Shown: positions 1 through 64,000 of the stretch, piece by piece
How positions within the stretch are numbered: the stretch's first letter is position 1
Layout of the letters: each line of letters begins with the position of its first letter
From: Oscillospiraceae bacterium
Lineage (GTDB): Bacteria > Bacillota > Clostridia > Oscillospirales > Oscillospiraceae
Assembly: GCA_015067885.1 (NCBI GenBank)
Contig: SVLO01000001.1
Coordinates: forward strand, 62,001-126,000
Direction: 5' to 3'
Length of the DNA stretch: 64,000 nt
The notes under the pieces: model-generated
The model's input: only the letters and a program-made list of their open reading frames with translations
Databases searched by the model: none
Told to the model about the DNA's origin: nothing
Translations under genes and position numbers: made by a program

Positions 1-336
1 TGCGCCTCCAACCTGATGCGCCCGGCTATTTACGGCGCCTACCACCACATCACTGTCATGGGCAAGGAGGATCAGCCCTGCGACCACAAGTACGACGTCA
101 CCGGCGCCCTGTGTGAGAACTGCGACAAGTTTGCCGTGGACCGTATGCTGCCCCGCATTGACAAGGGCGACCTGCTGGTCATTCACGACGCCGGCGCCCA
201 CGGCCACGCCATGGGCTATCAGTACAACGGCCGTCTGCGTTCGGCGGAGATCCTGCTGCAGCCCGACGGCTCCACCCGACTCATTCGCCGGGCCGAGGTG
301 CCGGAGGACTACTTCGCCACCGCCATTTGGGACTGA
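1..336 (+). CDS. lysA: Diaminopimelate decarboxylase, C-terminal part
   Basis: This is the last 111 codons of an open frame that runs in from before the window. The enzyme is PLP-dependent and decarboxylates meso-diaminopimelate to lysine in the cytoplasm. The visible part is the C-terminal beta domain typical of fold-III decarboxylases: it has CENCDKFAVDR, the GDLLVIHDAGAHGHAMG stretch and a DYFAT end, which match the LysA tail closely. The N-terminal TIM barrel with the PLP lysine lies outside the window, so completeness cannot be judged. The lrgAB pair follows after 13 bases, so the three genes may be cotranscribed. Confidence 0.9.
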   Translation, partial: CASNLMRPAIYGAYHHITVMGKEDQPCDHKYDVTGALCENCDKFAVDRMLPRIDKGDLLVIHDAGAHGHAMGYQYNGRLRSAEILLQPDGSTRLIRRAEVPEDYFATAIWD

Positions 337-349
337 GGGAGCGCCGCCG

Positions 350-721
350 ATGAACGTAGTCGGTCAGATCGCACTGATTTTCGGTGTGTGCCTTGCGGGG
401 GAGGGAATCGCCGCCCTGCTGCCGGTGAAGTTCCCCGCCAGCGTGATCGCCATGATCCTGCTGGCCATCCTGCTGCTGACCCGGGTGGTCAAGCCCCGGC
501 ACATTGAGCGGGTATCCAACGTGATGCTGGCCAACATGGCCCTTGCGTTTGTACCCGCCTGTACCAGTGTGATGGACAAGTTTGAATACATCAAACCCGT
601 TTTGCTGCCCTTTCTGCTTATCTGTGTGGTCACCACCCCGGTGGTGTTCCTTATTACGGCGTGGACGGTGCAGTTGGTGCTGAAGCTACAGCGGGGAAAG
701 GGGGCGAAGGGCCGTGCTTAA
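350..721 (+). CDS. lrgA: LrgA/CidA-family holin-like membrane protein
   Basis: A 123-residue hydrophobic protein with about four membrane segments. The order is right for LrgA/CidA: an N-terminal hydrophobic helix, then PVKFPASVIAMILLAILLL, a short polar hairpin with VKPRHIERVSN, and two further helices. The family forms holin-like pores linked to murein hydrolase control and, in newer work, to export of small acids; the substrate here is not known. The ATG at 350 follows a weak GAG site. A longer frame upstream in the same phase overlaps lysA and was rejected. It overlaps lrgB by 8 bases, which fits paired LrgA/LrgB function. Confidence 0.8.
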   Translation: MNVVGQIALIFGVCLAGEGIAALLPVKFPASVIAMILLAILLLTRVVKPRHIERVSNVMLANMALAFVPACTSVMDKFEYIKPVLLPFLLICVVTTPVVFLITAWTVQLVLKLQRGKGAKGRA

Positions 722-1394
722 AACATTGGCATCCTCCCCCATGTTTGGATTGACCCTGTCGGTGCTGGCTTTCTGCCTTGGCCGCTGGGTGCAGAAAAAG
801 ACCAAATTCGTGCTGTGCAACCCCCTGCTCATCGCGGTGGCCTGCATTATCATTTTCCTGTCCGTGACCGGAATTCCCTACGCCGACTTTGCAAAGGGCG
901 GCGACATCATCAACATGATGCTGGGACCCGTCACCGCGGTGCTGGCCCTGAACGTCTACAACCAGCGTAAGGTGCTGGGGGAGTACTTCCTGCCGGTACT
1001 GATCGGCTGTCTTGTGGGCAGCGCGGTGAGTTTGTTCGGCGTGCTGGGCCTGTGCAAGCTGATGAATCTGGACCAGCTGATGACCATGTCCCTGACCCCC
1101 AAAAGCTGCACCTCCGCCATCGCCATCGCCATTGCGGAGAGCCATGGCGGTGATGCGGGGCTTGCCTCCGCCGGCGTGCTGGCGGCGGGCCTGACCGGGG
1201 CGGTGCTTTCCCCCCTGTTTGTCAAGCTGTTCCGCATCAAGGACCCGGTGGCCCAAGGTTTGGGCATCGGCGCCTGCAGCCACGCCCTCGGCACCACCAA
1301 GGCCATGGAACTGGGTGAAATTCAGGGCGCCATGAGCAGCATCGCCATCTGCGTCTGCGGTATCATTTCCAGCGTGCTTGCGCTGTTTGTGTAA
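714..1394 (+). CDS. lrgB: LrgB-family membrane protein
   Basis: A 226-residue, almost wholly hydrophobic protein with a GTG start inside the end of lrgA (8-base overlap). LrgB family features are visible: a CNPLLIA segment near residue 35, the MSLTPKSCTSAIAIAIA motif near residue 126 and GIGACSHALGTTKAMELGE near residue 185. LrgB partners LrgA in the cytoplasmic membrane and the pair is almost always adjacent, as here. The physiological role is debated between control of autolysis and transport. The length is normal for the family and no key region is missing. pyrE follows after 20 bases with a good AGAGGAG ribosome site. Confidence 0.85.
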   Translation: MLKTLASSPMFGLTLSVLAFCLGRWVQKKTKFVLCNPLLIAVACIIIFLSVTGIPYADFAKGGDIINMMLGPVTAVLALNVYNQRKVLGEYFLPVLIGCLVGSAVSLFGVLGLCKLMNLDQLMTMSLTPKSCTSAIAIAIAESHGGDAGLASAGVLAAGLTGAVLSPLFVKLFRIKDPVAQGLGIGACSHALGTTKAMELGEIQGAMSSIAICVCGIISSVLALFV

Positions 1395-1414
1395 CGAAAG
1401 AGAGGAGAATTATC

Positions 1415-2092
1415 ATGACTGCTTATCAGCAAGAGTTTATTACCTTTATGGTGCGCTCCGGCGTGCTGACCTTTGGTGACTTTACCACCAAGTCCGGCCG
1501 CAAGACCCCCTATTTCATCAACACCGGCAACTACAAGACCGGCGCCCAGGCCGCCCGCCTGGGCGACTACTACGCCGCCTGTATTCAGGATAACCTGCCC
1601 GATGGCGTGACCGCTCTGTTCGGCCCGGCCTACAAGGGTATCCCTCTGGCGGTGACCGCCGCGGCCAGCCTGTACCGCAACTATGAGCGGGACCTGCCCT
1701 ACTGCTTCAACCGCAAGGAGGCCAAGGACCACGGTGAGGGCGGCTCCATGGTGGGATATAAGCCCCAGGATGGGGACGACATCGTCATCGTGGAGGACGT
1801 GGTCACCGCCGGTACCGCCGTGCGGGAGACCATCGAGCTGTTCAAGCACGTGGCTGACGTAAATCTGAAGGCGCTGATCGTGTCCGTGGACCGCATGGAG
1901 CGGGGTACCGGCGACTGCACCACCCTGGACGAGCTGCGCCGGGACCACGGCATCGCCGTCTATCCCATTGTCACCGTCCGGGACATCATCGCCTACCTCC
2001 ACAACCGCCCCATCGACGGCAAGGTCTACATTGACGACGAGATGAAGGCCAAGATGGAGGCTTATTTGGCCGAGTATGGCCCCCGCGCCTGA
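1415..2092 (+). CDS. pyrE: Orotate phosphoribosyltransferase
   Basis: A 225-residue cytoplasmic enzyme of de novo pyrimidine synthesis that joins orotate and PRPP to give OMP. The PRPP signature IVIVEDVVTAGTA lies at residues 123-135. The flexible catalytic-loop region KEAKDHGEGG is at 101-110, and FGPAYKGIPLA at 69-79 forms the family's phosphate/substrate region. Length and motif order fit the bacterial PyrE type of slightly over 200 residues. The start is chosen from AGAGGAG seven bases before the ATG. No other pyr gene is present in the window, so it is separated from the rest of the pathway. radC follows 14 bases later and may share its transcript. Confidence 0.95.
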   Translation: MTAYQQEFITFMVRSGVLTFGDFTTKSGRKTPYFINTGNYKTGAQAARLGDYYAACIQDNLPDGVTALFGPAYKGIPLAVTAAASLYRNYERDLPYCFNRKEAKDHGEGGSMVGYKPQDGDDIVIVEDVVTAGTAVRETIELFKHVADVNLKALIVSVDRMERGTGDCTTLDELRRDHGIAVYPIVTVRDIIAYLHNRPIDGKVYIDDEMKAKMEAYLAEYGPRA

Positions 2093-2106
2093 GAGGGGAG
2101 TGACCC

Positions 2107-2793
2107 ATGGCGGACCGGGACGGAAAACTGCATACTGGACACCGCGGCCGGGTCAAGCAAGAATTCTGTCAGCGGGGCTTGGACGCCCTGCCTGAGCATC
2201 GGGTGCTGGAACTGCTGTTGTTCTACGCCATTCCCCAGGGGGACACCAACGCTTTGGCCCATAGGCTGATCGAGCGGTTCGGGTCGCTGGCGGGGGTGCT
2301 GGATGCCTCGGTAGAGGATCTGTGTGCCGTACCCGGAGTGGGGGAGCATACCGCCATCCTGCTGCGCATGATACCCGGCCTGTGCGGCCGCTACGTGGCC
2401 AGCCGCAGCCGTTTGGACGACATTGTGGACAGCGCCCGGCGTGTGCGGGAGGTGCTGACACCCTACTTCTTCGGCGCCCGCAACGAGATGGTCTATCTGC
2501 TGTGCCTGGACGGAAAGGGCAAGGTGCTGGGTGTGCGTAAAATCACCGAGGGGACGGTCAACGCTGCCGAGGTGACCACCCGCCGCATCACGGAGGAGGC
2601 CATGAGCCTGCGGGCCAGCGCCATCATTTTGGCCCACAACCACGTCAGCGGATTGGCCCTGCCATCTCAGGCGGACCAGTCCACCACCCAGTACCTCAAG
2701 AGGGTGCTGGCGCCCATCGGCATTGAGCTTTTGGACCACGTGGTGTTCTGCGACGATGACATGGTATCCATGCGGGAGAGCAAGATGCTTTGA
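2107..2793 (+). CDS. radC: RadC-family JAB/MPN-domain protein
   Basis: A 228-residue RadC-type protein. The N-terminal half carries a helix-hairpin-helix-like VPGVGEHTAILL near residues 75-86. The C-terminal half is the JAB1/MPN metalloprotease-like domain with the metal motif H177-x-H179-x10-D190. RadC proteins usually read HNHPSG at this site; here it is HNHVSG, so the proline is replaced but all metal ligands are kept. The biological role of RadC is unsettled, since the original DNA-repair phenotype was later attributed to another gene. It ends with a strong terminator, closing the pyrE-radC unit. Confidence 0.9.
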   Translation: MADRDGKLHTGHRGRVKQEFCQRGLDALPEHRVLELLLFYAIPQGDTNALAHRLIERFGSLAGVLDASVEDLCAVPGVGEHTAILLRMIPGLCGRYVASRSRLDDIVDSARRVREVLTPYFFGARNEMVYLLCLDGKGKVLGVRKITEGTVNAAEVTTRRITEEAMSLRASAIILAHNHVSGLALPSQADQSTTQYLKRVLAPIGIELLDHVVFCDDDMVSMRESKML

Positions 2794-2807
2794 GTTTGCA
2801 TACAGAT

Positions 2808-2842
2808 GGTCCGGACTCCGGTTGGGAGTCCGGACCTTTTGT
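2808..2842 (+). terminator. Rho-independent terminator after radC
   Basis: A perfect 12-bp stem (GGTCCGGACTCC at 2808-2819 with its complement at 2825-2836), a 5-base loop and a TTTT run. It separates the pyrE-radC unit from the his operon. Confidence 0.9.
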
Positions 2843-2923
2843 GGTATTTTGCCCAATTGAGCAGAAGAATAGGGGCGGCTGCTCTGTGCATCCTCCAAAA
2901 GGGAAAAACCGGGAGAAACGGCG

Positions 2924-2952
2924 TTGACTTTAGCGTGGTGATGTGCTAAAAT
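2924..2952 (+). promoter_or_regulatory. Promoter of the yerC-his operon with an inverted repeat between the boxes
   Basis: TTGACT (2924-2929), a 17-base spacer and TAAAAT (2947-2952), with TGC just before the -10 box (extended -10). The spacer region carries the inverted repeat TTTAGC-N10-GCTAAA at 2929-2950, which would suit a dimeric repressor such as the product of the first gene. A nearly identical promoter at 51735 lacks the second arm, so the operator role is inference only. Confidence 0.75.
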
Positions 2953-2984
2953 GTTGAAGTGATTTTTTCGAGGAGGCGGATTCC

Positions 2985-3275
2985 ATGCCCAAGAATGAAA
3001 TTCGATACGAAAACGATTTTTATAAGGCCATCCTCTGCCTGGAAACGGTGGAGGAGTGCAAGCGTTTTTTTGACGACGTCTGCACCATTCAGGAGATCGA
3101 GGCCATTGCCCAGCGGCTGGAGGTGGCCAAGAAGCTGTTTGAAGGCAAACGCTATGCCGAGGTCAACCAGCTCACCGGCGCCAGTACCGCCACCATCTGC
3201 CGGGTGAGCAAAAGTCTGAACTACGGCGACGGCGGCTACCGCACCGTGCTGGAGCGCTGCGCCAAGGAGGGGTGA
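2985..3275 (+). CDS. yerC: YerC/YecD-type TrpR-family regulator, probable his repressor
   Basis: A 96-residue TrpR-superfamily protein. It has the YerC pattern: helical N-terminus with FYKAILCLETVEECKRFFDD, then EIEAIAQRLEVAKKLFEGKRY, and a helix-turn-helix at about residues 58-82 containing LTGASTATICRVSKSL. In Gram-positive genomes these proteins often accompany histidine genes, and comparative studies have proposed a histidine-responsive repressor (HisR). The position as first gene, directly upstream of hisZG with overlapping ribosome-site and stop sequence, supports autoregulation of the whole operon. No T-box or other leader is visible, so this protein is the only local candidate regulator. 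Ligand and operator are inferred. Confidence 0.8.
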   Translation: MPKNEIRYENDFYKAILCLETVEECKRFFDDVCTIQEIEAIAQRLEVAKKLFEGKRYAEVNQLTGASTATICRVSKSLNYGDGGYRTVLERCAKEG

Positions 3276-3277
3276 CC

Positions 3278-4840
3278 ATGTTTGACGAGAGTATTCTGAA
3301 AAGCGAGGAGCGGGTCATCTTCGCCCTGCGCAGCCTGTACACCAAGCAGGGATACCGCCAATTCAAGATGAACAAGTTTGAGGAGTATGACCTGTACTCC
3401 AAGAACAAGGACTTTTTGGTGTCCGATTCGGTCATTACCTTTACCGATACCAACGGCAAGCTCATGGCCCTGAAGCCCGACGTGACCCTGTCCATCATCA
3501 ATAACATGGCAGAGGGTGGCGGTGTGCAGCGGTACTACTACAATGAGAACGTCTATCGCGTGTCGGACAACTCCCGCAGCTATAAGGAGATCATGCAGAC
3601 CGGTCTGGAGTGCATTGGCGACATCACCGACGCCGACGTGTTCACCGTGGTGGAGCTGGCTCTGAAGAGCCTTGCGGTGGTGGGGGACGAGTTTGTGCTG
3701 AACCTGTCCCACGTGGGCCTGGTGCAGGCGCTGATGGAGGAGTACGAGGTTGCCGAATCCCTGCGGGACAAGGTGCTGCAGGCCCTGACCGAGAAGAACG
3801 AGGGGCTGCTGGCCTCCTGCTGCAACGACCGTCAATTGGAGGTCATGGGCTGCCTGGTCAAGTCCTACGCCACCACGGCCGAGGCGGTGGCCGCCATCCG
3901 TAACTACGCCTGGCGGGAAGGCTCTTCCAAGGCGGTGGGTGAGCTGGAGGCCATTTGCAAGTACGTGGAGTCCATCGGCTACAGCGAGAACGTCCGGCTG
4001 GACTTCTCCCTGGTCAACGCCACGGGCTATTACAGCTCCATTATGTTCAAGGGCTTTGTCAGCGGCATTACCTCCCGGGTGCTGTCCGGCGGCCGGTACG
4101 ATATGCTCATGCGCAAGATGGGCAAGGACGCCGGGGCCATCGGCTTTGCCGTCTATCTGGACGCCATTGAGCAGCCCCTGTGCAAGCCTGAATTTGCCAG
4201 CGACCGACAGTTTATCAACATCGCCCTGCCTAAGGGGCGGCTGGGGGAAAAGGTCTACGATATGTTCGAGCGGGCCGGCTTCCCCTGTGAGTCCATCCGG
4301 GAACCCAATCGCAAGCTGATTTTTGAAAATGCCGAGCTGGGCCTGCGCTTTTTCTGGGTCAAGCCCTCCGACGTGGCCATCTATGTGGAGCGGGGCGCGG
4401 CGGACATCGGCGTGGCGGGCAAGGACATCCTGCTGGAGTACGAACCCGACGTATTCGAGCTGCTGGACCTGAACATGGGCAAGTGCCGCATGGCGGTGGC
4501 GGCCAAGGCTGACTTTGTAGACGACCCCTCTGCCACCCTGCGCGTGGCCACTAAGTTTTCCAACATCGCCCGCAAGTACTACGCCTCCCGCAGCCGGGAC
4601 ATCGACATCATCAACCTCAACGGTTCCATCGAGATCGCGCCCATTCTGGGTCTGTCCGACGTCATCGTGGACATCGTGGAAACGGGCAAGACCCTGGTGG
4701 AGAACGACTTGCAGGCCTTTGAGACCATCGTGCCCATCAGCGCGCGGCTCATCGCCAACAAGGCCAGCTTTAACTTTAAGACCCAGCAGATCGAGGCTAT
4801 CCGTGCCGGTCTGCAGCGGGAGGTGAAGGCCAATGATTAA
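3278..4840 (+). CDS. hisZG: Fused HisZ-HisG: ATP phosphoribosyltransferase, regulatory plus catalytic parts
   Basis: One 520-residue frame joins two proteins that are normally separate. Residues 1 to about 305 are a HisRS-like HisZ domain, with MALKPDVTLSI near 64, TGLECIGD near 108 and a motif-3-like LSGGRYDMLM near 269. From about residue 311 a short-form HisG begins at FINIALPKGRLGEKVYD and carries the PRPP-binding signature EIAPILGLSDVIVDIVETGK before the C-terminus. HisG starts histidine synthesis by condensing ATP and PRPP; the short form needs HisZ for activity and histidine feedback. No stop or frameshift is visible at the join. The ATG at 3278 is preferred over a GTG at 3272, which sits only one base from AAGGAGG. 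It overlaps hisD by 8 bases. Confidence 0.9.
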   Translation: MFDESILKSEERVIFALRSLYTKQGYRQFKMNKFEEYDLYSKNKDFLVSDSVITFTDTNGKLMALKPDVTLSIINNMAEGGGVQRYYYNENVYRVSDNSRSYKEIMQTGLECIGDITDADVFTVVELALKSLAVVGDEFVLNLSHVGLVQALMEEYEVAESLRDKVLQALTEKNEGLLASCCNDRQLEVMGCLVKSYATTAEAVAAIRNYAWREGSSKAVGELEAICKYVESIGYSENVRLDFSLVNATGYYSSIMFKGFVSGITSRVLSGGRYDMLMRKMGKDAGAIGFAVYLDAIEQPLCKPEFASDRQFINIALPKGRLGEKVYDMFERAGFPCESIREPNRKLIFENAELGLRFFWVKPSDVAIYVERGAADIGVAGKDILLEYEPDVFELLDLNMGKCRMAVAAKADFVDDPSATLRVATKFSNIARKYYASRSRDIDIINLNGSIEIAPILGLSDVIVDIVETGKTLVENDLQAFETIVPISARLIANKASFNFKTQQIEAIRAGLQREVKAND

Positions 4841-6116
4841 AATCATGGAATACGGCCAGGTGGCCCGGGACGAGATCTTTGCCCGGCAGGAAAGTACGGT
4901 GGATGTGTCCGCCATCGTGGCCGACATCATCGAGAAAGTACGCACCGGCGGCGACCGTGTGGTACTGGACTTGTGCAAGCAGTTTGACAAGGCGGACCTT
5001 TCTGCCCTTGAAGTGACTCCGGCGGAAATTGACGAGGCCTTCGGGGCGGTGGAACCCAAGTTTTTGGACATCCTGCGGGCCGCGGCGGACAACATCCGTG
5101 ACTTCCACAAGCGGCAGATCCGCAACGGTTTTATCATCAACGACAAGGACGGCATCGTCACCGGGCAGAAGGTGACCCCCATTGAAAAGGTGGGCCTGTA
5201 CGTCCCCGGCGGTACGGCGGCCTATCCCTCCACCGTGCTGATGGACAGCATCCCCGCCAAGCTGGCCGGCTGCCGTGAGATCTGCATTGCCACGCCCCCC
5301 GGGGCTGACGGAAAGATCAATCCCGTTATCTTGGCGGCGGCCAAGATCGCCGGGGTGGACCGCATCTTCAAAATGGGCGGCGCCCAGGCGGTGGCGGCCC
5401 TGGCCTACGGTACCGAGAGCGTACCCAAGGTGGATAAGATCGTGGGTCCCGGCAACGCCTTCGTGGCGGAGGCCAAGCGGCAGGTCTTTGGCCGGGTGGC
5501 CATCGACATGATCGCCGGCCCCAGCGAGATTTTGGTCATCGCCGACGGCAACAGCAACCCCGCCTTCGTGGCGGCGGACCTGCTCAGCCAGGCGGAACAC
5601 GATAAGATGGCCTCCGCCGTGCTGGTCACCGACAGCCGCGCGCTGGCCGACGCCGTGGCGCAGGAGATCGAGGTGCAGCTTGAAGCGCTGCCCCGGCGGG
5701 ACATCGCCCGGGCCTCCATCGACAACAACGGCAAGATCATCGTGGCAGACGACTTGGACGAGGTATTCGCCGTGGCGAATGAAATTGCCCCCGAGCATTT
5801 GGAGCTGTGCGTGGACGACCCCTTTGCCTATTTGGACAAGGTGGAAAATGCCGGCAGCGTCTTTATGGGCCGCTACTGCCCGGAGGCGCTGGGCGACTAC
5901 TACAGCGGCGCCAACCACACCCTGCCTACTTCGGGCACGGCTCGGTTCTCCTCGCCTTTGTCGGTGGACGACTTTGTGAAGAAGACCCAGTACACCTACT
6001 ACACTAAAAATGCTCTGCTGCGCGTGGCGGAGGACATTGCCTACTTCGCAGAAAAAGAGGGCCTGTCCGCCCACGCCAGAAGTGCCACCATTCGGTTGGG
6101 AAGTGAAGACAAATGA
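4833..6116 (+). CDS. hisD: Histidinol dehydrogenase
   Basis: A 427-residue enzyme for the last two steps of histidine synthesis, oxidising histidinol to histidine with two NAD and a zinc ion. Family signatures are clear: GLYVPGGTAAYPSTVLM near residue 127, FKMGGAQAVAALAYGTE near 178, a PSEILVIAD segment, APEHLEL near 316 and GDYYSGANHTLPTSGTAR near 351. The start overlaps the 3' end of hisZG by 8 bases and the stop overlaps the hisC start (ATGA), so translation is coupled on both sides. The length is normal for the family and nothing is missing. Confidence 0.96.
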   Translation: MIKIMEYGQVARDEIFARQESTVDVSAIVADIIEKVRTGGDRVVLDLCKQFDKADLSALEVTPAEIDEAFGAVEPKFLDILRAAADNIRDFHKRQIRNGFIINDKDGIVTGQKVTPIEKVGLYVPGGTAAYPSTVLMDSIPAKLAGCREICIATPPGADGKINPVILAAAKIAGVDRIFKMGGAQAVAALAYGTESVPKVDKIVGPGNAFVAEAKRQVFGRVAIDMIAGPSEILVIADGNSNPAFVAADLLSQAEHDKMASAVLVTDSRALADAVAQEIEVQLEALPRRDIARASIDNNGKIIVADDLDEVFAVANEIAPEHLELCVDDPFAYLDKVENAGSVFMGRYCPEALGDYYSGANHTLPTSGTARFSSPLSVDDFVKKTQYTYYTKNALLRVAEDIAYFAEKEGLSAHARSATIRLGSEDK

Positions 6117-7168
6117 GCCGGTTTCTTGACCCGCGGTTTGCCGCCCTGAAGGAGTACACTCCCGGGGAGCAGCCTCAGGACAAACAATACATCAAGCTGA
6201 ACACCAACGAGTCGCCCTATCCCCCCTCGGATAAGGTGGTGCAGGCGGTGAACGCCCAGCAGGTCCGGGACCTGCGGCTGTACTGCGACCCGGATTGCAC
6301 CAAGCTGAAAACAGCTATGGCCCAACGCTTTGGAGTGGGGGAGAACAATCTCTTCCTGTCCAACGGCTCGGACGACATTCTGAACTTCTGCTTCATGGCT
6401 TACGGCGGCGGTGGCGCGGCCTTTGCTGACATCACCTACGGCTTTTACGAGGTGTTTGCCAAGCTCCACGGGGTGCAGGCGGAGATCATCCCCCTGAGGG
6501 AGGATTTCAGCCTTGACGTGGAAGGGTTCAAGGGCAAGAACAAGCTGGTGGTCATTGCAAACCCCAACGCCCCCACGGGCCTGTGTTTGGATTTGACGGT
6601 CATTGAGGACATCGTTCGGTCCAACCCCAACGGCGTGGTGGTGGTGGACGAAGCCTACGTGGATTTCGGCGGCGAGAGCTGCTATCGGCTCATTGACCGC
6701 TACGAGAACCTGGTGGTCTGTCAGACCTTCTCCAAGTCCCGCAGTCTGGCGGGTGGGCGGCTGGGCTTTGCCTTCGCCTGCCCGGCCCTTATTGCCGATT
6801 TGGAGAAGATCAAGTACTCCACCAACCCCTACAACATCAACCGCCTGACCCAGGTGGCCGGCCTTGCGGTGGTGGAGGACGACGGCTATTACATGGACAA
6901 CTGCCGCCGCATCGAAGAAAACCGCGCCTTCGCCGTGGAACGGTTGGAGGGGCTTGGCTTTGAGGTGCTGCCCTCCAAGGCTAACTTCATCTTCTGCCGC
7001 AGTGACCGCATGGGCGGCAAGCAACTGTATCTGCAGCTGAAGGAGAAGGGTATTTTGGTGCGCCACTTTGACAAGGCACGCATTTCTGACTTTGTCCGCA
7101 TCACCATCGGCACCCGGGAACAGATGGGGGCCTTGGTGGACGCGGTACGCCAACTGTTAGGAGAATGA
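6113..7168 (+). CDS. hisC: Histidinol-phosphate aminotransferase
   Basis: A 351-residue PLP enzyme of fold type I that transfers an amino group from glutamate to imidazole-acetol phosphate. The PLP lysine is K208 in CQTFSKSRSLAGGRLGF. NPNAPTG (150-156) and DEAYVDF (179-185) are the usual cofactor-contact motifs, and LNTNESPYPPS near 29 is the typical HisC entry motif. It starts in an ATGA overlap with hisD. Related HisC/aromatic aminotransferases can be broad in substrate, but the operon position makes the histidine role secure. Confidence 0.95.
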   Translation: MSRFLDPRFAALKEYTPGEQPQDKQYIKLNTNESPYPPSDKVVQAVNAQQVRDLRLYCDPDCTKLKTAMAQRFGVGENNLFLSNGSDDILNFCFMAYGGGGAAFADITYGFYEVFAKLHGVQAEIIPLREDFSLDVEGFKGKNKLVVIANPNAPTGLCLDLTVIEDIVRSNPNGVVVVDEAYVDFGGESCYRLIDRYENLVVCQTFSKSRSLAGGRLGFAFACPALIADLEKIKYSTNPYNINRLTQVAGLAVVEDDGYYMDNCRRIEENRAFAVERLEGLGFEVLPSKANFIFCRSDRMGGKQLYLQLKEKGILVRHFDKARISDFVRITIGTREQMGALVDAVRQLLGE

Positions 7169-7170
7169 CT

Positions 7171-7758
7171 ATGAGAACGGCTGAACTGAAACGAACCACA
7201 AAGGAAACCGACATTTGGCTCAGGTTGAATGTGGACGGCACCGGCGAGAGTAAGCTGGCCACCGGCTGCGGCTTTTTGGACCACATGCTGACCCTGTTTG
7301 CCAAGCACGGCCGCTTTGATTTGGAGGTCACCTGCAAGGGTGACACCTATGTGGACTACCACCACACGGTGGAGGACATCGGCATCTGTTTGGGCAACGC
7401 CTTTGCCGAAGCCCTGGGGGAGAAGCGGGGCATCATCCGTTACGGGGACACCACCCTGGCCATGGACGAGAGCCTGGTTTTGTCCGCCGTGGACTTCTCC
7501 GGCCGGGGCGGCTGCTACTACGCCCTGAACATCCCCGCCCAAAAGGTGGGGGATTTCGACACGGAGCTGTGTGAGGAGTTCTTCATCGCCTTCGCCCGGC
7601 AGGCGGGGCTGACCCTGCACCTGCGCCAACTGGCGGGGAGCAATTCTCACCACATCATTGAGGGTACCTTCAAGTCCGTGGCCCGGAGCCTGAAAAAGGC
7701 GGTGGCTATCGACCCGGCCTTTGCCGACGAGGTCCCCTCCACCAAGGGAGTGCTGTAA
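7171..7758 (+). CDS. hisB: Imidazoleglycerol-phosphate dehydratase
   Basis: A 195-residue monofunctional HisB that dehydrates imidazole-glycerol phosphate. The manganese-binding histidine motifs of the family are present: GCGFLDHMLTLFAKHGRFD, DYHHTVEDIGI and SNSHHIIEGTFKS. There is no phosphatase domain, which agrees with the separate PHP phosphatase at the end of the operon. ATG 7171 is preferred over ATG 7165 because AGGAG lies at 7159-7163, seven bases away, and because MRTAELKRTTKET matches the usual N-terminus. The stop overlaps the start of hisH by one base. Confidence 0.95.
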   Translation: MRTAELKRTTKETDIWLRLNVDGTGESKLATGCGFLDHMLTLFAKHGRFDLEVTCKGDTYVDYHHTVEDIGICLGNAFAEALGEKRGIIRYGDTTLAMDESLVLSAVDFSGRGGCYYALNIPAQKVGDFDTELCEEFFIAFARQAGLTLHLRQLAGSNSHHIIEGTFKSVARSLKKAVAIDPAFADEVPSTKGVL

Positions 7759-8366
7759 TGATCGCCGTTGTGGATTATGGGGTGGGCAACCTGTTCTCAT
7801 TGGTGTCCTCCCTGCGTGCCATCGGGCAGCAGGCCGAGGTAACCAGCGACCCCGCCGTCATTGGCGGGGCGGACCGGGTCATTCTGCCCGGCGTGGGCGC
7901 CTTTGGGGACGCGGTGGCCAAGCTGAATGCCAGCGGCCTGCGGGACGTGGTGCTGGACTGCGCCGCCGCCGGCAAGCCTCTGATGGGCATTTGCCTTGGT
8001 ATGCAGATGCTGTTTGAAAAGAGTTTTGAGTTTGGTGAGCATGAGGGTCTTGGCCTGTTGAAGGGTCAGGTCATCCCCATGGAGGGGCGGCTGCCCGGGG
8101 GGCTGAAGATCCCCCACATCGGCTGGAACGCCCTGCGGTTTGAAAAGGACAGCCCCCTGTTCAAGTACATTAAGGAGGGGGACTGCGTGTACTTCGTCCA
8201 CTCCTTCTACGCCCAGGGCTGCGCGGACAGCCTGATCGCCGACACCGAGTACGGTATCCCCATCACCGCCGCGGTGCAGCGGGGCAACGTGTTCGGCTGC
8301 CAGTTCCACCCGGAGAAAAGCGGCGCCGTGGGACTGAATATTCTGAAGGCCTTTTGTGAGGTATGA
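7758..8366 (+). CDS. hisH: Imidazole glycerol phosphate synthase, glutaminase subunit
   Basis: A 202-residue class I glutamine amidotransferase that supplies ammonia to HisF. The catalytic cysteine is C79 in MGICLGMQMLF, and the other two triad members are H184 and E186 in CQFHPEKSG. The oxyanion-strand glycines are in ILPGVGAFG. HisH works only in complex with HisF, encoded two genes downstream with hisA between. The start overlaps the hisB stop by one base. The length is normal. Confidence 0.96.
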   Translation: MIAVVDYGVGNLFSLVSSLRAIGQQAEVTSDPAVIGGADRVILPGVGAFGDAVAKLNASGLRDVVLDCAAAGKPLMGICLGMQMLFEKSFEFGEHEGLGLLKGQVIPMEGRLPGGLKIPHIGWNALRFEKDSPLFKYIKEGDCVYFVHSFYAQGCADSLIADTEYGIPITAAVQRGNVFGCQFHPEKSGAVGLNILKAFCEV

Positions 8367-8368
8367 GT

Positions 8369-9082
8369 ATGGAACTGTTTCCTGCCATTGATTTATACGA
8401 GGGTAAAGCGGTCCGCCTTTACAAGGGCGACTACAATAATATGACCGTCTACAGCGAAAATCCCATTGAGATCGCCCGGGATTTCGTGGAGTGCGGCGCG
8501 AAAAATATCCATATAGTGGACCTGGAGGGCGCCCGGGACGGCACCACCCCCAACCTGCCCATCGTGGAGCAGATCGCCAGGGAGACGCCCCTGTTCACCG
8601 AGATCGGAGGCGGGATCCGCAGCCTGGACACGGTGCGCACCTACATCGAGGCTGGGGTGGACCGGGTGATCTTAGGCACTGCCGCCGTCACCGACCGGGA
8701 CTTTTTGCTGGCCGCCCTGGACCGCTACGGCGACAAAATCGCCGTGGGTGTGGACATCAAGGACGGCTACGTGGCCATCAAAGGCTGGCTGGAGAAGTCC
8801 CGGTACACCTGCTTTGACTTCTGTCAGCAGATGCAGGACATCGGGGTCAGGACCATCATCTGCACCGACATCTCCAAGGACGGCGCCATGCAGGGTACCA
8901 ATGTGGAGCTGTACCGCCAACTGAACGGACAGTTCCATATCGCCTTCACCGCTTCCGGCGGCGTGTCGGGGCTGGAGGACATCGTGGCCCTGCGTGACAT
9001 GGGTATGTCCGCCGCCATCATCGGCAAGGCCTACTACATCGGGGCCATCGACCTGCGTGAGGCTTTGGAGGTGGCAAAATGA
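8369..9082 (+). CDS. hisA: ProFAR isomerase (phosphoribosylformimino-AICAR-P isomerase)
   Basis: A 237-residue beta/alpha barrel enzyme that performs the Amadori rearrangement of ProFAR to PRFAR. The first catalytic aspartate is in FPAIDLYEGKAVRL at the N-terminus and the second in GVDIKDGYVAIKGW. Phosphate-binding loops EIGGGIRSL and ASGGVSGLEDI mark the half-barrel repeats shared with HisF. ATG 8369 is chosen over ATG 8363 because GAGG at 8358-8361 is seven bases away and the protein then begins with the usual MELFPAIDL. The end overlaps hisF by four bases. Confidence 0.95.
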   Translation: MELFPAIDLYEGKAVRLYKGDYNNMTVYSENPIEIARDFVECGAKNIHIVDLEGARDGTTPNLPIVEQIARETPLFTEIGGGIRSLDTVRTYIEAGVDRVILGTAAVTDRDFLLAALDRYGDKIAVGVDIKDGYVAIKGWLEKSRYTCFDFCQQMQDIGVRTIICTDISKDGAMQGTNVELYRQLNGQFHIAFTASGGVSGLEDIVALRDMGMSAAIIGKAYYIGAIDLREALEVAK

Positions 9083-9837
9083 TCACCAAGCGCATCATTC
9101 CCTGCCTGGACGTAAAGGACGGAAGAGTTGTAAAGGGAATTAACTTCACAAACCTGAACGACGTTTCCTCCCCGGTGGAGCTGGGCAAATATTACAGCGA
9201 CTGCGGCGCGGACGAGCTGGTGTTCTACGACATCACCGCCTCCAGCGAGGGGCGCAAGCTGTTCACCGACATTCTCCGTCAGGTGGCGGAGCAGATCTTT
9301 ATCCCCCTGACCGTGGGTGGCGGTATCAACACCATTGAGGATTTCGACCGGGTGCTCAAGTGCGGCGCGGACAAGGTAAGCGTCAACTCCGGTGCCATCC
9401 GTGACCCCGACCTTATCGGTCGGGCGGCGGAGAAGTACGGCAGCCAGTGCGTGGTGCTGTCGGTGGACGTCAAGCGGGTGGACGGTCAGTTCCACGTCTT
9501 TGCCAAGGGCGGCCGGGAGGACACCGGCATGGAGGCCCTTGGCTGGATCCGGGACTGCGTGGCCCGGGGCGCCGGCGAGGTGGTGGTCAACTCCATCGAC
9601 ACCGACGGCGTCAAGGGCGGCTTTGATATCGAATTGCTCAAGCTGGTGGAGGCGGCGGTGGACGTGCCGGTCATCGCCTCCGGCGGCGCGGGCAGCATTG
9701 AGGATTTCATCACCCTGTTCCGGGAAATTCCGGACATGGACGCCGGCCTTGCGGCCTCCATCTTCCACTTCGGACAGGTGAAAATTGCCGACCTGAAACG
9801 GGAACTGCACCGGGCCGGCATCGTGGTAAGACAATAA
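9079..9837 (+). CDS. hisF: Imidazole glycerol phosphate synthase, cyclase subunit
   Basis: A 252-residue barrel protein that uses ammonia from HisH to convert PRFAR into imidazole-glycerol phosphate and AICAR. The catalytic aspartates are D11 in IPCLDVKDGRVVKG and the one in LSVDVKRVDG. Phosphate-binding motifs TVGGGINTIEDF and ASGGAGSIEDF are intact. It begins in an ATGA overlap with hisA. AICAR release links this step to purine synthesis. Full length, no oddities. Confidence 0.96.
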   Translation: MITKRIIPCLDVKDGRVVKGINFTNLNDVSSPVELGKYYSDCGADELVFYDITASSEGRKLFTDILRQVAEQIFIPLTVGGGINTIEDFDRVLKCGADKVSVNSGAIRDPDLIGRAAEKYGSQCVVLSVDVKRVDGQFHVFAKGGREDTGMEALGWIRDCVARGAGEVVVNSIDTDGVKGGFDIELLKLVEAAVDVPVIASGGAGSIEDFITLFREIPDMDAGLAASIFHFGQVKIADLKRELHRAGIVVRQ

Positions 9838-9852
9838 TCGGGAAAGGAACGA

Positions 9853-10515
9853 ATGACCGTGATCAACATTGACGAACTGAAATTTGACGAAAAGGGCCTG
9901 ATTCCCGCCGTGGTGGTGGACAGCCTGAGCAAAAAGGTGCTGACGGTGGCCTACATGAACCGGGAGAGCCTGGGCATTTCCATGGAGAAGGGGCTGTGCT
10001 GCTTCTACAGCCGCTCCCGACAGGAGCTGTGGCTCAAGGGCGAGACCAGCGGCAACTTCCAGCACATCGTGTCCATCACCGCCGACTGCGACAGGGACGC
10101 TCTGGTGGTCATGGTGGAAAAGGACGGTCCGGCCTGCCACCTGGGTACCGACAGCTGCTTCAACTACCCCGTCTACCAAAGCGAGGAGTTGAACGAATTT
10201 TCCATGGACGGCCTGTACGACCTGCTGGTGTCCCGGAAGAAATTGCTGCCCGAGGGGTCCTACACCACCTACCTGTTCCAAAAGGGTATCGACAAGATTT
10301 TGAAGAAGGTGGGGGAGGAGTGTACCGAGGTCATCATCGCCGGCAAGGCCGACGATAAGAAGGAAACCGTCTATGAGATCGCTGACCTTGCCTATCACGT
10401 CATGGTGATGATGGTGGAGATGGGTATTTCTGTGGACGATGTGCGCCGGGAGCTGGCTTCCCGCCACGTCATCGACCACAAGGTCAAGCAGGAAAAGATG
10501 ACCGGCAATGGTTAA
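9853..10515 (+). CDS. hisIE: Bifunctional phosphoribosyl-AMP cyclohydrolase / phosphoribosyl-ATP pyrophosphatase
   Basis: A 220-residue two-domain enzyme for steps two and three of histidine synthesis. Residues 1 to about 115 are the HisI cyclohydrolase, with AYMNRESL, SRSRQELWLKGETSGN, and the zinc-site segment DCDRDAL plus C-x6-C in PACHLGTDSCFNYP. Residues from about 118 are the HisE pyrophosphatase with KKVGEECTEVIIAGK and ADLAYHVMVMM. This fusion is common in bacteria. A 15-base gap with GGAAAGGA precedes the start, and the end overlaps hisK by 8 bases. Confidence 0.95.
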   Translation: MTVINIDELKFDEKGLIPAVVVDSLSKKVLTVAYMNRESLGISMEKGLCCFYSRSRQELWLKGETSGNFQHIVSITADCDRDALVVMVEKDGPACHLGTDSCFNYPVYQSEELNEFSMDGLYDLLVSRKKLLPEGSYTTYLFQKGIDKILKKVGEECTEVIIAGKADDKKETVYEIADLAYHVMVMMVEMGISVDDVRRELASRHVIDHKVKQEKMTGNG

Positions 10516-11314
10516 GACGAATTTCCACACCCACACCGTCTACTGCGACGGAAAGGACACTCCGGCGGAGCTGGTGAAGGCTGCAATGGAAAAGGGCTTT
10601 ACAGTCCTTGGGTTTTCGGGACATAGCTACCTTGAGATCGACCGGGATTTCGCCATGGACGATGGGGCGCAGCGCAAGTATTGGGACGAGGTCCACGCCC
10701 TGAAAGAGCAGTATAAGGGACAGCTTCAAATCTTCTGTGGGTTGGAGCAGGACTGCTATTCCGCGCCGCCAAAGCTGGCCTACGACTACCTCATCGGCTC
10801 GGTCCATCACGTGAAAAAGGGGGACGACTACCCCATGACCGACGGCTCGGTGGAGCAGGAGCGGCACGTGCTGGATACATGGTACGACGGCAGCTTCGAC
10901 GCCTTTGCCAAGGACTACTTTGAAGTGGTGGGCAATGTGCTGGACATGACCGGGGCGGACATCATCGGCCACATCGACCTGGTGATGAAAAACTGCGAGA
11001 AGACCGGCTACCGGCCCACGGCGGATTTTTTGGACTATGCCCAGGGGGCGGTGACCAAGCTGTTGCCCTACGGCAAGCCTTTCGAGATGAACACCGGTGC
11101 CATGGCCCGGGGCCACCGCACTACCCCCTATCCTCACCCGGACATTCTTCGTATGATCTACGAGGGGGGCGGACAAATCATGCTCAACGCCGATTGCCAC
11201 GACGCTACGAAACTGGACTGCGGGTTGGAGCTGTGTGCCAAGCTGGCCCGGGACGTGGGGTTCCGGGAGCAGGTCATCTTCACCGACCACGGCTTTGAAA
11301 CCATCGGATTGTAG
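10508..11314 (+). CDS. hisK: Histidinol-phosphatase, PHP type
   Basis: A 268-residue PHP-family phosphatase that hydrolyses histidinol phosphate and fills the one step not covered by the monofunctional HisB. The metal ligands are visible along the sequence: FHTHTVYCDG at the N-terminus, FSGHSYLE, YLIGSVHHV, IIGHIDLV and NADCHD near the C-terminus. It overlaps hisIE by 8 bases and is the last gene of the operon. The length agrees with Bacillus-type HisJ/HisK enzymes. A PHP phosphatase with another substrate is formally possible, but the location makes that unlikely. Confidence 0.92.
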   Translation: MVKTNFHTHTVYCDGKDTPAELVKAAMEKGFTVLGFSGHSYLEIDRDFAMDDGAQRKYWDEVHALKEQYKGQLQIFCGLEQDCYSAPPKLAYDYLIGSVHHVKKGDDYPMTDGSVEQERHVLDTWYDGSFDAFAKDYFEVVGNVLDMTGADIIGHIDLVMKNCEKTGYRPTADFLDYAQGAVTKLLPYGKPFEMNTGAMARGHRTTPYPHPDILRMIYEGGGQIMLNADCHDATKLDCGLELCAKLARDVGFREQVIFTDHGFETIGL

Positions 11315-11341
11315 TCAGGACCACACGTATAACGGGTGCCC

Positions 11342-11463
11342 ATCTCTGACGAGGGGGCTGTCGAGCGTTTGCGCGCGACGGGGGGAGAGAAATTGCTTTA
11401 CTACTTTCTCTCCCTCCGGCATTTGCTAACGCAAATGCCACCTCCCTCATCAGAGGGAGGCTC
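11342..11463 (+). repeat. Palindromic intergenic repeat, family B, copy 1
   Basis: A ~120-bp element of nested inverted repeats. Outer G-rich and C-rich strands (GAGGGGGCTGTC ... CACCTCCCTCATCAGAGGGAGG) flank two internal hairpins, one being GGCATTTGC-TAAC-GCAAATGCC at 11418-11439. The same architecture with different internal hairpins recurs at 28026-28140. Confidence 0.6.
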
Positions 11464-11519
11464 CCGCTGCGGCGGACCTACTCATGGGCATAGCCCGTGG
11501 TTCTTTGGAAACAATAGGA

Positions 11520-11550
11520 AACGCCCTGTCAGAATTGACAGGGCGTTTTT
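11520..11550 (+). terminator. Rho-independent terminator downstream of the his operon
   Basis: A perfect 12-bp stem (AACGCCCTGTCA at 11520-11531 and complement at 11536-11547), a 4-base loop and TTTTT. It lies about 200 bases after hisK with no gene between, so it is the likely end of the his transcript. Confidence 0.85.
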
Positions 11551-11601
11551 GTGTATTCGTGATTGTTTGTGGGGTGGGACGATGTGCCTGTCCAACCTTA
11601 T

Positions 11602-11688
11602 TAGGGGCTTTTGCGGGCGGCTGGGGACAGCCGCCCCTACGACAGACCTGCAAGTTTTCCGTAGGGGCATCGAGGCGCCGCCCCCTAC
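11602..11688. repeat. Two TAGGGGC...GCCCCTA hairpins (family C)
   Basis: TAGGGGC at 11602-11608 pairs with GCCCCTA at 11633-11639 around an inner GGCGGCT/AGCCGCC stem. A second hairpin, GTAGGGGC ... GCCCCCTAC, lies at 11661-11688. Relatives occur at 22952, 43328 and 50225. They stand directly upstream of repeat A copy 1. Confidence 0.55.
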
Positions 11689-11713
11689 GCAAGCCTGATG
11701 GTTCGCAGCAATC

Positions 11714-11915
11714 GTCGGCGGGAGTTCGATAGACAGAAAATATTACAGATAGTACAACGTGCGGCAGCCTAATAGGCGCAGGCAGGGTCAGAGGTGTCCG
11801 CCGACCGTGTGGGTGTGACCCCACGGAGGTCACCCAAAGGAAGTACATAGAAACCATGGGTTTCTATGCTGATTTTTGGTTTCTTTTGTTCAGCGACAAA
11901 AGAAACCCGCCGCCG
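11714..11915 (+). repeat. Three-copy structured intergenic element (family A), copy 1
   Basis: A ~200-bp stretch repeated at 23025-23225 and 34340-34537, starting GTCGGCGG and ending ACCCGCC. Three hairpins are visible. H1 is CCGTG-T-GGG / CCC-CACGG at 11805-11826. H2 is CATAGAAACC-ATG-GGTTTCTATG at 11846-11868. H3 is GGTTTCTTTTGT / ACAAAAGAAACC at 11878-11907. The H2 loop contains an ATG that opens a 50-codon frame (11856-12008, beginning MGFYADFWFLLFSDKRNPPP) whose first ~20 codons align without gaps to the other copies. The function is unknown. It could be a structured RNA, a non-autonomous mobile repeat or a peptide gene. Confidence 0.7.
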
Positions 11916-12103
11916 GAGCGGCGGAACGACCCCGACGGCGATCCCTTGCGGGCCGTCGGGTCCCACCATAAAGCGGAAAGTATTATAAAAATATTAAAAT
12001 TCTTTTAGGACGAAGCCCTTTTATACATATAGAATGTGTGATATAATTATATACCAAAATTCACAAAAGTCCTTGCAATCGAACAAATATTCTAGTAAAA
12101 TGG
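11916..12103. other. AT-rich spacer with no recognised gene
   Basis: After a CGACGG ... CCGTCG inverted repeat at the edge of repeat A, the stretch becomes AT-rich (runs such as TATAAAAATATTAAAATTC). No gene, RNA or convincing promoter was recognised apart from the tail of the small frame that starts inside repeat A. Confidence 0.4.
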
Positions 12104-12135
12104 ATGGGTCAGAGGACCGCAGTCCTCTGACCCAT
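12104..12135 (-). terminator. Terminator of the fucosidase gene
   Basis: A perfect 14-bp stem (ATGGGTCAGAGGAC at 12104-12117, complement at 12122-12135) with a 4-base loop. On the minus strand it is followed by CCATTTTACT, and it lies nine bases past the fucosidase stop codon. Confidence 0.85.
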
Positions 12136-12144
12136 TGGGAACGA

Positions 12145-13497
12145 TCATTTCAGGAATACCTCGATAACGGGAATGAGGGTATCCGGCTTCATGGGGGGCA
12201 GGTTGAAGTAGACGCAGTTGGCGTCGTCCGGTTCGCCGTCCAGAATGTCCCGGTTGCGGGTGCCGCCGGCGTAGTACTTCAGCTCGCTGCCGTCGTGCAG
12301 GAATTGGGCGTACTCCACCTTGTCCACCAGACCGGGCACGGTCAGCACGGGGAAGGGGTACTCTTTCAGGTGGATGTACAGGCGCTTGCCGTCCACGCTT
12401 TGGGTCAGGGCGGTGCCGTTGGGTGCCGTGAACTCCGGCTCAGCCATGGTGCAGCCGTGGATGGAGCGGGCGTTGAGCCGCATCCAGTCGGCGTAGACCT
12501 GCATGGACCGCTGGGCCCGGCCATCCAGACAGCCACGGGCGGTGGGGCCTACGTTCATAATGAGGTTGCCGCCCAGCGCCACGGTGTTGATAAGCAGATT
12601 GATGAGGGTCTCCGGGTCTTTCCAGGTCATCTCGTCCCGGAAATAGCCCCAGGAGCCGGAGAAGGTCTGGCACGCCTCCCAGGTGACCAGCTCGCCGGTC
12701 TTGGGGTGGCGGGGCCACTGGGTGGGCTGTAGCTGCTCGGGGGTGAACAGGTCCTGCTCGATGTCCGCCCGGTTGTTGATGATGATGTTGGGCTGCAGGG
12801 CGCGGACGGTTTCGATGAGCTTCTCGGACTCCCACTGCTCCCTGCCCTTCAGGCCCCGGTTCTGCATCCAGGGGAAGAAGTTTTGGCCACTGTAGGAGGG
12901 GGTAAAGCTGCTCTCGCTGGGGTAGGAGAAGTCCATCCACAGAATGTCGATTTGGCCGTAGTTGCTCATCAGCTCGGTGAGCTGGTCACGCATATACTGG
13001 GCGTAAACGCGAATGTCGCGGCCCTTATCCTGCTGTTCGGCGTCGGCATCCTTGCGGCGGGGATGGCTACGGTCGATGGTGTAGTGGGGATGGTGCCAGT
13101 CCAGCAGGGAATAATAGATACCGATGCGCAGGCCCTCGGCCCGGAAGGCATCCACGTACTCCCGGACCAGGTCACGGCCGCAGGGGGCGTTGGTGGACTT
13201 GTAGTCGGTGTACTTGCTGTCGAACAGGCAGAAGCCCTCGTGATGCTTGGCGGTGAACACGGCGTACTTCATGCCGGCGGCCTTGGCCAGACAGGCCAGC
13301 TCCCCGGCGTCGAACAGGTCGGGGTCGAAGTGGTCGAAGTACTTGTCGTATTTTTCCTCGGAGATCAACTCCCGGGTCTTGATCCACTCGTGGCGGGCGG
13401 CCACGGAATACAGACCGAAATGAATGAACATACCGAACCGATCCAGGGTGAACCAGGAGGTATCGCCGGGGGTTTTCATGGTTTGATAGCTTGACAA
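12145..13497 (-). CDS. Alpha-L-fucosidase, glycoside hydrolase family 29
   Basis: A ~450-residue GH29 enzyme that removes terminal alpha-L-fucose. Family marks are RFGMFIHFGLYSV near the N-terminus, AKHHEGFCLFDS, the nucleophile aspartate (about residue 189) in IDILWMDFSYP, and the NLIMNVGPTARG motif. No signal peptide is visible, so it probably acts in the cytoplasm on imported fucosylated sugars from mucin, milk oligosaccharides or plant material. The start is uncertain. A TTG at 13497 is preferred because AAAGGA lies nine bases upstream; the long version from 13572 would overlap the divergent regulator's promoter region. No transporter or fucose catabolic gene is adjacent. Confidence 0.85.
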   Translation of the reverse strand: MSSYQTMKTPGDTSWFTLDRFGMFIHFGLYSVAARHEWIKTRELISEEKYDKYFDHFDPDLFDAGELACLAKAAGMKYAVFTAKHHEGFCLFDSKYTDYKSTNAPCGRDLVREYVDAFRAEGLRIGIYYSLLDWHHPHYTIDRSHPRRKDADAEQQDKGRDIRVYAQYMRDQLTELMSNYGQIDILWMDFSYPSESSFTPSYSGQNFFPWMQNRGLKGREQWESEKLIETVRALQPNIIINNRADIEQDLFTPEQLQPTQWPRHPKTGELVTWEACQTFSGSWGYFRDEMTWKDPETLINLLINTVALGGNLIMNVGPTARGCLDGRAQRSMQVYADWMRLNARSIHGCTMAEPEFTAPNGTALTQSVDGKRLYIHLKEYPFPVLTVPGLVDKVEYAQFLHDGSELKYYAGGTRNRDILDGEPDDANCVYFNLPPMKPDTLIPVIEVFLK

Positions 13498-13598
13498 AGG
13501 GAACACATCCTTTCTGTCCTCATCATAGCACAAATCAGATTGACAAAACATGGGCAAAAGCCGGAAAAACATGGACTTTTACCTACAGAGGTGATTTT
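13498..13598. promoter_or_regulatory. Divergent control region between the fucosidase and araC-type genes
   Basis: About 100 bases separate the two divergent starts. A TTGACA (rightward) is present near 13541 but no good -10 box at the right distance was found. The layout suggests that the AraC-family protein controls the fucosidase from here; this is inference. Confidence 0.4.
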
Positions 13599-14420
13599 AT
13601 GGCGGTCTACAATATGCTCAACGCGTTCAACGACATTACTCTCAGCGTGTCACAAATGCGCTACGTGAAGCTGGACAGCCGCTGGCACAGTGACTTTGCC
13701 CGGGTGACCTTCTCCCGCATTTACTACGTGTGCAAGGGGGAGGCGGACGTGGTCTGCAACGGCACTCCCCACCACCTGACACCGGGGAATATCTACTTTG
13801 TCCCCGCCGGCTCGGATTTCTCTTACTCCTGCGAAGAGTACATGGAAAAGCTGTACATCCACGTCAGCGTGCTGCAGAAAAACCGCTACGACCTGTTTTC
13901 ACGGCTGAAGGAGTGCGTGGTGCTGCCCGGCCTGTCCCGGGAGGAGTTCCGCCGCCTGTGCCGGTGTGTGGGTTCGGCGGACGCCAACGACATGATGTAC
14001 CTGAAGGCGCACCTGCACGACCTGCTGATGCGGGTGGTGGACAAGTCCGGGGTGGATCTGGGCCGGCCGGAGGTCTACGCCCCCCTGACCGAGCGGGCGC
14101 TGGAGTACATGGAGGAGCATTTGAGCTGCGGCCTGACGGTGAAGCAGGTGGCCCAGGCGCTACGGGTGTCCGCAGACCGTCTGCAGCGGACCTTTCAGCA
14201 GGACGTGAAGCTGTCGGTGGGCCGCTATATCACCAAGCGGGTGCTGTACGCGGCGGAGGAACGCCTGCGTATCAGCGACGACAGTATTCAGGATATCAGC
14301 GAGCATTTCGGCTTCTGCGACCAGTTCTATTTCTCCCGCCGCTTTGCCGACTACTTCGGGGTGTCACCCCGCCGATACCGTAAATTCATCAGCATCGGTC
14401 AACCCATCGAGCTGGATTGA
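13599..14420 (+). CDS. AraC-family transcriptional regulator
   Basis: A 273-residue regulator with an N-terminal cupin-like sensing domain (HHLTPGNIYFVPAGSDFSY near residue 60) and a C-terminal pair of helix-turn-helix motifs from about residue 172, including LTVKQVAQALRVSADRLQRTF and the AraC signature region FGFCDQFYFSRRFADYFGVSP followed by RRYRKF. ATG 13599 has AGAGGTGA upstream. It is divergent from the fucosidase, so a sugar-responsive activator of that gene is the natural guess; the ligand cannot be read from sequence. Confidence 0.85.
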   Translation: MAVYNMLNAFNDITLSVSQMRYVKLDSRWHSDFARVTFSRIYYVCKGEADVVCNGTPHHLTPGNIYFVPAGSDFSYSCEEYMEKLYIHVSVLQKNRYDLFSRLKECVVLPGLSREEFRRLCRCVGSADANDMMYLKAHLHDLLMRVVDKSGVDLGRPEVYAPLTERALEYMEEHLSCGLTVKQVAQALRVSADRLQRTFQQDVKLSVGRYITKRVLYAAEERLRISDDSIQDISEHFGFCDQFYFSRRFADYFGVSPRRYRKFISIGQPIELD

Positions 14421-14455
14421 CCCGCGCTGGCTAAACCGAAACAGGAGGTGAGGAT

Positions 14456-16438
14456 ATGGAGCAGAAACAGATACCCTTCCGTGTGGTGTCCGACTATCGG
14501 CCCGCCGGCGACCAGCCCCAGGCCATCGAACAACTGGCCCAGGGCATTGAGCTTGGCCTGGACGAGCAGACCCTGCTGGGCGTTACCGGCTCGGGCAAGA
14601 CCTTCACCATGGCCAAGATCATCGAGAAAATTCAGCGGCCCACCCTGGTGCTGGCCCACAACAAGACCCTGGCCGCCCAGTTGTGCGCCGAGTTCCGGGA
14701 GTTCTTCCCTGACAACGCGGTGGAGTATTTCGTATCCTACTACGACTACTACCAGCCCGAGGCCTATATCCCTCACACCGATACCTTTATCGAGAAGGAC
14801 TCGGCCATCAACGACGAGATCGACCGCCTGCGCCTGTCTGCCACCGCATCCCTGATGGAGCGGCGGGACGTCATCGTGGTGTCCTCCGTGTCCTGCATCT
14901 ACGGCCTGGGCGAGCCGGCGGACTTTGCCCAGATGATGGTGTCCCTGCGTGTGGGCAGCGTCATCAAAATCGAGGATCTGCTGAAAAAGCTGGTGGATAT
15001 CCGCTACGAGCGCAACGACATCGCCTGGGAGCGCAACAAGTTCCGTGTCCGTGGCGACACGGTGGAGATCTGGCCCGCCTACTGGAAGGACACCGCCCTG
15101 CGGGTGGAGTTCTTCGGGGACGAAATAGACCGCATCAGCGAGGTGAATGTGGTCACCGGCGCCCCCATCCGGCGGCTGCTGAACGTGCCGGTGTGGCCCG
15201 CCACCCACTACGTCACCCCCAAGGAGAAGATGGACGCCGCCATCCAGGAAATCTACCGGGAGATGGAGGAGCGGGTGGCTTTCTTTGAGAAAACCGACCG
15301 CCTTGTGGAGGCCCAGCGGCTGAAACAGCGCACCATGTACGACATCGAGATGATGCAGGAGCTGGGCTACTGCTCCGGCATCGAGAACTACTCCCGGGTC
15401 ATTGACGGCCGGCCGGTGGGATCGCCGCCCCACACTTTGCTGGACTACTTCCCCAAGGATTTCGTGCTGTTCATTGACGAGAGCCACGTGACCCTGCCCC
15501 AGGTGCGGGCCATGTACAACGGCGACCGGGCGCGGAAAACCAGCCTTGTGGAGTACGGCTTCCGCCTGCCCTGCGCCTACGACAACCGTCCATTGAAGTT
15601 TGAGGAGTTTGAGGACCGGGTACACCAGCGGGTGTATGTGTCCGCCACCCCCGGCGAGTACGAGCGGGAGCGGTCGGGGCAGATCGTGGAGCAGCTCATC
15701 CGACCCACGGGCCTGCTGGACCCGGAGGTGGAGGTGCGGCCCGTGGCCGGTCAGATCGACGACCTGATGGCCGAAATTCACGAGCGCGCCGGGCGGGACG
15801 AGCGGGTGCTGGTCACCACCCTGACCAAGAAGATGGCGGAGGACCTGACCGCCTTTTTGCAGAACGCCGGGGTCCGGGTGCGGTATATGCACCACAGCGT
15901 GGACACCGTGGAGCGCATGGAGATCATCCGGGACCTGCGACTTGGCAAGTTCGACGTGCTGGTGGGCATCAACCTGCTGCGTGAGGGCCTTGACCTGCCG
16001 GAAGTGTCCCTTGTGGCCATTTTGGACGCGGATAAAGAGGGCTTTCTGCGCAGTGAGACCGCCCTGGTGCAGACCATCGGCCGCGCGGCGCGAAATGCCC
16101 AGGGCAAGGTCATCCTGTATGCCGACACCATTACCCCCTCCATGCGCCGGGCTATGGATGAAACCGCCCGCCGCCGGGAGAAGCAGGATGCCTATAATAA
16201 GGCCAACGGCATCGTGCCCAAGACGGTCATCAAGTCTGTGCGGGAGCTGCTGGAAATTTCCGGCGTGCCGGAGGACTCCGACCAGCGACAGGGCCGCGGC
16301 AAGGCTATGACCAAGCAGGAGCGGGCCGCCGAGATCGCCCGATTGGAGAAGGCGATGAAAGAGGCGGCCAAGATGCTGGAATTCGAGTTGGCTGCCGACC
16401 TGCGTGACCAGATTATCCGCCTGCGTGGGGAGAAATAA
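14456..16438 (+). CDS. uvrB: UvrABC system protein B
   Basis: A 660-residue helicase-like damage-verification subunit of nucleotide excision repair. Walker A is [10 protein letters not shown] at residues 41-50. The beta-hairpin that clamps DNA contains [10 protein letters not shown] (about 95-104). The Walker B-type [11 protein letters not shown] is present, and helicase motifs VSATPGEYE and TIGRAARN follow. A UVR motif ([20 protein letters not shown], then RDQI) closes the C-terminus and contacts UvrA/UvrC. AGGAGGTGA precedes the start. The final 25 codons are duplicated 223 bases downstream. uvrA follows three genes later, so the two subunits are effectively clustered. Confidence 0.97.
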
Positions 16439-16586
16439 CCGGCCGCCTCTTTCTACCCGCCAAGGGCGGGCGCGCCGGGTGGCGTGTCCAAGTGTTTTGC
16501 AGAGCAAAACCTTGCTGCAGGGCGAATTCATTTCGCCCGAGGATTCCAAATGATAGGGGTCCCCGCGCAGCCTGCTGCGTGGGGCG
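16439..16586. repeat. Array of four short hairpins between the two uvrB 3' ends
   Basis: Four consecutive inverted repeats fill this 148-bp stretch: CCCGCC-AAG-GGCGGG (16456-16470), GTTTTGC-AGA-GCAAAAC (16494-16510), GGGCGAA-TTCAT-TTCGCCC (16520-16538) and a 10-bp stem CCCCGCGCAG / CTGCGTGGGG (16561-16584). There is no T-run after them and no protein signal. It looks like an inserted palindromic repeat. Confidence 0.6.
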
Positions 16587-16661
16587 GCGGCGAAGATGCT
16601 GGAATTCGAACTGGCCGCCGACCTGCGTGACCAAATTATCAGCCTGCGTGGAGAGAAGTAA
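16587..16661 (+). pseudogene. Second copy of the uvrB 3' end (UVR motif remnant)
   Basis: Twenty-four codons plus stop that encode the same UVR tail as uvrB residues 637-660 ([17 protein letters not shown]). Compared codon by codon with 16364-16438 there are eight base differences in the 75 bases. Seven are synonymous and one changes Arg to Ser. No start or ribosome site serves it. The synonymous bias suggests the tail came from a diverged but functional uvrB allele, not from decay of a local tandem copy. It ends one base before the ybaK start codon. Confidence 0.75.
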
Positions 16662-16662
16662 A

Positions 16663-17154
16663 ATGGCAAAACAAAAAGACGAAAAAACTAATGTCATGCG
16701 CATTTTGGAGCAGAAAGGGATTGCCTACACCGGTCACACCTACGAACATGAGGAGGGCGTGGCGGTGGACGGCGTTACCGTGGCCCAAAGTTTGGGTCAG
16801 GACCCGGAGCAGGTGTTCAAAACCCTGGTGGCCCGGGGTGCGTCCAAGGGCGTTTATGTGTTCGTGATTCCTGTGGCGGACAGCCTCGATTTGAAGAAGG
16901 CCGCCCGGGCGGTGGGGGAGAAGTCCATCGAGATGGTCATGGTAAAAGAAATCAACGGCCTGACCGGCTATGTCCGGGGCGGCTGTTCCCCCGTCGGCAT
17001 GAAAAAGCACTATCCCACCACCTTCCATGAAACAGCCGAAATTGTGGACACCATCACCGTGTCCGCGGGCAAAATCGGCTGGCAGGTGGAGCTGGCCTCC
17101 GCTGACTTGATTGAATTGGTTGGGGGACAGTTGGCGGATATTACAGTGGAGTGA
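16663..17154 (+). CDS. ybaK: YbaK/EbsC-family Cys-tRNA(Pro) deacylase
   Basis: A 163-residue trans-editing protein of the YbaK type that hydrolyses Cys-tRNA(Pro) made in error by prolyl-tRNA synthetase. Recognisable segments are VFKTLVARG, the FVIPVADSLDLKKAARA stretch and the GYVRGGCSPVGMKK motif, which are typical of the subgroup. The ATG at 16663 is preceded by GGAGAG, which belongs to the duplicated uvrB tail, so that insertion may now supply the ribosome site. Specificity for Cys-tRNA(Pro) is by family; other INS-superfamily editing targets are possible. Confidence 0.88.
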   Translation: MAKQKDEKTNVMRILEQKGIAYTGHTYEHEEGVAVDGVTVAQSLGQDPEQVFKTLVARGASKGVYVFVIPVADSLDLKKAARAVGEKSIEMVMVKEINGLTGYVRGGCSPVGMKKHYPTTFHETAEIVDTITVSAGKIGWQVELASADLIELVGGQLADITVE

Positions 17155-17163
17155 GGTATGCGT

Positions 17164-17484
17164 ATGGCCAGCAGTTTGGAGTTTGCGGAATACATCTGCG
17201 AACAACTGGATGGTGTGGGAGCTGTACGCCATCGAAAGATGTTTGGAGAATATATGGTTTACGTCAATGACAAGCCGGTGATTTTGGTCTGCGACGATAC
17301 CGTATTTGTGAAGATGCTTCCCTGTTTGGAAGCACTTTTGTCGGGATATGAGACTGGCGCGCCCTATGAGGGGGCGAAGGAACACTATATTCTGGACCCG
17401 GATGACCGGGAAACTCTGCGCCGGGCGGTGACACTGGCAGAGGGAGTAACCCCTGTGCCGAAAAAACGCGCCGGAAACGTATAA
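17164..17484 (+). CDS. TfoX N-terminal domain-like protein
   Basis: A 106-residue protein resembling the stand-alone TfoX/Sxy N-terminal domain: an N-terminal helix ([13 protein letters not shown]), [20 protein letters not shown] with the invariant MFG-Y-Y pattern, and a C-terminal AGVTPVPKK-type tail. In gamma-proteobacteria TfoX controls competence, but these single-domain Firmicutes relatives have no established role and lack the C-terminal domain. ATG 17164 is preferred over ATG 17158 because GAGG lies seven bases before it. It sits between ybaK and uvrA with short gaps and is probably cotranscribed with them. Confidence 0.75.
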
Positions 17485-17500
17485 CAGTGAGGAGAAACCC

Positions 17501-20323
17501 ATGCAGGATAAGATTTATATCAAGGGTGCAAGAGAGAACAACTTGCAAAACATTGACGTGGAAATCCCCCGGGACAAGCTGGTGGTACTGACCGGCCTGT
17601 CCGGTTCGGGCAAGTCCTCTCTGGCCTTCGACACCATCTATGCCGAGGGTCAGCGGCGGTATGTGGAGTCTCTGTCCTCCTACGCCCGCATGTTTTTGGG
17701 GCAGATGGGAAAACCGGATGTGGACTACATCGACGGCCTGTCCCCGGCCATCTCCATCGACCAAAAGACCACCAGCAAGAACCCACGTTCCACCGTGGGT
17801 ACGGTGACGGAGATTTACGACTATCTGCGTCTTCTGTGGGCCCGGGTGGGCACACCCCACTGTCCCGAGTGCGGCAAGGAGATTCGTCAGCAGACCGTGG
17901 ACCAAATCATCGACCAGGTCATGGCTCTGCCTGAGGCAACCCGCATTCAGATTATGGCCCCGGTCATTCGAGGCAAGAAGGGCGAGCATCAGAAAATTTT
18001 TGAGGACGCCCGCAAGTCCGGCTACGTCCGCGTGCGGGTGGACGGCGCCCTGTACGACCTGTCCGAGCGGATTGAGCTGGACAAGAACAAAAAGCACACC
18101 GTCGAGGTGGTGGTGGACCGCCTTGTTATCAAAGAGGACATCACCCGCCGGCTCACCGACAGCGTGGAGATCGCGGCCAACCTGTCCGGCGGCCTGGTGG
18201 TGGTCAACATCGTGGGGGAGGACCGGGACATCACCTTCTCACAGAACTACGCCTGTGAGGACTGCGGCGTGTCCATGGAGGAGCTGACCCCCCGTATGTT
18301 CTCCTTCAACAACCCCTTTGGCGCCTGTCCCGCCTGTACCGGCCTGGGCAGTCAGTTGAAGGTGGACCCGGACCTCATCATCCCCAACAAGTCCCTGTCC
18401 ATTATGGAGGGGGCAATCACCGCCTCGGGCTGGAACAACGTCAAGTCCGACGGCATCTCCCGGATGTATTTCGAGGCCCTGGCCAAGAAGTATAAATTCA
18501 AGCTGAACACCCCCGTTGAGGAGCTGCCCGAACACGTGCTGAACGTCATTCTGTACGGCACCAACGGCGAGAAGCTGACCCTGCATTACGACCAGCCCAG
18601 AGGGCAGGGGACCCTCTACCAGGCCTACGAAGGCATCTGCAACAACCTGGAGCGCCGCTACCGGGAGACCCAGTCCGACGCGGTGAAGCGGGAGCTGGAG
18701 GAGTGTATGTCCCAGTCACCCTGTCCCGCCTGTCAGGGCCGCCGTCTGCGGCGGGAGTGCCTGGCGGTGACGGTGGGCGGAGAACCCATCGACGGGTTCT
18801 GTGACAAGTCCGTTACCGAGGCGCTGGCCTTTGTGGACGGGCTGGAGCTGACCGAGTCCCAGACCATGATCGCCGAGCGCATCCTGCGGGAGATCAAGAC
18901 CCGGCTGGGCTTTTTGCAGAGCGTGGGCCTGCAGTACCTGACCCTGTCCCGGGGGGCAGCCACCCTGTCCGGCGGCGAAAGTCAGCGCATCCGGCTGGCC
19001 ACCCAAATCGGCTCGTCTTTGATGGGCGTGCTGTATATTTTGGACGAGCCGTCCATCGGCCTGCACCAGCGGGACAACGACAAGCTGCTGGCCACTCTGA
19101 AGCATCTGCGTGACATCGGCAACACCCTGCTGGTGGTGGAGCATGACGAGGACACTATGCTGGCCGCCGACTATATCGTGGACGTGGGTCCCGGTGCGGG
19201 CATCCACGGCGGGCGCATCGTGGCCCAGGGCACCCCGGCGGACATCATGGCCTGTCCCGAGTCCCTGACCGGCGACTACCTGTCCGGACGGAAGAAAATC
19301 CCCGTTCCCATCACCCGGCGACCCGGTAACGGTATGAGTCTGCGGGTGCTGGGGGCGGCGGAGAACAACCTCAAGGACGTGGACGTGGAGTTCCCCCTGG
19401 GTACCCTGACCTGTGTCACCGGTGTATCGGGCAGCGGAAAATCCTCTCTGGTCAACGAGATTTTGTATAAAAAGCTGGGTGCGGAGCTTAACCGCACTAA
19501 GACGAGGGCTGGCAAGCACCGGGCCATGGAGGGTGTGGCGTTCCTGGACAAGGTCATCAACATCGACCAAAGTCCCATTGGCCGCACCCCCCGCTCCAAC
19601 CCCGCCACCTACACCGGGGTCTTCGGGGACATTCGGGAGCTGTTTGCCTCCACCCCCGACGCCAAGAGCCGGGGCTATGGCCCGGGCCGGTTCTCCTTCA
19701 ACACCCGGGGCGGCCGGTGCGAGGCCTGTCAGGGCGACGGCCTGCTGAAAATCGAGATGCATTTCCTGCCCGACATCTACGTCCCCTGCGAGGTCTGTAA
19801 GGGCAAGCGCTACAACCGGGAGACTCTGGAGGTGCGCTACAAGGGCAAGACCATCTACGACGTGCTGGAGATGACGGTGGACGAGGCGCTGCCCTTCTTT
19901 GAGAACCTGCCCCGCATCCACAAGTATCTGCAGACCCTGTACGACGTGGGCCTGGGCTACGTGAAGCTGGGCCAGCCCTCCACCACCCTGTCCGGCGGCG
20001 AGGCCCAGCGGGTCAAGCTGGCCACGGAGCTTGCCAAGGTGGCCACGGGCCGCACCATCTATATTTTGGACGAGCCTACCACCGGCTTGCACACCGCCGA
20101 CGTCCACAGGTTGGTGGAGGTGCTGCAGCGGCTGGTGGAGGCGGGCAACACCGTGGTGGTCATCGAGCATAACCTTGATGTCATCAAGGCGGCCGACCAC
20201 ATCATCGACCTTGGCCCCGAGGGGGGCGACGGCGGCGGTACCGTCGTCTGCACCGGCACGCCGGAGCAGGTGGCGGATTGCCCGGAGTCTTATACCGGAC
20301 AATATCTCAAGCGGGTGCTGTAA
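17501..20323 (+). CDS. uvrA: UvrABC system protein A
   Basis: A 940-residue ABC-type ATPase that finds DNA lesions and loads UvrB. There are two nucleotide-binding domains: Walker [11 protein letters not shown] at residues 31-40 and [10 protein letters not shown] in the second half, each followed by an LSGGE signature and a D-E-PS/T-GLH Walker B region. Zinc modules of CxxC type are seen at HCPECGKEI, in [10 protein letters not shown] with a later CPACTG, and in CEACQGDG with CEVCKG. AGGAG precedes the start. The length is standard and no motif is missing. Confidence 0.97.
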
Positions 20324-20406
20324 CGGCCCGGGCGTTTCCGCCCGGCAGGACGTTTGGCAGAACGGGACACGGAAGGCGCACATAGAATGGGCCGGAGGTG
20401 TGTTTT

Positions 20407-20709
20407 ATGCTGGAAATGGCAACGTTTTTGCTGCTTGTGGCGGCGTTTTTTACCGCCGTTTGCGCGCTGTATGGGCGGATACTGACGCCGGACTCGGCGG
20501 AGGAGACTTGGGCGGTGATTCGCGGCGACGGCCCGGGAAATGGCCTGGAACAACAGGTGCGCAGCCTGATGTGGCTGCGGTCCTGGGGTCTGCTGCGCTG
20601 CCGGGTCATACTGGATGACGGCGGTCTGGATCCCGATGGGCGGGAGCTGGCCCGTACCCTGACCCGGCGCTGGCCGGAGCTGGAACTTTTAAGCGAACAG
20701 ACCCTGTGA
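20407..20709 (+). CDS. Small membrane-anchored protein of unknown function
   Basis: A 100-residue protein not recognised as a named family. Residues 4-25 form one hydrophobic helix (MATFLLLVAAFFTAVCALYG); the rest is soluble with SAEETWAVIRGDGPG and a Trp/Leu/Arg-rich middle. GGAGGTG stands close upstream of ATG 20407. It lies between uvrA and recD2, and the recD2 ribosome site overlaps its stop codon, so translation is coupled to recD2. A role alongside DNA repair is only a guess from position. Confidence 0.7.
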   Translation: MLEMATFLLLVAAFFTAVCALYGRILTPDSAEETWAVIRGDGPGNGLEQQVRSLMWLRSWGLLRCRVILDDGGLDPDGRELARTLTRRWPELELLSEQTL

Positions 20710-20719
20710 GGTGAGTGTG

Positions 20720-22939
20720 ATGGAGGAACAGCTGAATATTGTGGAAGGTATCGTGTCCTCCATCATCTTTCAAAATGAGGAAAACGGCTATACCATCCTG
20801 CGGCTGGAGGCCGGACAGGGCGAAATCACCGCGGTGGGCTGTATGCCCGGCGTGGCCCCCGGCGAGTCGCTGACGTTGCGGGGAGGCTGGGTGCGCCACC
20901 CGGCCTACGGCGAGCAGTTCAAGACCGAGAGTGTGGAACGCCGCCTGCCCCGGGGGGTGAAAGAGGTGTTTCACTACCTGGCCTCCGGTGTGGTCAAGGG
21001 TATCGGGCAGACCACCGCCCGGCGCATGGTGGAGGAGTTTGGTGAGGATGCCCTGACGGTGTTGGAGCAGGAACCGGAAAAGCTCACCGTTATTAAGGGC
21101 ATCACGGCCAAGCGGGCCAACCAAATGAGTGAGGCCTTTCGTCAGCAGATGGGTATGCGCCACCTGCTGGAGTTCCTCTCCCGCCACGGCCTGCCCGTTC
21201 AGTTGGGTACGGCCCTGTATCGCCAGTGGGGGACCTCGGCGCTGGACGTGATCCGCACAAATCCCTATGTGCTGGTCAGCGACGAGTGGGGGGTGGACTT
21301 CGCCGCCGCCGACCGCCTGGGGGAGGATATGGGCATTGGGGCGGAGGCCCCCCTGCGGTTGGAGGCCGCTCTGCTGTTCGAGCTGACCTACAACCTGAAC
21401 AACGGACATACCTTCCTGCCCCGGGGCAAGCTGGTGGACGCCACGGCCCAACTGGCCGGCGCCGGCACCACGCAGTTGGAACGGAGCCTTGACGCCCTGC
21501 TGGAAAGCGGGCAGTTGGTGGAGGAGGACATCGCCGGGGAACAGGCAGTCTATTTGAGTGAACTCTACATGGCGGAGGCCACCGTGGCCCAGCGGGTGGG
21601 GCAGATGAGTGCGTACGATCCCGCGCCGCCTGCGGATCTGGAACGATTGCTCAAACGAATTCAGAAGGAGCAGGGCATCACCTATGCGCCCCAACAAGTG
21701 CAGGCGGTGGAGCTGGCTGCCCGTAGCCGGGTCATGCTGCTGACCGGCGGGCCTGGTACCGGCAAGACCACCACCCTGCGGGGTGTGCTGGCCCTGTTTG
21801 ACCATTTGGGACTGAACACCGCCCTTGCCGCCCCCACAGGGCGGGCGGCCAAGCGGCTGGGGGAGCTGTGCGGGGCCGAGGCCGCCACCATTCACCGCCT
21901 GTTGGAGACCGGTTTTGACCCCTACAGCGGGAAGCTGGTGTTCAGCAAGGATGGGGACGACCCCCTGGATGCCGACGCGGTCATTGTGGACGAGGCGTCC
22001 ATGGTGGACGTGACCCTGATGGCGGCGCTGCTGGATGCCCTGCAGCCGGACTGTCGGCTGATTTTGGTGGGGGACCCGGACCAACTGCCCTCGGTGGGGC
22101 CGGGGTGTGTACTCAGCGACCTGCTGCGCAGCAAGCAGGTGCCTGCCGTGCGCCTGACCGAGATCTTCCGCCAGGCGGCCCAAAGCGCCATCGTGCGCAG
22201 CGCCCACCAAATCAACTGCGGACAGATGCCCGACCTGCGGGCCAACGACAACGACTTTTTCTTCCTGCGCCGCACCGAGTCCGAGGGCGCGGTGGATACC
22301 ATCGTGGACCTGTGCCGCCGGCGTCTGCCTGAGCGTATGGGTATCCCTGTGGACCAAATTCAGGTGCTTTCTCCCACCCGGCGACGGGGGACGGGGACGG
22401 CCAGCCTGAACCGGGCCCTGCAGCAGGCGTTGAACCCTCCCGGTGAGAGTAAGGGGGAGCGGGCCTTTGGGGAGTACACCTTCCGCAAGGGGGACCGGGT
22501 CATGCAGGTGAAGAACAACTATGACTTACTTTGGCGGGAGCCGCTGACCGGCCAGGCCGGAGCGGGTGTGTTCAACGGTGACATCGGTGTCATCAAGGAT
22601 GTTGCCCCCCGGGGGGAGTTGCTCACCGTGAACTTTGAGGGCAGGGAAGTGGAGTACACCCCTGACCTGCTGGGCGAGCTGGAGCCGGCCTACGCCGTCA
22701 CTGTACATAAGGCCCAGGGCAGCGAGTACCGGGCGGTGATTTTGGCCGCTGTGGACGGCGCGCCCATGCTGCTGACCCGGGGTGTGCTGTATACCGCTGT
22801 GACCCGGGCCAAGGAGCTGTTCATTATCGTGGGCGACGAGAATGTGGTGGCCCGGATGGTGGCCAATGACCGCCAGACCCGGCGCTATTCCGGCCTGCGG
22901 GCGAGAATGGCGAGAGAAGAGATAGGAGATAGGAGATAG
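20720..22939 (+). CDS. recD2: RecD2-type ATP-dependent DNA helicase
   Basis: A 739-residue superfamily 1B helicase acting in RecBC-independent repair and replication-fork maintenance. The N-terminal region carries the OB-like start (EGIVSSIIFQNEENGYTIL) and tandem helix-hairpin-helix elements (VKGIGQTTARRMVEEFGED, IKGITAKRANQM). Walker A is LLTGGPGTGKTTT and Walker B is VIVDEASMVD. Motif III is LVGDPDQLPSVGPG, and the C-terminal SH3/1B part ends in YAVTVHKAQGSEY and LYTAVTRAK. ATG 20720 is chosen because GAGGTGA is five bases upstream. The final codons run into a short AGATAGG tandem repeat, so the last residues may vary between strains. Confidence 0.93.
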   Translation: MEEQLNIVEGIVSSIIFQNEENGYTILRLEAGQGEITAVGCMPGVAPGESLTLRGGWVRHPAYGEQFKTESVERRLPRGVKEVFHYLASGVVKGIGQTTARRMVEEFGEDALTVLEQEPEKLTVIKGITAKRANQMSEAFRQQMGMRHLLEFLSRHGLPVQLGTALYRQWGTSALDVIRTNPYVLVSDEWGVDFAAADRLGEDMGIGAEAPLRLEAALLFELTYNLNNGHTFLPRGKLVDATAQLAGAGTTQLERSLDALLESGQLVEEDIAGEQAVYLSELYMAEATVAQRVGQMSAYDPAPPADLERLLKRIQKEQGITYAPQQVQAVELAARSRVMLLTGGPGTGKTTTLRGVLALFDHLGLNTALAAPTGRAAKRLGELCGAEAATIHRLLETGFDPYSGKLVFSKDGDDPLDADAVIVDEASMVDVTLMAALLDALQPDCRLILVGDPDQLPSVGPGCVLSDLLRSKQVPAVRLTEIFRQAAQSAIVRSAHQINCGQMPDLRANDNDFFFLRRTESEGAVDTIVDLCRRRLPERMGIPVDQIQVLSPTRRRGTGTASLNRALQQALNPPGESKGERAFGEYTFRKGDRVMQVKNNYDLLWREPLTGQAGAGVFNGDIGVIKDVAPRGELLTVNFEGREVEYTPDLLGELEPAYAVTVHKAQGSEYRAVILAAVDGAPMLLTRGVLYTAVTRAKELFIIVGDENVVARMVANDRQTRRYSGLRARMAREEIGDRR

Positions 22940-22951
22940 CTTTCGCCCTGC

Positions 22952-22999
22952 GTAGGGGCGGCCTTTGGCCGCCTGCGGGCGCGCAAAGCGCGCCCCTAC
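22952..22999. repeat. GTAGGGGC...GCCCCTAC compound hairpin (family C)
   Basis: GTAGGGGCG (22952-22960) and CGCCCCTAC (22991-22999) enclose two smaller inverted repeats, GGC-CTTT-GGCC-like and GCGCGC-AAA-GCGCGC-like. It stands immediately before repeat A copy 2, as in copy 1, and could be part of a larger unit. Confidence 0.55.
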
Positions 23000-23024
23000 G
23001 ACAGACCTGCAGTTTTTTGTAACA

Positions 23025-23225
23025 GTCGGCGGGAGTTCGATAGACAGATTGATTTACAGAGGGTACGCAATGCGGCGGCCTAATCGGCGCTGAACGGGTC
23101 AGAGGTAGCCGCCGACCGTGTGGGTGTGACCCCACGGAGGTTGCCCAAAGGAAGTACATAGAAACCATGGGTTTCTATGCGCCTTTTTCGTGTCTTTTGT
23201 GGCGCTACAAAAGACACCCGCCCGG
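23025..23225 (+). repeat. Three-copy structured intergenic element (family A), copy 2
   Basis: Aligned with copy 1 over ~200 bp. H1 and H2 are the same sequence as in copy 1. H3 reads GTGTCTTTTGT / ACAAAAGACAC instead of GTTTCTTTTGT / ACAAAAGAAAC, so a T-A pair has become G-C on both sides. Outside H1, GGTG/CACC has become GGTA/TGCC, which also keeps pairing. The H2 ATG (23167) opens a 65-codon frame beginning MGFYAPFSCLLWRYKRHPP. Confidence 0.7.
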
Positions 23226-23376
23226 GGAGGAACATCCCCTATCCCGCCCGCAGGCAGCATGGTTTTCTCACACAAATAGCGCGCGCAAACGCGCGCGTTT
23301 GTTCTGCGAAGCGTTCCATTTGGATACCATTAACTCAATCAGCACGCAAATGCGTGCAAGATGAGGAAGTGATATT
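23226..23376. other. Spacer with short palindromes
   Basis: Contains GC-alternating runs around 23279-23302 and the hairpin GCACGCA-AA-TGCGTGC at 23342-23357, twenty bases before the next start codon. No promoter was recognised with confidence. Confidence 0.35.
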
Positions 23377-23556
23377 ATGGATGAAATCAAGTACGTTGGC
23401 TTGCGTGTGTCGCCGGAGCTGCATCAAAAGTTGGTGTATATTGCAAAGTACGACGACAGAACTATCAACAGTTTGGCTATGCACCTGTTCAACAAGTGTA
23501 TCCGTGACTTTGAAAAGGAACACGGGCCCATCACGGCGGAGGACTTGAACGCTTGA
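23377..23556 (+). CDS. Arc/MetJ-like ribbon-helix-helix DNA-binding protein
   Basis: A 59-residue protein beginning MDEIKYVGLRVSPELHQKLV. The pattern is that of a ribbon-helix-helix domain: a short beta strand (YVGLRVS), a first helix (PELHQKLVYIAKYDD), a turn with RTINS and a second helix (LAMHLFNKCIRDFEKE). Such proteins bind DNA as dimers and may be free regulators or antitoxins; no toxin is adjacent. GAGGAAG lies upstream of the ATG. The stop codon overlaps the TTG start of comF (TTGA), so the two are translationally coupled. Confidence 0.75.
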   Translation: MDEIKYVGLRVSPELHQKLVYIAKYDDRTINSLAMHLFNKCIRDFEKEHGPITAEDLNA

Positions 23557-24215
23557 GGCTTGTGGACTGGCTGCTGGACCTGCTGTTTCCGCCCAAATGT
23601 CCGTTCTGCCGCCGTCTGCTGGACAGCGGCAAGGACCTGCTATGCCCGAAATGCCAGCGCGACCTGCCCTGGGCCGCGGGGGCGCAGGGGGAGAAGCCGG
23701 TGGAATTTTTGGATCGCTGCGCGGGTCCGCTTTGGTACAGGGAGAATGTGCGCCATTCCCACCATCGTTATAAATTTTCCGGCTTGCGCTGCTACGCCCG
23801 TCCGTACGGGTTGCTGATGGCGCAATGCGCGCTGGACAGGCTGGGGGAGGATTTTGATGTGGTATGCTGGGCGCCCCTGAGCCGAAAGCGCCTGCGCAAG
23901 CGTGGCTACGACCAGTCCAAACTGCTGGCTGAAGTGGTGGCCCACAGACTGATTTTGCCGGCGGACTCCCTGTTGGAGAAAGTGCGGGACACTGCCCCGC
24001 AATCCGGGCAGACCGACGCCGCCGCCCGCCGGGCCAACATACTGGGCGCCTACCGTCTGCGTCCGGGCAAATCGGCAGAGGGGATGCGAATTCTGCTGGT
24101 GGATGACGTGGTGACCACAGGCGCGACCCTGTCCGAGTGCGCCCGGGTGCTGCGCACCGCCGGAGCGGAAGCGGTCAGCGCCGTGGTGCTGGCCCTGACA
24201 CCGGAACAGAAATAA
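23553..24215 (+). CDS. comF: ComF-family phosphoribosyltransferase-like protein
   Basis: A 220-residue ComF/GntX-type protein. The N-terminal zinc-binding part has CPFC near residue 17 and CPKCQRDL near residue 32. The C-terminal phosphoribosyltransferase fold carries the PRPP-type motif ILLVDDVVTTGATLSEC near 178, after PLSRKRLRKRGYDQS and RRANILGAYRL. In competent bacteria ComF takes part in DNA uptake or processing, but the exact reaction is not known. The TTG start overlaps the preceding stop; GGAGGA lies nine bases upstream and no better start exists nearby. No comFA helicase is adjacent. Confidence 0.85.
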   Translation: MRLVDWLLDLLFPPKCPFCRRLLDSGKDLLCPKCQRDLPWAAGAQGEKPVEFLDRCAGPLWYRENVRHSHHRYKFSGLRCYARPYGLLMAQCALDRLGEDFDVVCWAPLSRKRLRKRGYDQSKLLAEVVAHRLILPADSLLEKVRDTAPQSGQTDAAARRANILGAYRLRPGKSAEGMRILLVDDVVTTGATLSECARVLRTAGAEAVSAVVLALTPEQK

Positions 24216-24242
24216 GAAATCAAAATTCGTCAAAAATTTCTG

Positions 24243-24271
24243 TTGAAATGGCGGCGGCAACCTTATATAAT
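24243..24271 (+). promoter_or_regulatory. Promoter of mreB
   Basis: TTGAAA (24243-24248), 17-base spacer, TATAAT (24266-24271). It leaves a ~90-base leader before the mreB start. Confidence 0.75.
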
Positions 24272-24368
24272 AGTTAAACCGATATAGGTAACAGTATGAT
24301 GTTGTTGTACCGTTACAGGTGATTTCATTGGGTCAAATACGCTTTGTGCGAGAAAACAGGAGTAAAGT

Positions 24369-25412
24369 ATGGGACTTTTTAGTGGTATGTTGAGCAAGGA
24401 CATCGGCATCGACCTGGGTACCGCCTCCATCCTGGTCTACATCCGGGGCAAGGGCGTTGTGCTGCGTGAGCCGTCCGTGGTCGCCATGGACAAGAACACC
24501 GGCAAGCTGCTTAAGGTTGGCGAGGATGCCGAGGCTATGCTGGGCCGTACCCCCGGCAACATTGTGGCTATGCGCCCGCTGCGTGAGGGCGTTATCTCCG
24601 ACTACGACATGACCGAGCGTATGCTGAAGGAGTTTATCCGCAAGGTGACCAACGTCAGCATCTTTAAGCCCCGGCTGATCATCTGCGTACCCTCCGGCAT
24701 CACCGAGGTGGAAGAGCGCGCGGTCATCGACGCCGGTATCCAGGCCGGCGCCCGCAAGGTTTACCTGATCGAGGAGCCTGTCGCCGCCGCCATCGGTGCC
24801 GGTATCGACATTGCCAAGCCCGACGGCCACATGATCGTGGACATCGGCGGCGGCACGGCTGATGTGGCGGTCATCTCCCTGTCCGGTGTGGTGGAGTCCG
24901 CCTCCATCAAGACCGGCGGCGACAAGTTTGACGAGGCGCTAGTCAAGTACATCCGACGCAAGCACAACGTCCTCATCGGTGACCGTACTGCGGAGGAGCT
25001 GAAAAAGACCATCGGCTGCGTGTTCCCCCGCCCGGAGGAGGTCACCATGCAGGTCAAGGGCCGGTGTCTGCTGACCGGTCTGCCCAGGGAGTTCACTGTT
25101 ACCTCCACCGAAACCATCGAGGCCTTTGAGGAAGTGTCCAGCCACATTTTGGAGGCCATCCACGGCGTGCTGGAGCGTACGCCCCCCGAGCTGGTGGGCG
25201 ACATTTCCACCAACGGCATCGTGATGACCGGCGGCGGCAGCCTTGTTTGGGGCTTTGACAAGCTGATCGAGTCCCACACCGGCATCCAAACCCACGTGGC
25301 GGACGACGCGATCTCCTGCGTGGCCTACGGCACCGGCAAGAGTCTGGAGAGTCTGGACGCCATGCAGGACGGTACCATGAACCTGTCCCGCCGCAAGCAG
25401 ATGAGCTATTAA
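24369..25412 (+). CDS. mreB: Rod shape-determining protein, MreB/Mbl family
   Basis: A 347-residue bacterial actin homologue that organises lateral wall synthesis on the inner membrane face. Phosphate-1 is IGIDLGTASILVY near residue 12, phosphate-2 is MIVDIGGGTADVAVISL near 156, and the adenosine motif is GIVMTGGGSLVWGFDKL near 280. The N-terminal MGLFSGM is a short hydrophobic lead. mreC and mreD do not follow; the gene is monocistronic between its own promoter and a hairpin, which resembles Bacillus mbl or mreBH more than the mreBCD operon gene. Which paralogue it is cannot be settled here. Confidence 0.93.
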   Translation: MGLFSGMLSKDIGIDLGTASILVYIRGKGVVLREPSVVAMDKNTGKLLKVGEDAEAMLGRTPGNIVAMRPLREGVISDYDMTERMLKEFIRKVTNVSIFKPRLIICVPSGITEVEERAVIDAGIQAGARKVYLIEEPVAAAIGAGIDIAKPDGHMIVDIGGGTADVAVISLSGVVESASIKTGGDKFDEALVKYIRRKHNVLIGDRTAEELKKTIGCVFPRPEEVTMQVKGRCLLTGLPREFTVTSTETIEAFEEVSSHILEAIHGVLERTPPELVGDISTNGIVMTGGGSLVWGFDKLIESHTGIQTHVADDAISCVAYGTGKSLESLDAMQDGTMNLSRRKQMSY

Positions 25413-25419
25413 GATATGT

Positions 25420-25450
25420 GGGTCCGCGTCGGTTGGCGCGGACCCTTCCA
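25420..25450 (+). terminator. Probable terminator after mreB
   Basis: A 9-bp stem (GGGTCCGCG at 25420-25428, CGCGGACCC at 25437-25445) followed by TTCCATAT. The T-run is weak. Confidence 0.6.
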
Positions 25451-25480
25451 TATAAATATGAAAAAAGAAATAAAAAACAC

Positions 25481-25509
25481 TTGACATTGGGTGGGGACTG
25501 TCTTATAAT
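25481..25509 (+). promoter_or_regulatory. Promoter of the rpmG-secE-nusG-rplKA operon
   Basis: TTGACA (25481-25486), 17-base spacer, TATAAT (25504-25509): a consensus promoter, fitting ribosomal and transcription-factor genes. Confidence 0.88.
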
Positions 25510-25515
25510 TGCAGT

Positions 25516-25749
25516 TACCTGTGAAAAGGGGCTTTTTTGTCCTGCGCATTTTTACGGTGTTATGCGCGGGTCCCCCTCACCGCTTGCGGACACAGGGAGG
25601 CAAATGCCGGATCTCACCGTTCACATCAAGGGGCGCACTATGCGCACCCGATGGTTGCTGGATCCGGCCCAAACGAGCCGTATCCAGCTTATTTTTTGCT
25701 GTGGCTCACAAGCGGCTTGACCGCTAATATTGAAGGAGGTGCCGAACGT
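25516..25749 (+). other. Long untranslated leader of rpmG
   Basis: About 230 bases separate the promoter from rpmG. Possible stems include GCTGGAT ... ATCCAGC (around 25660-25692) and GCGCA-CTA-TGCGC (around 25634-25646). No known leader family was recognised, and the two frames that cross it look like chance. AGGAGGTG precedes rpmG. Confidence 0.4.
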
Positions 25750-25914
25750 ATGGCAAAGGCCGGCGCACGCGTGAAGATCACCCTGCGGTGTTCTGAGTGC
25801 AAGCAGAGAAACTACAACACCAACAAGAACAAGAAGAACGACCCCGACCGTCTGGAGATGAACAAGTACTGCCCCTTCTGCAGAAAGCACACCGTTCATA
25901 ACGAGACGAAGTAA
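25750..25914 (+). CDS. rpmG: Ribosomal protein L33
   Basis: A 54-residue protein of the large subunit with the zinc-binding form of L33: CSEC in [17 protein letters not shown] and CPFC in [18 protein letters not shown]. This C+ form is expected under zinc sufficiency; a C- paralogue could exist elsewhere. GAAGGAGGTG lies upstream of the ATG. It heads the secE-nusG-rplK-rplA operon, the usual arrangement in Firmicutes. Confidence 0.95.
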
Positions 25915-25951
25915 TCAGCCCGGACGCTGATAGGAAAGAAGGGTGTACCAA

Positions 25952-26176
25952 ATGTCTGAAAACAAAAAGTCCAAGGCCAACGTCTTCTCCCGCATTGCCA
26001 AGTGGCTGCGCGAGCTGAAGAGCGAGCTGAAGAAGGTCCAGTGGCCCACCGCCAAGCAGACCGTGAACAACACCATCATCGTGATTGCCTGTGTAATCGT
26101 GGTGGGTGTGCTCATCTGTGTGTTTGATGCGCTGGCCAACCTTGTCATCGACGCCCTCCTCGGCCTGTTCAAGTAA
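25952..26176 (+). CDS. secE: Preprotein translocase subunit SecE
   Basis: A 74-residue single-span SecE that stabilises SecY in the translocon. The amphipathic ELKSELKKVQWPTAKQT stretch, including the KKVxWP motif, is followed by one membrane helix (NTIIVIACVIVVGVLICVFD). This is the short Gram-positive form. The ATG at 25952 is chosen over a GTG nine bases upstream because GAAAGAAGGG is better spaced. It lies between rpmG and nusG. Confidence 0.95.
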   Translation: MSENKKSKANVFSRIAKWLRELKSELKKVQWPTAKQTVNNTIIVIACVIVVGVLICVFDALANLVIDALLGLFK

Positions 26177-26190
26177 GAGAGGGGCACAAC

Positions 26191-26712
26191 ATGGCTGAAA
26201 GTGCAAAATGGTATGTAGTGCATACCTACTCCGGCTATGAAAACACCGTCAAGACCACCATCGAAAAGCATGTGGCCGGTCGCAACATGCAGGACCTGAT
26301 CCACGAGATCAGCATCCCGATGGAGACCGTGACCGAGATCACCGACAACGGCCCCAAAGAGGTGGAGCGTAAGGTGTTCCCCGGCTACGTTCTGGTCAAG
26401 ATGATCATGACGGACGAGGCATGGCACGTCATCCGCAATATCCGCGGTGTCACCGGCTTCCTGGGCGAGGGCAACAAGGCCATCCCCCTGTCCGAAAGCG
26501 ACATTGCCGCTCTCGGTGTGGAGAAGCGCGAGATCATCGTGAATTACGCGGTGGGCGACAGCGTTCGTATTACCGACGGCGCGCTGGAGTCCTTCCTGGG
26601 CACTGTGGAAGAAATCGATCTGGAGCGCAGCAAGGTTCGCGTGGTCGTGTCCATGTTCGGGCGCGAGACCCCCGTGGAGCTGGAGCTGGATCAGGTCGAG
26701 CCCAACAACTAA
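26191..26712 (+). CDS. nusG: Transcription termination/antitermination factor NusG
   Basis: A 173-residue elongation factor. The NGN domain begins WYVVHTYSGYENTVKTTIEK and includes the FPGYVLVKM motif and VRGVTGF-type loop (IRGVTGFLG). The C-terminal KOW domain has GDSVRITDGALESFLGTVEE. NusG binds RNA polymerase and, through KOW, Rho or ribosomal S10. A 14-base gap with AGAGGGG follows secE. Normal length. Confidence 0.96.
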   Translation: MAESAKWYVVHTYSGYENTVKTTIEKHVAGRNMQDLIHEISIPMETVTEITDNGPKEVERKVFPGYVLVKMIMTDEAWHVIRNIRGVTGFLGEGNKAIPLSESDIAALGVEKREIIVNYAVGDSVRITDGALESFLGTVEEIDLERSKVRVVVSMFGRETPVELELDQVEPNN

Positions 26713-26743
26713 CAAAGAAAACCCGCGGCAAACCGCCGCACAA

Positions 26744-26778
26744 GTGGGAGGAACGAAACGTCGTTCCGCCTAAACCAC
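26744..26778 (+). promoter_or_regulatory. Probable L1-binding autoregulatory site in the rplK leader
   Basis: GTGG (26744-26747) pairs with CCAC (26775-26778) and GGAACGA with TCGTTCC inside. The asymmetric internal loop has GA on one side and GCCTAAA on the other. This geometry resembles the L1 site of 23S rRNA and of known rplKA leaders, so ribosomal protein L1 probably represses its own operon here. Assigned by pattern, not by search. Confidence 0.6.
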
Positions 26779-26803
26779 ATTTTGATTATGGAGGTGCTCT
26801 TTC

Positions 26804-27229
26804 GTGGCACAGAAAATTACTGGTTACGTTAAACTGCAGATTCCCGCCGGCAAGGCGACTCCCGCTCCCCCTGTTGGCCCCGCTCTGGGTCAGCATGGCG
26901 TTAACATCGCCGCTTTCACCAAGGAGTTCAACGAGCGCACCAAGAACGACGTGGGCATGATCATCCCCGTCATCATCACCGTGTACGCTGACCGCTCCTT
27001 CACCTTTATCACCAAGACTCCCCCCGCTGCCGTCCTGATCAAGAAGGCCTGCAACCTCGAGTCCGGCTCCGGTGTGCCCAACAAGACCAAGGTGGCCACC
27101 ATCAGCAAGGAAGACGTCCGCAAGATCGCCGAGATCAAGATGCCCGACCTGAACGCCGCCAGCATCGAAGCCGCCATGAGCATGGTGGCCGGCACTGCCC
27201 GTTCCATGGGCGTTGTCGTGGCTGAGTAA
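26804..27229 (+). CDS. rplK: Ribosomal protein L11
   Basis: A 141-residue 50S protein of the GTPase-associated centre. The N-terminal domain has [20 protein letters not shown] and ALGQHGVNI; the C-terminal rRNA-binding domain includes [12 protein letters not shown] and [15 protein letters not shown] start with GGAGGTG upstream. It is coupled to rplA downstream (14-base gap with AAGGAGG). Confidence 0.97.
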
Positions 27230-27243
27230 GGAGGGAAAGAACA

Positions 27244-27933
27244 ATGTTTAGAGGCAAGAAGTATCAGGAGAGCGCCAAGCAGATCGACAAGGGCGCTCTG
27301 TATGAAGTTGCTGAGGCGATGGAGCTGGTCGTGAAGACCGCCCCCGCCAAGTTCGACGAGACTGTCGAGCTGCACGTGAAGCTGGGCGTTGACTCCCGTC
27401 ACGCCGATCAGCAGGTCCGTGGCGCCATCGTGCTGCCCCACGGTACCGGCAAGACCCAGCGCGTGCTGGTCTTTGCCAAGGGCGCCAAGGCTGACGAGGC
27501 CAAGGCTGCCGGCGCCGACTACGTCGGCGAGCTGGATCTGGTTGACAAGATCCAGAAGGAAAACTGGTTTGAGTTCGACGTGGTCGTTGCCACTCCCGAC
27601 ATGATGGGCGTGGTGGGCCGTCTGGGTAAGGTCCTGGGTCCCAAGGGTCTGATGCCCTCTCCCAAGGCCGGCACCGTGACCATGGACGTGACCAAGGCTG
27701 TCAACGAGATCAAGGCCGGTAAGGTGGAGTACCGTCTGGACAAGACCAACATCATCCACTGCCCCATCGGCAAGGTCTCCTTCGGCGCTGAGAAGCTGGC
27801 TGAGAACTTCAACGCTCTCATGGGCGCTATCATCAAGGCCAAGCCCGCCGCTGCCAAGGGTCAGTACGTCAAGAGCTGTACCGTGGTGTCCACCATGGGC
27901 CCCGGCATCAAGCTCAACGGCGCCAAGTTCTGA
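27244..27933 (+). CDS. rplA: Ribosomal protein L1
   Basis: A 229-residue protein of the mobile L1 stalk. Family marks are [40 protein letters not shown] and the signature [21 protein letters not shown]1 also represses its own operon by binding the rplK leader, for which a candidate site exists at 26744-26778. The usual rplJ-rplL pair does not follow; a strong terminator closes the operon, so those genes must be elsewhere. Confidence 0.97.
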
Positions 27934-27949
27934 TTTTTGCAATCAAAGA

Positions 27950-27986
27950 ACGGAGAAGCGTATATGCGCTTCTCCGTTTTCTTTTA
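27950..27986 (+). terminator. Rho-independent terminator after rplA
   Basis: An 11-bp perfect stem (ACGGAGAAGCG at 27950-27960, complement at 27967-27977), loop TATATG, then TTTCTTTT. Confidence 0.9.
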
Positions 27987-28025
27987 CTTGGATTTGTGGT
28001 TTCGTATTTCTTGATAGCGCCGTCA

Positions 28026-28140
28026 AAGGCTCCCCTGTGTAAGGGGAGCTGTCAGCCGGTAGGCTGACTGAGGGGTTGTTTCGGCTAAATCCAATCCCTC
28101 CGCCCCTTCGGGGCACCTCCCTTTACACAAGGGAGGCTTT
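28026..28140 (+). repeat. Palindromic intergenic repeat, family B, copy 2
   Basis: Same layout as 11342-11463: outer GGCTCCCCTGTGTAAGGGGAG and CACCTCCCTTTACACAAGGGAG arms, with inner hairpins GTCAGCC-GGTA-GGCTGAC (28051-28068) and GCCCC-TTC-GGGGC (28102-28114). The inner hairpin sequences differ from copy 1 while the geometry is kept. Confidence 0.6.
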
Positions 28141-28167
28141 TGCTGTGCCAAGTTACAAGTCTTTCGA

Positions 28168-28196
28168 TTTACATTTGATTGTAATTGTGGTACACT
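28168..28196 (+). promoter_or_regulatory. Promoter of the structured RNA
   Basis: TTTACA (28168-28173), 17-base spacer ending in TGG (extended -10), TACACT (28191-28196). Predicted start of transcription is near 28203. Confidence 0.65.
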
Positions 28197-28202
28197 ATTG
28201 TT

Positions 28203-28410
28203 GCCACACAATTTAATCAACAAACAAAGGGACTCTCTATTTTTTATATGGGGTAGTATATCCTTTTTTGCCTTGTCAAGAATGAATTTGGTAAAAATGC
28301 AAATTCCACTTGGCAAGCGAGGAGAGTATCCTACGTTGTTGAGAATTGTGTGGCAACAATAGGAGTTTGCATTTTTCGGGTGTGACTTCTATTGATGTCA
28401 CACCTTTTTT
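28203..28410 (+). ncRNA. Candidate structured RNA: free-standing (6S-like shape) or cis leader of the next gene
   Basis: The predicted ~208-nt transcript folds end to end. TTGTTGCCACACAATT (28198-28213) is exactly complementary to 28344-28359. Inside it lie CAAC/GTTG (28218-28221 with 28335-28338), GGACTCTC with GAGAGTaTCC (28230-28237 with 28322-28331), a large lopsided bulge, and an apical arm (28272-28279 with 28310-28317; GAATTTG/CAAATTC at 28284-28290 and 28300-28306). An 8-bp terminator hairpin (28379-28404) with six T follows. The closing stem, central bulge and apical arm recall 6S RNA, but no sequence match can be claimed. GTGTGGC of the closing stem could also pair with the terminator's GTCACAC, which would suit an attenuator for the lipoprotein gene. 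Confidence 0.55.
28379..28410 (+). terminator. Terminator ending the structured RNA
   Basis: GGTGTGAC (28379-28386) pairs with GTCACACC (28397-28404), followed by TTTTTT. It lies 27 bases before the lipoprotein start codon. Confidence 0.85.
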
Positions 28411-28437
28411 ATTTATCTAACGATGGAGGAAAGAAAA

Positions 28438-29304
28438 ATGAAAAGACTAACCACTATTTTCTGTACAATTGCCCTTTGCGTTTCATGTATGGCGCTGCAG
28501 GGCTGCGGGGCGGATAATGCTGGGGCCGGATTCGGAACAAAAAGAGCGTTGAAGGCAAGTGACCTTTCGATTGATGATTTTGCGTGGGAAACGGTTCAAA
28601 CAAAATACAATGGAAATGATTGCTATTCGTTTTCGTTAACAAACAATTCAGCGTATGACGTTATTGATGTTAAGGTCACATATAAAGTGAGGGATGATGT
28701 GGCTGATAGCGACTTGGAAGTTTATAATAAATTTATGAATGAGCATGAGGGGTACATCGAGGCAACTGATTCGCCAAGAGATGTGATTTTGAGAGGATTT
28801 AGGGATGTACTTGTGGCAAAAGGTGAGAAATTAACGAATTTGAGATTTATGATAGGATTCAAAAATTGGTCGTGGTACGATTACCCGACAGACGAACAAT
28901 TCGAACTTATGGGGCCTAAAGAAATACAATTAGGTGTAGTAGGAGAAGATGGGCTTCTCTATCTCGCTTACTATGATTTTGAAACTGATACATGGATGAT
29001 AGATGAAAATACCATACCGGTTGATACTTGGTCAGAAAAAGAAATTGCAAAGAAAATAAGTAGACCTGCTGAGGGACACCACGTTGTTACCACGGATGAA
29101 GACGATAGATTTGGATTCGTCTCTTATGGGGTCACTACTGACGATTACAGTCAATATGTTAAAAGCATCAAAGCGGTTGGATTTGCGGAAGATAATAGTA
29201 ATCCGTCCCATTTTGCAGGGAAGAGTGCTGACGGATATACGGTGAAGTTGTGGTATTATAGCGAAGACGAAAGGTTAAGTATTACCATAGAAAAGGAGTC
29301 GTAA
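28438..29304 (+). CDS. Secreted lipoprotein of unknown function, AT-rich
   Basis: A 288-residue protein with a lipoprotein signal: MKRL, a hydrophobic stretch and a lipobox-like ALQGC with cysteine at about residue 23. The mature part shows an FxxAM/DUF-like beta pattern (CYSFSLTNNSAYDVIDVKVTY near residue 63) resembling domains that hold a protein interaction surface, but no named family was recognised. GGAGGA precedes the ATG. Codon use is clearly richer in A and T than in the neighbours, suggesting recent acquisition. No promoter is visible between the upstream terminator and the gene, so its expression may depend on read-through of that terminator. Confidence 0.75.
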   Translation: MKRLTTIFCTIALCVSCMALQGCGADNAGAGFGTKRALKASDLSIDDFAWETVQTKYNGNDCYSFSLTNNSAYDVIDVKVTYKVRDDVADSDLEVYNKFMNEHEGYIEATDSPRDVILRGFRDVLVAKGEKLTNLRFMIGFKNWSWYDYPTDEQFELMGPKEIQLGVVGEDGLLYLAYYDFETDTWMIDENTIPVDTWSEKEIAKKISRPAEGHHVVTTDEDDRFGFVSYGVTTDDYSQYVKSIKAVGFAEDNSNPSHFAGKSADGYTVKLWYYSEDERLSITIEKES

Positions 29305-29351
29305 GCCAAGGCCGTGGAGCCTGTATTGCAAAGAAAAGAAATGCTCAACCG

Positions 29352-29384
29352 ACAGAGGAGTGCATCGCACTCCTCTGTTTTTTG
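29352..29384 (+). terminator. Terminator after the lipoprotein gene
   Basis: A perfect 12-bp stem (ACAGAGGAGTGC / GCACTCCTCTGT) with loop ATC and a T6 run. Confidence 0.92.
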
Positions 29385-29394
29385 CACAAAATCG

Positions 29395-29422
29395 TTGACA
29401 AACGGCGAAAAGCTGATATAAT
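29395..29422 (+). promoter_or_regulatory. Promoter of metK
   Basis: TTGACA (29395-29400), 16-base spacer, TATAAT (29417-29422). It drives the SAM riboswitch leader. Confidence 0.85.
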
Positions 29423-29455
29423 AGCCTGCGCAAGGTAACTTGCGACAAGTAAATA

Positions 29456-29596
29456 ACCTTATCAAGAGTGGTGGAGGGAACGGCCCGATGAAGCCCGGCA
29501 ACCTGCGTGCGCGCAAGGTGCCAAATCCGGCGGTAGTGTATCGAAAGATGAGGGTGCATCAAGTATGAACGCCCGCTGCTGCGAGCGTTTTTTTCG
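29456..29596 (+). promoter_or_regulatory. SAM-I (S-box) riboswitch with terminator, upstream of metK
   Basis: Conserved S-box sequence is visible: CTTATCAAGAG then GGTGGAGGGA, GGCCCGATGAAGCCCGGCAA and the 3' P1 strand GATGAG (29547-29552). An expression-platform terminator follows (AACGC-C-CGC / GCG-A-GCGTT at 29568-29589 plus T run). S-adenosylmethionine binding should favour the terminator and switch metK off. Confidence 0.93.
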
Positions 29597-29624
29597 TGCC
29601 CAACAGAAGAAAGGAGAACTAACT

Positions 29625-30806
29625 ATGGCAAAAAGATTGTTTACCTCTGAATCCGTCACCGAGGGACATCCCGACAAAATCTGCGACCAGATCTCCGACG
29701 CGGTGCTGGACGCCATCATCGCCCAGGACCCCCAGGCTCGCGTGGCCTGCGAGACCACGGTGACCACCGGCCTGGTCCACGTCATGGGCGAGATCACCAC
29801 CAGCTGCTACGTGGACATTCCCAAGACCGTGCGCGAAGTGGTGCGGGACATCGGCTATGACCGGGCCAAGTTCGGCTTCGACTGCGACACCTGCGCGGTG
29901 CTGACCTCCATTGACGAGCAGTCTGCCGACATCGCCATGGGCGTGGACAAGTGCCTGGAGGCCAAGCAGGGCGATCAGGACGACGGTCTGGACAACGGCG
30001 CCGGCGACCAGGGCATGATGTTCGGCTACGCCTGCAACGAAACTGAGGAGCTGATGCCCCTGCCCCTGTCCCTGGCCCAAAAGCTGGCCATGCAGCTCAC
30101 CCGCATCCGTAAGGAGGGCAAGGTGGACTACCTGCGCCCCGACGGCAAGACCCAGGTCACCGTGGAGTACGACGAGGATAACAAGCCCATCCGGGTGGAC
30201 GCGGTGGTGGTTTCCACCCAGCACGGTCCCGACGTGACCCTGGAGCAGATCCGCGCCGACATGGTGGAGCTGGTCATCAAGCCCATCATTCCCGCCGAGC
30301 TGATGGACGGGGACACCAAGATTTATGTTAACCCCACCGGCCGCTTCGTTATTGGCGGCCCCCAGGGTGACTCCGGCCTGACCGGCCGCAAGATCATCGT
30401 GGACACCTACGGCGGCAGCGCCCCCCACGGCGGCGGCGCCTTCTCCGGCAAGGACCCCACCAAGGTGGACCGCTCCGCGGCCTACGCCGCCCGCTGGGTG
30501 GCCAAGCACGTGGTGGCCGCGGGCCTTGCCGACAAGTGCCAGGTGCAGCTTGCCTACGCCATCGGCGTGGCCCGGCCCGTCAGCGTCCGTGTGGACACCT
30601 TCGGCACCGGCACCGTCAGCGATGCCAAGCTGGAGGAGGCGGTGAACCGCACCTTCGACCTGCGTCCCGCCGCCATCATCCGGGATCTGGACCTGCGCCG
30701 TCCCATCTATCGGCAGACCGCCGCTTACGGCCACTTCGGCCGCACCGACCTGGACCTGCCCTGGGAGAAGCTGGACCGTATCGAGGCCCTGAAGGCCAAC
30801 CTGTAA
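29625..30806 (+). CDS. metK: S-adenosylmethionine synthetase
   Basis: A 393-residue enzyme that makes SAM from methionine and ATP. Typical blocks are [20 protein letters not shown] at the N-terminus, the [16 protein letters not shown] hexapeptide region near residue 126, the [20 protein letters not shown] segment and [19 protein letters not shown] 29625 follows AAAGGAG; the longer frame runs back into the riboswitch terminator and was rejected. Expression is expected to respond to SAM through the leader. deoC follows at 27 bases, possibly in the same transcript. Confidence 0.97.
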
Positions 30807-30833
30807 GACCGAAGCGGCCAAGGAGATTGCCCG

Positions 30834-31490
30834 ATGGACAAGAAAGAAATTCTGAGCCATGTGGACCACACCATCCTCGCCACCACCGCCACATGGGAGC
30901 AGGTAAAAAAACTCTGCGATGAGGGTATGAAGTATGGCACCGCCAGCGTGTGTATTCCCCCCAGCTTTGTGGAACGGGCGGCGAATTATGCAAACGGCGA
31001 ACTGAAGATTTGCACCGTGATCGGCTTCCCCAACGGCTACAATACCACGGCGGTGAAGGTCTTTGAAACGGAACAGGCGGTCCGGGAGGGCGCCGACGAA
31101 ATCGACATGGTCATCAACCTCGGCATGGTCAAGGAAGGGGACTGGGCGGCGGTGACGGAGGAGATCCGCGCGGTGAAAGCTGCCTGCTCCGGCCGTCTGC
31201 TGAAGGTGATCATCGAGGCCTGCCAGTTGACCGAGGAGGAAAAGGTTGCCGCCTGCCGCGCCGTGACCGCGGCGGGAGCGGAGTACATCAAGACCTCCAC
31301 CGGCTTCTCCACCGGGGGCGCCACCCGGGAGGATGTGGCTCTGATGCGCGCCAATGTGGCCGCCGAAGTCAAGGTGAAAGCCGCCGGTGGTATTCGAAGC
31401 TGGGAGGACGCCCAAGCCTTCCTGGATTTGGGCGCCGAGCGGCTTGGCACCAGCGCGCTGGTCAAGCTGGCGCTGGAAGAGGACAAATAA
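30834..31490 (+). CDS. deoC: Deoxyribose-phosphate aldolase
   Basis: A 218-residue class I aldolase that splits 2-deoxyribose-5-phosphate into glyceraldehyde-3-phosphate and acetaldehyde. The Schiff-base lysine region AEYIKTSTGFSTGGAT and the second active-site lysine in VKVKAAGGIRS are present, as are DHTILA near the N-terminus and the EIDMVINLG stretch. AAGGAGA lies upstream. It is adjacent to metK without an obvious functional link; other deo genes are absent from the window. A strong terminator follows. Confidence 0.95.
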   Translation: MDKKEILSHVDHTILATTATWEQVKKLCDEGMKYGTASVCIPPSFVERAANYANGELKICTVIGFPNGYNTTAVKVFETEQAVREGADEIDMVINLGMVKEGDWAAVTEEIRAVKAACSGRLLKVIIEACQLTEEEKVAACRAVTAAGAEYIKTSTGFSTGGATREDVALMRANVAAEVKVKAAGGIRSWEDAQAFLDLGAERLGTSALVKLALEEDK

Positions 31491-31497
31491 GTGTACA

Positions 31498-31529
31498 CCC
31501 CGGATGCGCCCTGGTGCATCCGGGGTTTT
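31498..31529 (+). terminator. Terminator after deoC
   Basis: A 10-bp stem (CCCCGGATGC / GCATCCGGGG at 31498-31507 and 31516-31525) and TTTT. Confidence 0.88.
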
Positions 31530-31607
31530 CCGTTGGGGCGCTGACGGCAGTTGCGGCATAAGATGGATTGTGGCTTAGCCACAAGTAAAGACAAAGTGAG
31601 GCGTTAT

Positions 31608-32225
31608 ATGAAACGATATTGTGCTTCTGACCTGTCGGGAAACATGGGCTGTGACAGCTGGAATGGCTGTGGGCCGGTTTACCCCACGCCCTGTCCTCAG
31701 TCCTGCTGCTGCAACTGTCCCGCCGGGCCTCAAGGCCCTCAGGGACCTGCCGGACCCGTTGGCCCCGCCGGACCTACCGGTCCCCAAGGCCCTGTGGGTC
31801 CTGCCGGCCCACAGGGAGCCACCGGTCCCGCCGGCCCCATTGGGCCCCAGGGGCCTGCCGGCGCCACCGGTCCTGAGGGTCCCGCCGGTCCTGAGGGTCC
31901 CGCCGGTCCTGAGGGTCCCGCCGGTCCTGAGGGTCCCGCCGGTCCTGAGGGTCCCGCTGGTCCTGAGGGTCCCGCTGGTCCTGAGGGTCCCGCCGGTCCT
32001 GAGGGTCCCGCCGGTCCTGAGGGTCCTGCCGGTCCTGAGGGTCCTGCCGGTCCTGAGGGTCCCGCTGGTCCTGAGGGTCCTGCCGGTCCTCAGGGTCCTG
32101 CCGGTGTTGTGACTCCCGGCGCGGCGGTGGCGGACCTGCCGGCCACGGCTACGCTGGACGATGTGATCACCACCGTCAACGCACTGTTGGCCTCCCTGCG
32201 GGCGGCGGGCCTGCTGGAAAGCTGA
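31608..32225 (+). CDS. Collagen-like Gly-X-Y repeat protein
   Basis: A 205-residue protein. Residues 1-38 are Cys-rich with no signal peptide ([20 protein letters not shown]). About 42 Gly-X-Y triplets follow, ending in twelve consecutive GPEGPA units. The C-terminal ~35 residues ([20 protein letters not shown] onward) resemble the short caps found after collagen-like tracts in spore or phage-fibre-type proteins. In Clostridia such proteins are often exosporium or surface filaments; trimerisation into a triple helix is expected for this repeat. A GTGAGG site lies upstream. Between two terminators, so probably monocistronic. Confidence 0.85.
31869..32084 (+). repeat. Twelve tandem 18-bp repeats inside the collagen-like gene
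   Basis: Twelve copies of a GGTCCTGAGGGTCCYGCY unit that differ only at two silent third positions, followed by one variant (GPQGPA). The near identity implies recent expansion and likely length variation between strains. Confidence 0.95.
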
Positions 32226-32229
32226 GAAG

Positions 32230-32267
32230 ACGGCGCCCCTATGGCAAACCGCCTGGGGCGCCGTTTT
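32230..32267 (+). terminator. Terminator after the collagen-like gene
   Basis: A 10-bp perfect stem (ACGGCGCCCC / GGGGCGCCGT at 32230-32239 and 32255-32264) followed by TTTT. Confidence 0.85.
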
Positions 32268-32308
32268 ATAATGCCCTTGGGTTGGATATGCTAAGACGGT
32301 AAGTGCAA

Positions 32309-32359
32309 TGTGAAAAAAGTGAGATTTCACTTGCAATTATCACATCAGGGGAGTATAAT
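32309..32359 (+). promoter_or_regulatory. Promoter with nested palindrome upstream of the oadA-like gene
   Basis: TTGCAA (32331-32336), 17-base spacer, TATAAT (32354-32359). AAGTGA-GATT-TCACTT (32317-32332) abuts the -35 box, and an outer ATGTGA ... TCACAT pair (about 32309-32345) encloses it. This looks like an operator for a dimeric regulator; the regulator is not identified. Confidence 0.65.
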
Positions 32360-32433
32360 ATCCGCGATTGAAATTTTACCCGGCAGAAAACAAATTTCTG
32401 AGGAAGAATATGCAATATACGGAGGAAATCAAT

Positions 32434-34200
32434 ATGAGAAAAGTCCAGTTGACCGAAACCGTGCTGCGCGACGCCAATCAGTCTTTGATTGCTACGCGTC
32501 TGCCCTTTGACAAGTTCGAGCCTATTTTGGAGACCATTAACAAGGCCGGCTTCTACTCCGCCGAGGTGTGGGGTGGCGCTACCTTTGACGTATGCCTGCG
32601 CTATCTGCAGGAGGACCCCTGGGAGCGGCTGCGCAAGATCCGCGCCAAAATGCCCGATACCAAGCTGCAGATGCTGCTGCGCGGTCAGAATATTTTGGGC
32701 TATAAGCACTATCCCGACGACGTGGTGCGCAAGTTTGTGGCCCACTCCATCAAAAACGGCATCGACATCATCCGTATTTTCGATGCCCTGAACGACGTGC
32801 GCAATCTGGAGGTCGCCATCGACGAGACCGTCAAGAACGGCGGTCACGCCTCCGGCACCATCTGCTACACCACCAGCCCCGTCCACACCCACGAAACCTT
32901 CGTGGGTATGGTCAAGGACCTGAAGAGCATGGGTGCCGCCTCCATCTGTATCAAGGATATGGCCGGCATCATGGGTCCTCAGGAGGCGTACAACCTGGTG
33001 GCCGCCATTAAGGACGCCGAGCCTGAGATGCCCGTGGTCATCCACACCCACAGCACCACCGGCCTTGCCTTTATGACCTACCTCAAGTGTGTGGAGGCTG
33101 GCGCCGACGTGCTGGACTGCGCCATTTCTCCCATGTCCGGCGGTACCTCCCAGCCCGCTACCGAAACCATGGCCTACGCCCTGCGTGACATGGGCTATCA
33201 GGTGGACCTGGATGACAAGGTGCTGGTGCAGATGGCCGACTTCTTCAAGGGCGTGCGCGCCGACTTCCTCAAGGACGGCGTGCTGGACCCCATTTCCATG
33301 GCCACCGATACCCAGTGCCTGAACTATCAGATCCCCGGCGGTATGCTGTCCAACCTCATCTCCCAGCTCAAGCAGATGAACGCCATCGACCGCCTGGACG
33401 AGGCCCTGGCCGAGACGCCCAAGGTCCGCGCCGACCTGGGCTATCCTCCTCTGGTCACCCCTACCAGCCAGATGGTTGGCTCTCAGGCGGTGCAGAACGT
33501 GCTGGTGGGTGAGCGTTACAAGGTAGTGGGCAAGGAGATCAAGGCCTACTGCCGCGGCGAGTACGGCCGTACCCCCGCCCCCATCGACCCAGACATTCAG
33601 AAGAAGATCGTGGGCAACGCCCCCCTGGTGGAGGGACGCTTTGCCGATACGCTGGAACCCGGTTTTGAGGCTGCCAAGGCCGAACTGGGTGACATCGCCA
33701 CTTGCGACGAGGATGTGCTGAGCTATATCGCCTTCCCCCAGGTGGCCATGGCGTTCTTTGAAGACCGCAAGGCCGGCTTCCCCAAGAAGGCGGAGGCCCC
33801 CAAGGCCGGGAAGAAGACCGAGAGTGCCGCCCCTGCCGCGGGCAGCACGTTTAACTATGTGGTGAACGTCAACGGAAAGCAGTACGCCGTGTCCGGCGTG
33901 GTGGGCGATGCTGCCCAGACTGCTGCCCCCGCTCCTGCTGCCGCCCCCGCGCCCGCCGCTGCCCCTGCTGCGGCGCCCGCCGCCGGGGAGACTGCGGTGA
34001 ACAGCCCCATGCCCGGCAGCGTGATGAAGGTACTTTGTTCCGTGGGTCAGACCGTTAAGGAGGGCGACCTGCTGATGGTGCTGGAGGCCATGAAGATGGA
34101 GATTGAAGTCTTTGCTCCCTGCGCCGGTACGGTCAAGAGCATCGTGGCCGCCGCCGGCTCCGCCGTTGCCACCGGCGACGTGCTGGCCACCATTGGCTAA
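32434..34200 (+). CDS. oadA: Biotin-dependent carboxyltransferase alpha subunit (oxaloacetate decarboxylase / pyruvate carboxylase B type)
   Basis: A 588-residue protein in three parts. Residues 1 to about 290 are the HMG-CoA-lyase-like carboxyltransferase barrel (LTETVLRDANQSLIATRL, DIIRIFDALNDVRN, and metal-site HTHSTTGLAFMTYLKC). Next is the PYC_OADA helical domain. An Ala/Pro linker near 500-520 leads to a biotinyl domain with K554 in LEAMKMEIE. The family either decarboxylates oxaloacetate with a sodium-pumping beta subunit or carboxylates pyruvate with a biotin carboxylase subunit. Neither partner is adjacent, so the direction cannot be decided. ATG 32434 follows GGAGG. Confidence 0.9.
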   Translation: MRKVQLTETVLRDANQSLIATRLPFDKFEPILETINKAGFYSAEVWGGATFDVCLRYLQEDPWERLRKIRAKMPDTKLQMLLRGQNILGYKHYPDDVVRKFVAHSIKNGIDIIRIFDALNDVRNLEVAIDETVKNGGHASGTICYTTSPVHTHETFVGMVKDLKSMGAASICIKDMAGIMGPQEAYNLVAAIKDAEPEMPVVIHTHSTTGLAFMTYLKCVEAGADVLDCAISPMSGGTSQPATETMAYALRDMGYQVDLDDKVLVQMADFFKGVRADFLKDGVLDPISMATDTQCLNYQIPGGMLSNLISQLKQMNAIDRLDEALAETPKVRADLGYPPLVTPTSQMVGSQAVQNVLVGERYKVVGKEIKAYCRGEYGRTPAPIDPDIQKKIVGNAPLVEGRFADTLEPGFEAAKAELGDIATCDEDVLSYIAFPQVAMAFFEDRKAGFPKKAEAPKAGKKTESAAPAAGSTFNYVVNVNGKQYAVSGVVGDAAQTAAPAPAAAPAPAAAPAAAPAAGETAVNSPMPGSVMKVLCSVGQTVKEGDLLMVLEAMKMEIEVFAPCAGTVKSIVAAAGSAVATGDVLATIG

Positions 34201-34217
34201 ACCAAATCGTAACGTAT

Positions 34218-34257
34218 GCAAGCGGGTGCGCGCAGCGCACCCGCTTGCTTCTTTTTT
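34218..34257 (+). terminator. Terminator after the oadA-like gene
   Basis: A perfect 14-bp stem (GCAAGCGGGTGCGC at 34218-34231, complement at 34235-34248), loop GCA, then TTCTTTTTT. Confidence 0.92.
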
Positions 34258-34339
34258 GGAAAGCCCCGGCCGCCCTGCGCACCGCACCAACGCCGTCGGG
34301 GCGCCGGCCTCTACGTAAATCCAACAGTTAGCCGCAATG

Positions 34340-34537
34340 GTCGGCGGGGATGCGATAGACGAAGGATTTATAGAGGGTACAATGTGCGGCAGCCTAATAG
34401 GAACTGAACGGGTCAAAGGTGTCCGCCTACCGTGTGAGTGTCACCCCAGGGAGGTTGTTCAAAGGAAGTACATAGAAGCCATGGGTTTCTATGGTGATTT
34501 TTGTTTTCTTTTGTTCAGCGACAAAAGAAACCCGCCC
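34340..34537 (+). repeat. Three-copy structured intergenic element (family A), copy 3
   Basis: The most diverged copy. H2 is CATAGAAGCC-ATG-GGTTTCTATG, where the single change gives a G-T wobble, and H3 is TTTCTTTTGT / ACAAAAGAAA. H1 is degraded (CCGTG-T-GAG / CCC-CAGGG). The H2 ATG (34481) opens a 31-codon frame beginning MGFYGDFCFLLFSDKRNPPP. Confidence 0.7.
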
Positions 34538-34601
34538 CCACATGATTTTCGCGCCCGGCATGGCCGGTGGACATGATTTTTACCCAATCACCGGTTGAGG
34601 G

Positions 34602-34630
34602 TTGCATATAAAATATATGTATGCTACAAT
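34602..34630 (+). promoter_or_regulatory. Promoter of the MATE exporter gene
   Basis: TTGCAT (34602-34607), 17-base AT-rich spacer ending ATGC, TACAAT (34625-34630). Confidence 0.7.
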
Positions 34631-34670
34631 CCCTATGCTTGATTTGATTTGATTCGTTTTGGAGGTTCCC

Positions 34671-35999
34671 GTGGACATTCAGCTTTCCGACCATTTTGAC
34701 GCCAAGCGGCTGGCGCGGTTTGTGCTGCCGTCGGTGGTCATGATGATTTTCACGTCCATCTACAGCGTGGTGGACGGTCTGTTTGTGGCCAATTTTGTGG
34801 ATACCACCGCCTTTGCAGCCATCAACTTTATCATGCCGCTGCTGATGATTTGCGGTGCCATCGGCTTTATGCTGGGTGCCGGCGGCAGCGCTTTGGCGGC
34901 GAAGACCCTGGGTGAGGGGAAGGGACAAAAGGCCAATGAGATTTTTTCCATGCTGGTCTATGTGGGTATTGGACTTGGCGTGGTGCTGGCGGTGTCCGGA
35001 TGTCTGCTGGTGGAGCCGGTGGCGGCCCTGATGGGGGCTGAGGGTGACCTGCTGGACCAGTGTGTGGTCTATGCCCGCATCGTGCTGTGCGCGCTGCCCT
35101 GTTTCATGCTGCAGAATATGTTTCAAAGTTTTTTGGTCACTGCGGGACGGCCCAAGCTGGGCCTGAAGGTGACGGTGTGGGCGGGCCTGCTGAATGTGGG
35201 TTTGGATGCGCTGCTCATTGTTGTGCTTGAGTGGGGCATTACCGGTGCGGCGGTGGCCACTGCCATGAGTCAGACCTTCGGCGGTCTGCTGCCTCTGCTG
35301 TTTTTTGCCCGGGCAAATGACAGCTCCCTCCGTCTTGGCCGCACACACATGGATTGGAAGTCCCTGGGCCGCACCTGCGGCAACGGTTCGTCGGAGTTTG
35401 TCACCAACATCTCCATGTCGGTGGTGGGGGTACTGTACAATGTGCAGTTGCTGCAGTATGCCAAGCAGGACGGTGTTTCCGCCTACGGCGTGATCATGTA
35501 CGTATCCTTTTTCTTCGTAGCCATCTTCCTGGGATATTCCATCGGTGTGTCCCCCATTATCGGCTACCATTATGGGGCAGAGAACAGTGGGGAGCTGAAA
35601 AACGTCTTTGCCATGAGCATGAAGTTTGTGACGATCGCGGGCATCGTGCTGACGGTGCTGGCCTGCGCGCTGGCCAAGCCGGTGGCATTTGTGTTCGTGC
35701 GGGACAATGCCGCGTTATATGAGATGACTGTCCATGCTTTCCGTATCAACGCCTTTTCCTTTTTGTTTTGTGGCTTCGGCATTTTTGGCTCGGCCCTGTT
35801 TACCGCGCTGAACAACGGCGTGGTTTCGGCGGTGATTTCCTTTTTGCGTATGTTCCTGTTCCAGGCGGTAACGGTGCTGGTTATGCCGATTTTTTGGGGC
35901 ATTGAGGGCATCTGGTACGCCGTGGTGGTGGCGGAGGGCCTGTCCGCCATCGTGTCCCTGGCGCTGATCGGCAAGTATAAAAAACAGTATAAGATCTGA
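34671..35999 (+). CDS. MATE-family multidrug/metabolite exporter
   Basis: A 442-residue integral membrane protein with about twelve hydrophobic helices in two homologous halves. Family features are FVLPSVVMMIFTSIYSVVDG at the first helix, the ANFVDTTAFAAINFIMPLLM region, GAGGSALAAKTLGEGK near residue 70 and, in the second half, GYSIGVSPIIGYHYGAEN. MATE proteins export cationic drugs or metabolites with sodium or proton antiport; the substrate cannot be read from sequence. GTG 34671 is chosen because GGAGG lies five bases upstream. It is flanked by its own promoter and terminator. Confidence 0.9.
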   Translation: MDIQLSDHFDAKRLARFVLPSVVMMIFTSIYSVVDGLFVANFVDTTAFAAINFIMPLLMICGAIGFMLGAGGSALAAKTLGEGKGQKANEIFSMLVYVGIGLGVVLAVSGCLLVEPVAALMGAEGDLLDQCVVYARIVLCALPCFMLQNMFQSFLVTAGRPKLGLKVTVWAGLLNVGLDALLIVVLEWGITGAAVATAMSQTFGGLLPLLFFARANDSSLRLGRTHMDWKSLGRTCGNGSSEFVTNISMSVVGVLYNVQLLQYAKQDGVSAYGVIMYVSFFFVAIFLGYSIGVSPIIGYHYGAENSGELKNVFAMSMKFVTIAGIVLTVLACALAKPVAFVFVRDNAALYEMTVHAFRINAFSFLFCGFGIFGSALFTALNNGVVSAVISFLRMFLFQAVTVLVMPIFWGIEGIWYAVVVAEGLSAIVSLALIGKYKKQYKI

Positions 36000-36004
36000 A
36001 CGAA

Positions 36005-36032
36005 AGGCTCCGTCGGTGACGGGGCCTTTTTG
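36005..36032 (+). terminator. Terminator after the MATE gene
   Basis: A 10-bp stem (AGGCTCCGTC / GACGGGGCCT, one G-T pair) at 36005-36027 and TTTTT. Confidence 0.85.
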
Positions 36033-36143
36033 TCCCATTCGAGCCGATAGTATAAAAATGCGCAAAAAAATTGTCAGCTTTGCAGGATATTTTGAATTTG
36101 GTGCGTATAAAGGAGATACAAAGAAAAAACAGGAGGGTCCTGT

Positions 36144-37148
36144 ATGCGATTGAGAGAACAGACCGAACAGCGGGAGCTGACCCTGCTGTCCCCCCGCGCC
36201 TGCGCCGCGGTCAAGTCCAAAGGCCGCCAGCGGGACGAAGGCGAGTGCGACGTGCGCACCTGCTTCCAGCGGGACGTGGACCGCATCGTGTACTGCAAGG
36301 CGTTCCGTCGGCTCAAGCACAAGACCCAGGTGTTCCTGCAGCCGGAGGGGGACCACTACCGCACCCGCATGACCCACACGCTGGAGGTCAGCCGCATCGC
36401 CCGCACCATGGCCCGGGCCCTGGGACTGAACGAGGATCTGACCGAGGCCATCGCCCTGGGTCACGATTTGGGCCACACCCCCTTCGGCCACGCCGGGGAG
36501 CGGCTGCTGGACGCGGTGATGCCCGGGGGCTTCGCCCACTATCAGCAGTCGGTCCGTGTGGTGGAGCGGCTGGAGAAAAACGGCGAGGGGCTGAACCTGA
36601 CCTGGGAGGTGCGAAACGGCATCCTCTGCCACACAAAGGGCCAACCCGCCGCCACGCTGGAGGGGCAGGTGGTGCGCCTTGCCGACCACATTGCCTACAT
36701 CAACCACGACATTGAGGACGCCCTGCGGGGCGGCATCATCTATCCCATGGACATCCCACTGGAAATTTCCAACGTGCTGGGCTTTACCCACGGCGAGCGC
36801 ATCAACCGCCTGGTGGCCGACACCATTGAGGCCAGCCGGGATCAGGATACCATCCGTCAGACCGACGAAGTGGGGGAGGCTATGCTGGCCCTGAAGGACT
36901 TTATGTTTGCCAGCGTCTACACCAATCCCCTTGCCAAGGGGGAGGAGGGCAAGGCCCAGGAGATGCTGCGTATGCTGTTCGGCTACTACTGCGAAAACCC
37001 GGACGAGCTGCCCTCCGACTTCCAGGATATCCGCATGGAGGAGGGTGTGGAGCGGGCGGTGTGCGACTACGTCGCCGGTATGACCGACCCCTTTGCCGTG
37101 CAGAAGTTTGAAGAGCTGTTCATCCCCATGGGGTGGACGGTGAAATAA
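36144..37148 (+). CDS. dgt: dGTPase-like HD-domain triphosphohydrolase
   Basis: A 334-residue HD-domain nucleotidase related to Dgt, which cleaves dNTPs to nucleosides and triphosphate. The metal site is seen in RTRMTHTLEVSRIARTMARA (first H) and ALGHDLGHTPFGHAGE (HD and following histidines), with a last ligand D in VRLADHIAYINHDIEDA. SPRACAAVKSKGR near the N-terminus is typical of this group. AGGAGG lies upstream. Its position just before dnaG-rpoD is conserved in many Clostridia, consistent with a link between dNTP pools and replication. Confidence 0.9.
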   Translation: MRLREQTEQRELTLLSPRACAAVKSKGRQRDEGECDVRTCFQRDVDRIVYCKAFRRLKHKTQVFLQPEGDHYRTRMTHTLEVSRIARTMARALGLNEDLTEAIALGHDLGHTPFGHAGERLLDAVMPGGFAHYQQSVRVVERLEKNGEGLNLTWEVRNGILCHTKGQPAATLEGQVVRLADHIAYINHDIEDALRGGIIYPMDIPLEISNVLGFTHGERINRLVADTIEASRDQDTIRQTDEVGEAMLALKDFMFASVYTNPLAKGEEGKAQEMLRMLFGYYCENPDELPSDFQDIRMEEGVERAVCDYVAGMTDPFAVQKFEELFIPMGWTVK

Positions 37149-37182
37149 AAACGCTTTACACCAATTGAAAGGAGGGACACTT

Positions 37183-38939
37183 GTGGCGATCCCGGAACAA
37201 TTTATTGACGAGCTGGTCAGCCGCACCGACATGGTGGACCTGGTGGGCAACTACGTTCGGCTGAACAAGAAGGGCAACAACTACTGGGGCCTGTGTCCCT
37301 TCCACAGTGAGAAGACGCCGTCCTTCTCCGTGTCGCCGGACAAGCAGATCTGCTACTGCTTCGGCTGTCACAAGGGCGGCGGGGCCATCAACTTTGTGAT
37401 GGAACTGGAAAATATGAGCTTTATCGAGGCGGTGCGCCACCTGGCCCAGCGGGCGGGCATGACCGTACCCGAGAGCGATTACGATGCCGGGCGGAAGGAG
37501 AAACGGGAGCTGCTGCTGGAGATCAACAAGCAGGCCGCCCGCTACTTCCACAGCCAGTTGTATGCCCCCGCCGGGGCGGCGGGTCTGGAATACCTGCGCT
37601 CCCGCGGCCTGGCACAGGCCACCCTGACCAACTTCGGACTTGGGTTTGCCCCGGACAGTTGGGACGGGCTGCTGAACCACTTGGCCGAGAAGGGTTACGA
37701 TAAAAAAACCGTGCTGGAGGCGGGCCTTGCCGTCAGCAACGACAAGGGCCGCATTTACGACCGGTTCCGCAACCGGGTCATGTTCCCCATCATCGATGTG
37801 CGGGGTTCGGTCATCGGCTTTGGCGGGCGGGTCATGGACGACTCCAAACCCAAGTACCTCAACTCCCCGGAGGGGTTGGTGTACAACAAAAGCCGCAATC
37901 TGTTCGCACTGAACATCTCCAAAAAGACAAAGGCCGGGCGCATCATCCTGACCGAGGGTTACATGGACACCATTGCCCTGCACCAGGCGGGGTTTGACTG
38001 CGCGGTGGCCAGCCTGGGTACGGCGCTTACCGCCGACCACGCCCAACTGCTGGCCCGCTACACCAAGGAGGCGGTCATCGCCTACGACGGTGACGGGGCC
38101 GGTGTGGCCGCCGCTCAGCGGGCCATTCCCCTGTTGGAAAAGGCGGGACTGAAGGTGCGGGTGCTGCGTATGCGCGGGGCCAAGGACCCGGACGAGTTTA
38201 TCAAGGCCTACGGCCGGGAGGCCTTTGCAAAATTGCTGGACGAGAGCGAAAACCACATCGAGTACCGCCTGCAGCAGATACAAAACCGTTTCGACCTGAC
38301 CGACGACGGACAGCGGGTGGAGTTCATCCGGGAAGTCATCGGCCTGCTGGCATCCCTGCCCAACGCGGTTGAGCGGGAGGTCTACGGCGGTCGGGCGGCC
38401 CAGGCCGCGGGCGTATCGGCGGAAGCACTGGGGCAGGAAGTGAAGAAGGAACTGCGGAGGCGCTTTGCCAAGGAGAAAAAGCAGCAGGAGCGCCGGGACC
38501 TGGCTCCGGCGGCCAATGCACAGCCGGAAAACCGGGCGCTGCGCTATGAAAACGTCCGCTCCGCCATGGCGGAGGAGGGTGTGCTGCGGCTGGTGATGCT
38601 GGAGCCGGACCTGCTGGACCGGGTGGACGGTCTGACCGGGGCGGATTTCTCGGCCCCGCTGCTGGGCAAGGTGTTCGACCTGCTGCGTGACCGCCACGCC
38701 GATGGGCGCAGTGTGCAGTTGGGTGGACTTGCCAACATCCTGACGGTGGAGGAGATGAGCCACCTGGCCCGTGTCACCGACAAACCGGAGAGCTTGGGTC
38801 ACAGCCGGCAATCGCTGACCGATTACATCAATATTATCCGCATGGAGCGGATCAAGCGCCAGGGCGGGCCGGACGAGGACCTGCTGCGGGCGGCCCAGGA
38901 AAAACATAAAAAAGCCAAGGCTTACGGAGGAGAAGAACA

Positions 38940-38943
<4 letters not shown>
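37183..38943 (+). CDS. dnaG: DNA primase
   Basis: A 586-residue primase that lays RNA primers at the fork. The N-terminal CHC2 zinc finger uses C38, H41, C59 and C62 (CPFH ... CYCFGC). The catalytic TOPRIM core includes [16 protein letters not shown] and [15 protein letters not shown] with the metal-binding acidic residues. The C-terminal part is the helicase-interaction region. GTG 37183 is eight bases from AAAGGAGGG; a TTG further upstream lies within that site. The last four bases overlap rpoD (ATGA). Confidence 0.95.
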
Positions 38944-40237
<1,294 letters not shown>

Positions 40238-40238
<1 letters not shown>

Positions 40239-41218
40239 TGACCATGAAGAATTGTGTAAGATGGGGCATTGTTGGCACCGGCGAGATCGCCAACAAGTTT
40301 GCCCGGGCGGTGTGCAGCGCCGAAGGGGCCAAGGCGGTGGCCGTGGCCTCGCGCCGGGGTGAAACCGCCCGGGCCTTTGCCGATACCTACAACATCGAGC
40401 ATAGTTTTGGCAGCTATGAGGAGCTGGCGGCCTTTGATGGGGTGGACGCGGTATACATTGCCCTGCCCCACAGATACCACGCACCCTATACCGAGATGTT
40501 TCTGCGTGCGGGCAAGCACGTGCTGTGCGAAAAGCCCATCGCCGTTACCGCCCGCGAGCTGGAGCGGGTGCAGGCCCTGGCCGCCGAAAAGCAACTCTTC
40601 GTTATGGAGGCCATGTGGACCCGCTTTCTGCCGGTGATGGCGGAAATTAAGCGTGTGATTGCCGCCGGTACCATTGGTGAAGTGCTGGAGGTCAGCGCCG
40701 ACTTCTGCTACAACAACCCCGACCACAGCCACCACGCCTTTGCCGGGGACGGCGACGGCGGCTCGGTGCTGGACGTGGGCATTTACGGGCTGAACTTCGC
40801 CCTGATGTTTTTGGGCGAGGACGTGGAGCAGGTGCAGGCTATGGCCCGGCTGGAGAACAACGCCGACCTGAACATGAACGCCCTGCTGCAGTTTGGCGGC
40901 GGTGCCATGGCCCGGGTGTCTTCCGCCCTGGCCCTGGAGAAGCCGGAGCTGGGCTATATCTACGGCAGCAAGGGATGTATCCGGGTGCCTGCCTTCTACG
41001 GCGCGTCGGAATTCGACGTGGTGGTGGAGGGTAAGACCACCACCCATGCCGCTCCCTTCAAGGGCAACGGCTTTGAGGAGGAAATCGAGGAGTGCTGCCG
41101 CTGCATCCTGGCCGGCAAGACCCAAAGTGACGTCATGCCCCCGGCACGCTCCATGGTGGTGCTGCGGCTGATGGATGAGATCCGGAAGCAACTGGGCATC
41201 ACATACCCCGCCAAATAA
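40238..41218 (+). CDS. Gfo/Idh/MocA-family oxidoreductase
   Basis: A 326-residue NAD(P)-dependent oxidoreductase. The Rossmann nucleotide loop is WGIVGTGEIANKFARAV at the N-terminus. VYIALPHRYHAPYTEMFLRA and the diagnostic GKHVLCEKPIAV follow, with the catalytic-domain EAMWTRFLP later. Members act on sugars, inositols and related alcohols; this subgroup resembles trans-dihydrodiol/sugar dehydrogenase-like proteins. The start overlaps the rpoD stop by one base, so it is probably translated from read-through of that operon. The substrate is unknown. Confidence 0.88.
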
Positions 41219-41324
41219 AGCCGCCGGAAAAATGTTTGAAAAGAGCGGGAACTTTTTTGCTATGCCTGCGTCTTAATGGGCAGAAGCGCAAAAACCAACC
41301 AAAACAAGAAGGAGTTTGACTCAC

Positions 41325-41810
41325 ATGAAAAAAATCATTGCCCTGTCCCTGTCCCTGATCGCTCTGCTGGCCACCCTGACCGCCTGCGGCGATACCAAGC
41401 AGAACGCCGCCAACGTGAACCTGGAGGAGTTCTATCAGACCATCTTCACCGACCCCGAGAACACCCCCGCCATGGTCGCTATGGAGGGTGAGGCGCTGGA
41501 CGCCTTCTACCCCGGTCTGACCGCCGTGGCGCTGAAGCAGACCGTGGCCTACATGCCCATGATGACGGCTGTCCCCTGTGAGATCGTTATGGTGGAGTGC
41601 GAAAACGCCGCCGATGTGGATGCGGTCAAGAACATTCTGCAGGCCCGTATCACCTCTCAGGTGGAGAACCACATGAACTACCCCGCCGTGATCGAGGCCT
41701 GGGAGACGGAAGCGCAGGTCGTTGTCAACGGCAACTACGTCGCCCTGTTCGTGGTCAACGGTATGACCGAGCAGGTGGTGGCCGACTTCAACGCTGCCTT
41801 CGCCGGCTAA
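41325..41810 (+). CDS. Small lipoprotein, DUF4358-like
   Basis: A 161-residue secreted protein. MKKIIALSLSLIALLATLTA followed by CGD is a lipoprotein signal with the cysteine near residue 21. The mature part has NLEEFYQTIF, FYPGLTAVALKQTVAYMPMM and a helix with DVDAVKNILQARI, which matches the DUF4358 type common in Clostridia; the function is unknown. ATG 41325 is chosen (AAGGAG about eleven bases upstream) over an in-frame TTG. A terminator follows. Confidence 0.8.
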   Translation: MKKIIALSLSLIALLATLTACGDTKQNAANVNLEEFYQTIFTDPENTPAMVAMEGEALDAFYPGLTAVALKQTVAYMPMMTAVPCEIVMVECENAADVDAVKNILQARITSQVENHMNYPAVIEAWETEAQVVVNGNYVALFVVNGMTEQVVADFNAAFAG

Positions 41811-41832
41811 GTCGAAGCAAAGCGACCCAAAA

Positions 41833-41868
41833 CACCCCAATCGCACCTGCGTGCGGTTGGGGTGTTCC
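41833..41868 (+). terminator. Terminator after the DUF4358-like gene
   Basis: A 14-bp stem with one T-G pair (CACCCCAATCGCAC / GTGCGGTTGGGGTG at 41833-41846 and 41851-41864) then TTCC; weak T-run. Confidence 0.7.
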
Positions 41869-41895
41869 TATATAAAAATACAATCGGACCCGCAT

Positions 41896-41998
41896 ATTTG
41901 CATAAAGAGTGTATAAAATGGCGGATATTCACGCATATTATGCATTTATGGTGAAAAGAACATGAAAATAAATCGGGAAAAGCGGATAATTATGCAAA
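41896..41998 (+). promoter_or_regulatory. Possible ArgR/AhrC operator cluster upstream of argG
   Basis: The decamer ATTTGCATAA (41896-41905) occurs inverted and exact as TTATGCAAAT (41989-41998), and TTATGCATTT lies at 41938-41947. The ATKCA-type half-sites resemble Gram-positive ARG boxes. They end just before the argG promoter. ArgR binding is inferred. Confidence 0.4.
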
Positions 41999-42005
41999 TA
42001 AACAC

Positions 42006-42034
42006 TTGCCTTTTGTGCTTTGATGTGGTAAACT
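42006..42034 (+). promoter_or_regulatory. Promoter of the arg operon
   Basis: TTGCCT (42006-42011), 17-base spacer ending TGG (extended -10), TAAACT (42029-42034), 66 bases before argG. Confidence 0.7.
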
Positions 42035-42100
42035 TCCGTCAGACTACAAAAAGGGGACCGGAACAGAGCGGTCCACCTGCAGAATACGGAGGAATAAACA

Positions 42101-43315
42101 ATGGCTGAAATCAAGAAAGTTGTGCTGGCATATTCCGGCGGTCTGGACACTTCCATCATCATCCCCTGGCTGAAGGAAAATTACAACAACCCCGAGATCA
42201 TCGCCGTGGCCGGCGACGTGGGTCAGAATGACGAGCTGGACGGTCTGGAGGAGAAGGCCATCAAGACCGGCGCCTCCAAGCTGTACATCATGGACCTGAC
42301 CGACGAGATGGTGGACGACGTAATCATCCCCTCCATGATGATGGGCGCCAAGTACGAGGACTACCTGCTGGGTACCGCCTTCGCCCGGCCCATCATTGCC
42401 AAGGGCCTGGTGGAGATCGCCAAGAAGGAGGGCGCTGACGCCATCGCCCACGGCTGCACCGGCAAGGGCAACGACCAGGTCCGGTTCGAGCTGGGCATCA
42501 AGCGCTTCGCCCCCGAGATGAAGATCATCGCCCCCTGGCGTGAGTGGGACATCAAGGGCCGCGACGAGGAGATCGACTATGCCGAGGCGCACAACGTCCC
42601 CCTGAAGATCTCCCGGGAGACCAATTACTCCAAGGATAAGAACCTGTGGCATCTGAGCCACGAGGGCCTGGATCTGGAGGATCCCGCCAACGAGCCCCAG
42701 TACGATAAGCCCGGCTTCCTGGAGATGGGCGTTTCTCCCTTCCAGGCGCCCGACGCGCCCACCTACGTGACCATCGACTTTGAAAAGGGCTGGCCCGTGG
42801 CCGTGGACGGCGAGAAGATGAAGGCCTCCGACGTGATCCGCAAGCTGAACAAGCTGGGCGGCGAGAACGGCATCGGCCTGCTGGACATCGTGGAGAACCG
42901 CCTGGTGGGTATGAAGGACCGCGGCGTGTACGAGACTCCCGGCGGCACCATCCTCTACCGCGCCCACGAGGTGCTGGAGATGATTACCTTGGACAAGGAC
43001 ACCAAGCACATGAAGACCAAGCTGGCGGTGGACTTCGCCGACCTGATCTACAACGGCAAGTGGTTCACCCCCCTGCGCGAGGCGCTGCAGGCCTTCGCCG
43101 TGGACACCCAGAAGTACGTCACCGGTCAGGTGAAGCTGAAGCTCTACAAGGGCAACATCATCACCTCCTCCGTCACCTCTCCCTGCACCCTGTACTCCGA
43201 GAACCTGGTCACCTTCGAGGAGAGTGACTACGATCAGAAGGACTCTCAGGGCTTCATCAACCTGTGGGGTCTGCCCGACAAGGTGCAGGCGCTGCGGGAG
43301 CAGGGTAAGCTGTAA
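42101..43315 (+). CDS. argG: Argininosuccinate synthase
   Basis: A 404-residue enzyme that joins citrulline and aspartate using ATP. The ATP-pyrophosphatase loop is [16 protein letters not shown] near residue 8. [17 protein letters not shown] and [15 protein letters not shown] are the standard substrate segments. ACGGAGGAA precedes the ATG. It heads the arg cluster although it acts next to last in the pathway. A GC-rich hairpin separates it from argH. Confidence 0.97.
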
Positions 43316-43327
43316 TCTGCAACAAAA

Positions 43328-43353
43328 TAGGGCGGGGGCTTGCCCCCGCCCTA
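43328..43353. repeat. TAGGGCGGGGGC hairpin between argG and argH (family C-like)
   Basis: Perfect 12-bp arms (43328-43339 and 43342-43353) with a two-base loop. There is no T-run, so it is more likely an mRNA-stabilising or attenuating hairpin, or a repeat, than a terminator. Confidence 0.6.
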
Positions 43354-43379
43354 CTATCCGTATTTAGGGAGCGATTGTT

Positions 43380-44759
43380 ATGAAACTTTGGGCAGGACGT
43401 TTTCAAAAGGAAACCGACACGCTGGTCAACGACTTCAACTCCTCCATCGGCTTTGACGCCCGGCTGTACAAGCAGGACATCACCGGCTCCATGGCCCACG
43501 CCGCCATGCTGGGCAAGCAGGGCATCATCGAGCAGGGGGAGGCCGACAAGATCATCGAGGGGCTGAAGACCATTTTGGCCGACATTGAGGCCGGTCAGGT
43601 GGAATTTTCCCTGGATAACGAGGATATCCACATGAACGTCGAGGTGCTGCTGACCCAGCGCATCGGCGACACCGGCAAGCGCCTGCACACCGCCCGCAGC
43701 CGCAACGACCAGGTGGCGGTGGACTTCCGTATGTACGTGCGGGAGCAGATCCCCGTCATCATCGACCAGCTGCTGGAGCTGGAGCGGGTGCTGGTCAACA
43801 AGGCCAAGGCCAACATGGACGCGGTCATGCCCGGCTACACCCATCTGCAGCGGGCCCAGCCCACCACCTTCGCCCACTACATGATGGCCTACGCCAATAT
43901 GCTCCGCCGGGACATCACCCGGCTGGAGGATTGCCTGGAGCGCATGAACGAGTGTCCCCTGGGTTCCGGCGCCCTGGCCACCACCACCTATCCCGTGGAC
44001 CGGTTCCAGACCGCCCGGGCCCTCGGCTTTGATAAGCCCATGGACAACTCCATGGACGGCGTCAGTGACCGTGACTTCGCCCTGGAGCTGCTCAGCGACC
44101 TGTCCATTCTGATGATGCACCTGTCCCGCTTCTCCGAGGAGATCATCCTGTGGTGCAGTTGGGAGTTCAAGTTCGTGGACCTGGACGACGCCTACTCCAC
44201 CGGCTCCTCCATCATGCCCCAGAAGAAGAACCCCGACGTGGCCGAGCTGGTCCGGGGCAAGACGGGCCGTGTGTACGGCTCCCTCATCACCCTGCTGACG
44301 GTGATGAAGGGCCTGCCCCTGGCCTACAACAAGGACATGCAGGAGGATAAGGAGCCGGTCTTTGACGCCATCGACACCGTGCAGATGTGCGTGCCTGTCT
44401 TTGCCGCTATGGTGGACACCCTGACCGTCCGCCCCAAGAATATGGCAAAGGTCGCTGCCGGCGGCTTTATCAACGCCACTGACTGCGCCGACTATCTGGT
44501 CAAGAAGGGTATGCCCTTCCGGGAGGCGTACATGATCGTGGGCCGGCTGGTCAATATGTGCATCCAAAACGGCGAGACCCTGGATACCCTGACCCTGCGG
44601 GACTTCCGGGCAATCTCCGGTCTGTTTGACGAGGATGTGTACGAGGCACTGGCCCTGAAGACCTGCGTCAACGGCAGACAGGTCTACGGCGGCCCCTCCG
44701 CCAAGTCCGTGGCCGTGCAGATCGAGAATATCGAGGCATTTCTCCAACAAAGGAAATAA
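43380..44759 (+). CDS. argH: Argininosuccinate lyase
   Basis: A 459-residue fumarase-superfamily enzyme that splits argininosuccinate into arginine and fumarate. The superfamily signature GSSIMPQKKNPD, with the catalytic serine loop, is near residue 280. HTARSRNDQVAVD and PGYTHLQRAQPTTF are the other conserved blocks. AGGGAGCGA lies upstream. It normally works as a homotetramer. Full length. Confidence 0.97.
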   Translation: MKLWAGRFQKETDTLVNDFNSSIGFDARLYKQDITGSMAHAAMLGKQGIIEQGEADKIIEGLKTILADIEAGQVEFSLDNEDIHMNVEVLLTQRIGDTGKRLHTARSRNDQVAVDFRMYVREQIPVIIDQLLELERVLVNKAKANMDAVMPGYTHLQRAQPTTFAHYMMAYANMLRRDITRLEDCLERMNECPLGSGALATTTYPVDRFQTARALGFDKPMDNSMDGVSDRDFALELLSDLSILMMHLSRFSEEIILWCSWEFKFVDLDDAYSTGSSIMPQKKNPDVAELVRGKTGRVYGSLITLLTVMKGLPLAYNKDMQEDKEPVFDAIDTVQMCVPVFAAMVDTLTVRPKNMAKVAAGGFINATDCADYLVKKGMPFREAYMIVGRLVNMCIQNGETLDTLTLRDFRAISGLFDEDVYEALALKTCVNGRQVYGGPSAKSVAVQIENIEAFLQQRK

Positions 44760-44767
44760 GCAAAAAG

Positions 44768-44848
44768 TCAGGCGTTAGGAGTTAGAGTTGTGGTGTTCGG
44801 CTCCGCCGGATTGCCGCCGGCGAACACATTAACTCATCACTCCTGGCT
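44768..44848. repeat. Imperfect hairpin with TTAGGAGTTAG motif between argH and argC (family D, copy 1)
   Basis: A 5' arm with GCGTTAGGAGTTAGAG and GTGTTCG pairs imperfectly with CGAACAC and TTAACTCATCACTCCTGG on the other side. It resembles the hairpin at 47046-47126. Confidence 0.5.
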
Positions 44849-44863
44849 GAAAGGAAGAGCGTT

Positions 44864-45805
44864 ATGGCCAAGCCAAAAGTATATATTGACGGCAAGGAGG
44901 GTACCACCGGCCTGCAGATTTACCAGCGGCTGGGTGGTCGCCACGACATCGAGCTGCTGCTCATCGACGAGGACAAGCGCAAGGACACCGACGAGCGGCG
45001 CAAGTTCCTAAACGCGGCGGACCTTGTGTTCCTGTGCCTGCCCGACACGGCGGCTGTTGAGGCGGTGTCCCTCGTCGAAAATCCCAACACCCGGGTCATC
45101 GACGCCTCCACCGCCCACCGTACCAACCCCGATTGGACCTACGGCTTTGCCGAGCTGCTGGCCGGACAGCGGGAGAAGATCGCGTCGGCCAAGCGTGTGG
45201 CCAACCCCGGCTGTCATGCCACCGGCTTTTTGGCCGGCGTGGCGCCCCTGACGGCCCTGGGGGTCATGGGGAGCGACTACCCCGTGACCTGCTACTCCAT
45301 CACCGGCTACTCCGGCGGCGGCAAGAAGATGATCGCCGAGTTTGAGCAGGAGGGGCGCAGTGTGGAACTGGACGCCCCCGCCCCCTACGCCATCGGCCTG
45401 ACCCACAAGCATCTGCCCGAGATGCAGACGCTGGCGGGGCTGGATAGCGCTCCGGTGTTCGTGCCGGTGCTGGGTGACTACTATAAGGGCATGGTCACCA
45501 CCGTCATGCTGCACAACCGTATGCTCAAGGGCGCTCCCACGGCGCAGCAGCTGCATGAGATGCTGACGGAATATTACAAGGGCAGCACCTTTGTGCGGGT
45601 GGCCCCCTTCGGCGGGGAGAGTCCCCGTCTGCACGCCAACACCCTGGCGGGCAAGGACTGGCTGGAGCTGATCGTGTCCGGCCACGCGGAACAGACCATC
45701 ATCACCGCCCGTTTTGACAATTTGGGCAAGGGTGCCTCCGGCGCGGCGGTGCAGAATATGAACATCATGCTGGGCTTTGATGAGAAAACCGGCCTGAACG
45801 TCTGA
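44864..45805 (+). CDS. argC: N-acetyl-gamma-glutamyl-phosphate reductase (type 2)
   Basis: A 313-residue NADP-dependent reductase. The short length and the N-terminus KVYIDGKEGTTGLQIYQRL mark the type 2 form. The active-site cysteine is in RVANPGCHATGFLAG, and the substrate loop YSITGYSGGGKKM follows. It reduces N-acetylglutamyl phosphate to the semialdehyde. AAAGGAAG lies upstream. It is followed at 13 bases by argJ. Confidence 0.95.
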   Translation: MAKPKVYIDGKEGTTGLQIYQRLGGRHDIELLLIDEDKRKDTDERRKFLNAADLVFLCLPDTAAVEAVSLVENPNTRVIDASTAHRTNPDWTYGFAELLAGQREKIASAKRVANPGCHATGFLAGVAPLTALGVMGSDYPVTCYSITGYSGGGKKMIAEFEQEGRSVELDAPAPYAIGLTHKHLPEMQTLAGLDSAPVFVPVLGDYYKGMVTTVMLHNRMLKGAPTAQQLHEMLTEYYKGSTFVRVAPFGGESPRLHANTLAGKDWLELIVSGHAEQTIITARFDNLGKGASGAAVQNMNIMLGFDEKTGLNV

Positions 45806-45818
45806 TAGAGGTGTAATT

Positions 45819-47048
45819 ATGTTTGAACAGATTTCCGGCGGCGTCTGCGCCGCCAAGGGATTTAAGGCTGCGGGCATCCACTGCGGCGTCAAGGCCGGCA
45901 GCAAGCCGGACAAGAACGATTTGGCCCTGATCCTCTCCGAGAAGGAGTGTACCGCCGCCGGCACCTACACTCTGAACCGGGTGAAGGCCGCCCCCGTTTA
46001 CGTGACCATGGAGCATTTGGAGGACGGCGTGGCCTGGGGCGTGGTGGCCAACAGCGGCAACGCCAACGCCTGCTGCCCCATGAGCCATGAGAACGCTGTG
46101 GCCATGGCTCAGGCGGCGGCCGAAGTGACCGGCCGGCAGGCCAGCGACTTTGTGGTCTGCTCCACCGGCGTCATCGGCCAAACCATCAACATCGCCGCCA
46201 TCCAGGCGGGACTGCCCAAGGTGGCCGAGAAGCTCTCGGCGGGGGAAGATGCCTCCGACGCCGCGGCCCGGGCCATTATGACCACCGACACCACCAAGAA
46301 AGAGGTGGCCCTGCAGGCCCAAATCGGCGGCAAGATGGTCACCATGGGCGGCATTGCCAAGGGTTCTGGCATGATCCACCCCAATATGGGTACCATGCTG
46401 TGCTTCATCACCACCGACTGCGCCATCACCCACGGGATGCTGGAGGATGCTCTGCGCTACGTGGTGACCAAGACCTTTAACCGCGTCACCGTGGACGGTG
46501 ATACCTCCACCAACGACACCTGCGTGGTGCTGGCCAACGGCATGGCGGGCAACGAGCTGGTGGAGTGGAAGAACGAGGATTATGACACCTTCCGCAGCCT
46601 GCTGATGGAAGTCTGCACCGAGCTGGCCCGCAAGATCGCCGCCGACGGCGAGGGTGCCAGCCGCCTGATCACCTGCACCGTGTCCGGCGCCCGCAATGAG
46701 GAAACTGCCGAGCGCCTTGCCAAGGCGGTGGTGGGTTCCTCCCTGGTCAAGGCCGCCATGTTCGGCGCCGACGCCAACTGGGGCCGGGTCATCTGTGCCA
46801 TGGGCTATTCCAAGGCGCCTTTCCGTCCCGAGTACGTGGATATCCGCTTCGGCTCTGCCGCGGGGGATATTTTGGTGTGTGAAAAGGGCGCGGCAGTGGC
46901 CTTTGACGAGGATGCGGCCAAAAAGATCCTGACCCAGGACGAGATCGTCATCGATATCAACGTCAACGAGGGGGACGGCAGCGCCGAATGCTGGGGCTGT
47001 GACCTGACGTATGATTATGTGAAGATAAACGGCGACTACCGCACGTAA
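45819..47048 (+). CDS. argJ: Bifunctional glutamate N-acetyltransferase / ornithine acetyltransferase
   Basis: A 409-residue precursor that cleaves itself into two chains. The scissile site is before the nucleophilic threonine in MIHPNMGTMLCFITTD near residue 190, after the conserved AKGSGM. ArgJ recycles acetyl groups from acetylornithine to glutamate, so no argA or argE is required if it is bifunctional; their absence here agrees with that. VTVDGDTSTNDTC is the second conserved block. GAGGTG precedes the ATG. Confidence 0.95.
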   Translation: MFEQISGGVCAAKGFKAAGIHCGVKAGSKPDKNDLALILSEKECTAAGTYTLNRVKAAPVYVTMEHLEDGVAWGVVANSGNANACCPMSHENAVAMAQAAAEVTGRQASDFVVCSTGVIGQTINIAAIQAGLPKVAEKLSAGEDASDAAARAIMTTDTTKKEVALQAQIGGKMVTMGGIAKGSGMIHPNMGTMLCFITTDCAITHGMLEDALRYVVTKTFNRVTVDGDTSTNDTCVVLANGMAGNELVEWKNEDYDTFRSLLMEVCTELARKIAADGEGASRLITCTVSGARNEETAERLAKAVVGSSLVKAAMFGADANWGRVICAMGYSKAPFRPEYVDIRFGSAAGDILVCEKGAAVAFDEDAAKKILTQDEIVIDINVNEGDGSAECWGCDLTYDYVKINGDYRT

Positions 47049-47126
47049 TTAGGAATTAGTAATTAGGAGTTAGGAATGAGAGTGTTCCTGAAATTCCTAA
47101 TTCCTAACTCCTCATTCCTAATTGAA
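47046..47126. repeat. Imperfect hairpin with AATTAGGAGTTAGGAAT units between argJ and argB (family D, copy 2)
   Basis: Several 7-8 base units of AATTAGG / TTAGGAG type form the 5' arm; their complements (CCTAATTCC, TAACTCCTC, ATTCCTAATT) form the 3' arm around GAGAGTGTTCCTG. It would fold into a long imperfect stem in the arg mRNA. Confidence 0.6.
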
Positions 47127-47145
47127 AAACCGGGAGGTTTTACTC

Positions 47146-48024
47146 ATGTCTTTCAACGAAATTGACAGAGCCACCGTGCTGGCGGAGGCTCTGCCCTACA
47201 TTCAAAAGTACGCCGGCAAGACCGTGGTGGTCAAATACGGCGGCAACGCCATGGTGTCCGAGGAGCTGCGTCACGCGGTCATCTCCGATATCATCCTGCT
47301 GTCCCTGGTCGGTATCCGTGTGGCCATGGTCCACGGCGGCGGCCCGGAGATCAGCGGTATGCTGAAAAAGCTGGACATCCCCTCCAAATTTGTGGACGGC
47401 CTGCGTTACACCGACGAGGCCACCATGGACGTGGTGCAGCAGGTGCTGTGCGGCAAGGTGAACAAGGACCTGGTCGCCACCATGAACCGCATGGGGGGTA
47501 AGGCTTTGGGCCTGTGCGGCATGGACGGCGCCCTGTTCGAGGCCAAGGCCCTGGATGAGAAGTACGGCCAGGTGGGCGAGATTACCCGGGTCAACGCCGG
47601 TGTGGTGGAAACTGCTTTGGCCAACGGTTACATCCCCGTGGTGTCCACCGTGGCCCAGGGTGTGGACGCCGAGTGTGCCTACAACATCAACGCCGACACC
47701 GCCGCCGCCAAGCTGGCCACCGCCCTTGGCGCGGAAACTCTGATTTTGCTGACCGACGTGCGGGGCCTGCTCCGGGACCCCAAGGATGAGAATACCCTCA
47801 TTCCCGACGTGCATATTTCCCAGGTGCCTGAGCTGGCGGCCGACGGCATCATCTCCGGCGGCATGATCCCCAAGATGGAGTGCTGTGTGGAGTCTGTCCG
47901 CTCCGGTGTAAAGAGCGCCGTCATCATTGATGGTCGCGTGCCTCACTCCATCCTGATTGAGTTGCTGACCAATGCCGGTATCGGCACGCTGTTGCACGGA
48001 ACGGAGGGCAACCATGGACTTTGA
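47146..48024 (+). CDS. argB: Acetylglutamate kinase
   Basis: A 292-residue amino-acid kinase that phosphorylates N-acetylglutamate. TVVVKYGGNAMV holds the ATP-phosphate lysine near residue 20, MVHGGGPEISGML is the glycine-rich loop, and YNINADTAAAKLATALGA with VRGLLRDPKDE completes the fold. ATG 47146 follows GGGAGG; an earlier in-frame ATG lies in the hairpin and was rejected. The presence of an N-terminal helix suggests a feedback-sensitive hexamer, which is inference. Its end overlaps argD by 11 bases. Confidence 0.95.
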   Translation: MSFNEIDRATVLAEALPYIQKYAGKTVVVKYGGNAMVSEELRHAVISDIILLSLVGIRVAMVHGGGPEISGMLKKLDIPSKFVDGLRYTDEATMDVVQQVLCGKVNKDLVATMNRMGGKALGLCGMDGALFEAKALDEKYGQVGEITRVNAGVVETALANGYIPVVSTVAQGVDAECAYNINADTAAAKLATALGAETLILLTDVRGLLRDPKDENTLIPDVHISQVPELAADGIISGGMIPKMECCVESVRSGVKSAVIIDGRVPHSILIELLTNAGIGTLLHGTEGNHGL

Positions 48025-49198
48025 ATTGCTGAAAGCGGCTGACCGCGAATATGTGGTGCAGTCTTACGGCCGATTTGATGTGGCCATTGACCACGGCAAG
48101 GGTGCCACCCTGTGGGACGTGGAGGGGAAGGAGTACATCGACTTCACCTCCGGCATCGGTGTAAACTGCCTGGGTTACGGCGACGAGGGTTGGGCCAAGG
48201 CCATCTATGAGCAGGCCATGAAGTTGGGTCACATCTCCAACCTGTTCTACTCCGCACCTTATATTGGCTTGGCGCGGGAGTTGTGCCAGCGCACCGGAAT
48301 GAACAAGGCGTTCTTTGCCAACTCCGGTGCCGAAAGCAACGAGGGTATGATCAAGCTGGCCCGCAAGTATTCCTTCGACAAGTACGGCAAGGGGAGAGGG
48401 ACGGTCATCACCCTGAACAAGTCCTTCCACGGCCGTACCATCACCACCCTGGCCGCCACCGGACAGGACGTGTTCCACAACTACTTCTTCCCCTTTACCG
48501 AGGGGTTCCGCTACGCCGACGCCAACGACCTGGACAGCCTGGAGAGTGTGGCCGGTCACGATGTTTGCGCCGTGATGATGGAGCTGGTCCAGGGTGAGGG
48601 CGGCGTGCTGCCCCTGGACAAGGAGTACGTAAAGAAGGTGGCCGACCTGTGCGCTGAGCGGGACTGGCTGCTGCTGGTGGACGAGGTGCAGACCGGCGTT
48701 GGCCGGACGGGCAGCCTGTTTGCCTTCCAGCAGTACGAGGTGCAGCCCGACGTGGTGTCCTTTGCCAAGGGTATCGCCGGCGGTCTGCCCATGGGCGGCA
48801 TTATGACCAACGCCAAGTGCGCCGGGGTCTTTACCGCCGGCACCCACGCCACCACCTTCGGCGGCAACCCCGTGGCCGCCGCCGCGGCCTGCCACGTGCT
48901 GGAGCGGCTGAACGACGTGACCCTGGATTCCGTGGCGGAAAAGGGCGCCTACCTGCGCCAACAGATCGAGGCGCTGGACCTGCCCTGCCTGGGTAAGACC
49001 CGGGGCATGGGCCTGATGATCGGCATTGAGGTCAAGGGCGATAAGACCAACAAGGAGCTGGCGGCAAAGCTCATCGAAAACGGTCTGCTGTGCCTGACCG
49101 CCGGCCCCGGCCTGCGTTTGCTGCCCCCCCTGACCATCACCAGGGAAGAGATGGACAAGGGCGTGGCCATTATGAAGCAGACCTTGAGCGAGATATGA
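48014..49198 (+). CDS. argD: Acetylornithine aminotransferase
   Basis: A 394-residue class III PLP aminotransferase. The PLP lysine is in VVSFAKGIAGGLPMG, with the upstream DEVQTGVGRTG motif and FANSGAESNEGMIKLARKY for phosphate binding. It makes acetylornithine; ArgD may also serve in lysine synthesis as succinyl-DAP aminotransferase. ATG 48014, preceded by CGGAGGG, lies within the end of argB. Its last codons run into an AGATAAG-like short inverted repeat. Confidence 0.94.
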   Translation: MDFELLKAADREYVVQSYGRFDVAIDHGKGATLWDVEGKEYIDFTSGIGVNCLGYGDEGWAKAIYEQAMKLGHISNLFYSAPYIGLARELCQRTGMNKAFFANSGAESNEGMIKLARKYSFDKYGKGRGTVITLNKSFHGRTITTLAATGQDVFHNYFFPFTEGFRYADANDLDSLESVAGHDVCAVMMELVQGEGGVLPLDKEYVKKVADLCAERDWLLLVDEVQTGVGRTGSLFAFQQYEVQPDVVSFAKGIAGGLPMGGIMTNAKCAGVFTAGTHATTFGGNPVAAAAACHVLERLNDVTLDSVAEKGAYLRQQIEALDLPCLGKTRGMGLMIGIEVKGDKTNKELAAKLIENGLLCLTAGPGLRLLPPLTITREEMDKGVAIMKQTLSEI

Positions 49199-49236
49199 GA
49201 TAAGAGATATCGCTTATCTTAAAACGGAGGTTAATT

Positions 49237-50157
49237 ATGAAAAAGGACTTATTGAAGCTGCTGGATCTGACCGGCGAGGAAATTCACGAGATTTTGGACG
49301 TTGCCGATCAACTGAAGTACGACCAGAAGCACGGCATTCCCCACGAGCATCTCAAGGGTCAGACCCTTGCCATGATTTTTGAGAAAAACTCCACCCGCAC
49401 CCGTGTTTCCTTCGAGACCGGTATGTTCCAGTTGGGCGGCCACGCTTTGTTCCTGTCCGGTAAGGAGAGTCAGATCGGCCGGGGCGAACCCATTGAGGAC
49501 ACCGCCCGGGTGCTGTCCCGCTACTGCGACGGCATCATGATCCGCACATTCTCCCAGGAGGGGGTGGAGAAGCTGGCCGAATACGCCGATATCCCCGTCA
49601 TCAACGGCCTGACCGACTTCTGCCATCCTTGTCAGGTGCTGGCCGACCTGATGACCGTCCGGGAGCATAAGGCCAAGCTGGCCGGGCTGAAGATGTGCTA
49701 CATCGGTGACGGCAACAACATGGCCAACTCCCTCATCGTGGGTGGCCTGAAGTGCGGCATGGCTGTCAGCGTGGCCTGTCCCGAGGGCTATGACCCCGAC
49801 CCCACCGTGCTGGACTTTGCCAAGAGCGACCCTGCGTTCAAGTTCGAGCTGTGCCGCGACCCCAAGCAGGCCGCCGTGGGCGCCGACGTGGTGTTCACCG
49901 ACGTGTGGGCCTCCATGGGTCAGGAGGGGGAGAAGGCCCAGCGGGAAAAGGCATTTGCCGGCGTGTACTGTGTGGACGACGAACTGATGGCCGTTACCAA
50001 CCCCGGCTGCATGGTGCAGCACTGCCTGCCCGCCCACCGGGGGGAGGAGATCACCGCCAAGGTCTTTGAGGACCACGCCGTGGAGATTTTCGACGAGGCG
50101 GAGAACCGCCTCCACGCCCAAAAGGCGGTTATGTACCTGCTGATGAAGAAGGACTGA
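49237..50157 (+). CDS. argF: Ornithine carbamoyltransferase, anabolic
   Basis: A 306-residue transferase that forms citrulline from ornithine and carbamoyl phosphate. The carbamoyl-phosphate motif is NSTRTRVSFE near residue 48, with FCHPCQVLADLMT and the ornithine-site HCLPAHRGEE at the C-terminal side. ACGGAGG precedes the ATG. It is the last gene of the arg operon and is followed by a strong terminator. carAB genes for carbamoyl phosphate are not in the window. Confidence 0.96.
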   Translation: MKKDLLKLLDLTGEEIHEILDVADQLKYDQKHGIPHEHLKGQTLAMIFEKNSTRTRVSFETGMFQLGGHALFLSGKESQIGRGEPIEDTARVLSRYCDGIMIRTFSQEGVEKLAEYADIPVINGLTDFCHPCQVLADLMTVREHKAKLAGLKMCYIGDGNNMANSLIVGGLKCGMAVSVACPEGYDPDPTVLDFAKSDPAFKFELCRDPKQAAVGADVVFTDVWASMGQEGEKAQREKAFAGVYCVDDELMAVTNPGCMVQHCLPAHRGEEITAKVFEDHAVEIFDEAENRLHAQKAVMYLLMKKD

Positions 50158-50175
50158 CATTATATATATAATGTA

Positions 50176-50213
50176 AAAAACGGCTGACGGATGTTCCGTC
50201 AGCCGTTTTTACG
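50176..50213 (+). terminator. Terminator of the arg operon
   Basis: A perfect 15-bp stem (50176-50190 with 50196-50210; core ACGGCTGACGG / CCGTCAGCCGT). A and T runs on both sides mean it can work in both directions, serving the minus-strand XRE gene too. Confidence 0.93.
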
Positions 50214-50224
50214 TAATTGTGTGC

Positions 50225-50255
50225 TGTAGGGGGGCGGGTCAAGACCCGCCCCTAC
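50225..50255. repeat. GTAGGGG...CCCCTAC hairpin (family C)
   Basis: GTAGGGGGGCGGGTC-AA-GACCCGCCCCTAC with one extra G; same family as 11602, 11661 and 22952. Confidence 0.6.
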
Positions 50256-50258
50256 ATA

Positions 50259-50507
50259 TCAGGTGTCCGATTCCTCAAAAAATGTATCAATGGGTACGCC
50301 GAACACCTTGGCAAAGCCGTACAGCTCGATGTCCGTCACGGTGCGCTGCCTGTCCTCGATGCGGGAGATGGAGCCGCGGCAGACGTAGATAGCCATGGTT
50401 TCTAATTTGGCCGACAGAGTTTGCTGGCTCATTTTGTGCTTGCGGCGGAGTTTTCTTAAATTGTCGCCGATCATATTCATTTCGCTGCCGTCAATAATGC
50501 GCGCCAT
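50259..50507 (-). CDS. XRE-family helix-turn-helix regulator
   Basis: An 82-residue Cro/CI-type regulator. The helix-turn-helix is in NLRKLRRKHKMSQQTLSAKL, followed by an unusual insertion-like segment and GSISRIEDRQRTVTDIELYG, ending VFGVPIDTFFEE. Small XRE proteins of this kind usually repress a neighbouring gene. The start has GGGAGGGAA upstream on the minus strand. It is divergent from the membrane-protein gene at 50645, and the 137-base gap contains a large palindrome, the likely operator. Confidence 0.85.
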   Translation of the reverse strand: MARIIDGSEMNMIGDNLRKLRRKHKMSQQTLSAKLETMAIYVCRGSISRIEDRQRTVTDIELYGFAKVFGVPIDTFFEESDT

Positions 50508-50531
50508 AGGGGTTCCCTCCCTAAAAATGTC

Positions 50532-50560
50532 TTGACATAGGACAAAAGTAATGGCACACT
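50532..50560 (+). promoter_or_regulatory. Rightward promoter for the membrane-protein gene
   Basis: TTGACA (50532-50537), 17-base spacer ending TGG, CACACT (50555-50560). The spacer contains AGGACAAA, a half-site of the operator downstream. Confidence 0.65.
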
Positions 50561-50569
50561 AACCCTAGC

Positions 50570-50600
50570 TTTGATTTGTCCTATTACAGGACAAATCAAA
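50570..50600. promoter_or_regulatory. Palindromic operator, probable XRE regulator site
   Basis: Perfect 13-bp arms (TTTGATTTGTCCT at 50570-50582, AGGACAAATCAAA at 50588-50600) around ATTAC. Placed just downstream of the -10 box, where bound protein would block initiation. A third AGGACAAA half-site lies at 50539-50546. Confidence 0.75.
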
Positions 50601-50644
50601 AGTTTTGGCTGATTGCATCAAGACAAAAGAGAGGGAGAAACCGT

Positions 50645-51613
50645 ATGACAGAAAGAGAGAAAATTCGGAAAACCTATGCAAAAATAAAGAAAAAGCATCC
50701 CGACGTCGTTGACAGGCAGGAGCTGGTTGCCCTTGCGATCAAGCAGGAAAAGCGGAGCTTTCTGTTAAGTGGCCTTGGCTTTTTGATACTTGCGATTTTG
50801 GCCTTCGCGGGGGTTGTGGGGCTGAGTTTTCTGTCGTTTGGTTCTGTCAAAGGAATGGTGTTTACCGCAGGTCAGTATGGACTTTTGTTTATGGGCATCT
50901 TTGCCGTTGCCAAATCTTTTCAGGATTTGGGAATGTGGTTGAGGGTGGAAACGACCTATCGACCGGCGGAGGTGGTAATCCCCAAGGGCGTGCTGACCCG
51001 CCAGCGCATTTTGAAGGATGGGTACAGCGCTCTCAAGCAGGAAGGAATGCGGTTTGTCCTCGTGAAGGTGCCTTTGTTCGACAAAGAGGCCAGTGTGGAG
51101 TTTGGCAAGTTTCGGTTTCCGGTTTACAAGTACTCGCTGCTGTTCCGAGTGAAGAAGTGGTGGGTGGCGGCCAAGGTCCGCAAATTGGTTTACGCGGACG
51201 CGGCCCTCGGAGCGATGTACTACGTGGTTCTTACCATGAGCTATAAAATGGTTGGGGCGTATCAGGCGTCGAATTGGGAGCTGGATGAGGAGCTGGCCGC
51301 TCTCTGCGAGCAGCTGCCGGAGGAAGAGGCCAAGCCCGAGCAGGAGCCGGAGCGGCTGCTGGTAGAACCGCCGGTCCGGGTCGTGCGGACCAAAGAGAAG
51401 ATGGAACTGGTCATGCCCATTGCAGCCATGGTTTTGATGTTGGCAAGTTGCTTTACTGCAGGCATATTGACAATACCGGCGCTTGTGGTGGCGATCATTG
51501 CGTTGGTTCGGCAGAGAAGCTGGCTTTCCATTACAAGCATGATCATTGCAGGCGCGGGCTTCTTGCTTAATGTACTTTCTTTCGTTATGGTATTCATTAT
51601 GTTGAGAGGTTGA
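50645..51613 (+). CDS. Membrane protein of unknown function under XRE control
   Basis: A 322-residue protein not assigned to a family. Residues 1-35 are basic and polar (REKIRKTYAKIKKKHPDVVD). Two hydrophobic segments lie at about 38-62 and 70-90. A soluble middle of ~140 residues (TYRPAEVVIPKGVLTRQRIL and Lys-rich stretches) leads to an acidic linker EEEAKPEQEPE. Two more membrane segments follow near 256-280 and 292-318; the last pair resembles DUF4190-like tails (IPALVVAIIALVRQRSW). GGGAGAAA lies upstream of ATG 50645. The divergent XRE gene and operator suggest tight repression. Confidence 0.7.
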   Translation: MTEREKIRKTYAKIKKKHPDVVDRQELVALAIKQEKRSFLLSGLGFLILAILAFAGVVGLSFLSFGSVKGMVFTAGQYGLLFMGIFAVAKSFQDLGMWLRVETTYRPAEVVIPKGVLTRQRILKDGYSALKQEGMRFVLVKVPLFDKEASVEFGKFRFPVYKYSLLFRVKKWWVAAKVRKLVYADAALGAMYYVVLTMSYKMVGAYQASNWELDEELAALCEQLPEEEAKPEQEPERLLVEPPVRVVRTKEKMELVMPIAAMVLMLASCFTAGILTIPALVVAIIALVRQRSWLSITSMIIAGAGFLLNVLSFVMVFIMLRG

Positions 51614-51626
51614 GTCGGTATCTCGG

Positions 51627-51662
51627 GTGGGTCGGCGGCGTGGGCTGCCGACCCGCTTTTTT
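51627..51662 (+). terminator. Terminator after the membrane-protein gene
   Basis: A 10-bp stem (GTGGGTCGGC / GCCGACCCGC, one G-T pair) at 51627-51656 and TTTTTT. Confidence 0.9.
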
Positions 51663-51734
51663 GGCTGGTTTGGCTTATTGTGTATTTTCTACAATTTACC
51701 GAACGAAAGCGCACAAATATGTGCGTATCGACCA

Positions 51735-51763
51735 TTGACTTTAGCGTGGCGAAGTGGTAAAAT
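51735..51763 (+). promoter_or_regulatory. Promoter of the 78-aa membrane-protein gene
   Basis: TTGACT (51735-51740), 17-base spacer ending TGG, TAAAAT (51758-51763). It matches the yerC-his promoter at 26 of 29 positions. Confidence 0.8.
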
Positions 51764-51803
51764 CCATGTATCTTCCAATCAGGAGCCGAAAGGACGGGTA
51801 ATC

Positions 51804-52040
51804 ATGAAAAACATGAGTTCTATGTTTATGAATACCAAGTCTGCGTTCGCCACTACGAACGCCGGTTACTCCTGCGCCCAGATGCCCTGCGCTTCTGAGG
51901 CTGAATACATTATGCTGTGCGTGGGTGCCGCTGCGGTGGTATCCACTTTTGTTTTGCCCGTAGCGGTACGAGTCAGCGTCGGCGTTATTGTAGCTGTTTT
52001 GCTGGCCCTGCGACTGTGGGCCGTACATAAAACAAAATAA
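51804..52040 (+). CDS. Small membrane protein of unknown function
   Basis: A 78-residue protein with no recognised family. The N-terminal third is polar (MKNMSSMFMNTKSAFATTNA) with a CAQMPC pair of cysteines. Two hydrophobic segments follow, about residues 36-53 (IMLCVGAAAVVSTFVLPVAV) and 55-72. AAAGGACGGG lies upstream of ATG 51804. It has its own promoter and a terminator, so it is a single-gene unit immediately before the liv genes; a functional link to them is not shown. Confidence 0.65.
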   Translation: MKNMSSMFMNTKSAFATTNAGYSCAQMPCASEAEYIMLCVGAAAVVSTFVLPVAVRVSVGVIVAVLLALRLWAVHKTK

Positions 52041-52088
52041 CCATACCCGAAAGTAGAGTATAGCGTACAGCATTACCACGATACGTTA

Positions 52089-52121
52089 AACCGACTCAAC
52101 TTTCTGCTGGGTCGGTTTTTT
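52089..52121 (+). terminator. Terminator after the 78-aa gene
   Basis: AACCGACTCA and TGGGTCGGTT pair (one T-G) around a loop, then TTTTTTG. No separate livK promoter was found between here and livK, so partial read-through may feed the liv genes. Confidence 0.8.
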
Positions 52122-52163
52122 GTATAATAAAAAAGTCAATTTTTTGAAAAGGAGTCCTGTAAA

Positions 52164-53372
52164 ATGAAAAAGTTCCTGTCCATCATGCTGGCCCTCGTGC
52201 TGGCCCTGGGCTGCCTGGCCGGTTGCGGCGAGACTGCCTCCACCTCCACCAGCGGTGACGCCGCTGCTGCCGCCTTCAAGATCGGCGGTACCGGCCCCCT
52301 GACCGGTGGCGCTGCCATCTACGGCACTGCCGTTGCCAACGCTGCCAAGATCGCCGTTGACGAGATCAACGCCAAGGGCGGCATCCAGTTCGAGCTGCGT
52401 TTCGAGGACGACGCTCACGACGCCGAGAAGGCTGTTAACGCCTACAACGCTCTGAAGGGCTGGGGCATGCAGATCTTCCTGGGCAGCGTTACCTCCACTC
52501 CCGGTGTTGCCACCTCTGCCCAGGCCAATGCCGACAACATCTTCTTCCTGACCCCCTCCGGCTCCTCCACCGACGTTCTGGGCGGCGTGGCTGACCCCCT
52601 GACCGGTACCGTCAGTGTTGAGCGCAAGAGCAACGTCTTCCAGGTCTGCTTCACCGACCCCAACCAGGGCCTGGCTTCCGCTCAGTACATTGCTGACAAG
52701 GCTCTGGGTGAGAAGATCGCCGTTATCTACAAGAACGACGACGTGTACTCCACCGGTATCTACAACAGCTTTAAGGCCGAGGCTGATAAGCTGGGTCTGA
52801 ACATCGTGTCCACCACCACCTTCACCACCGACAGCCAGAACGACTTCTCCGCTCAGATCGGCAAGGCTAAGGATGCCGGCGCTGACCTGATCTTCCTGCC
52901 CATGTACTACGATGCCGCCTCCCTGATCCTGAACCAGGCCAACGCCATCGGCTACGCCCCCAAGTTCTTCGGCGTGGACGGCATGGACGGTATCCTGGCC
53001 GTTGAGGGCTTTGACACCAGCCTGGCTGAGGGCGTCATGCTGCTGACCCCCTTCGCCGCCGACGCTGAGGACGAGGCCACCAAGAGCTTCGTTGCCAAGT
53101 ACGAGGCTGCCTACGGCGAGACTCCCAACCAGTTCGCCGCCGATGCTTACGACGCTGTGTACGCCATCGCCGCTGCTCTGGAGAAGGCCGGTGCCACTCC
53201 CGATATGTCCGCCAGCGACCTGTGCGACGCTCTGGTCGCCCAGTTTACCTCCGCCGAGTTCTCCTTCGACGGTCTGACCGGTGCCGGAATGAAGTGGAGC
53301 GCTACCGGTGAGGTCTCCAAGGACCCCAAGGGTATGATGATCCAGGGCGGCAAGTACGTCAGCATGGACTAA
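52164..53372 (+). CDS. livK: Branched-chain amino-acid ABC transporter, substrate-binding lipoprotein
   Basis: A 402-residue lipoprotein. The signal has a lipobox LAGC with cysteine at residue 21, then a Ser/Thr/Ala linker. The mature part is a type I periplasmic-binding fold: FKIGGTGPLTGGAAIYGTAV near residue 38, the GSVTSTPGVATSAQANADNI ligand segment, and KIAVIYKNDDVYSTGIYNSF in the second lobe. It delivers leucine, isoleucine or valine, or a related amide, to LivHM; specificity is by family only. Codon use is strongly biased, with repeated GCC/GCT and GTT, as expected for high expression. AAAGGAG precedes the ATG. Confidence 0.93.
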   Translation: MKKFLSIMLALVLALGCLAGCGETASTSTSGDAAAAAFKIGGTGPLTGGAAIYGTAVANAAKIAVDEINAKGGIQFELRFEDDAHDAEKAVNAYNALKGWGMQIFLGSVTSTPGVATSAQANADNIFFLTPSGSSTDVLGGVADPLTGTVSVERKSNVFQVCFTDPNQGLASAQYIADKALGEKIAVIYKNDDVYSTGIYNSFKAEADKLGLNIVSTTTFTTDSQNDFSAQIGKAKDAGADLIFLPMYYDAASLILNQANAIGYAPKFFGVDGMDGILAVEGFDTSLAEGVMLLTPFAADAEDEATKSFVAKYEAAYGETPNQFAADAYDAVYAIAAALEKAGATPDMSASDLCDALVAQFTSAEFSFDGLTGAGMKWSATGEVSKDPKGMMIQGGKYVSMD

Positions 53373-53407
53373 TTGCAGATTACTCTGCCCTTTGTATGTA
53401 AGGTACA

Positions 53408-53445
53408 AGAGGGCTGCCGATGTTCGGCAGCCCTCTTCCTTATAT
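53408..53445 (+). terminator. Intra-operon terminator between livK and livH
   Basis: A perfect 13-bp stem (AGAGGGCTGCCGA at 53408-53420, complement at 53424-53436) then TTCCTTATATTTTT. It would let livK mRNA exceed that of the membrane and ATPase genes. Confidence 0.8.
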
Positions 53446-53557
53446 TTTTGGAAAGCGGGCTTGTCTGAGGCCTGCCGATGGTTTGCGGCATGCTTCAGAT
53501 GGGTCCGGTTTGACCGGGAAAATCCCATCGTAACGAGAGAAAATGAGGTGTAGTATC

Positions 53558-54454
53558 ATGTCCTTTTTAGAAACGCTGATTAATGGCATCAGTCTGGGCA
53601 GCGTGTACGCGATCATTGCCCTTGGCTATACCATGGTTTACGGCATCGCCAAGATGCTGAACTTTGCCCACGGCGACGTCATCATGGTGGGCGGTTTCGC
53701 CTGTTTCTTTATGACGTCTTCCTCTGCGCTGGATCTGCATCCTGCTTTGGGCGTGTTGGTGGCCGTGGTGGTATGTACCGCCTTGGGTATCTTGATTGAG
53801 CGAATGGCCTACAAGCCCCTGCGTCAGGCTCCGTCCCTGGCGGTTTTGATTACTGCTATCGGTGTCAGCTACTTCCTGCAGAACGGAATGTTGTTGTTGC
53901 TGATGAAGGCGCTGAAGCGCTCTCAGAAGGTGAGCTTCCCCAAACTTTTTGGCGACAAGTCCTTTAACTTTGGTGAGATTACGATTTCTGTGACGACTAT
54001 CGTAACCATTGCGGCCTGCGTGGTCATCATGCTGGCCCTGACCTGGTTCACCAGCAGGACCAAGATGGGCAAAGCCATGCGTGCCTGTTCTGAGGATAAG
54101 GCGGCGGCGCAGCTGATGGGTATCAACGTCAACACCACTATCTCCGTCACCTTCGCCATCGGCTCCGCCTTGGCTGCCATTGCCGGTGTTCTGATGTGCA
54201 CTGCCTACCCCAATTTGGAGCCGACGACCGGCGCCATGCCCGGCATCAAGGCCTTTACCGCTGCCGTATTTGGCGGTATCGGTTCCATCCCCGGCGCTCT
54301 GTTGGGCGGCGTTTTGCTGGGTGTCATTGAAATTGTGGCAAAGTCCTCGCCTTTGGATGCGCTGGCCGATGCCATTGTGTTTGCTGTGCTGATCATTGTC
54401 CTGCTGGTGAAACCCACCGGTCTGTTGGGCAAGAAGATCCGTGAGAAAGTGTAA
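53558..54454 (+). CDS. livH: Branched-chain amino-acid ABC transporter permease LivH
   Basis: A 298-residue permease with about eight membrane helices. The LivH pattern is clear: NGISLGSVYAIIALGYTMVYGI, NFAHGDVIMVGGF, RAPSL-like RQAPSLAVLITAIGVSYFLQ, the cytoplasmic EAA-like loop MRACSEDKAAAQLMGINVN, and the GIGSIPGALLGG segment. ATG 53558 follows GAGGTG; the longer frame has no ribosome site. A nine-base gap leads to livM. Confidence 0.93.
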   Translation: MSFLETLINGISLGSVYAIIALGYTMVYGIAKMLNFAHGDVIMVGGFACFFMTSSSALDLHPALGVLVAVVVCTALGILIERMAYKPLRQAPSLAVLITAIGVSYFLQNGMLLLLMKALKRSQKVSFPKLFGDKSFNFGEITISVTTIVTIAACVVIMLALTWFTSRTKMGKAMRACSEDKAAAQLMGINVNTTISVTFAIGSALAAIAGVLMCTAYPNLEPTTGAMPGIKAFTAAVFGGIGSIPGALLGGVLLGVIEIVAKSSPLDALADAIVFAVLIIVLLVKPTGLLGKKIREKV

Positions 54455-54463
54455 GGTGGAGCC

Positions 54464-55516
54464 ATGAAGAAATCTACCATTACGAATTATGCTACTTACG
54501 GCGGTGTGATTATCGCCTTTGTGGTGCTGTATATTCTGAACAACTTTGGTATGCTGGGCCCCGTGCTGAGCGGACAGTTGGTTCCCATCTGTGCCTATGT
54601 GGTCATGGCCCTGTCCCTGAACCTGACGGTTGGCGTGCTGGGTGAGCTGAGCCTGGGCCATGCCGGCTTTATGAGCGTGGGTGCCTTCGCCGGTGCTACT
54701 GCCAACATTGCTTTGGCTGCCTCCATTCCCAACACGGGCGTGCGCCTGGCGGTTGTGCTGGTGATTGCCACGATCTGTGCCGCTATCGCCGGTGTGCTGA
54801 TCGGTATTCCGGTTCTGCGTCTGAGAGGTGACTATTTGGCCATCGTGACCCTGGCCTTTGGTGAGATCATCAAGTCCATCATCAACAACCTGTATATCGG
54901 TATGGATGCAAAGGGTCTGCACTTTGCTTTCCTCAATGCCGAGAACCTAAAGATGGATGGCGGCAAAATGATTCTCAAAGGATCCCAAGGTATTACAATT
55001 ATGCCGACGTCTACCTTTGTAGCAGGCTTCGTCCTGGTGATGATTACCTTGGTCATCATCTTCAACCTGGTGGGCAGCCGATCCGGCCGTGCCATCATGG
55101 CCCTGCGTGACAACCGCATCGCCGCCGAGAGCGTAGGTATCAACGTGACCAAATACAAGATGATGGCTTTCGTTACCTCCGCCGCCCTGGCCGGTGCCGC
55201 CGGCGCTCTGTATGCTCAGGGCATGTTTGTGTTGGATCCCAAAAAGTTCAACTACGATACCTCGATTCTGATTTTGGTGTTCGTGGTGTTGGGCGGTTTG
55301 GGTCGTATGTGGGGTTCCATCATTGCCGCTGCCGCTTTGACTGTGTTGCCTGAGCTGCTGCGTGAAGTTAGGGATTACCGTATGTTGGCTTATGCTATCG
55401 TGCTGATTTTGGTGATGCTGGTTACCAACAACCCCACCATCAAGAACTTTGTTCAGGCCATTGCCGAGAAGTTTAAGGGAAAGAAAGTTGAAACGAAAGG
55501 AGCGGGTCAGCAATGA
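54464..55516 (+). CDS. livM: Branched-chain amino-acid ABC transporter permease LivM
   Basis: A 350-residue permease partner of LivH. LivM features are SLNLTVGVLGELSLGHAGFM near residue 50, LRLRGDYLAIVTLAFGEII (starting VLRLRGDY), and the EAA-like loop ALRDNRIAAESVGINVTKYK, followed by GAAGALYAQGM. The C-terminus is Lys-rich. GGTGGAG precedes the start. It overlaps livG by four bases (ATGA). Confidence 0.93.
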   Translation: MKKSTITNYATYGGVIIAFVVLYILNNFGMLGPVLSGQLVPICAYVVMALSLNLTVGVLGELSLGHAGFMSVGAFAGATANIALAASIPNTGVRLAVVLVIATICAAIAGVLIGIPVLRLRGDYLAIVTLAFGEIIKSIINNLYIGMDAKGLHFAFLNAENLKMDGGKMILKGSQGITIMPTSTFVAGFVLVMITLVIIFNLVGSRSGRAIMALRDNRIAAESVGINVTKYKMMAFVTSAALAGAAGALYAQGMFVLDPKKFNYDTSILILVFVVLGGLGRMWGSIIAAAALTVLPELLREVRDYRMLAYAIVLILVMLVTNNPTIKNFVQAIAEKFKGKKVETKGAGQQ

Positions 55517-56370
55517 GTAAGTTTGATCAAAACTACCCCAAGCCTAAGCTGGTGCCTGTTCCCAGCACCAACATCATTCCCGACCGTGATGTGGGCCAAA
55601 GCCCCATTTTGGAGTGCCGCCACCTGGGTATCGACTTTGGCGGCCTGAGCGCCGTGGCCGACTTCAACATGGCCATTGGCCGCACCGAGATTGCCGGCCT
55701 TATCGGTCCCAACGGCGCCGGTAAGACCACGGTGTTCAACCTGCTGACCAAGGTGTATCAGCCCACCCGCGGCACCATCCTGCTGGATGGTCAGGATACC
55801 CACAACATGGACACCGCCCACGTCAACCGGGCCGGTATCGCCCGTACCTTCCAGAATATCCGTCTGTTCGAGAAGATGAGCGTGCTGGACAACGTGCTGG
55901 TGGGCCTGCACAACGAGATGAAGAACGGTATGTTCTCCAGCGTGCTGCGTTTGCCTCAGCACTGGATCCAGGAGAAGAAGGCCAAGCAGAAGGCGCTGGA
56001 ACTGCTGTCTATTTTCGATATGCAGGACATGGCAAACGCCCAGGCCGGCTCTCTGCCCTACGGCGCCCAGCGCCGGCTGGAGATCGTCCGCGCCCTGGCG
56101 ACCAATCCCAAGCTGCTGCTGCTGGATGAGCCTGCCGCCGGTATGAACCCCACCGAGACCGCCGAACTGATGGAGAATATCCGCAAGATCCGTGACACCT
56201 TCCAAATCGCCATCATGCTCATCGAGCATGACATGAACCTGGTCATGGGCGTGTGCGAGGGTATCTGCGTGCTGAACTTCGGTAAGATCATCGCCAAGGG
56301 TACGCCTGAGGATATTCAGGGCAACCCCGCGGTTATCGAGGCGTACCTCGGCAAGAAGAAGGAGGGCTAA
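55513..56370 (+). CDS. livG: Branched-chain amino-acid ABC transporter ATPase LivG
   Basis: A 285-residue ABC ATPase. Walker A is GLIGPNGAGKTTVFNL near residue 59. The Q-loop region ARTFQNIRLFEKMSVLDNVL, the signature SLPYGAQRRLEI (a LivG-typical variant of LSGGQ) and Walker B LLLLDEPAAGMNPTE follow. The C-terminal LNFGKIIAKGTPEDIQ is typical of LivG. It pairs with LivF as a heterodimer under LivHM. The ATGA overlap with livM implies coupled translation. Confidence 0.95.
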   Translation: MSKFDQNYPKPKLVPVPSTNIIPDRDVGQSPILECRHLGIDFGGLSAVADFNMAIGRTEIAGLIGPNGAGKTTVFNLLTKVYQPTRGTILLDGQDTHNMDTAHVNRAGIARTFQNIRLFEKMSVLDNVLVGLHNEMKNGMFSSVLRLPQHWIQEKKAKQKALELLSIFDMQDMANAQAGSLPYGAQRRLEIVRALATNPKLLLLDEPAAGMNPTETAELMENIRKIRDTFQIAIMLIEHDMNLVMGVCEGICVLNFGKIIAKGTPEDIQGNPAVIEAYLGKKKEG

Positions 56371-56373
56371 GAG

Positions 56374-57081
56374 ATGGCACTGCTGACAGTTGATAATATC
56401 CACGTCTATTACGGCAGCATCCACGCCGTCAAGGGTGTCTCCTTTGAGGTCAACGAGGGTGAGATCGTCACCCTCATCGGTGCCAACGGCGCCGGTAAGT
56501 CCACCGTGCTGAACACCGTGTCCGGCCTGCTGCATCCCCGCACCGGCACCATCACCTTTAATGGCAAGGATATGAAGGGCATTGCGCCTCACAAAATCGT
56601 TAAGCACGGCTTGGCCCAGTGTCCGGAGGGGCGCCGCATCTTCCTGCAGATGACCGTGGAGGAGAATTTGGAGATGGGTGCGTATACCCAGTCCAACTCC
56701 ACCATTGCCACTGATATCGCCGACGTGTACAAGCGTTTCCCCCGCCTGGAGGAGCGCCGCAAGCAGGTCGCCGGTACTCTGTCCGGCGGTGAGCAGCAAA
56801 TGCTGGCTATGGGCCGCGCGCTCATGAGCCGCCCCAAGCTGCTGATGCTGGACGAGCCGTCCATGGGTCTGGCCCCCATTTTGGTGGAGCAGATCTTCGA
56901 CATCATCCGGGAGCTGCACGCTGCCGGCACCACCATCCTGCTGGTGGAGCAGAACGCCCAGGCGGCCCTTTCCGTGGCCGACCGCGCCTACGTGTTGGAG
57001 ACCGGTAAGATCTCCCTCAGCGGCACCGGCGCGGAGCTGCTGGCTAGCGACAAGGTCCGTGAGGCGTACCTCGGCGGCTGA
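56374..57081 (+). CDS. livF: Branched-chain amino-acid ABC transporter ATPase LivF
   Basis: A 235-residue ABC ATPase. Walker A is LIGANGAGKSTVLNTV near residue 32, the signature is LSGGEQQMLAMGRALMS near 138, Walker B is LLMLDEPSMGLAPILVEQIF, and the switch histidine region here reads LLVEQNAQ, as usual for LivF. The C-terminus LASDKVREAYLGG matches the family. It is separated from livG by three bases and is followed by the operon terminator. Confidence 0.95.
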   Translation: MALLTVDNIHVYYGSIHAVKGVSFEVNEGEIVTLIGANGAGKSTVLNTVSGLLHPRTGTITFNGKDMKGIAPHKIVKHGLAQCPEGRRIFLQMTVEENLEMGAYTQSNSTIATDIADVYKRFPRLEERRKQVAGTLSGGEQQMLAMGRALMSRPKLLMLDEPSMGLAPILVEQIFDIIRELHAAGTTILLVEQNAQAALSVADRAYVLETGKISLSGTGAELLASDKVREAYLGG

Positions 57082-57099
57082 TACCTGTATGTAAAGTGT

Positions 57100-57136
57100 C
57101 CCCGCGCCCGACCGGTTCGGGCGCGGGGCATTTGTT
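57100..57136 (+). terminator. Terminator of the liv operon
   Basis: A perfect 12-bp stem (CCCCGCGCCCGA / TCGGGCGCGGGG at 57100-57111 and 57117-57128) followed by CATTTGTTT. Confidence 0.85.
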
Positions 57137-57160
57137 TATGAAAAGTTTGCAACAAGGCAA

Positions 57161-57189
57161 TTGAATGGGGTGGGGGAGTATGGTAAAAT
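57161..57189 (+). promoter_or_regulatory. Promoter of the secreted protease gene
   Basis: TTGAAT (57161-57166), G-rich 17-base spacer ending TGG, TAAAAT (57184-57189). Confidence 0.75.
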
Positions 57190-57220
57190 CTCCACATAGA
57201 AAGAAAAGGGAGGAACCGTC

Positions 57221-59536
57221 ATGAAACGTATCCTGTCGATCCTGCTGTCCGTTGTGTTGGTACTGGGGATGATCCCGGCCACCTTTGCGGCAGGGGAGGA
57301 GTTTAAGGGAGCTGCCGACAACCTGTATCAGCTGGGCCTGGTCAGCGGCACCGGTACGGACGCAAACGGCGACCCTATCTATGAACTGGACCGCGCCCCC
57401 ACCCGCAGCGAGGCTATCACCGTACTGGTCAAACTGCTGGGCAAGGCGGACGAAGCGGGCAAGGGTGGCTGGAACACGCCCTTTACCGATGTACCCGGCT
57501 GGGCGCAGAATTTTGTGGGCTACGCCTACGCCAACGGCCTGACCGCAGGCACCTCCGCCACTACCTTCGGCGGCGACGATCTGGTGACGGCGGCCCAGTA
57601 CATCACCTTTGTGCTGAAAGCCCTGGGCTACAGCGCCAACGGCGATTTCCAATGGGACAAGGCGTGGGTGCTGTCCGACCAGTTGGGTATTACCGGCGGG
57701 CGCTACAACGCCAATACCACGACCTTCCTGCGGGGGGACGTGTTTGCCATCTCTGAGGCGGCCCTGAAGGTCAAGGTGAAGGGCAGCGACCAGACCCTGG
57801 CGGAAAAGCTGATGGGTACCGGTGCGTTCACCCGGGCGCAGTATGATAGGGTATACGGCGGGGAAAAGAAGGTGCTGACGGCGGAAGAGGTGTACGCCCT
57901 GTGTTCGCCGGCGGTGTTTTATGTTGAGGTGTATGATTCCGCCAACCGAGCGATTGCCACCGGAAGCGGTTTCTTTATTGATTCCACCGGAAAGGCTGTT
58001 ACCAATTACCACGTGATCGAGGGTGCGCAATCGGCAAGCATAACCACCTCCGACACAAAGAAAACCTATAAAGTTACCGGCGTATACGACTACAGTGTGC
58101 AGGAGGATTGGGCGGTCATCCAAGTGGACGGAAGCGGCTTCTCCTGCCTTGAGATCGGTGACACGTCCACTGTGGTGGGCGGCGCCACAGTCTATGCCAT
58201 TGGCAGCCCCCTCGGCTTGCAGAACAGCATTTCCCAGGGCTTGATTTCCAATGTGTCCCGCATTGAAAACGGCGTCAGCTACATCCAAACCTCTGCGGCG
58301 ATTTCCTCGGGCAGCAGTGGCGGTGCGCTGATCAACAAGTACGGCGAGGTGGTGGGTATCACTTCTGCCTCCTATCTGGAGGGGCAAAATCTGAACCTGG
58401 CCCTGCCTATTACCATTATTGAAGGTTACAGCACAGCCGGTCTGCAGCCTGTAAGCGCGGCCACCCCCAAACCCTCTGTCAGTTATGAACTGGACAAGAA
58501 CTCCGTGTCGCTGAAGGTGGGCGAGAGCGCTTTGGTCAGCATGGATGCCGTGGAGACCAACGTTGGCGGGACGATCACTTACTCCATAAAGAGCGGGGAT
58601 AAATCCGTTGCCACGGTGGATTGGGACGACATGGATGACCGACAGCTGCCCTGGGATATCCGCATTACCGGCATCAAGGCGGGCAGCACCACTCTGACTA
58701 TCTATAACGACAAAACCGAGGATACGATTTCCATTCCCATCGTCGTGGCGGCACCGGCGGCCAGTATCAGCTACCGGCTCAGCGCCCAGTCTGTTGCGGT
58801 GGGGGAGGGGAACAGCGCCCTGATCAGCATGGATACAGTGGAAACCAATATCAATGACGGTGTTACCTACTACATAGAGAGTGAGGATGACTCCGTTGCC
58901 ACGGTGGATTGGGACGACATGGATGACGAGTATCTGCCCTGGGATATTCGTATCACCGGCGTTAAGGCGGGCAGCACCACCCTCATTATCAGCAACGACC
59001 AGACCGATGACACCATTTCCGTCCCCATCGTCGTCACAGCGACCACGAGGCGGCAGGCGGCGTACACGGCTTTGAAGAATTTTGTACTGAATCATTACAA
59101 CGAAACATTTAGTGAAACGAAAGAAAAGATGTTTGAGTACGAAACGGAGGACTTCACCTACCAACTGATTTATGACAAACAAATTGACGCCGTTGCAGTC
59201 CGGGAAATTTTTTGGGCGGACAGCGGCGAATACGTGTCGTATATCATGCTGGATGCGCAGGGGACGACCTACGCCACGGCGATTTATATGTATGAGCCGG
59301 ATGAGTATGAGTGGAGCTACCACGGACTGCGTACCATTGATGCCAAAACGTTTCATGAGGAGTCTACCACTCCCTTTGATGAGTATGAGGGAGCGGTCCC
59401 GGGACAGGAGAGCGTGATCCGGAGCATATCCAATCTGTTGATCGTGGATTCACTGGAATTTGTTGATGTTGTTTTGCAGGAGCTGTGCCAATCGGAATAT
59501 ACCGTGAAGGATTTTGGCTTTACCCGCCTTGGGTGA
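57221..59536 (+). CDS. Secreted S-layer-homology / trypsin-like serine protease with Ig-like repeats
   Basis: A 771-residue exported protein. Signal peptide at residues 1-23 (cleavage near TFAAG). SLH-type repeats run from about 28 to 210 (APTRSEAITVLVKLLGKADE, FTDVPGWAQNFVGYAYANGL) and would attach it to wall polymers. An S1/Deg-like protease domain follows with triad H264 (TNYHVIEG), D296 (QEDWAVIQVD) and S366 (SSGSSGGALI). There is no PDZ domain. Two Ig-like (BIG2-type) repeats of ~90 residues lie at about 421-510 and 517-606 and share the block SVATVDWDDMDD. A C-terminal ~165-residue region is unrecognised. AGGGAGGAA precedes the ATG. Confidence 0.85.
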   Translation: MKRILSILLSVVLVLGMIPATFAAGEEFKGAADNLYQLGLVSGTGTDANGDPIYELDRAPTRSEAITVLVKLLGKADEAGKGGWNTPFTDVPGWAQNFVGYAYANGLTAGTSATTFGGDDLVTAAQYITFVLKALGYSANGDFQWDKAWVLSDQLGITGGRYNANTTTFLRGDVFAISEAALKVKVKGSDQTLAEKLMGTGAFTRAQYDRVYGGEKKVLTAEEVYALCSPAVFYVEVYDSANRAIATGSGFFIDSTGKAVTNYHVIEGAQSASITTSDTKKTYKVTGVYDYSVQEDWAVIQVDGSGFSCLEIGDTSTVVGGATVYAIGSPLGLQNSISQGLISNVSRIENGVSYIQTSAAISSGSSGGALINKYGEVVGITSASYLEGQNLNLALPITIIEGYSTAGLQPVSAATPKPSVSYELDKNSVSLKVGESALVSMDAVETNVGGTITYSIKSGDKSVATVDWDDMDDRQLPWDIRITGIKAGSTTLTIYNDKTEDTISIPIVVAAPAASISYRLSAQSVAVGEGNSALISMDTVETNINDGVTYYIESEDDSVATVDWDDMDDEYLPWDIRITGVKAGSTTLIISNDQTDDTISVPIVVTATTRRQAAYTALKNFVLNHYNETFSETKEKMFEYETEDFTYQLIYDKQIDAVAVREIFWADSGEYVSYIMLDAQGTTYATAIYMYEPDEYEWSYHGLRTIDAKTFHEESTTPFDEYEGAVPGQESVIRSISNLLIVDSLEFVDVVLQELCQSEYTVKDFGFTRLG

Positions 59537-59556
59537 TGAGGAAAACCAATGAAACG

Positions 59557-59600
59557 AAACCATGCGCCCGCAACCTTTCGGCTGCGGGCGCATGGTTTTG
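59557..59600 (+). terminator. Terminator after the secreted protease gene
   Basis: A perfect 16-bp stem (AAACCATGCGCCCGCA at 59557-59572, complement at 59583-59598) and a short TTTT. Confidence 0.85.
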
Positions 59601-59644
59601 TACGAGGGTCCGTATATCGAACCGGGGTCGCCTCCCGGTGGACG

Positions 59645-59680
59645 AAAAAAGGAAGTTACCCAAAAGGGTAACTTCCTTTT
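59645..59680. terminator. Bidirectional terminator beside tRNA-Leu
   Basis: GGAAGTTACCC-AAAA-GGGTAACTTCC (59651-59676) with A6 before and T6 after. On the minus strand it starts directly at the 3' end of the tRNA. Confidence 0.92.
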
Positions 59681-59681
59681 T

Positions 59682-59768
59682 TGGTGCGCGAGGTGGGAGT
59701 CGAACCCACACGCCCTTGCGAGCACTGGCACCTGAAGCCAGCGAGTCTACCAATTCCACCACTCGCGC
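59682..59768 (-). tRNA. tRNA-Leu(CAG)
   Basis: An 87-nt class II tRNA read on the minus strand. The acceptor arms are GCGCGAG and CTCGCGC, followed by A and an encoded CCA. The anticodon loop is TTCAGGT (anticodon CAG) on a CTGGC/GCCAG stem, there is a long variable arm, and the T arm contains GGTTCGA. The long variable arm and discriminator A fit tRNA-Leu. Confidence 0.95.
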
Positions 59769-59871
59769 ATTTGGTAGTGGAGTTCCGCTCGGAACAAGTG
59801 ATATATTACCACTACCGCCCGGCTTTGTCAACACCTTTTTTCGAAAAATGCGCAAAATTTTTCCCGGCAAA

Positions 59872-59906
59872 AAAACGCCCCAAAACCTTGCGGTTTGGGG
59901 CGTTTT
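59872..59906 (-). terminator. Terminator of the phosphohexomutase gene
   Basis: AAAACGCCCCAAAACC and GGTTTGGGGCGTTTT pair (one bulged base); on the minus strand a T-run follows. It lies 24 bases past the stop codon. Confidence 0.88.
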
Positions 59907-59929
59907 GGGCAGGGGAGAGGTGGGGTGGA

Positions 59930-61432
59930 TCAACCCACGAAATCGGCAAGCTTCTGGGTGTCCAGACCCTCGCGGTTCAGCAGGAACCGGGCCAGCTCAC
60001 GGGCGATGGTCAGCACGCCGCCCGCCTCGTCAGATTCGATGTTCAGAGGCAGCAGGGGATCGTGCAGAGAAAGGCGCAGCAGGAACCAGCCGTTGCCGTG
60101 GTCGGCGTCCAGGTTGACGCGCACGCCCTCGTAATTGTTGGGGGCGATGGTCCAGCCGGGCTGGTTGGCGGCGTAGGCCTGCAGTTCGTCCAGCACCTGC
60201 TGGCCGCAGGCCTTGAAGTCCTCGGGGAGGATGTTCAGGCGCAGCTCCTTGCTCTCGGCGGGCTCGGCCAAATCGTCGATGAGGGAGGCCAGGGTGTACC
60301 CCTCCTTCTTGCCCCGGGCCAGCTCGATGAGCAGCTTGGTGACCAGGTAAGCGCCGTCGTCCAGGAAGTAGTTTTCCTTCAGGGCGCCGTGGCCGGAGGT
60401 CTCGATGGCCAGCTGGCTGTCCTGGCCGGCGGCGTTCAGACGGATGGACTCGTTGATGACGTTGCGATAGCCGCGCTTGAAGCGGTGATGGACACCGCCC
60501 CGCTTGGCGATGAACTCGGCCAGGCCGGTGGAGGTGATGGAGTCGGTGACGATGGTGGTGCCGGGATGCTCCCGCAGCAGGATGACCGCCAGCATGGCGA
60601 TGATGCGGTTGCGGTTGAGTTCGCTGCCGTCGGCCAGCACGGCGCCGGCGCGGTCTACGTCGGTGTCAAAGATAATGCCCAGGTCGGCCTTGTTGGCTTT
60701 CACAGCACCGGTGATGGCTTCCATGGCGGCGCCGTCCTCGGGGTTGGGGATGTGGTTGGGGAAGGAACCGTCGGGGTCCAGGAACTGGCTGCCCTCGGTG
60801 TTGGCGCCCAGAGGCTGCAGCACCTTCTCCACGTAGAAGCCGCCCGCGCCGTTGCCGGCGTCCACCACGATGCGGAAGCCGTCCAGGGGCTTGGCCTCGC
60901 CGGTGGCGGTGCGGACCTTGTCCACCAAAATGGCGGCGTAGTCGTCCATGAACTCACCCTTGGCCACGGTGGTGGCGGGCAGGCCGGTGACCTCGTCGCC
61001 GGCGGCGAAGGTCAGAATGGCGGCGATGTCCTGCTTCTCCAGGCCGCCGTCCTTGGTGAAGAACTTAAAGCCGTTGCGGTTGAAGGGCAGGTGGCTGGCG
61101 GTGATCATGACGGAGGCGTCATAGGGCTGGGCGCCGGCCACGGTACTCATGAACATGGCGGGGGTGGAGGCCATACCGATGTCGGTGACCTGGACGCCCT
61201 GCTGGGCCATGGCGGAACACAGCCAATCGCACAGGGTGGGGCCGGACAGGCGGGAGTCACGGCCTACGGACACACGCAGGGTGTCCTTGCCCAGCCGCTG
61301 GCGCAGCCACAGGGCAAAGCCGCGGCCGATGTCCCGGCAGGCCTGCTCGGTCAGGTTGACGTGCTGGCCCTCGATGCCCTCCAAAGCTACGCCACGGATG
61401 TCGCTGCCGTTTTGCAGTTTCTTATAATCCAT
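59930..61432 (-). CDS. Phosphomannomutase/phosphoglucomutase-type phosphohexomutase
   Basis: A 500-residue alpha-D-phosphohexomutase. The phosphoserine is S113 in VMITASHLPFNRNG, the metal loop is FDTDVDRAG (D256, D258, D260), the sugar-binding loop is AIETSGHGALKEN, and a C-terminal phosphate-binding domain follows. It interconverts hexose-1- and hexose-6-phosphates for wall or capsule sugar nucleotides; mannose versus glucose preference cannot be told. The N-terminus KKLQNGSDIRGVALEG is typical of a clostridial subgroup. AAGGAGAA lies before the ATG. Monocistronic, with its own promoter and terminator. Confidence 0.9.
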   Translation of the reverse strand: MDYKKLQNGSDIRGVALEGIEGQHVNLTEQACRDIGRGFALWLRQRLGKDTLRVSVGRDSRLSGPTLCDWLCSAMAQQGVQVTDIGMASTPAMFMSTVAGAQPYDASVMITASHLPFNRNGFKFFTKDGGLEKQDIAAILTFAAGDEVTGLPATTVAKGEFMDDYAAILVDKVRTATGEAKPLDGFRIVVDAGNGAGGFYVEKVLQPLGANTEGSQFLDPDGSFPNHIPNPEDGAAMEAITGAVKANKADLGIIFDTDVDRAGAVLADGSELNRNRIIAMLAVILLREHPGTTIVTDSITSTGLAEFIAKRGGVHHRFKRGYRNVINESIRLNAAGQDSQLAIETSGHGALKENYFLDDGAYLVTKLLIELARGKKEGYTLASLIDDLAEPAESKELRLNILPEDFKACGQQVLDELQAYAANQPGWTIAPNNYEGVRVNLDADHGNGWFLLRLSLHDPLLPLNIESDEAGGVLTIARELARFLLNREGLDTQKLADFVG

Positions 61433-61478
61433 GATACATTCTCCTTATTCCATATTTATAAGTGTTGCGCTTGTCCTT

Positions 61479-61507
61479 ATCATAGCATTGATTTGGCCCA
61501 AAGGCAA
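61479..61507 (-). promoter_or_regulatory. Promoter of the phosphohexomutase gene
   Basis: Read on the minus strand: TTGCCT (61507-61502), 17-base spacer ending TGC, TATGAT (61484-61479). Confidence 0.7.
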
Positions 61508-61651
61508 CAGGTGGAGCGGAAAATTGTGGGTATAAATAAGGCGCGTGGAGTGTGGCAAAGACGGAGGGATGTGGAAAGTTTGCAAAATCTTCATAACCAC
61601 GTCGATATTTGTTCGTGGGGACCTGCTATACTCACCGTGCGATCATAAGGC

Positions 61652-61912
61652 TTGAATGGAAAGGAGGTAATCGTTACGCAATACCGACATGAATGGAAAC
61701 AGCCCATTACCTATGGGGATATGTTGATCCTGCGCCAGCGGCTGCGGGCGGTCATGCAGCCGGACGGCATGGATATGGGCGGCGGTCGCGGCGGCGTGAC
61801 CACAGGGCAGCAGAATGGTCTGTTGGGGACCAATGCGGTGCTGCTCGCCGTGTCGGTACCGGTCCTTGCGGTCGGGATAGCTATTGCGGCCGGGTTCCGG
61901 CGCAGACGGTGA
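61652..61912 (+). CDS. Small single-span membrane protein, start uncertain
   Basis: Up to 86 residues with no recognised family. A polar, Arg-rich N-terminal half (YRHEWKQPITYGDMLILRQR) and a Gly-rich turn are followed by one membrane helix (NAVLLAVSVPVLAVGIAIAA) and a basic end GFRRRR. A perfect AAAGGAGGTAA lies at 61659-61669, but no ATG, GTG or TTG is in frame at the right distance behind it. The TTG at 61652 lies before that site and the next ATG is at 61720. A non-standard start near 61676 is possible. An extended -10 box (TGCTATACT) lies about 25 bases upstream, and a terminator follows. Confidence 0.55.
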   Translation: MNGKEVIVTQYRHEWKQPITYGDMLILRQRLRAVMQPDGMDMGGGRGGVTTGQQNGLLGTNAVLLAVSVPVLAVGIAIAAGFRRRR

Positions 61913-61935
61913 AACCAATTTATAGAAACGAAAAC

Positions 61936-61971
61936 AAAGACCCGCGAAAGCAAATGCTTTCGCGGGTCTTT
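61936..61971 (+). terminator. Terminator at the left edge of the integrated element
   Basis: A perfect 17-bp stem (61936-61952 with 61955-61971; core GACCCGCGAAAGC / GCTTTCGCGGGTC) around AA. It ends exactly where the tRNA fragment begins. Confidence 0.9.
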
Positions 61972-62018
61972 GGAGCTGGTGGAGGGATTTGAACCCTCGA
62001 CCTACTGATTACGAATCA
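61971..62018 (-). other. Truncated tRNA-Thr(CGT) 3' fragment, probable attachment site
   Basis: On the minus strand this reads the 3' part of a tRNA: half of the anticodon stem and the loop TTCGTAA (anticodon CGT), variable loop, T arm GAGGGTTCAAATCCCTC, acceptor strand CACCAGC, T and CCA. The 5' half (D arm and 5' acceptor) is missing; the bases beyond 62018 do not fold into a tRNA. Such fragments are left when an element integrates into the 3' end of a tRNA gene. From the orientation, the intact tRNA-Thr should lie to the right, beyond the window. Confidence 0.8.
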
Positions 62019-62212
62019 ACAGGTCTAAATAGCCCCTTTGACACTCTTAATATTGGTCTTTACAACGTTTTTTTGGTCGGCATTGACCGAAACGGTAATT
62101 GATGAACGAAAATCTCGCCATTAGGTGCTATTGATTACGTTTTTATTGTATCATAAAGTTATGAACATTTCAAGATGATTTTAACTTTTAGACACAAATT
62201 CTCTTTATAACC
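62019..62212. other. Element-edge spacer, AT-rich, no gene recognised
   Basis: Immediately inside the presumed attachment site. It contains ACGTTTTTTTGG- and CATTTCAAGATG-type AT-rich sequence where integrase arm sites might lie, but no clear direct repeats could be confirmed. Confidence 0.35.
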
Positions 62213-62241
62213 TTGAATTATTCATAATTTTGTGATAAAAT
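62213..62241 (+). promoter_or_regulatory. Promoter of the zinc-ribbon membrane protein gene
   Basis: TTGAAT (62213-62218), 17-base spacer, TAAAAT (62236-62241), 17 bases before the predicted start codon. Confidence 0.65.
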
Positions 62242-62258
62242 AAATAGGGTGATGATAA

Positions 62259-62969
62259 TTGATTGTAAAATGTTCATTTTGTGGAAAACAAAAAATTGTA
62301 GATACAGAACTCTATGGGACACCATTGGTACATTGTGATTCATGTAAGAAATTATTCTATGACAACAAAATAAAAGAACCTGCGTTAAATCCACCACCAA
62401 TAAACGAAAGGGAAAAATTAAGTTTTTTTATATACTTAGGAGTCTTTTTTGGTTTGGGATTCACAATATTTGGTTTATCGGGAGTTTTTACTGAAGGTAC
62501 AGATTATTTATTGTTTCTGATTTTTGGATTGGTATGGACAGCTGGTTCTGTACTTTTGATATGGTCGACATACCGAGATAAGAACAAAAGAAACGAACAC
62601 TATCTTAAACTCTTAAGGGATTCGCAACAAAGATTATCTAGTGTTGATTATCAAGAACAGTTAATTGTTGCTTCTAACGGAAATGCAGATGTTGTTTCAC
62701 TTTTGAGAAAGTACAATCTATCAAACAATTTAGATTTTATTCTTGATGTTGATAGCATTATACATAAATACGAATTGTTGAACGAAACTGTCGATACCAA
62801 TGAAAACAACGAACAGGTTGAATCTGACAATATTGCCGAACAGAATGATACCAAAGAAATCCCCAATATAGATATGAGCATTAAACTTTTTTGTAGAAAA
62901 TGTGGTACAGAGTTGCTTGTGGATAGCGACTTTTGTCACCGTTGTGGCGAAAAAGTTATAATAAAATAA
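62259..62969 (+). CDS. Membrane protein with N- and C-terminal zinc ribbons
   Basis: A 236-residue protein, TTG start. The N-terminal zinc ribbon has CSFC near residue 5 and CDSC near residue 26. Two membrane helices lie at about 54-74 (FFIYLGVFFGLGFTIFGLSG) and 84-103. A helical cytoplasmic middle contains QQRLSSVDYQEQLIVAS, followed by an acidic linker. A C-terminal zinc ribbon CRKCG ... CHRCG closes the protein. The family is not recognised; double zinc-ribbon membrane proteins are common accessory genes of mobile elements. Codon use is very AT-rich compared with the chromosome to the left, consistent with transfer. Confidence 0.7.
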   Translation: MIVKCSFCGKQKIVDTELYGTPLVHCDSCKKLFYDNKIKEPALNPPPINEREKLSFFIYLGVFFGLGFTIFGLSGVFTEGTDYLLFLIFGLVWTAGSVLLIWSTYRDKNKRNEHYLKLLRDSQQRLSSVDYQEQLIVASNGNADVVSLLRKYNLSNNLDFILDVDSIIHKYELLNETVDTNENNEQVESDNIAEQNDTKEIPNIDMSIKLFCRKCGTELLVDSDFCHRCGEKVIIK

Positions 62970-62992
62970 ACAAATATAAGGAGAGCGAAAGT

Positions 62993-63283
62993 ATGATACA
63001 GGCAATTATAGCAATGATTATTGCGAACATTAAGTTCAAAAGTATGTTGAAAAAGTGTTTGATAGTTGATACTTCTACGGATGTTGAAATGTTCGAATAC
63101 AAAGGAAAGGTTTATGACAAAAAGAAGTTTATTGAACTTAAAGTAGAATCATTACAATATTCTGGTATTAGCCAAAGAAATCTAAAAAAGACTTTGGAAG
63201 AGTATGAGTCTGGACTGGTAAAGAGCAAGCATCCTGATTTAGATATGGCGTTTATCGAAGCGTATAAAGCGGTGATTAGATAA
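62993..63283 (+). CDS. Small helical protein of unknown function
   Basis: A 96-residue protein with AAGGAG nine bases before ATG 62993. The N-terminal 12 residues are hydrophobic (MIQAIIAMIIANI), perhaps a membrane anchor. A strand-rich YKGKVYDKKKFIELKVESLQ segment and a Lys/Glu-rich helix follow. No family recognised. It follows the zinc-ribbon gene by 23 bases and shares its AT-rich composition, so the two probably form one operon ended by the hairpin at 63302. Confidence 0.65.
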   Translation: MIQAIIAMIIANIKFKSMLKKCLIVDTSTDVEMFEYKGKVYDKKKFIELKVESLQYSGISQRNLKKTLEEYESGLVKSKHPDLDMAFIEAYKAVIR

Positions 63284-63301
63284 TTTAACACTACATACAT
63301 T

Positions 63302-63336
63302 CAAGAGCGGAGGTTTTTCCTCCGCTCTTGTTATAT
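63302..63336 (+). terminator. Terminator after the small helical protein gene
   Basis: A perfect 12-bp stem (CAAGAGCGGAGG / CCTCCGCTCTTG at 63302-63313 and 63319-63330), loop TTTTT, then TTATATTT. Confidence 0.88.
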
Positions 63337-63408
63337 TTCGGGAGCAATCGACAGTAAAATATAACAAACAAATCCAAATGGAAAGAATATAGAAAGGCAG
63401 GAAAAAAG

Positions 63409-63624
63409 ATGGTCGGAAAGAAAAGGCAACTGAAAGGACGGTTAGACAATAAGGTTATGAGACTTGTTTGTCAAACTTTACTTTCTACCAAAATGAGTAT
63501 GAAGAAACGGCACGAAGTGTCGCTTCTTCATACGAAAATGGAAAAACGCTCTCATTTGAGCGTTTCGCAAAATGGGGTTATACCCTTTGTCCTCGTCCCT
63601 ATCGGGATAAAAAAGCGGTTATAG
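63409..63624 (+). CDS. Doubtful small basic ORF upstream of the integrase
   Basis: A 71-codon frame rich in Lys and Arg (VGKKRQLKGRLDNK). GGCAGGA lies upstream. However, its middle is laid over two strong hairpins (63497-63533 and 63544-63565), which suggests that the sequence is under structural rather than coding constraint. It may be an excisionase-like peptide, but nothing specific supports that. Confidence 0.25.
   Translation: MVGKKRQLKGRLDNKVMRLVCQTLLSTKMSMKKRHEVSLLHTKMEKRSHLSVSQNGVIPFVLVPIGIKKRL
63497..63565. other. Pair of hairpins upstream of the integrase gene
   Basis: GTATGAAGA (63497-63505) pairs with TCTTCATAC (63525-63533) around an inner CAC-GAA-GTG; AAACGCTC (63544-63551) pairs with GAGCGTTT (63558-63565). 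Possible roles are an RNA control element, a recombination accessory site or an origin-like structure. Confidence 0.5.
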
Positions 63625-63657
63625 TCTTAACTATCAAAACGTAAAGGGGGTGCGACT

Positions 63658-64000
63658 ATGGGAAGAAAGAGCGGTAATATCACTATGCTGTTGAACAAAC
63701 GCATAGACGAATTGCTCCGCATCGGTGAGAAGAAAGTAAAAGATGACCCGACAAACTCAAATCGTGTCGAGGGTATTCACTCGATACAGACCGCCTCAAC
63801 CTACCGAGCGGTAGCAAAGCAACTGGGAGAATACCTCAAAGAGCAGGGCGTGAGGAATATCGGGGATATTGACCGAACACACATAGCAGGGTTTATGTCC
63901 GAGCGTAAGGACTTGTCTGCGTTCACGCATAGCAAGGATTTGTCGGCTATCAACAAAATACTTGATACACGCTATACTGTCCGAGAGTTTGGACTACCGC
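63658..64000 (+). CDS. Tyrosine recombinase-like integrase, N-terminal part
   Basis: The first 114 codons of a gene cut by the window end; AAAGGGGG precedes the ATG. It starts MGRKSGNITMLLNKRIDELL, then GIHSIQTASTYRAVAKQLGE, YLKEQGVRNIGDIDRTHIAG. The pattern of an N-terminal basic lead followed by a SAM-like core-binding domain resembles integrases of clostridial integrative elements. The catalytic R-H-R-Y residues lie outside the window, so the call rests on the N-terminal domain and on the nearby tRNA attachment fragment. It probably mediates integration at tRNA-Thr. Confidence 0.65.
   Translation, partial: MGRKSGNITMLLNKRIDELLRIGEKKVKDDPTNSNRVEGIHSIQTASTYRAVAKQLGEYLKEQGVRNIGDIDRTHIAGFMSERKDLSAFTHSKDLSAINKILDTRYTVREFGLP

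Follow-up and report, generated by a model that had tools for sequence, protein, structure and literature searches.

A family of folded leader RNAs in Clostridia with attenuator-like placement ahead of accessory genes

Introduction

EAR and put antitermination RNAs are structured, lie near the 5' end and could help RNA polymerase to pass a terminator. In the concept of mobile promoters, a regulatory module travels together with unrelated genes or in front of them. Terminating riboswitches and attenuator leaders lie between a promoter and its gene and combine mutually exclusive pairings with an intrinsic terminator and a close start codon. For the ornate RNAs ROOL and GOLLD, covarying contacts were shown to be between chains, according to PMC12286853.

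We analyzed positions 28168-28437 of a 64,000-nucleotide stretch of DNA from an Oscillospiraceae bacterium (the whole stretch is hereafter called the window). The interval is placed between rplA and metK. A first-pass annotation had read it as a free-standing structured RNA or an attenuator ahead of a lipoprotein gene and had likened its shape to 6S RNA. We found that the interval is one copy of a large family of folded RNAs present in many Clostridia, which is apparently undescribed.

Results

Organization and fold of the window locus

The features of the locus, with the evidence for each in brackets, are listed below.

28168-28196, plus strand: sigma-A type promoter (sequence)
28202-28378, plus strand: conserved RNA body, matched by covariance model R1 at 138.7 bits, a score given by construction because the window is among the 28 sequences from which R1 was built
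28203-28214, plus strand: 5' strand of helix P1 (fold; covariation in 28 sequences)
28217-28238, plus strand: 5' side of the P2 region, two helices in the window fold (fold)
28239-28267, plus strand: one-sided 5' bulge or hinge, U-rich, with a small hairpin (folds)
28268-28280, plus strand: 5' strand of the P3 arm, whose 3' strand runs from 28309 (covariation)
28284-28306, plus strand: apical hairpin P4, GAATTTG with CAAATTC around a 9-nt loop (fold, -4.1 kcal/mol)
28293-28307, plus strand: apical strand AAAAATGCAAATTCC, complementary to the tail and overlapping the P4 3' strand (pairing in alignment A2)
28343-28354, plus strand: 3' strand of P1 (fold; native versus swapped partners)
28362-28376, plus strand: 3' tail GGAGTTTGCATTTTT, able to pair with the apical strand (-17.2 kcal/mol for the duplex on its own)
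28379-28410, plus strand: intrinsic terminator, hairpin GGTGTGAC/GTCACACC and U-run (sequence)
28438-29304, plus strand: downstream gene for a 288-aa lipoprotein with a C-terminal DUF6591 domain, PF20234 (sequence, Pfam)

The promoter comprised a -35 element TTTACA (28168-28173), a 17-nt spacer and an extended -10 element TGnTACACT with its hexamer at 28191-28196. The terminator hairpin occupied 28379-28404 and its U-run 28405-28410, and a gap of 27 nt separated the U-run from the lipoprotein ATG at 28438, with a Shine-Dalgarno sequence from 28425. The gene has no room for a promoter of its own, and the attenuator-like placement of the RNA was supported by the homologues described below. DUF6591 was assigned by Pfam at E 1.7e-9 (38.2 bits against a cut-off of 27.1). 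The G+C content was 0.59 in the window, 0.36 in the RNA and 0.40 in the lipoprotein gene.

The fold of 28168-28437 had an energy of -99.5 kcal/mol, compared with a mean of -56.7 kcal/mol for 200 shuffles, none of which was as good (z -8.74). The promoter, strong fold and terminator before a gene that the first-pass annotation had described were thus confirmed. Its 16-bp closing stem was also present and comprised 20 bp in our fold (28195-28214 with 28343-28362). However, the outer pairs probably lie upstream of the transcript, since the closing helix of homologues mostly starts 4-6 nt past the -10 hexamer (see below) and the R1 match begins at 28202.

Three other elements were observed nearby. 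A palindromic G+C-rich repeat, CTCCCCTGTGTAAGGGGAG ... CTCCCTTTACACAAGGGAG (28016-28145), lies directly upstream of the leader promoter; an ordinary SAM riboswitch (29456-29554, 84 bits) precedes metK; and an open frame with collagen-like repeats spans 31551-32225.

Homologues and their distribution

A DNA search of 60 genomes revealed matches in four, namely the window's own genome, two genomes from other families and G007, which had a 29-base match. The homologues show two mutually complementary conserved motifs, apical AAAAATGCAAATTCC and tail GGAGTTTGC[AG]TTTTT. A pattern of both motifs spaced 40-70 nt apart matched at least 120 stretches of genome contigs and three viral contigs that were identical in the sequence listed; the record titles among the matches listed were those of Clostridia and relatives, many from animal guts. 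Carriers whose records bear no MAG label include Pumilibacter intestinalis CLA-AA-M10 (locus L084) and Lachnospiraceae bacterium MD329 (locus L092). Among 50,697 phage and 72,556 plasmid records, none matched the window sequence itself.

Within the window's order, R1 detected the family in 88 of 295 genomes (E 0.01, at which about 3 genomes are expected by chance), and within the class in 68 of 341 (E 1e-4), with some overlap between the two sets. In the phylum draw (299 genomes) and in the genus (41 genomes), the window's own genome gave the only match. The presence of the family is therefore patchy. Because only 7 to 9 candidates were scored per genome in the order, class and phylum searches, these counts are lower bounds that miss copies and perhaps genomes. 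With 150 candidates scored, three genomes chosen for their many matches contained 6, 9 and 12 copies. The window's genome contained two; the second (L002, G000:C5:9631-9805, 134.3 bits) had no start at the usual distance, and a 55-aa frame was called 403 nt further on.

The family comprised two subclasses, a long form of about 180 nt and a short form of about 130 nt that R1 found at roughly 43-60 bits. We folded 59 weaker R1 matches, not all alike in size, as the short set. The short-form members listed mostly kept the order of P1, inner helix, apical hairpin with an A-run strand, tail and terminator, and L272, L273, L277 and L284 departed from it. The plan shared by the family consists of a promoter, a long hairpin made of covarying helices, a one-sided bulge, an apical hairpin, a conserved 3' tail and a terminator, usually with a gene start shortly downstream.

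Searches with Rfam 15 above the gathering threshold gave no family match to the window RNA or to seven long-member loci, and at E up to 0.5 no match overlapped the RNAs of 15 short-member loci. We found no description of the leader motif in the literature surveyed, including passages of PMC8040213, PMC11109978 and PMC12286853; the supplementary lists of PMC8040213, with 3161 candidates, lay outside this search, and the family may thus be among them.

Conservation of the structure

Upstream sequence was sufficient in 121 of the 129 pattern matches, of which 107 passed a closing-helix filter and 98 remained after dereplication; the window copy is outside these 98 long homologues because its helix extends further out. 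The 107 folds, made with the tail masked, contained P4, P3, the large one-sided 5' bulge and outer helices of varying number, and inner helices between P1 and the bulge were recurrent. The lopsided bulge and apical arm noted at first pass therefore recur in the family, and the bulge averaged 31 nt in the 98 long members. Across the family, a U-run often came after a short GGG/CCC hairpin in the bulge (GGGGATACTATACCCTTTTTT is one example); judging from its letters, this element looks like a weak pause or terminator within the RNA.

In A2, an alignment of 28 sequences, 11 of the 15 P1 pairs had changed on both sides, with 93.1% of cells paired. All nine modelled P3 pairs had done so as well, giving 20 such pairs for P1 and P3 together; for P3, 73.9% of cells were paired, and the alignment misfits some arms. 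P4 was paired in 94.9% of cells and showed no compensatory change. The covariation score of the whole structure was 0.433, a value that none of 500 shuffles reached (0.150 in shuffles), and a shift of the structure by one column left at most 48.3% of cells paired, down from 88.0%, with the qualification that the structure scored had been chosen on A2 itself, which favours it. RNAalifold on a plain MAFFT alignment found the apical/tail pairing alone, and P1, P3 and P4 were therefore set by hand for R1.

Upon comparison of native with swapped partners, P1 gave z -29 in 94 of the 98 long members and z -18 in 56 of the 59 short members; the permutation tests used here treat members as unrelated and ignore kinship. 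The P1 pairs included 38 G-U and one A-C in the 98 long members, and 22 G-U and no A-C in 57 of the 59 short members. This excess of G-U over A-C (60 to 1) indicated selection on the plus-strand RNA. Relatives lacking the paired strands, which the first-pass annotation had named as a refutation, were not what the homologues showed: the strands were kept by compensatory change.

The flanks of the RNA were also conserved. In the 98 long homologues, a -10 hexamer matching at least 4 of 6 positions was found in 98, a nearby TG in 87 and a -35 hexamer matching at least 4 of 6 in 75, compared with 76, 26 and 15, respectively, in a control stretch further upstream. The closing helix started 4-6 nt past the -10 hexamer in 83 of them. 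Past the tail, a hairpin and T-run were recognized in 94 of the 98 long members and in all 56 short members tested. The arm lengths traded off against each other (Spearman -0.46), which fits a fixed loop-to-tail distance but is weak evidence, because the scan pattern itself restricted the motif distance to 40-70.

Pairing of the apical strand with the tail

The apical/tail pairing was formed in 99.8% of A2 cells with no double changes, in a set of which most members had been picked by a pattern containing the two motifs. In the long members, the native pairing was hardly better than swapped pairings (z -1.5, p 0.04), since the motifs are near-invariant and pattern-selected. The long member L157 had lost one base on each side of the pairing.

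The short form was more informative. Of its 59 matches, 56 had the right length and 53 of these a recognizable apical strand, which three lacked; 50 were unique. In these 50 the native duplexes averaged -15.3 kcal/mol against -12.7 kcal/mol for permuted ones (z -8.2, none of 20000 permutations), and the pairing thus covaries in the short subclass. One short member, L273, fails to pair (-2.3 kcal/mol). In a further set (A4) of 70 model matches over 155 nt, in which some captures are repeats and at least one match lies on the reverse strand, the strict pattern occurred in 42 and most of the other 28 kept a strong duplex.

Both P4 and the apical/tail pairing require the strand 28300-28306. Because the tail pairs with the P4 3' strand, the two are mutually exclusive, and strand exchange between P4 and the tail is likely. 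Conserved mutually exclusive pairings, a trait of transcription attenuators, are therefore present in the family.

The first-pass annotation had proposed exclusive folds of another kind, in which GTGTGGC of the closing stem pairs with GTCACAC of the terminator. The homologues strongly favour a different exclusive pairing, that of the 3' strand of the apical hairpin with the tail. The 7-bp pairing that the annotation had named can form in the window (the pieces tested gave 8 pairs and -11.7 kcal/mol) but is at best weakly conserved, as native partners were little better than swapped ones in 94 long (z -1.6, p 0.06) and 56 short members (z -1.7, p 0.04). The attenuator that it had offered as an alternative gains support in kind from the placement seen in homologues. 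When the terminator halves were compared with the P1, apical or tail strands, the best p values were 0.04 to 0.07, and no conserved antiterminator with clear covariation was found among these combinations.

Genes behind the RNA

The long set comprised 129 loci, including three near-identical viral ones. A gene start was called in 117 and none in 12, some of which lack sequence. The start lay within 75 nt of the GGAGTTTGC tail motif in 83 of the 117, counting one miscall at 4 nt; a limit of 130 nt raised the number to 98. In the short set, starts were called in 49 of 59 loci, the other 10 including some that lack sequence; 32 of the 49 were within 75 nt of the RNA end and 27 were at 40-61 nt. 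Five short-set starts at 0-1 nt, inside the terminator, are probably miscalls, and some called starts were hundreds of bases from the RNA. Most members, not all, thus carry a leader with a promoter and an intrinsic terminator close before a gene, as attenuators do.

We scanned 89 long-set proteins, selected by a start within 130 nt, a ribosome-site score and a length of at least 45 aa, with three loci omitted. BspA-type leucine-rich repeats were found in 14; the rest included three Listeria-Bacteroides repeats, three zinc ribbons, two EcoRI-type methyltransferases and two AMP-binding enzymes. No dominant function or ligand clue emerged from these 89 proteins. Defence was rejected as a theme, since PADLOC recognized only four families among them (type II methyltransferase in two proteins; two RT-protease models and one restriction enzyme in one each). 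In several genomes the RNA is followed by a gene for a small protein starting with MPDYK or MPDFEK (L166, L019, L016 and L174).

Peptide patterns confirmed no relatives of the lipoprotein in genome contigs. Within the window's order, 27 of the 197 genomes searched carried DUF6591 genes, and R1 matched 3 of 30 DUF6591 loci (the window's own, G139 and, partially, G228), a count that could miss other RNAs because the loci extend only 1500 bases past the domain. A DUF6591 gene with the leader RNA close by accordingly occurs in two other genomes.

Presence, absence and tandem copies

In G029, the relative that matched best over the metK leader, rplA is 97.7% identical and lies directly before that leader. 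G029 is devoid of the palindromic repeat, the leader RNA and the lipoprotein gene at rplA-metK, about 1.4 kb in all. In this single comparison the difference may reflect loss in G029 instead of gain elsewhere; among 29 other loci, rplA was in the compared flank of G029 only.

Seven tandem pairs were compared. In L208 (G579:C59), where RNA and gene are duplicated, the two promoters shared 91% identity and the gene starts were almost the same, while the RNA bodies were 61.6% identical, compared with a mean of 64.1% for unrelated members, and the terminators 45%. L209 (G521:C6) was the reverse, with identical RNA bodies and different downstream sequence, and in the other five pairs the picture was intermediate or the flanks differed too. 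We take the hypervariable RNA body between near-identical flanks in L208 as a lead only. The leader RNA and its gene seem to be acquired together, and the RNA is therefore probably a portable expression control of horizontally acquired single genes.

Discussion

On balance, we think that the interval is a cis-acting leader RNA outside Rfam 15, whose exclusive pairings would set readthrough into an accessory gene. The RNA is best read as a new, attenuator-like class that travels with accessory genes, and it is most likely a built-in switch for the genes behind it. RNA polymerase would start at about 28202 and make the long hairpin. P4 would fold first, and the emerging tail could then strip the P4 3' strand by strand exchange, such that the winning pairing would set the share of polymerases that stop at the terminator or read into the accessory gene. 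A signal, whether a small molecule, a protein, an RNA polymerase factor or a partner RNA, could bias this choice.

Two other readings were weighed, each of which we consider unlikely. In one, the RNA is a stable trans-acting molecule of about 200 nt, either an sRNA or a scaffold, whose 3' end is set by the terminator, and the gene behind it is expressed through passive leak. Promoter-like sequence and a terminator across the family, the strong fold of the window RNA and the near-invariance of both motifs in the long A2 members are consistent with such a molecule. However, gene starts cluster just past the terminator, many different genes lie behind the RNA, and the three genomes counted in depth carry 6, 9 and 12 copies, all of which argue against it.

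The second reading, about as improbable, is that the apical/tail pairing joins two molecules into a homo-oligomer, as in ROOL and GOLLD, and is not an intramolecular pseudoknot. Loop and tail are far apart on the rod-like fold, and the long copies share similar apical and tail motifs and could therefore pair with each other; the inter-chain contacts described in PMC12286853 offer a precedent. However, the one-sided hinge would also permit folding back.

It is very improbable that the hairpin acts as DNA, whether as a palindromic mobile repeat or as a recombination site like attC. Such an element would go with sporadic presence, single accessory genes, tandem units and the presence or absence at rplA-metK, but the P1 bias of 60 G-U to one A-C points to selection on plus-strand RNA, conserved promoter-like sequence and a terminator flank the RNA, and the window sequence lacked phage or plasmid matches. 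An integron attC hairpin selected as single-stranded DNA was ruled out by the same bias. Least probable of all is an RNA polymerase-binding RNA of the 6S kind, whether 6S itself or a divergent relative: the likeness drawn at first pass holds in outline (about 200 nt, a long closing stem, an asymmetric bulge), but the 6S model (RF00013) had no match in the window at the gathering threshold and none in 27930-28450 at E up to 10, and the leader differs in being placed in cis and in having several copies that precede different genes. The genome carries its 6S gene elsewhere, at G000:C22:17206-17403 (63.9 bits against a cut-off of 46.4).

If the cis-acting reading is true, the family is an orphan switch class with a testable prediction, strand exchange between P4 and the tail, and a handle on the control of newly acquired genes in these bacteria. 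In practical terms, the motif can serve annotation as a signpost for the starts of many accessory genes, most of them uncharacterized. A wider picture, more speculative and less probable than either of the two unlikely readings above, is a portable cassette of Clostridia in which promoter, RNA switch and terminator move with single accessory genes. In it, the body would be replaceable between near-identical flanks, and copies would pair via their shared motifs, co-regulating acquired genes without a dedicated protein regulator.

Comparison with known systems places the leader closest to terminating riboswitches and attenuator leaders, with which it shares the position between promoter and gene, the exclusive pairings, the intrinsic terminator and the close start codon. 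It differs from them in that no conserved antiterminator was found, its accessory genes have no common function and Rfam 15 gave no match. Comparison with EAR and put RNAs was confined to the Rfam scans. The leader recalls ROOL, GOLLD and OLE in that a loop and a distant strand covary as pairing partners (PMC12286853), but the leader RNA is much smaller, is followed by a terminator and lies directly upstream of a gene. In contrast to mobile promoters, the module described here is mostly a structured RNA.
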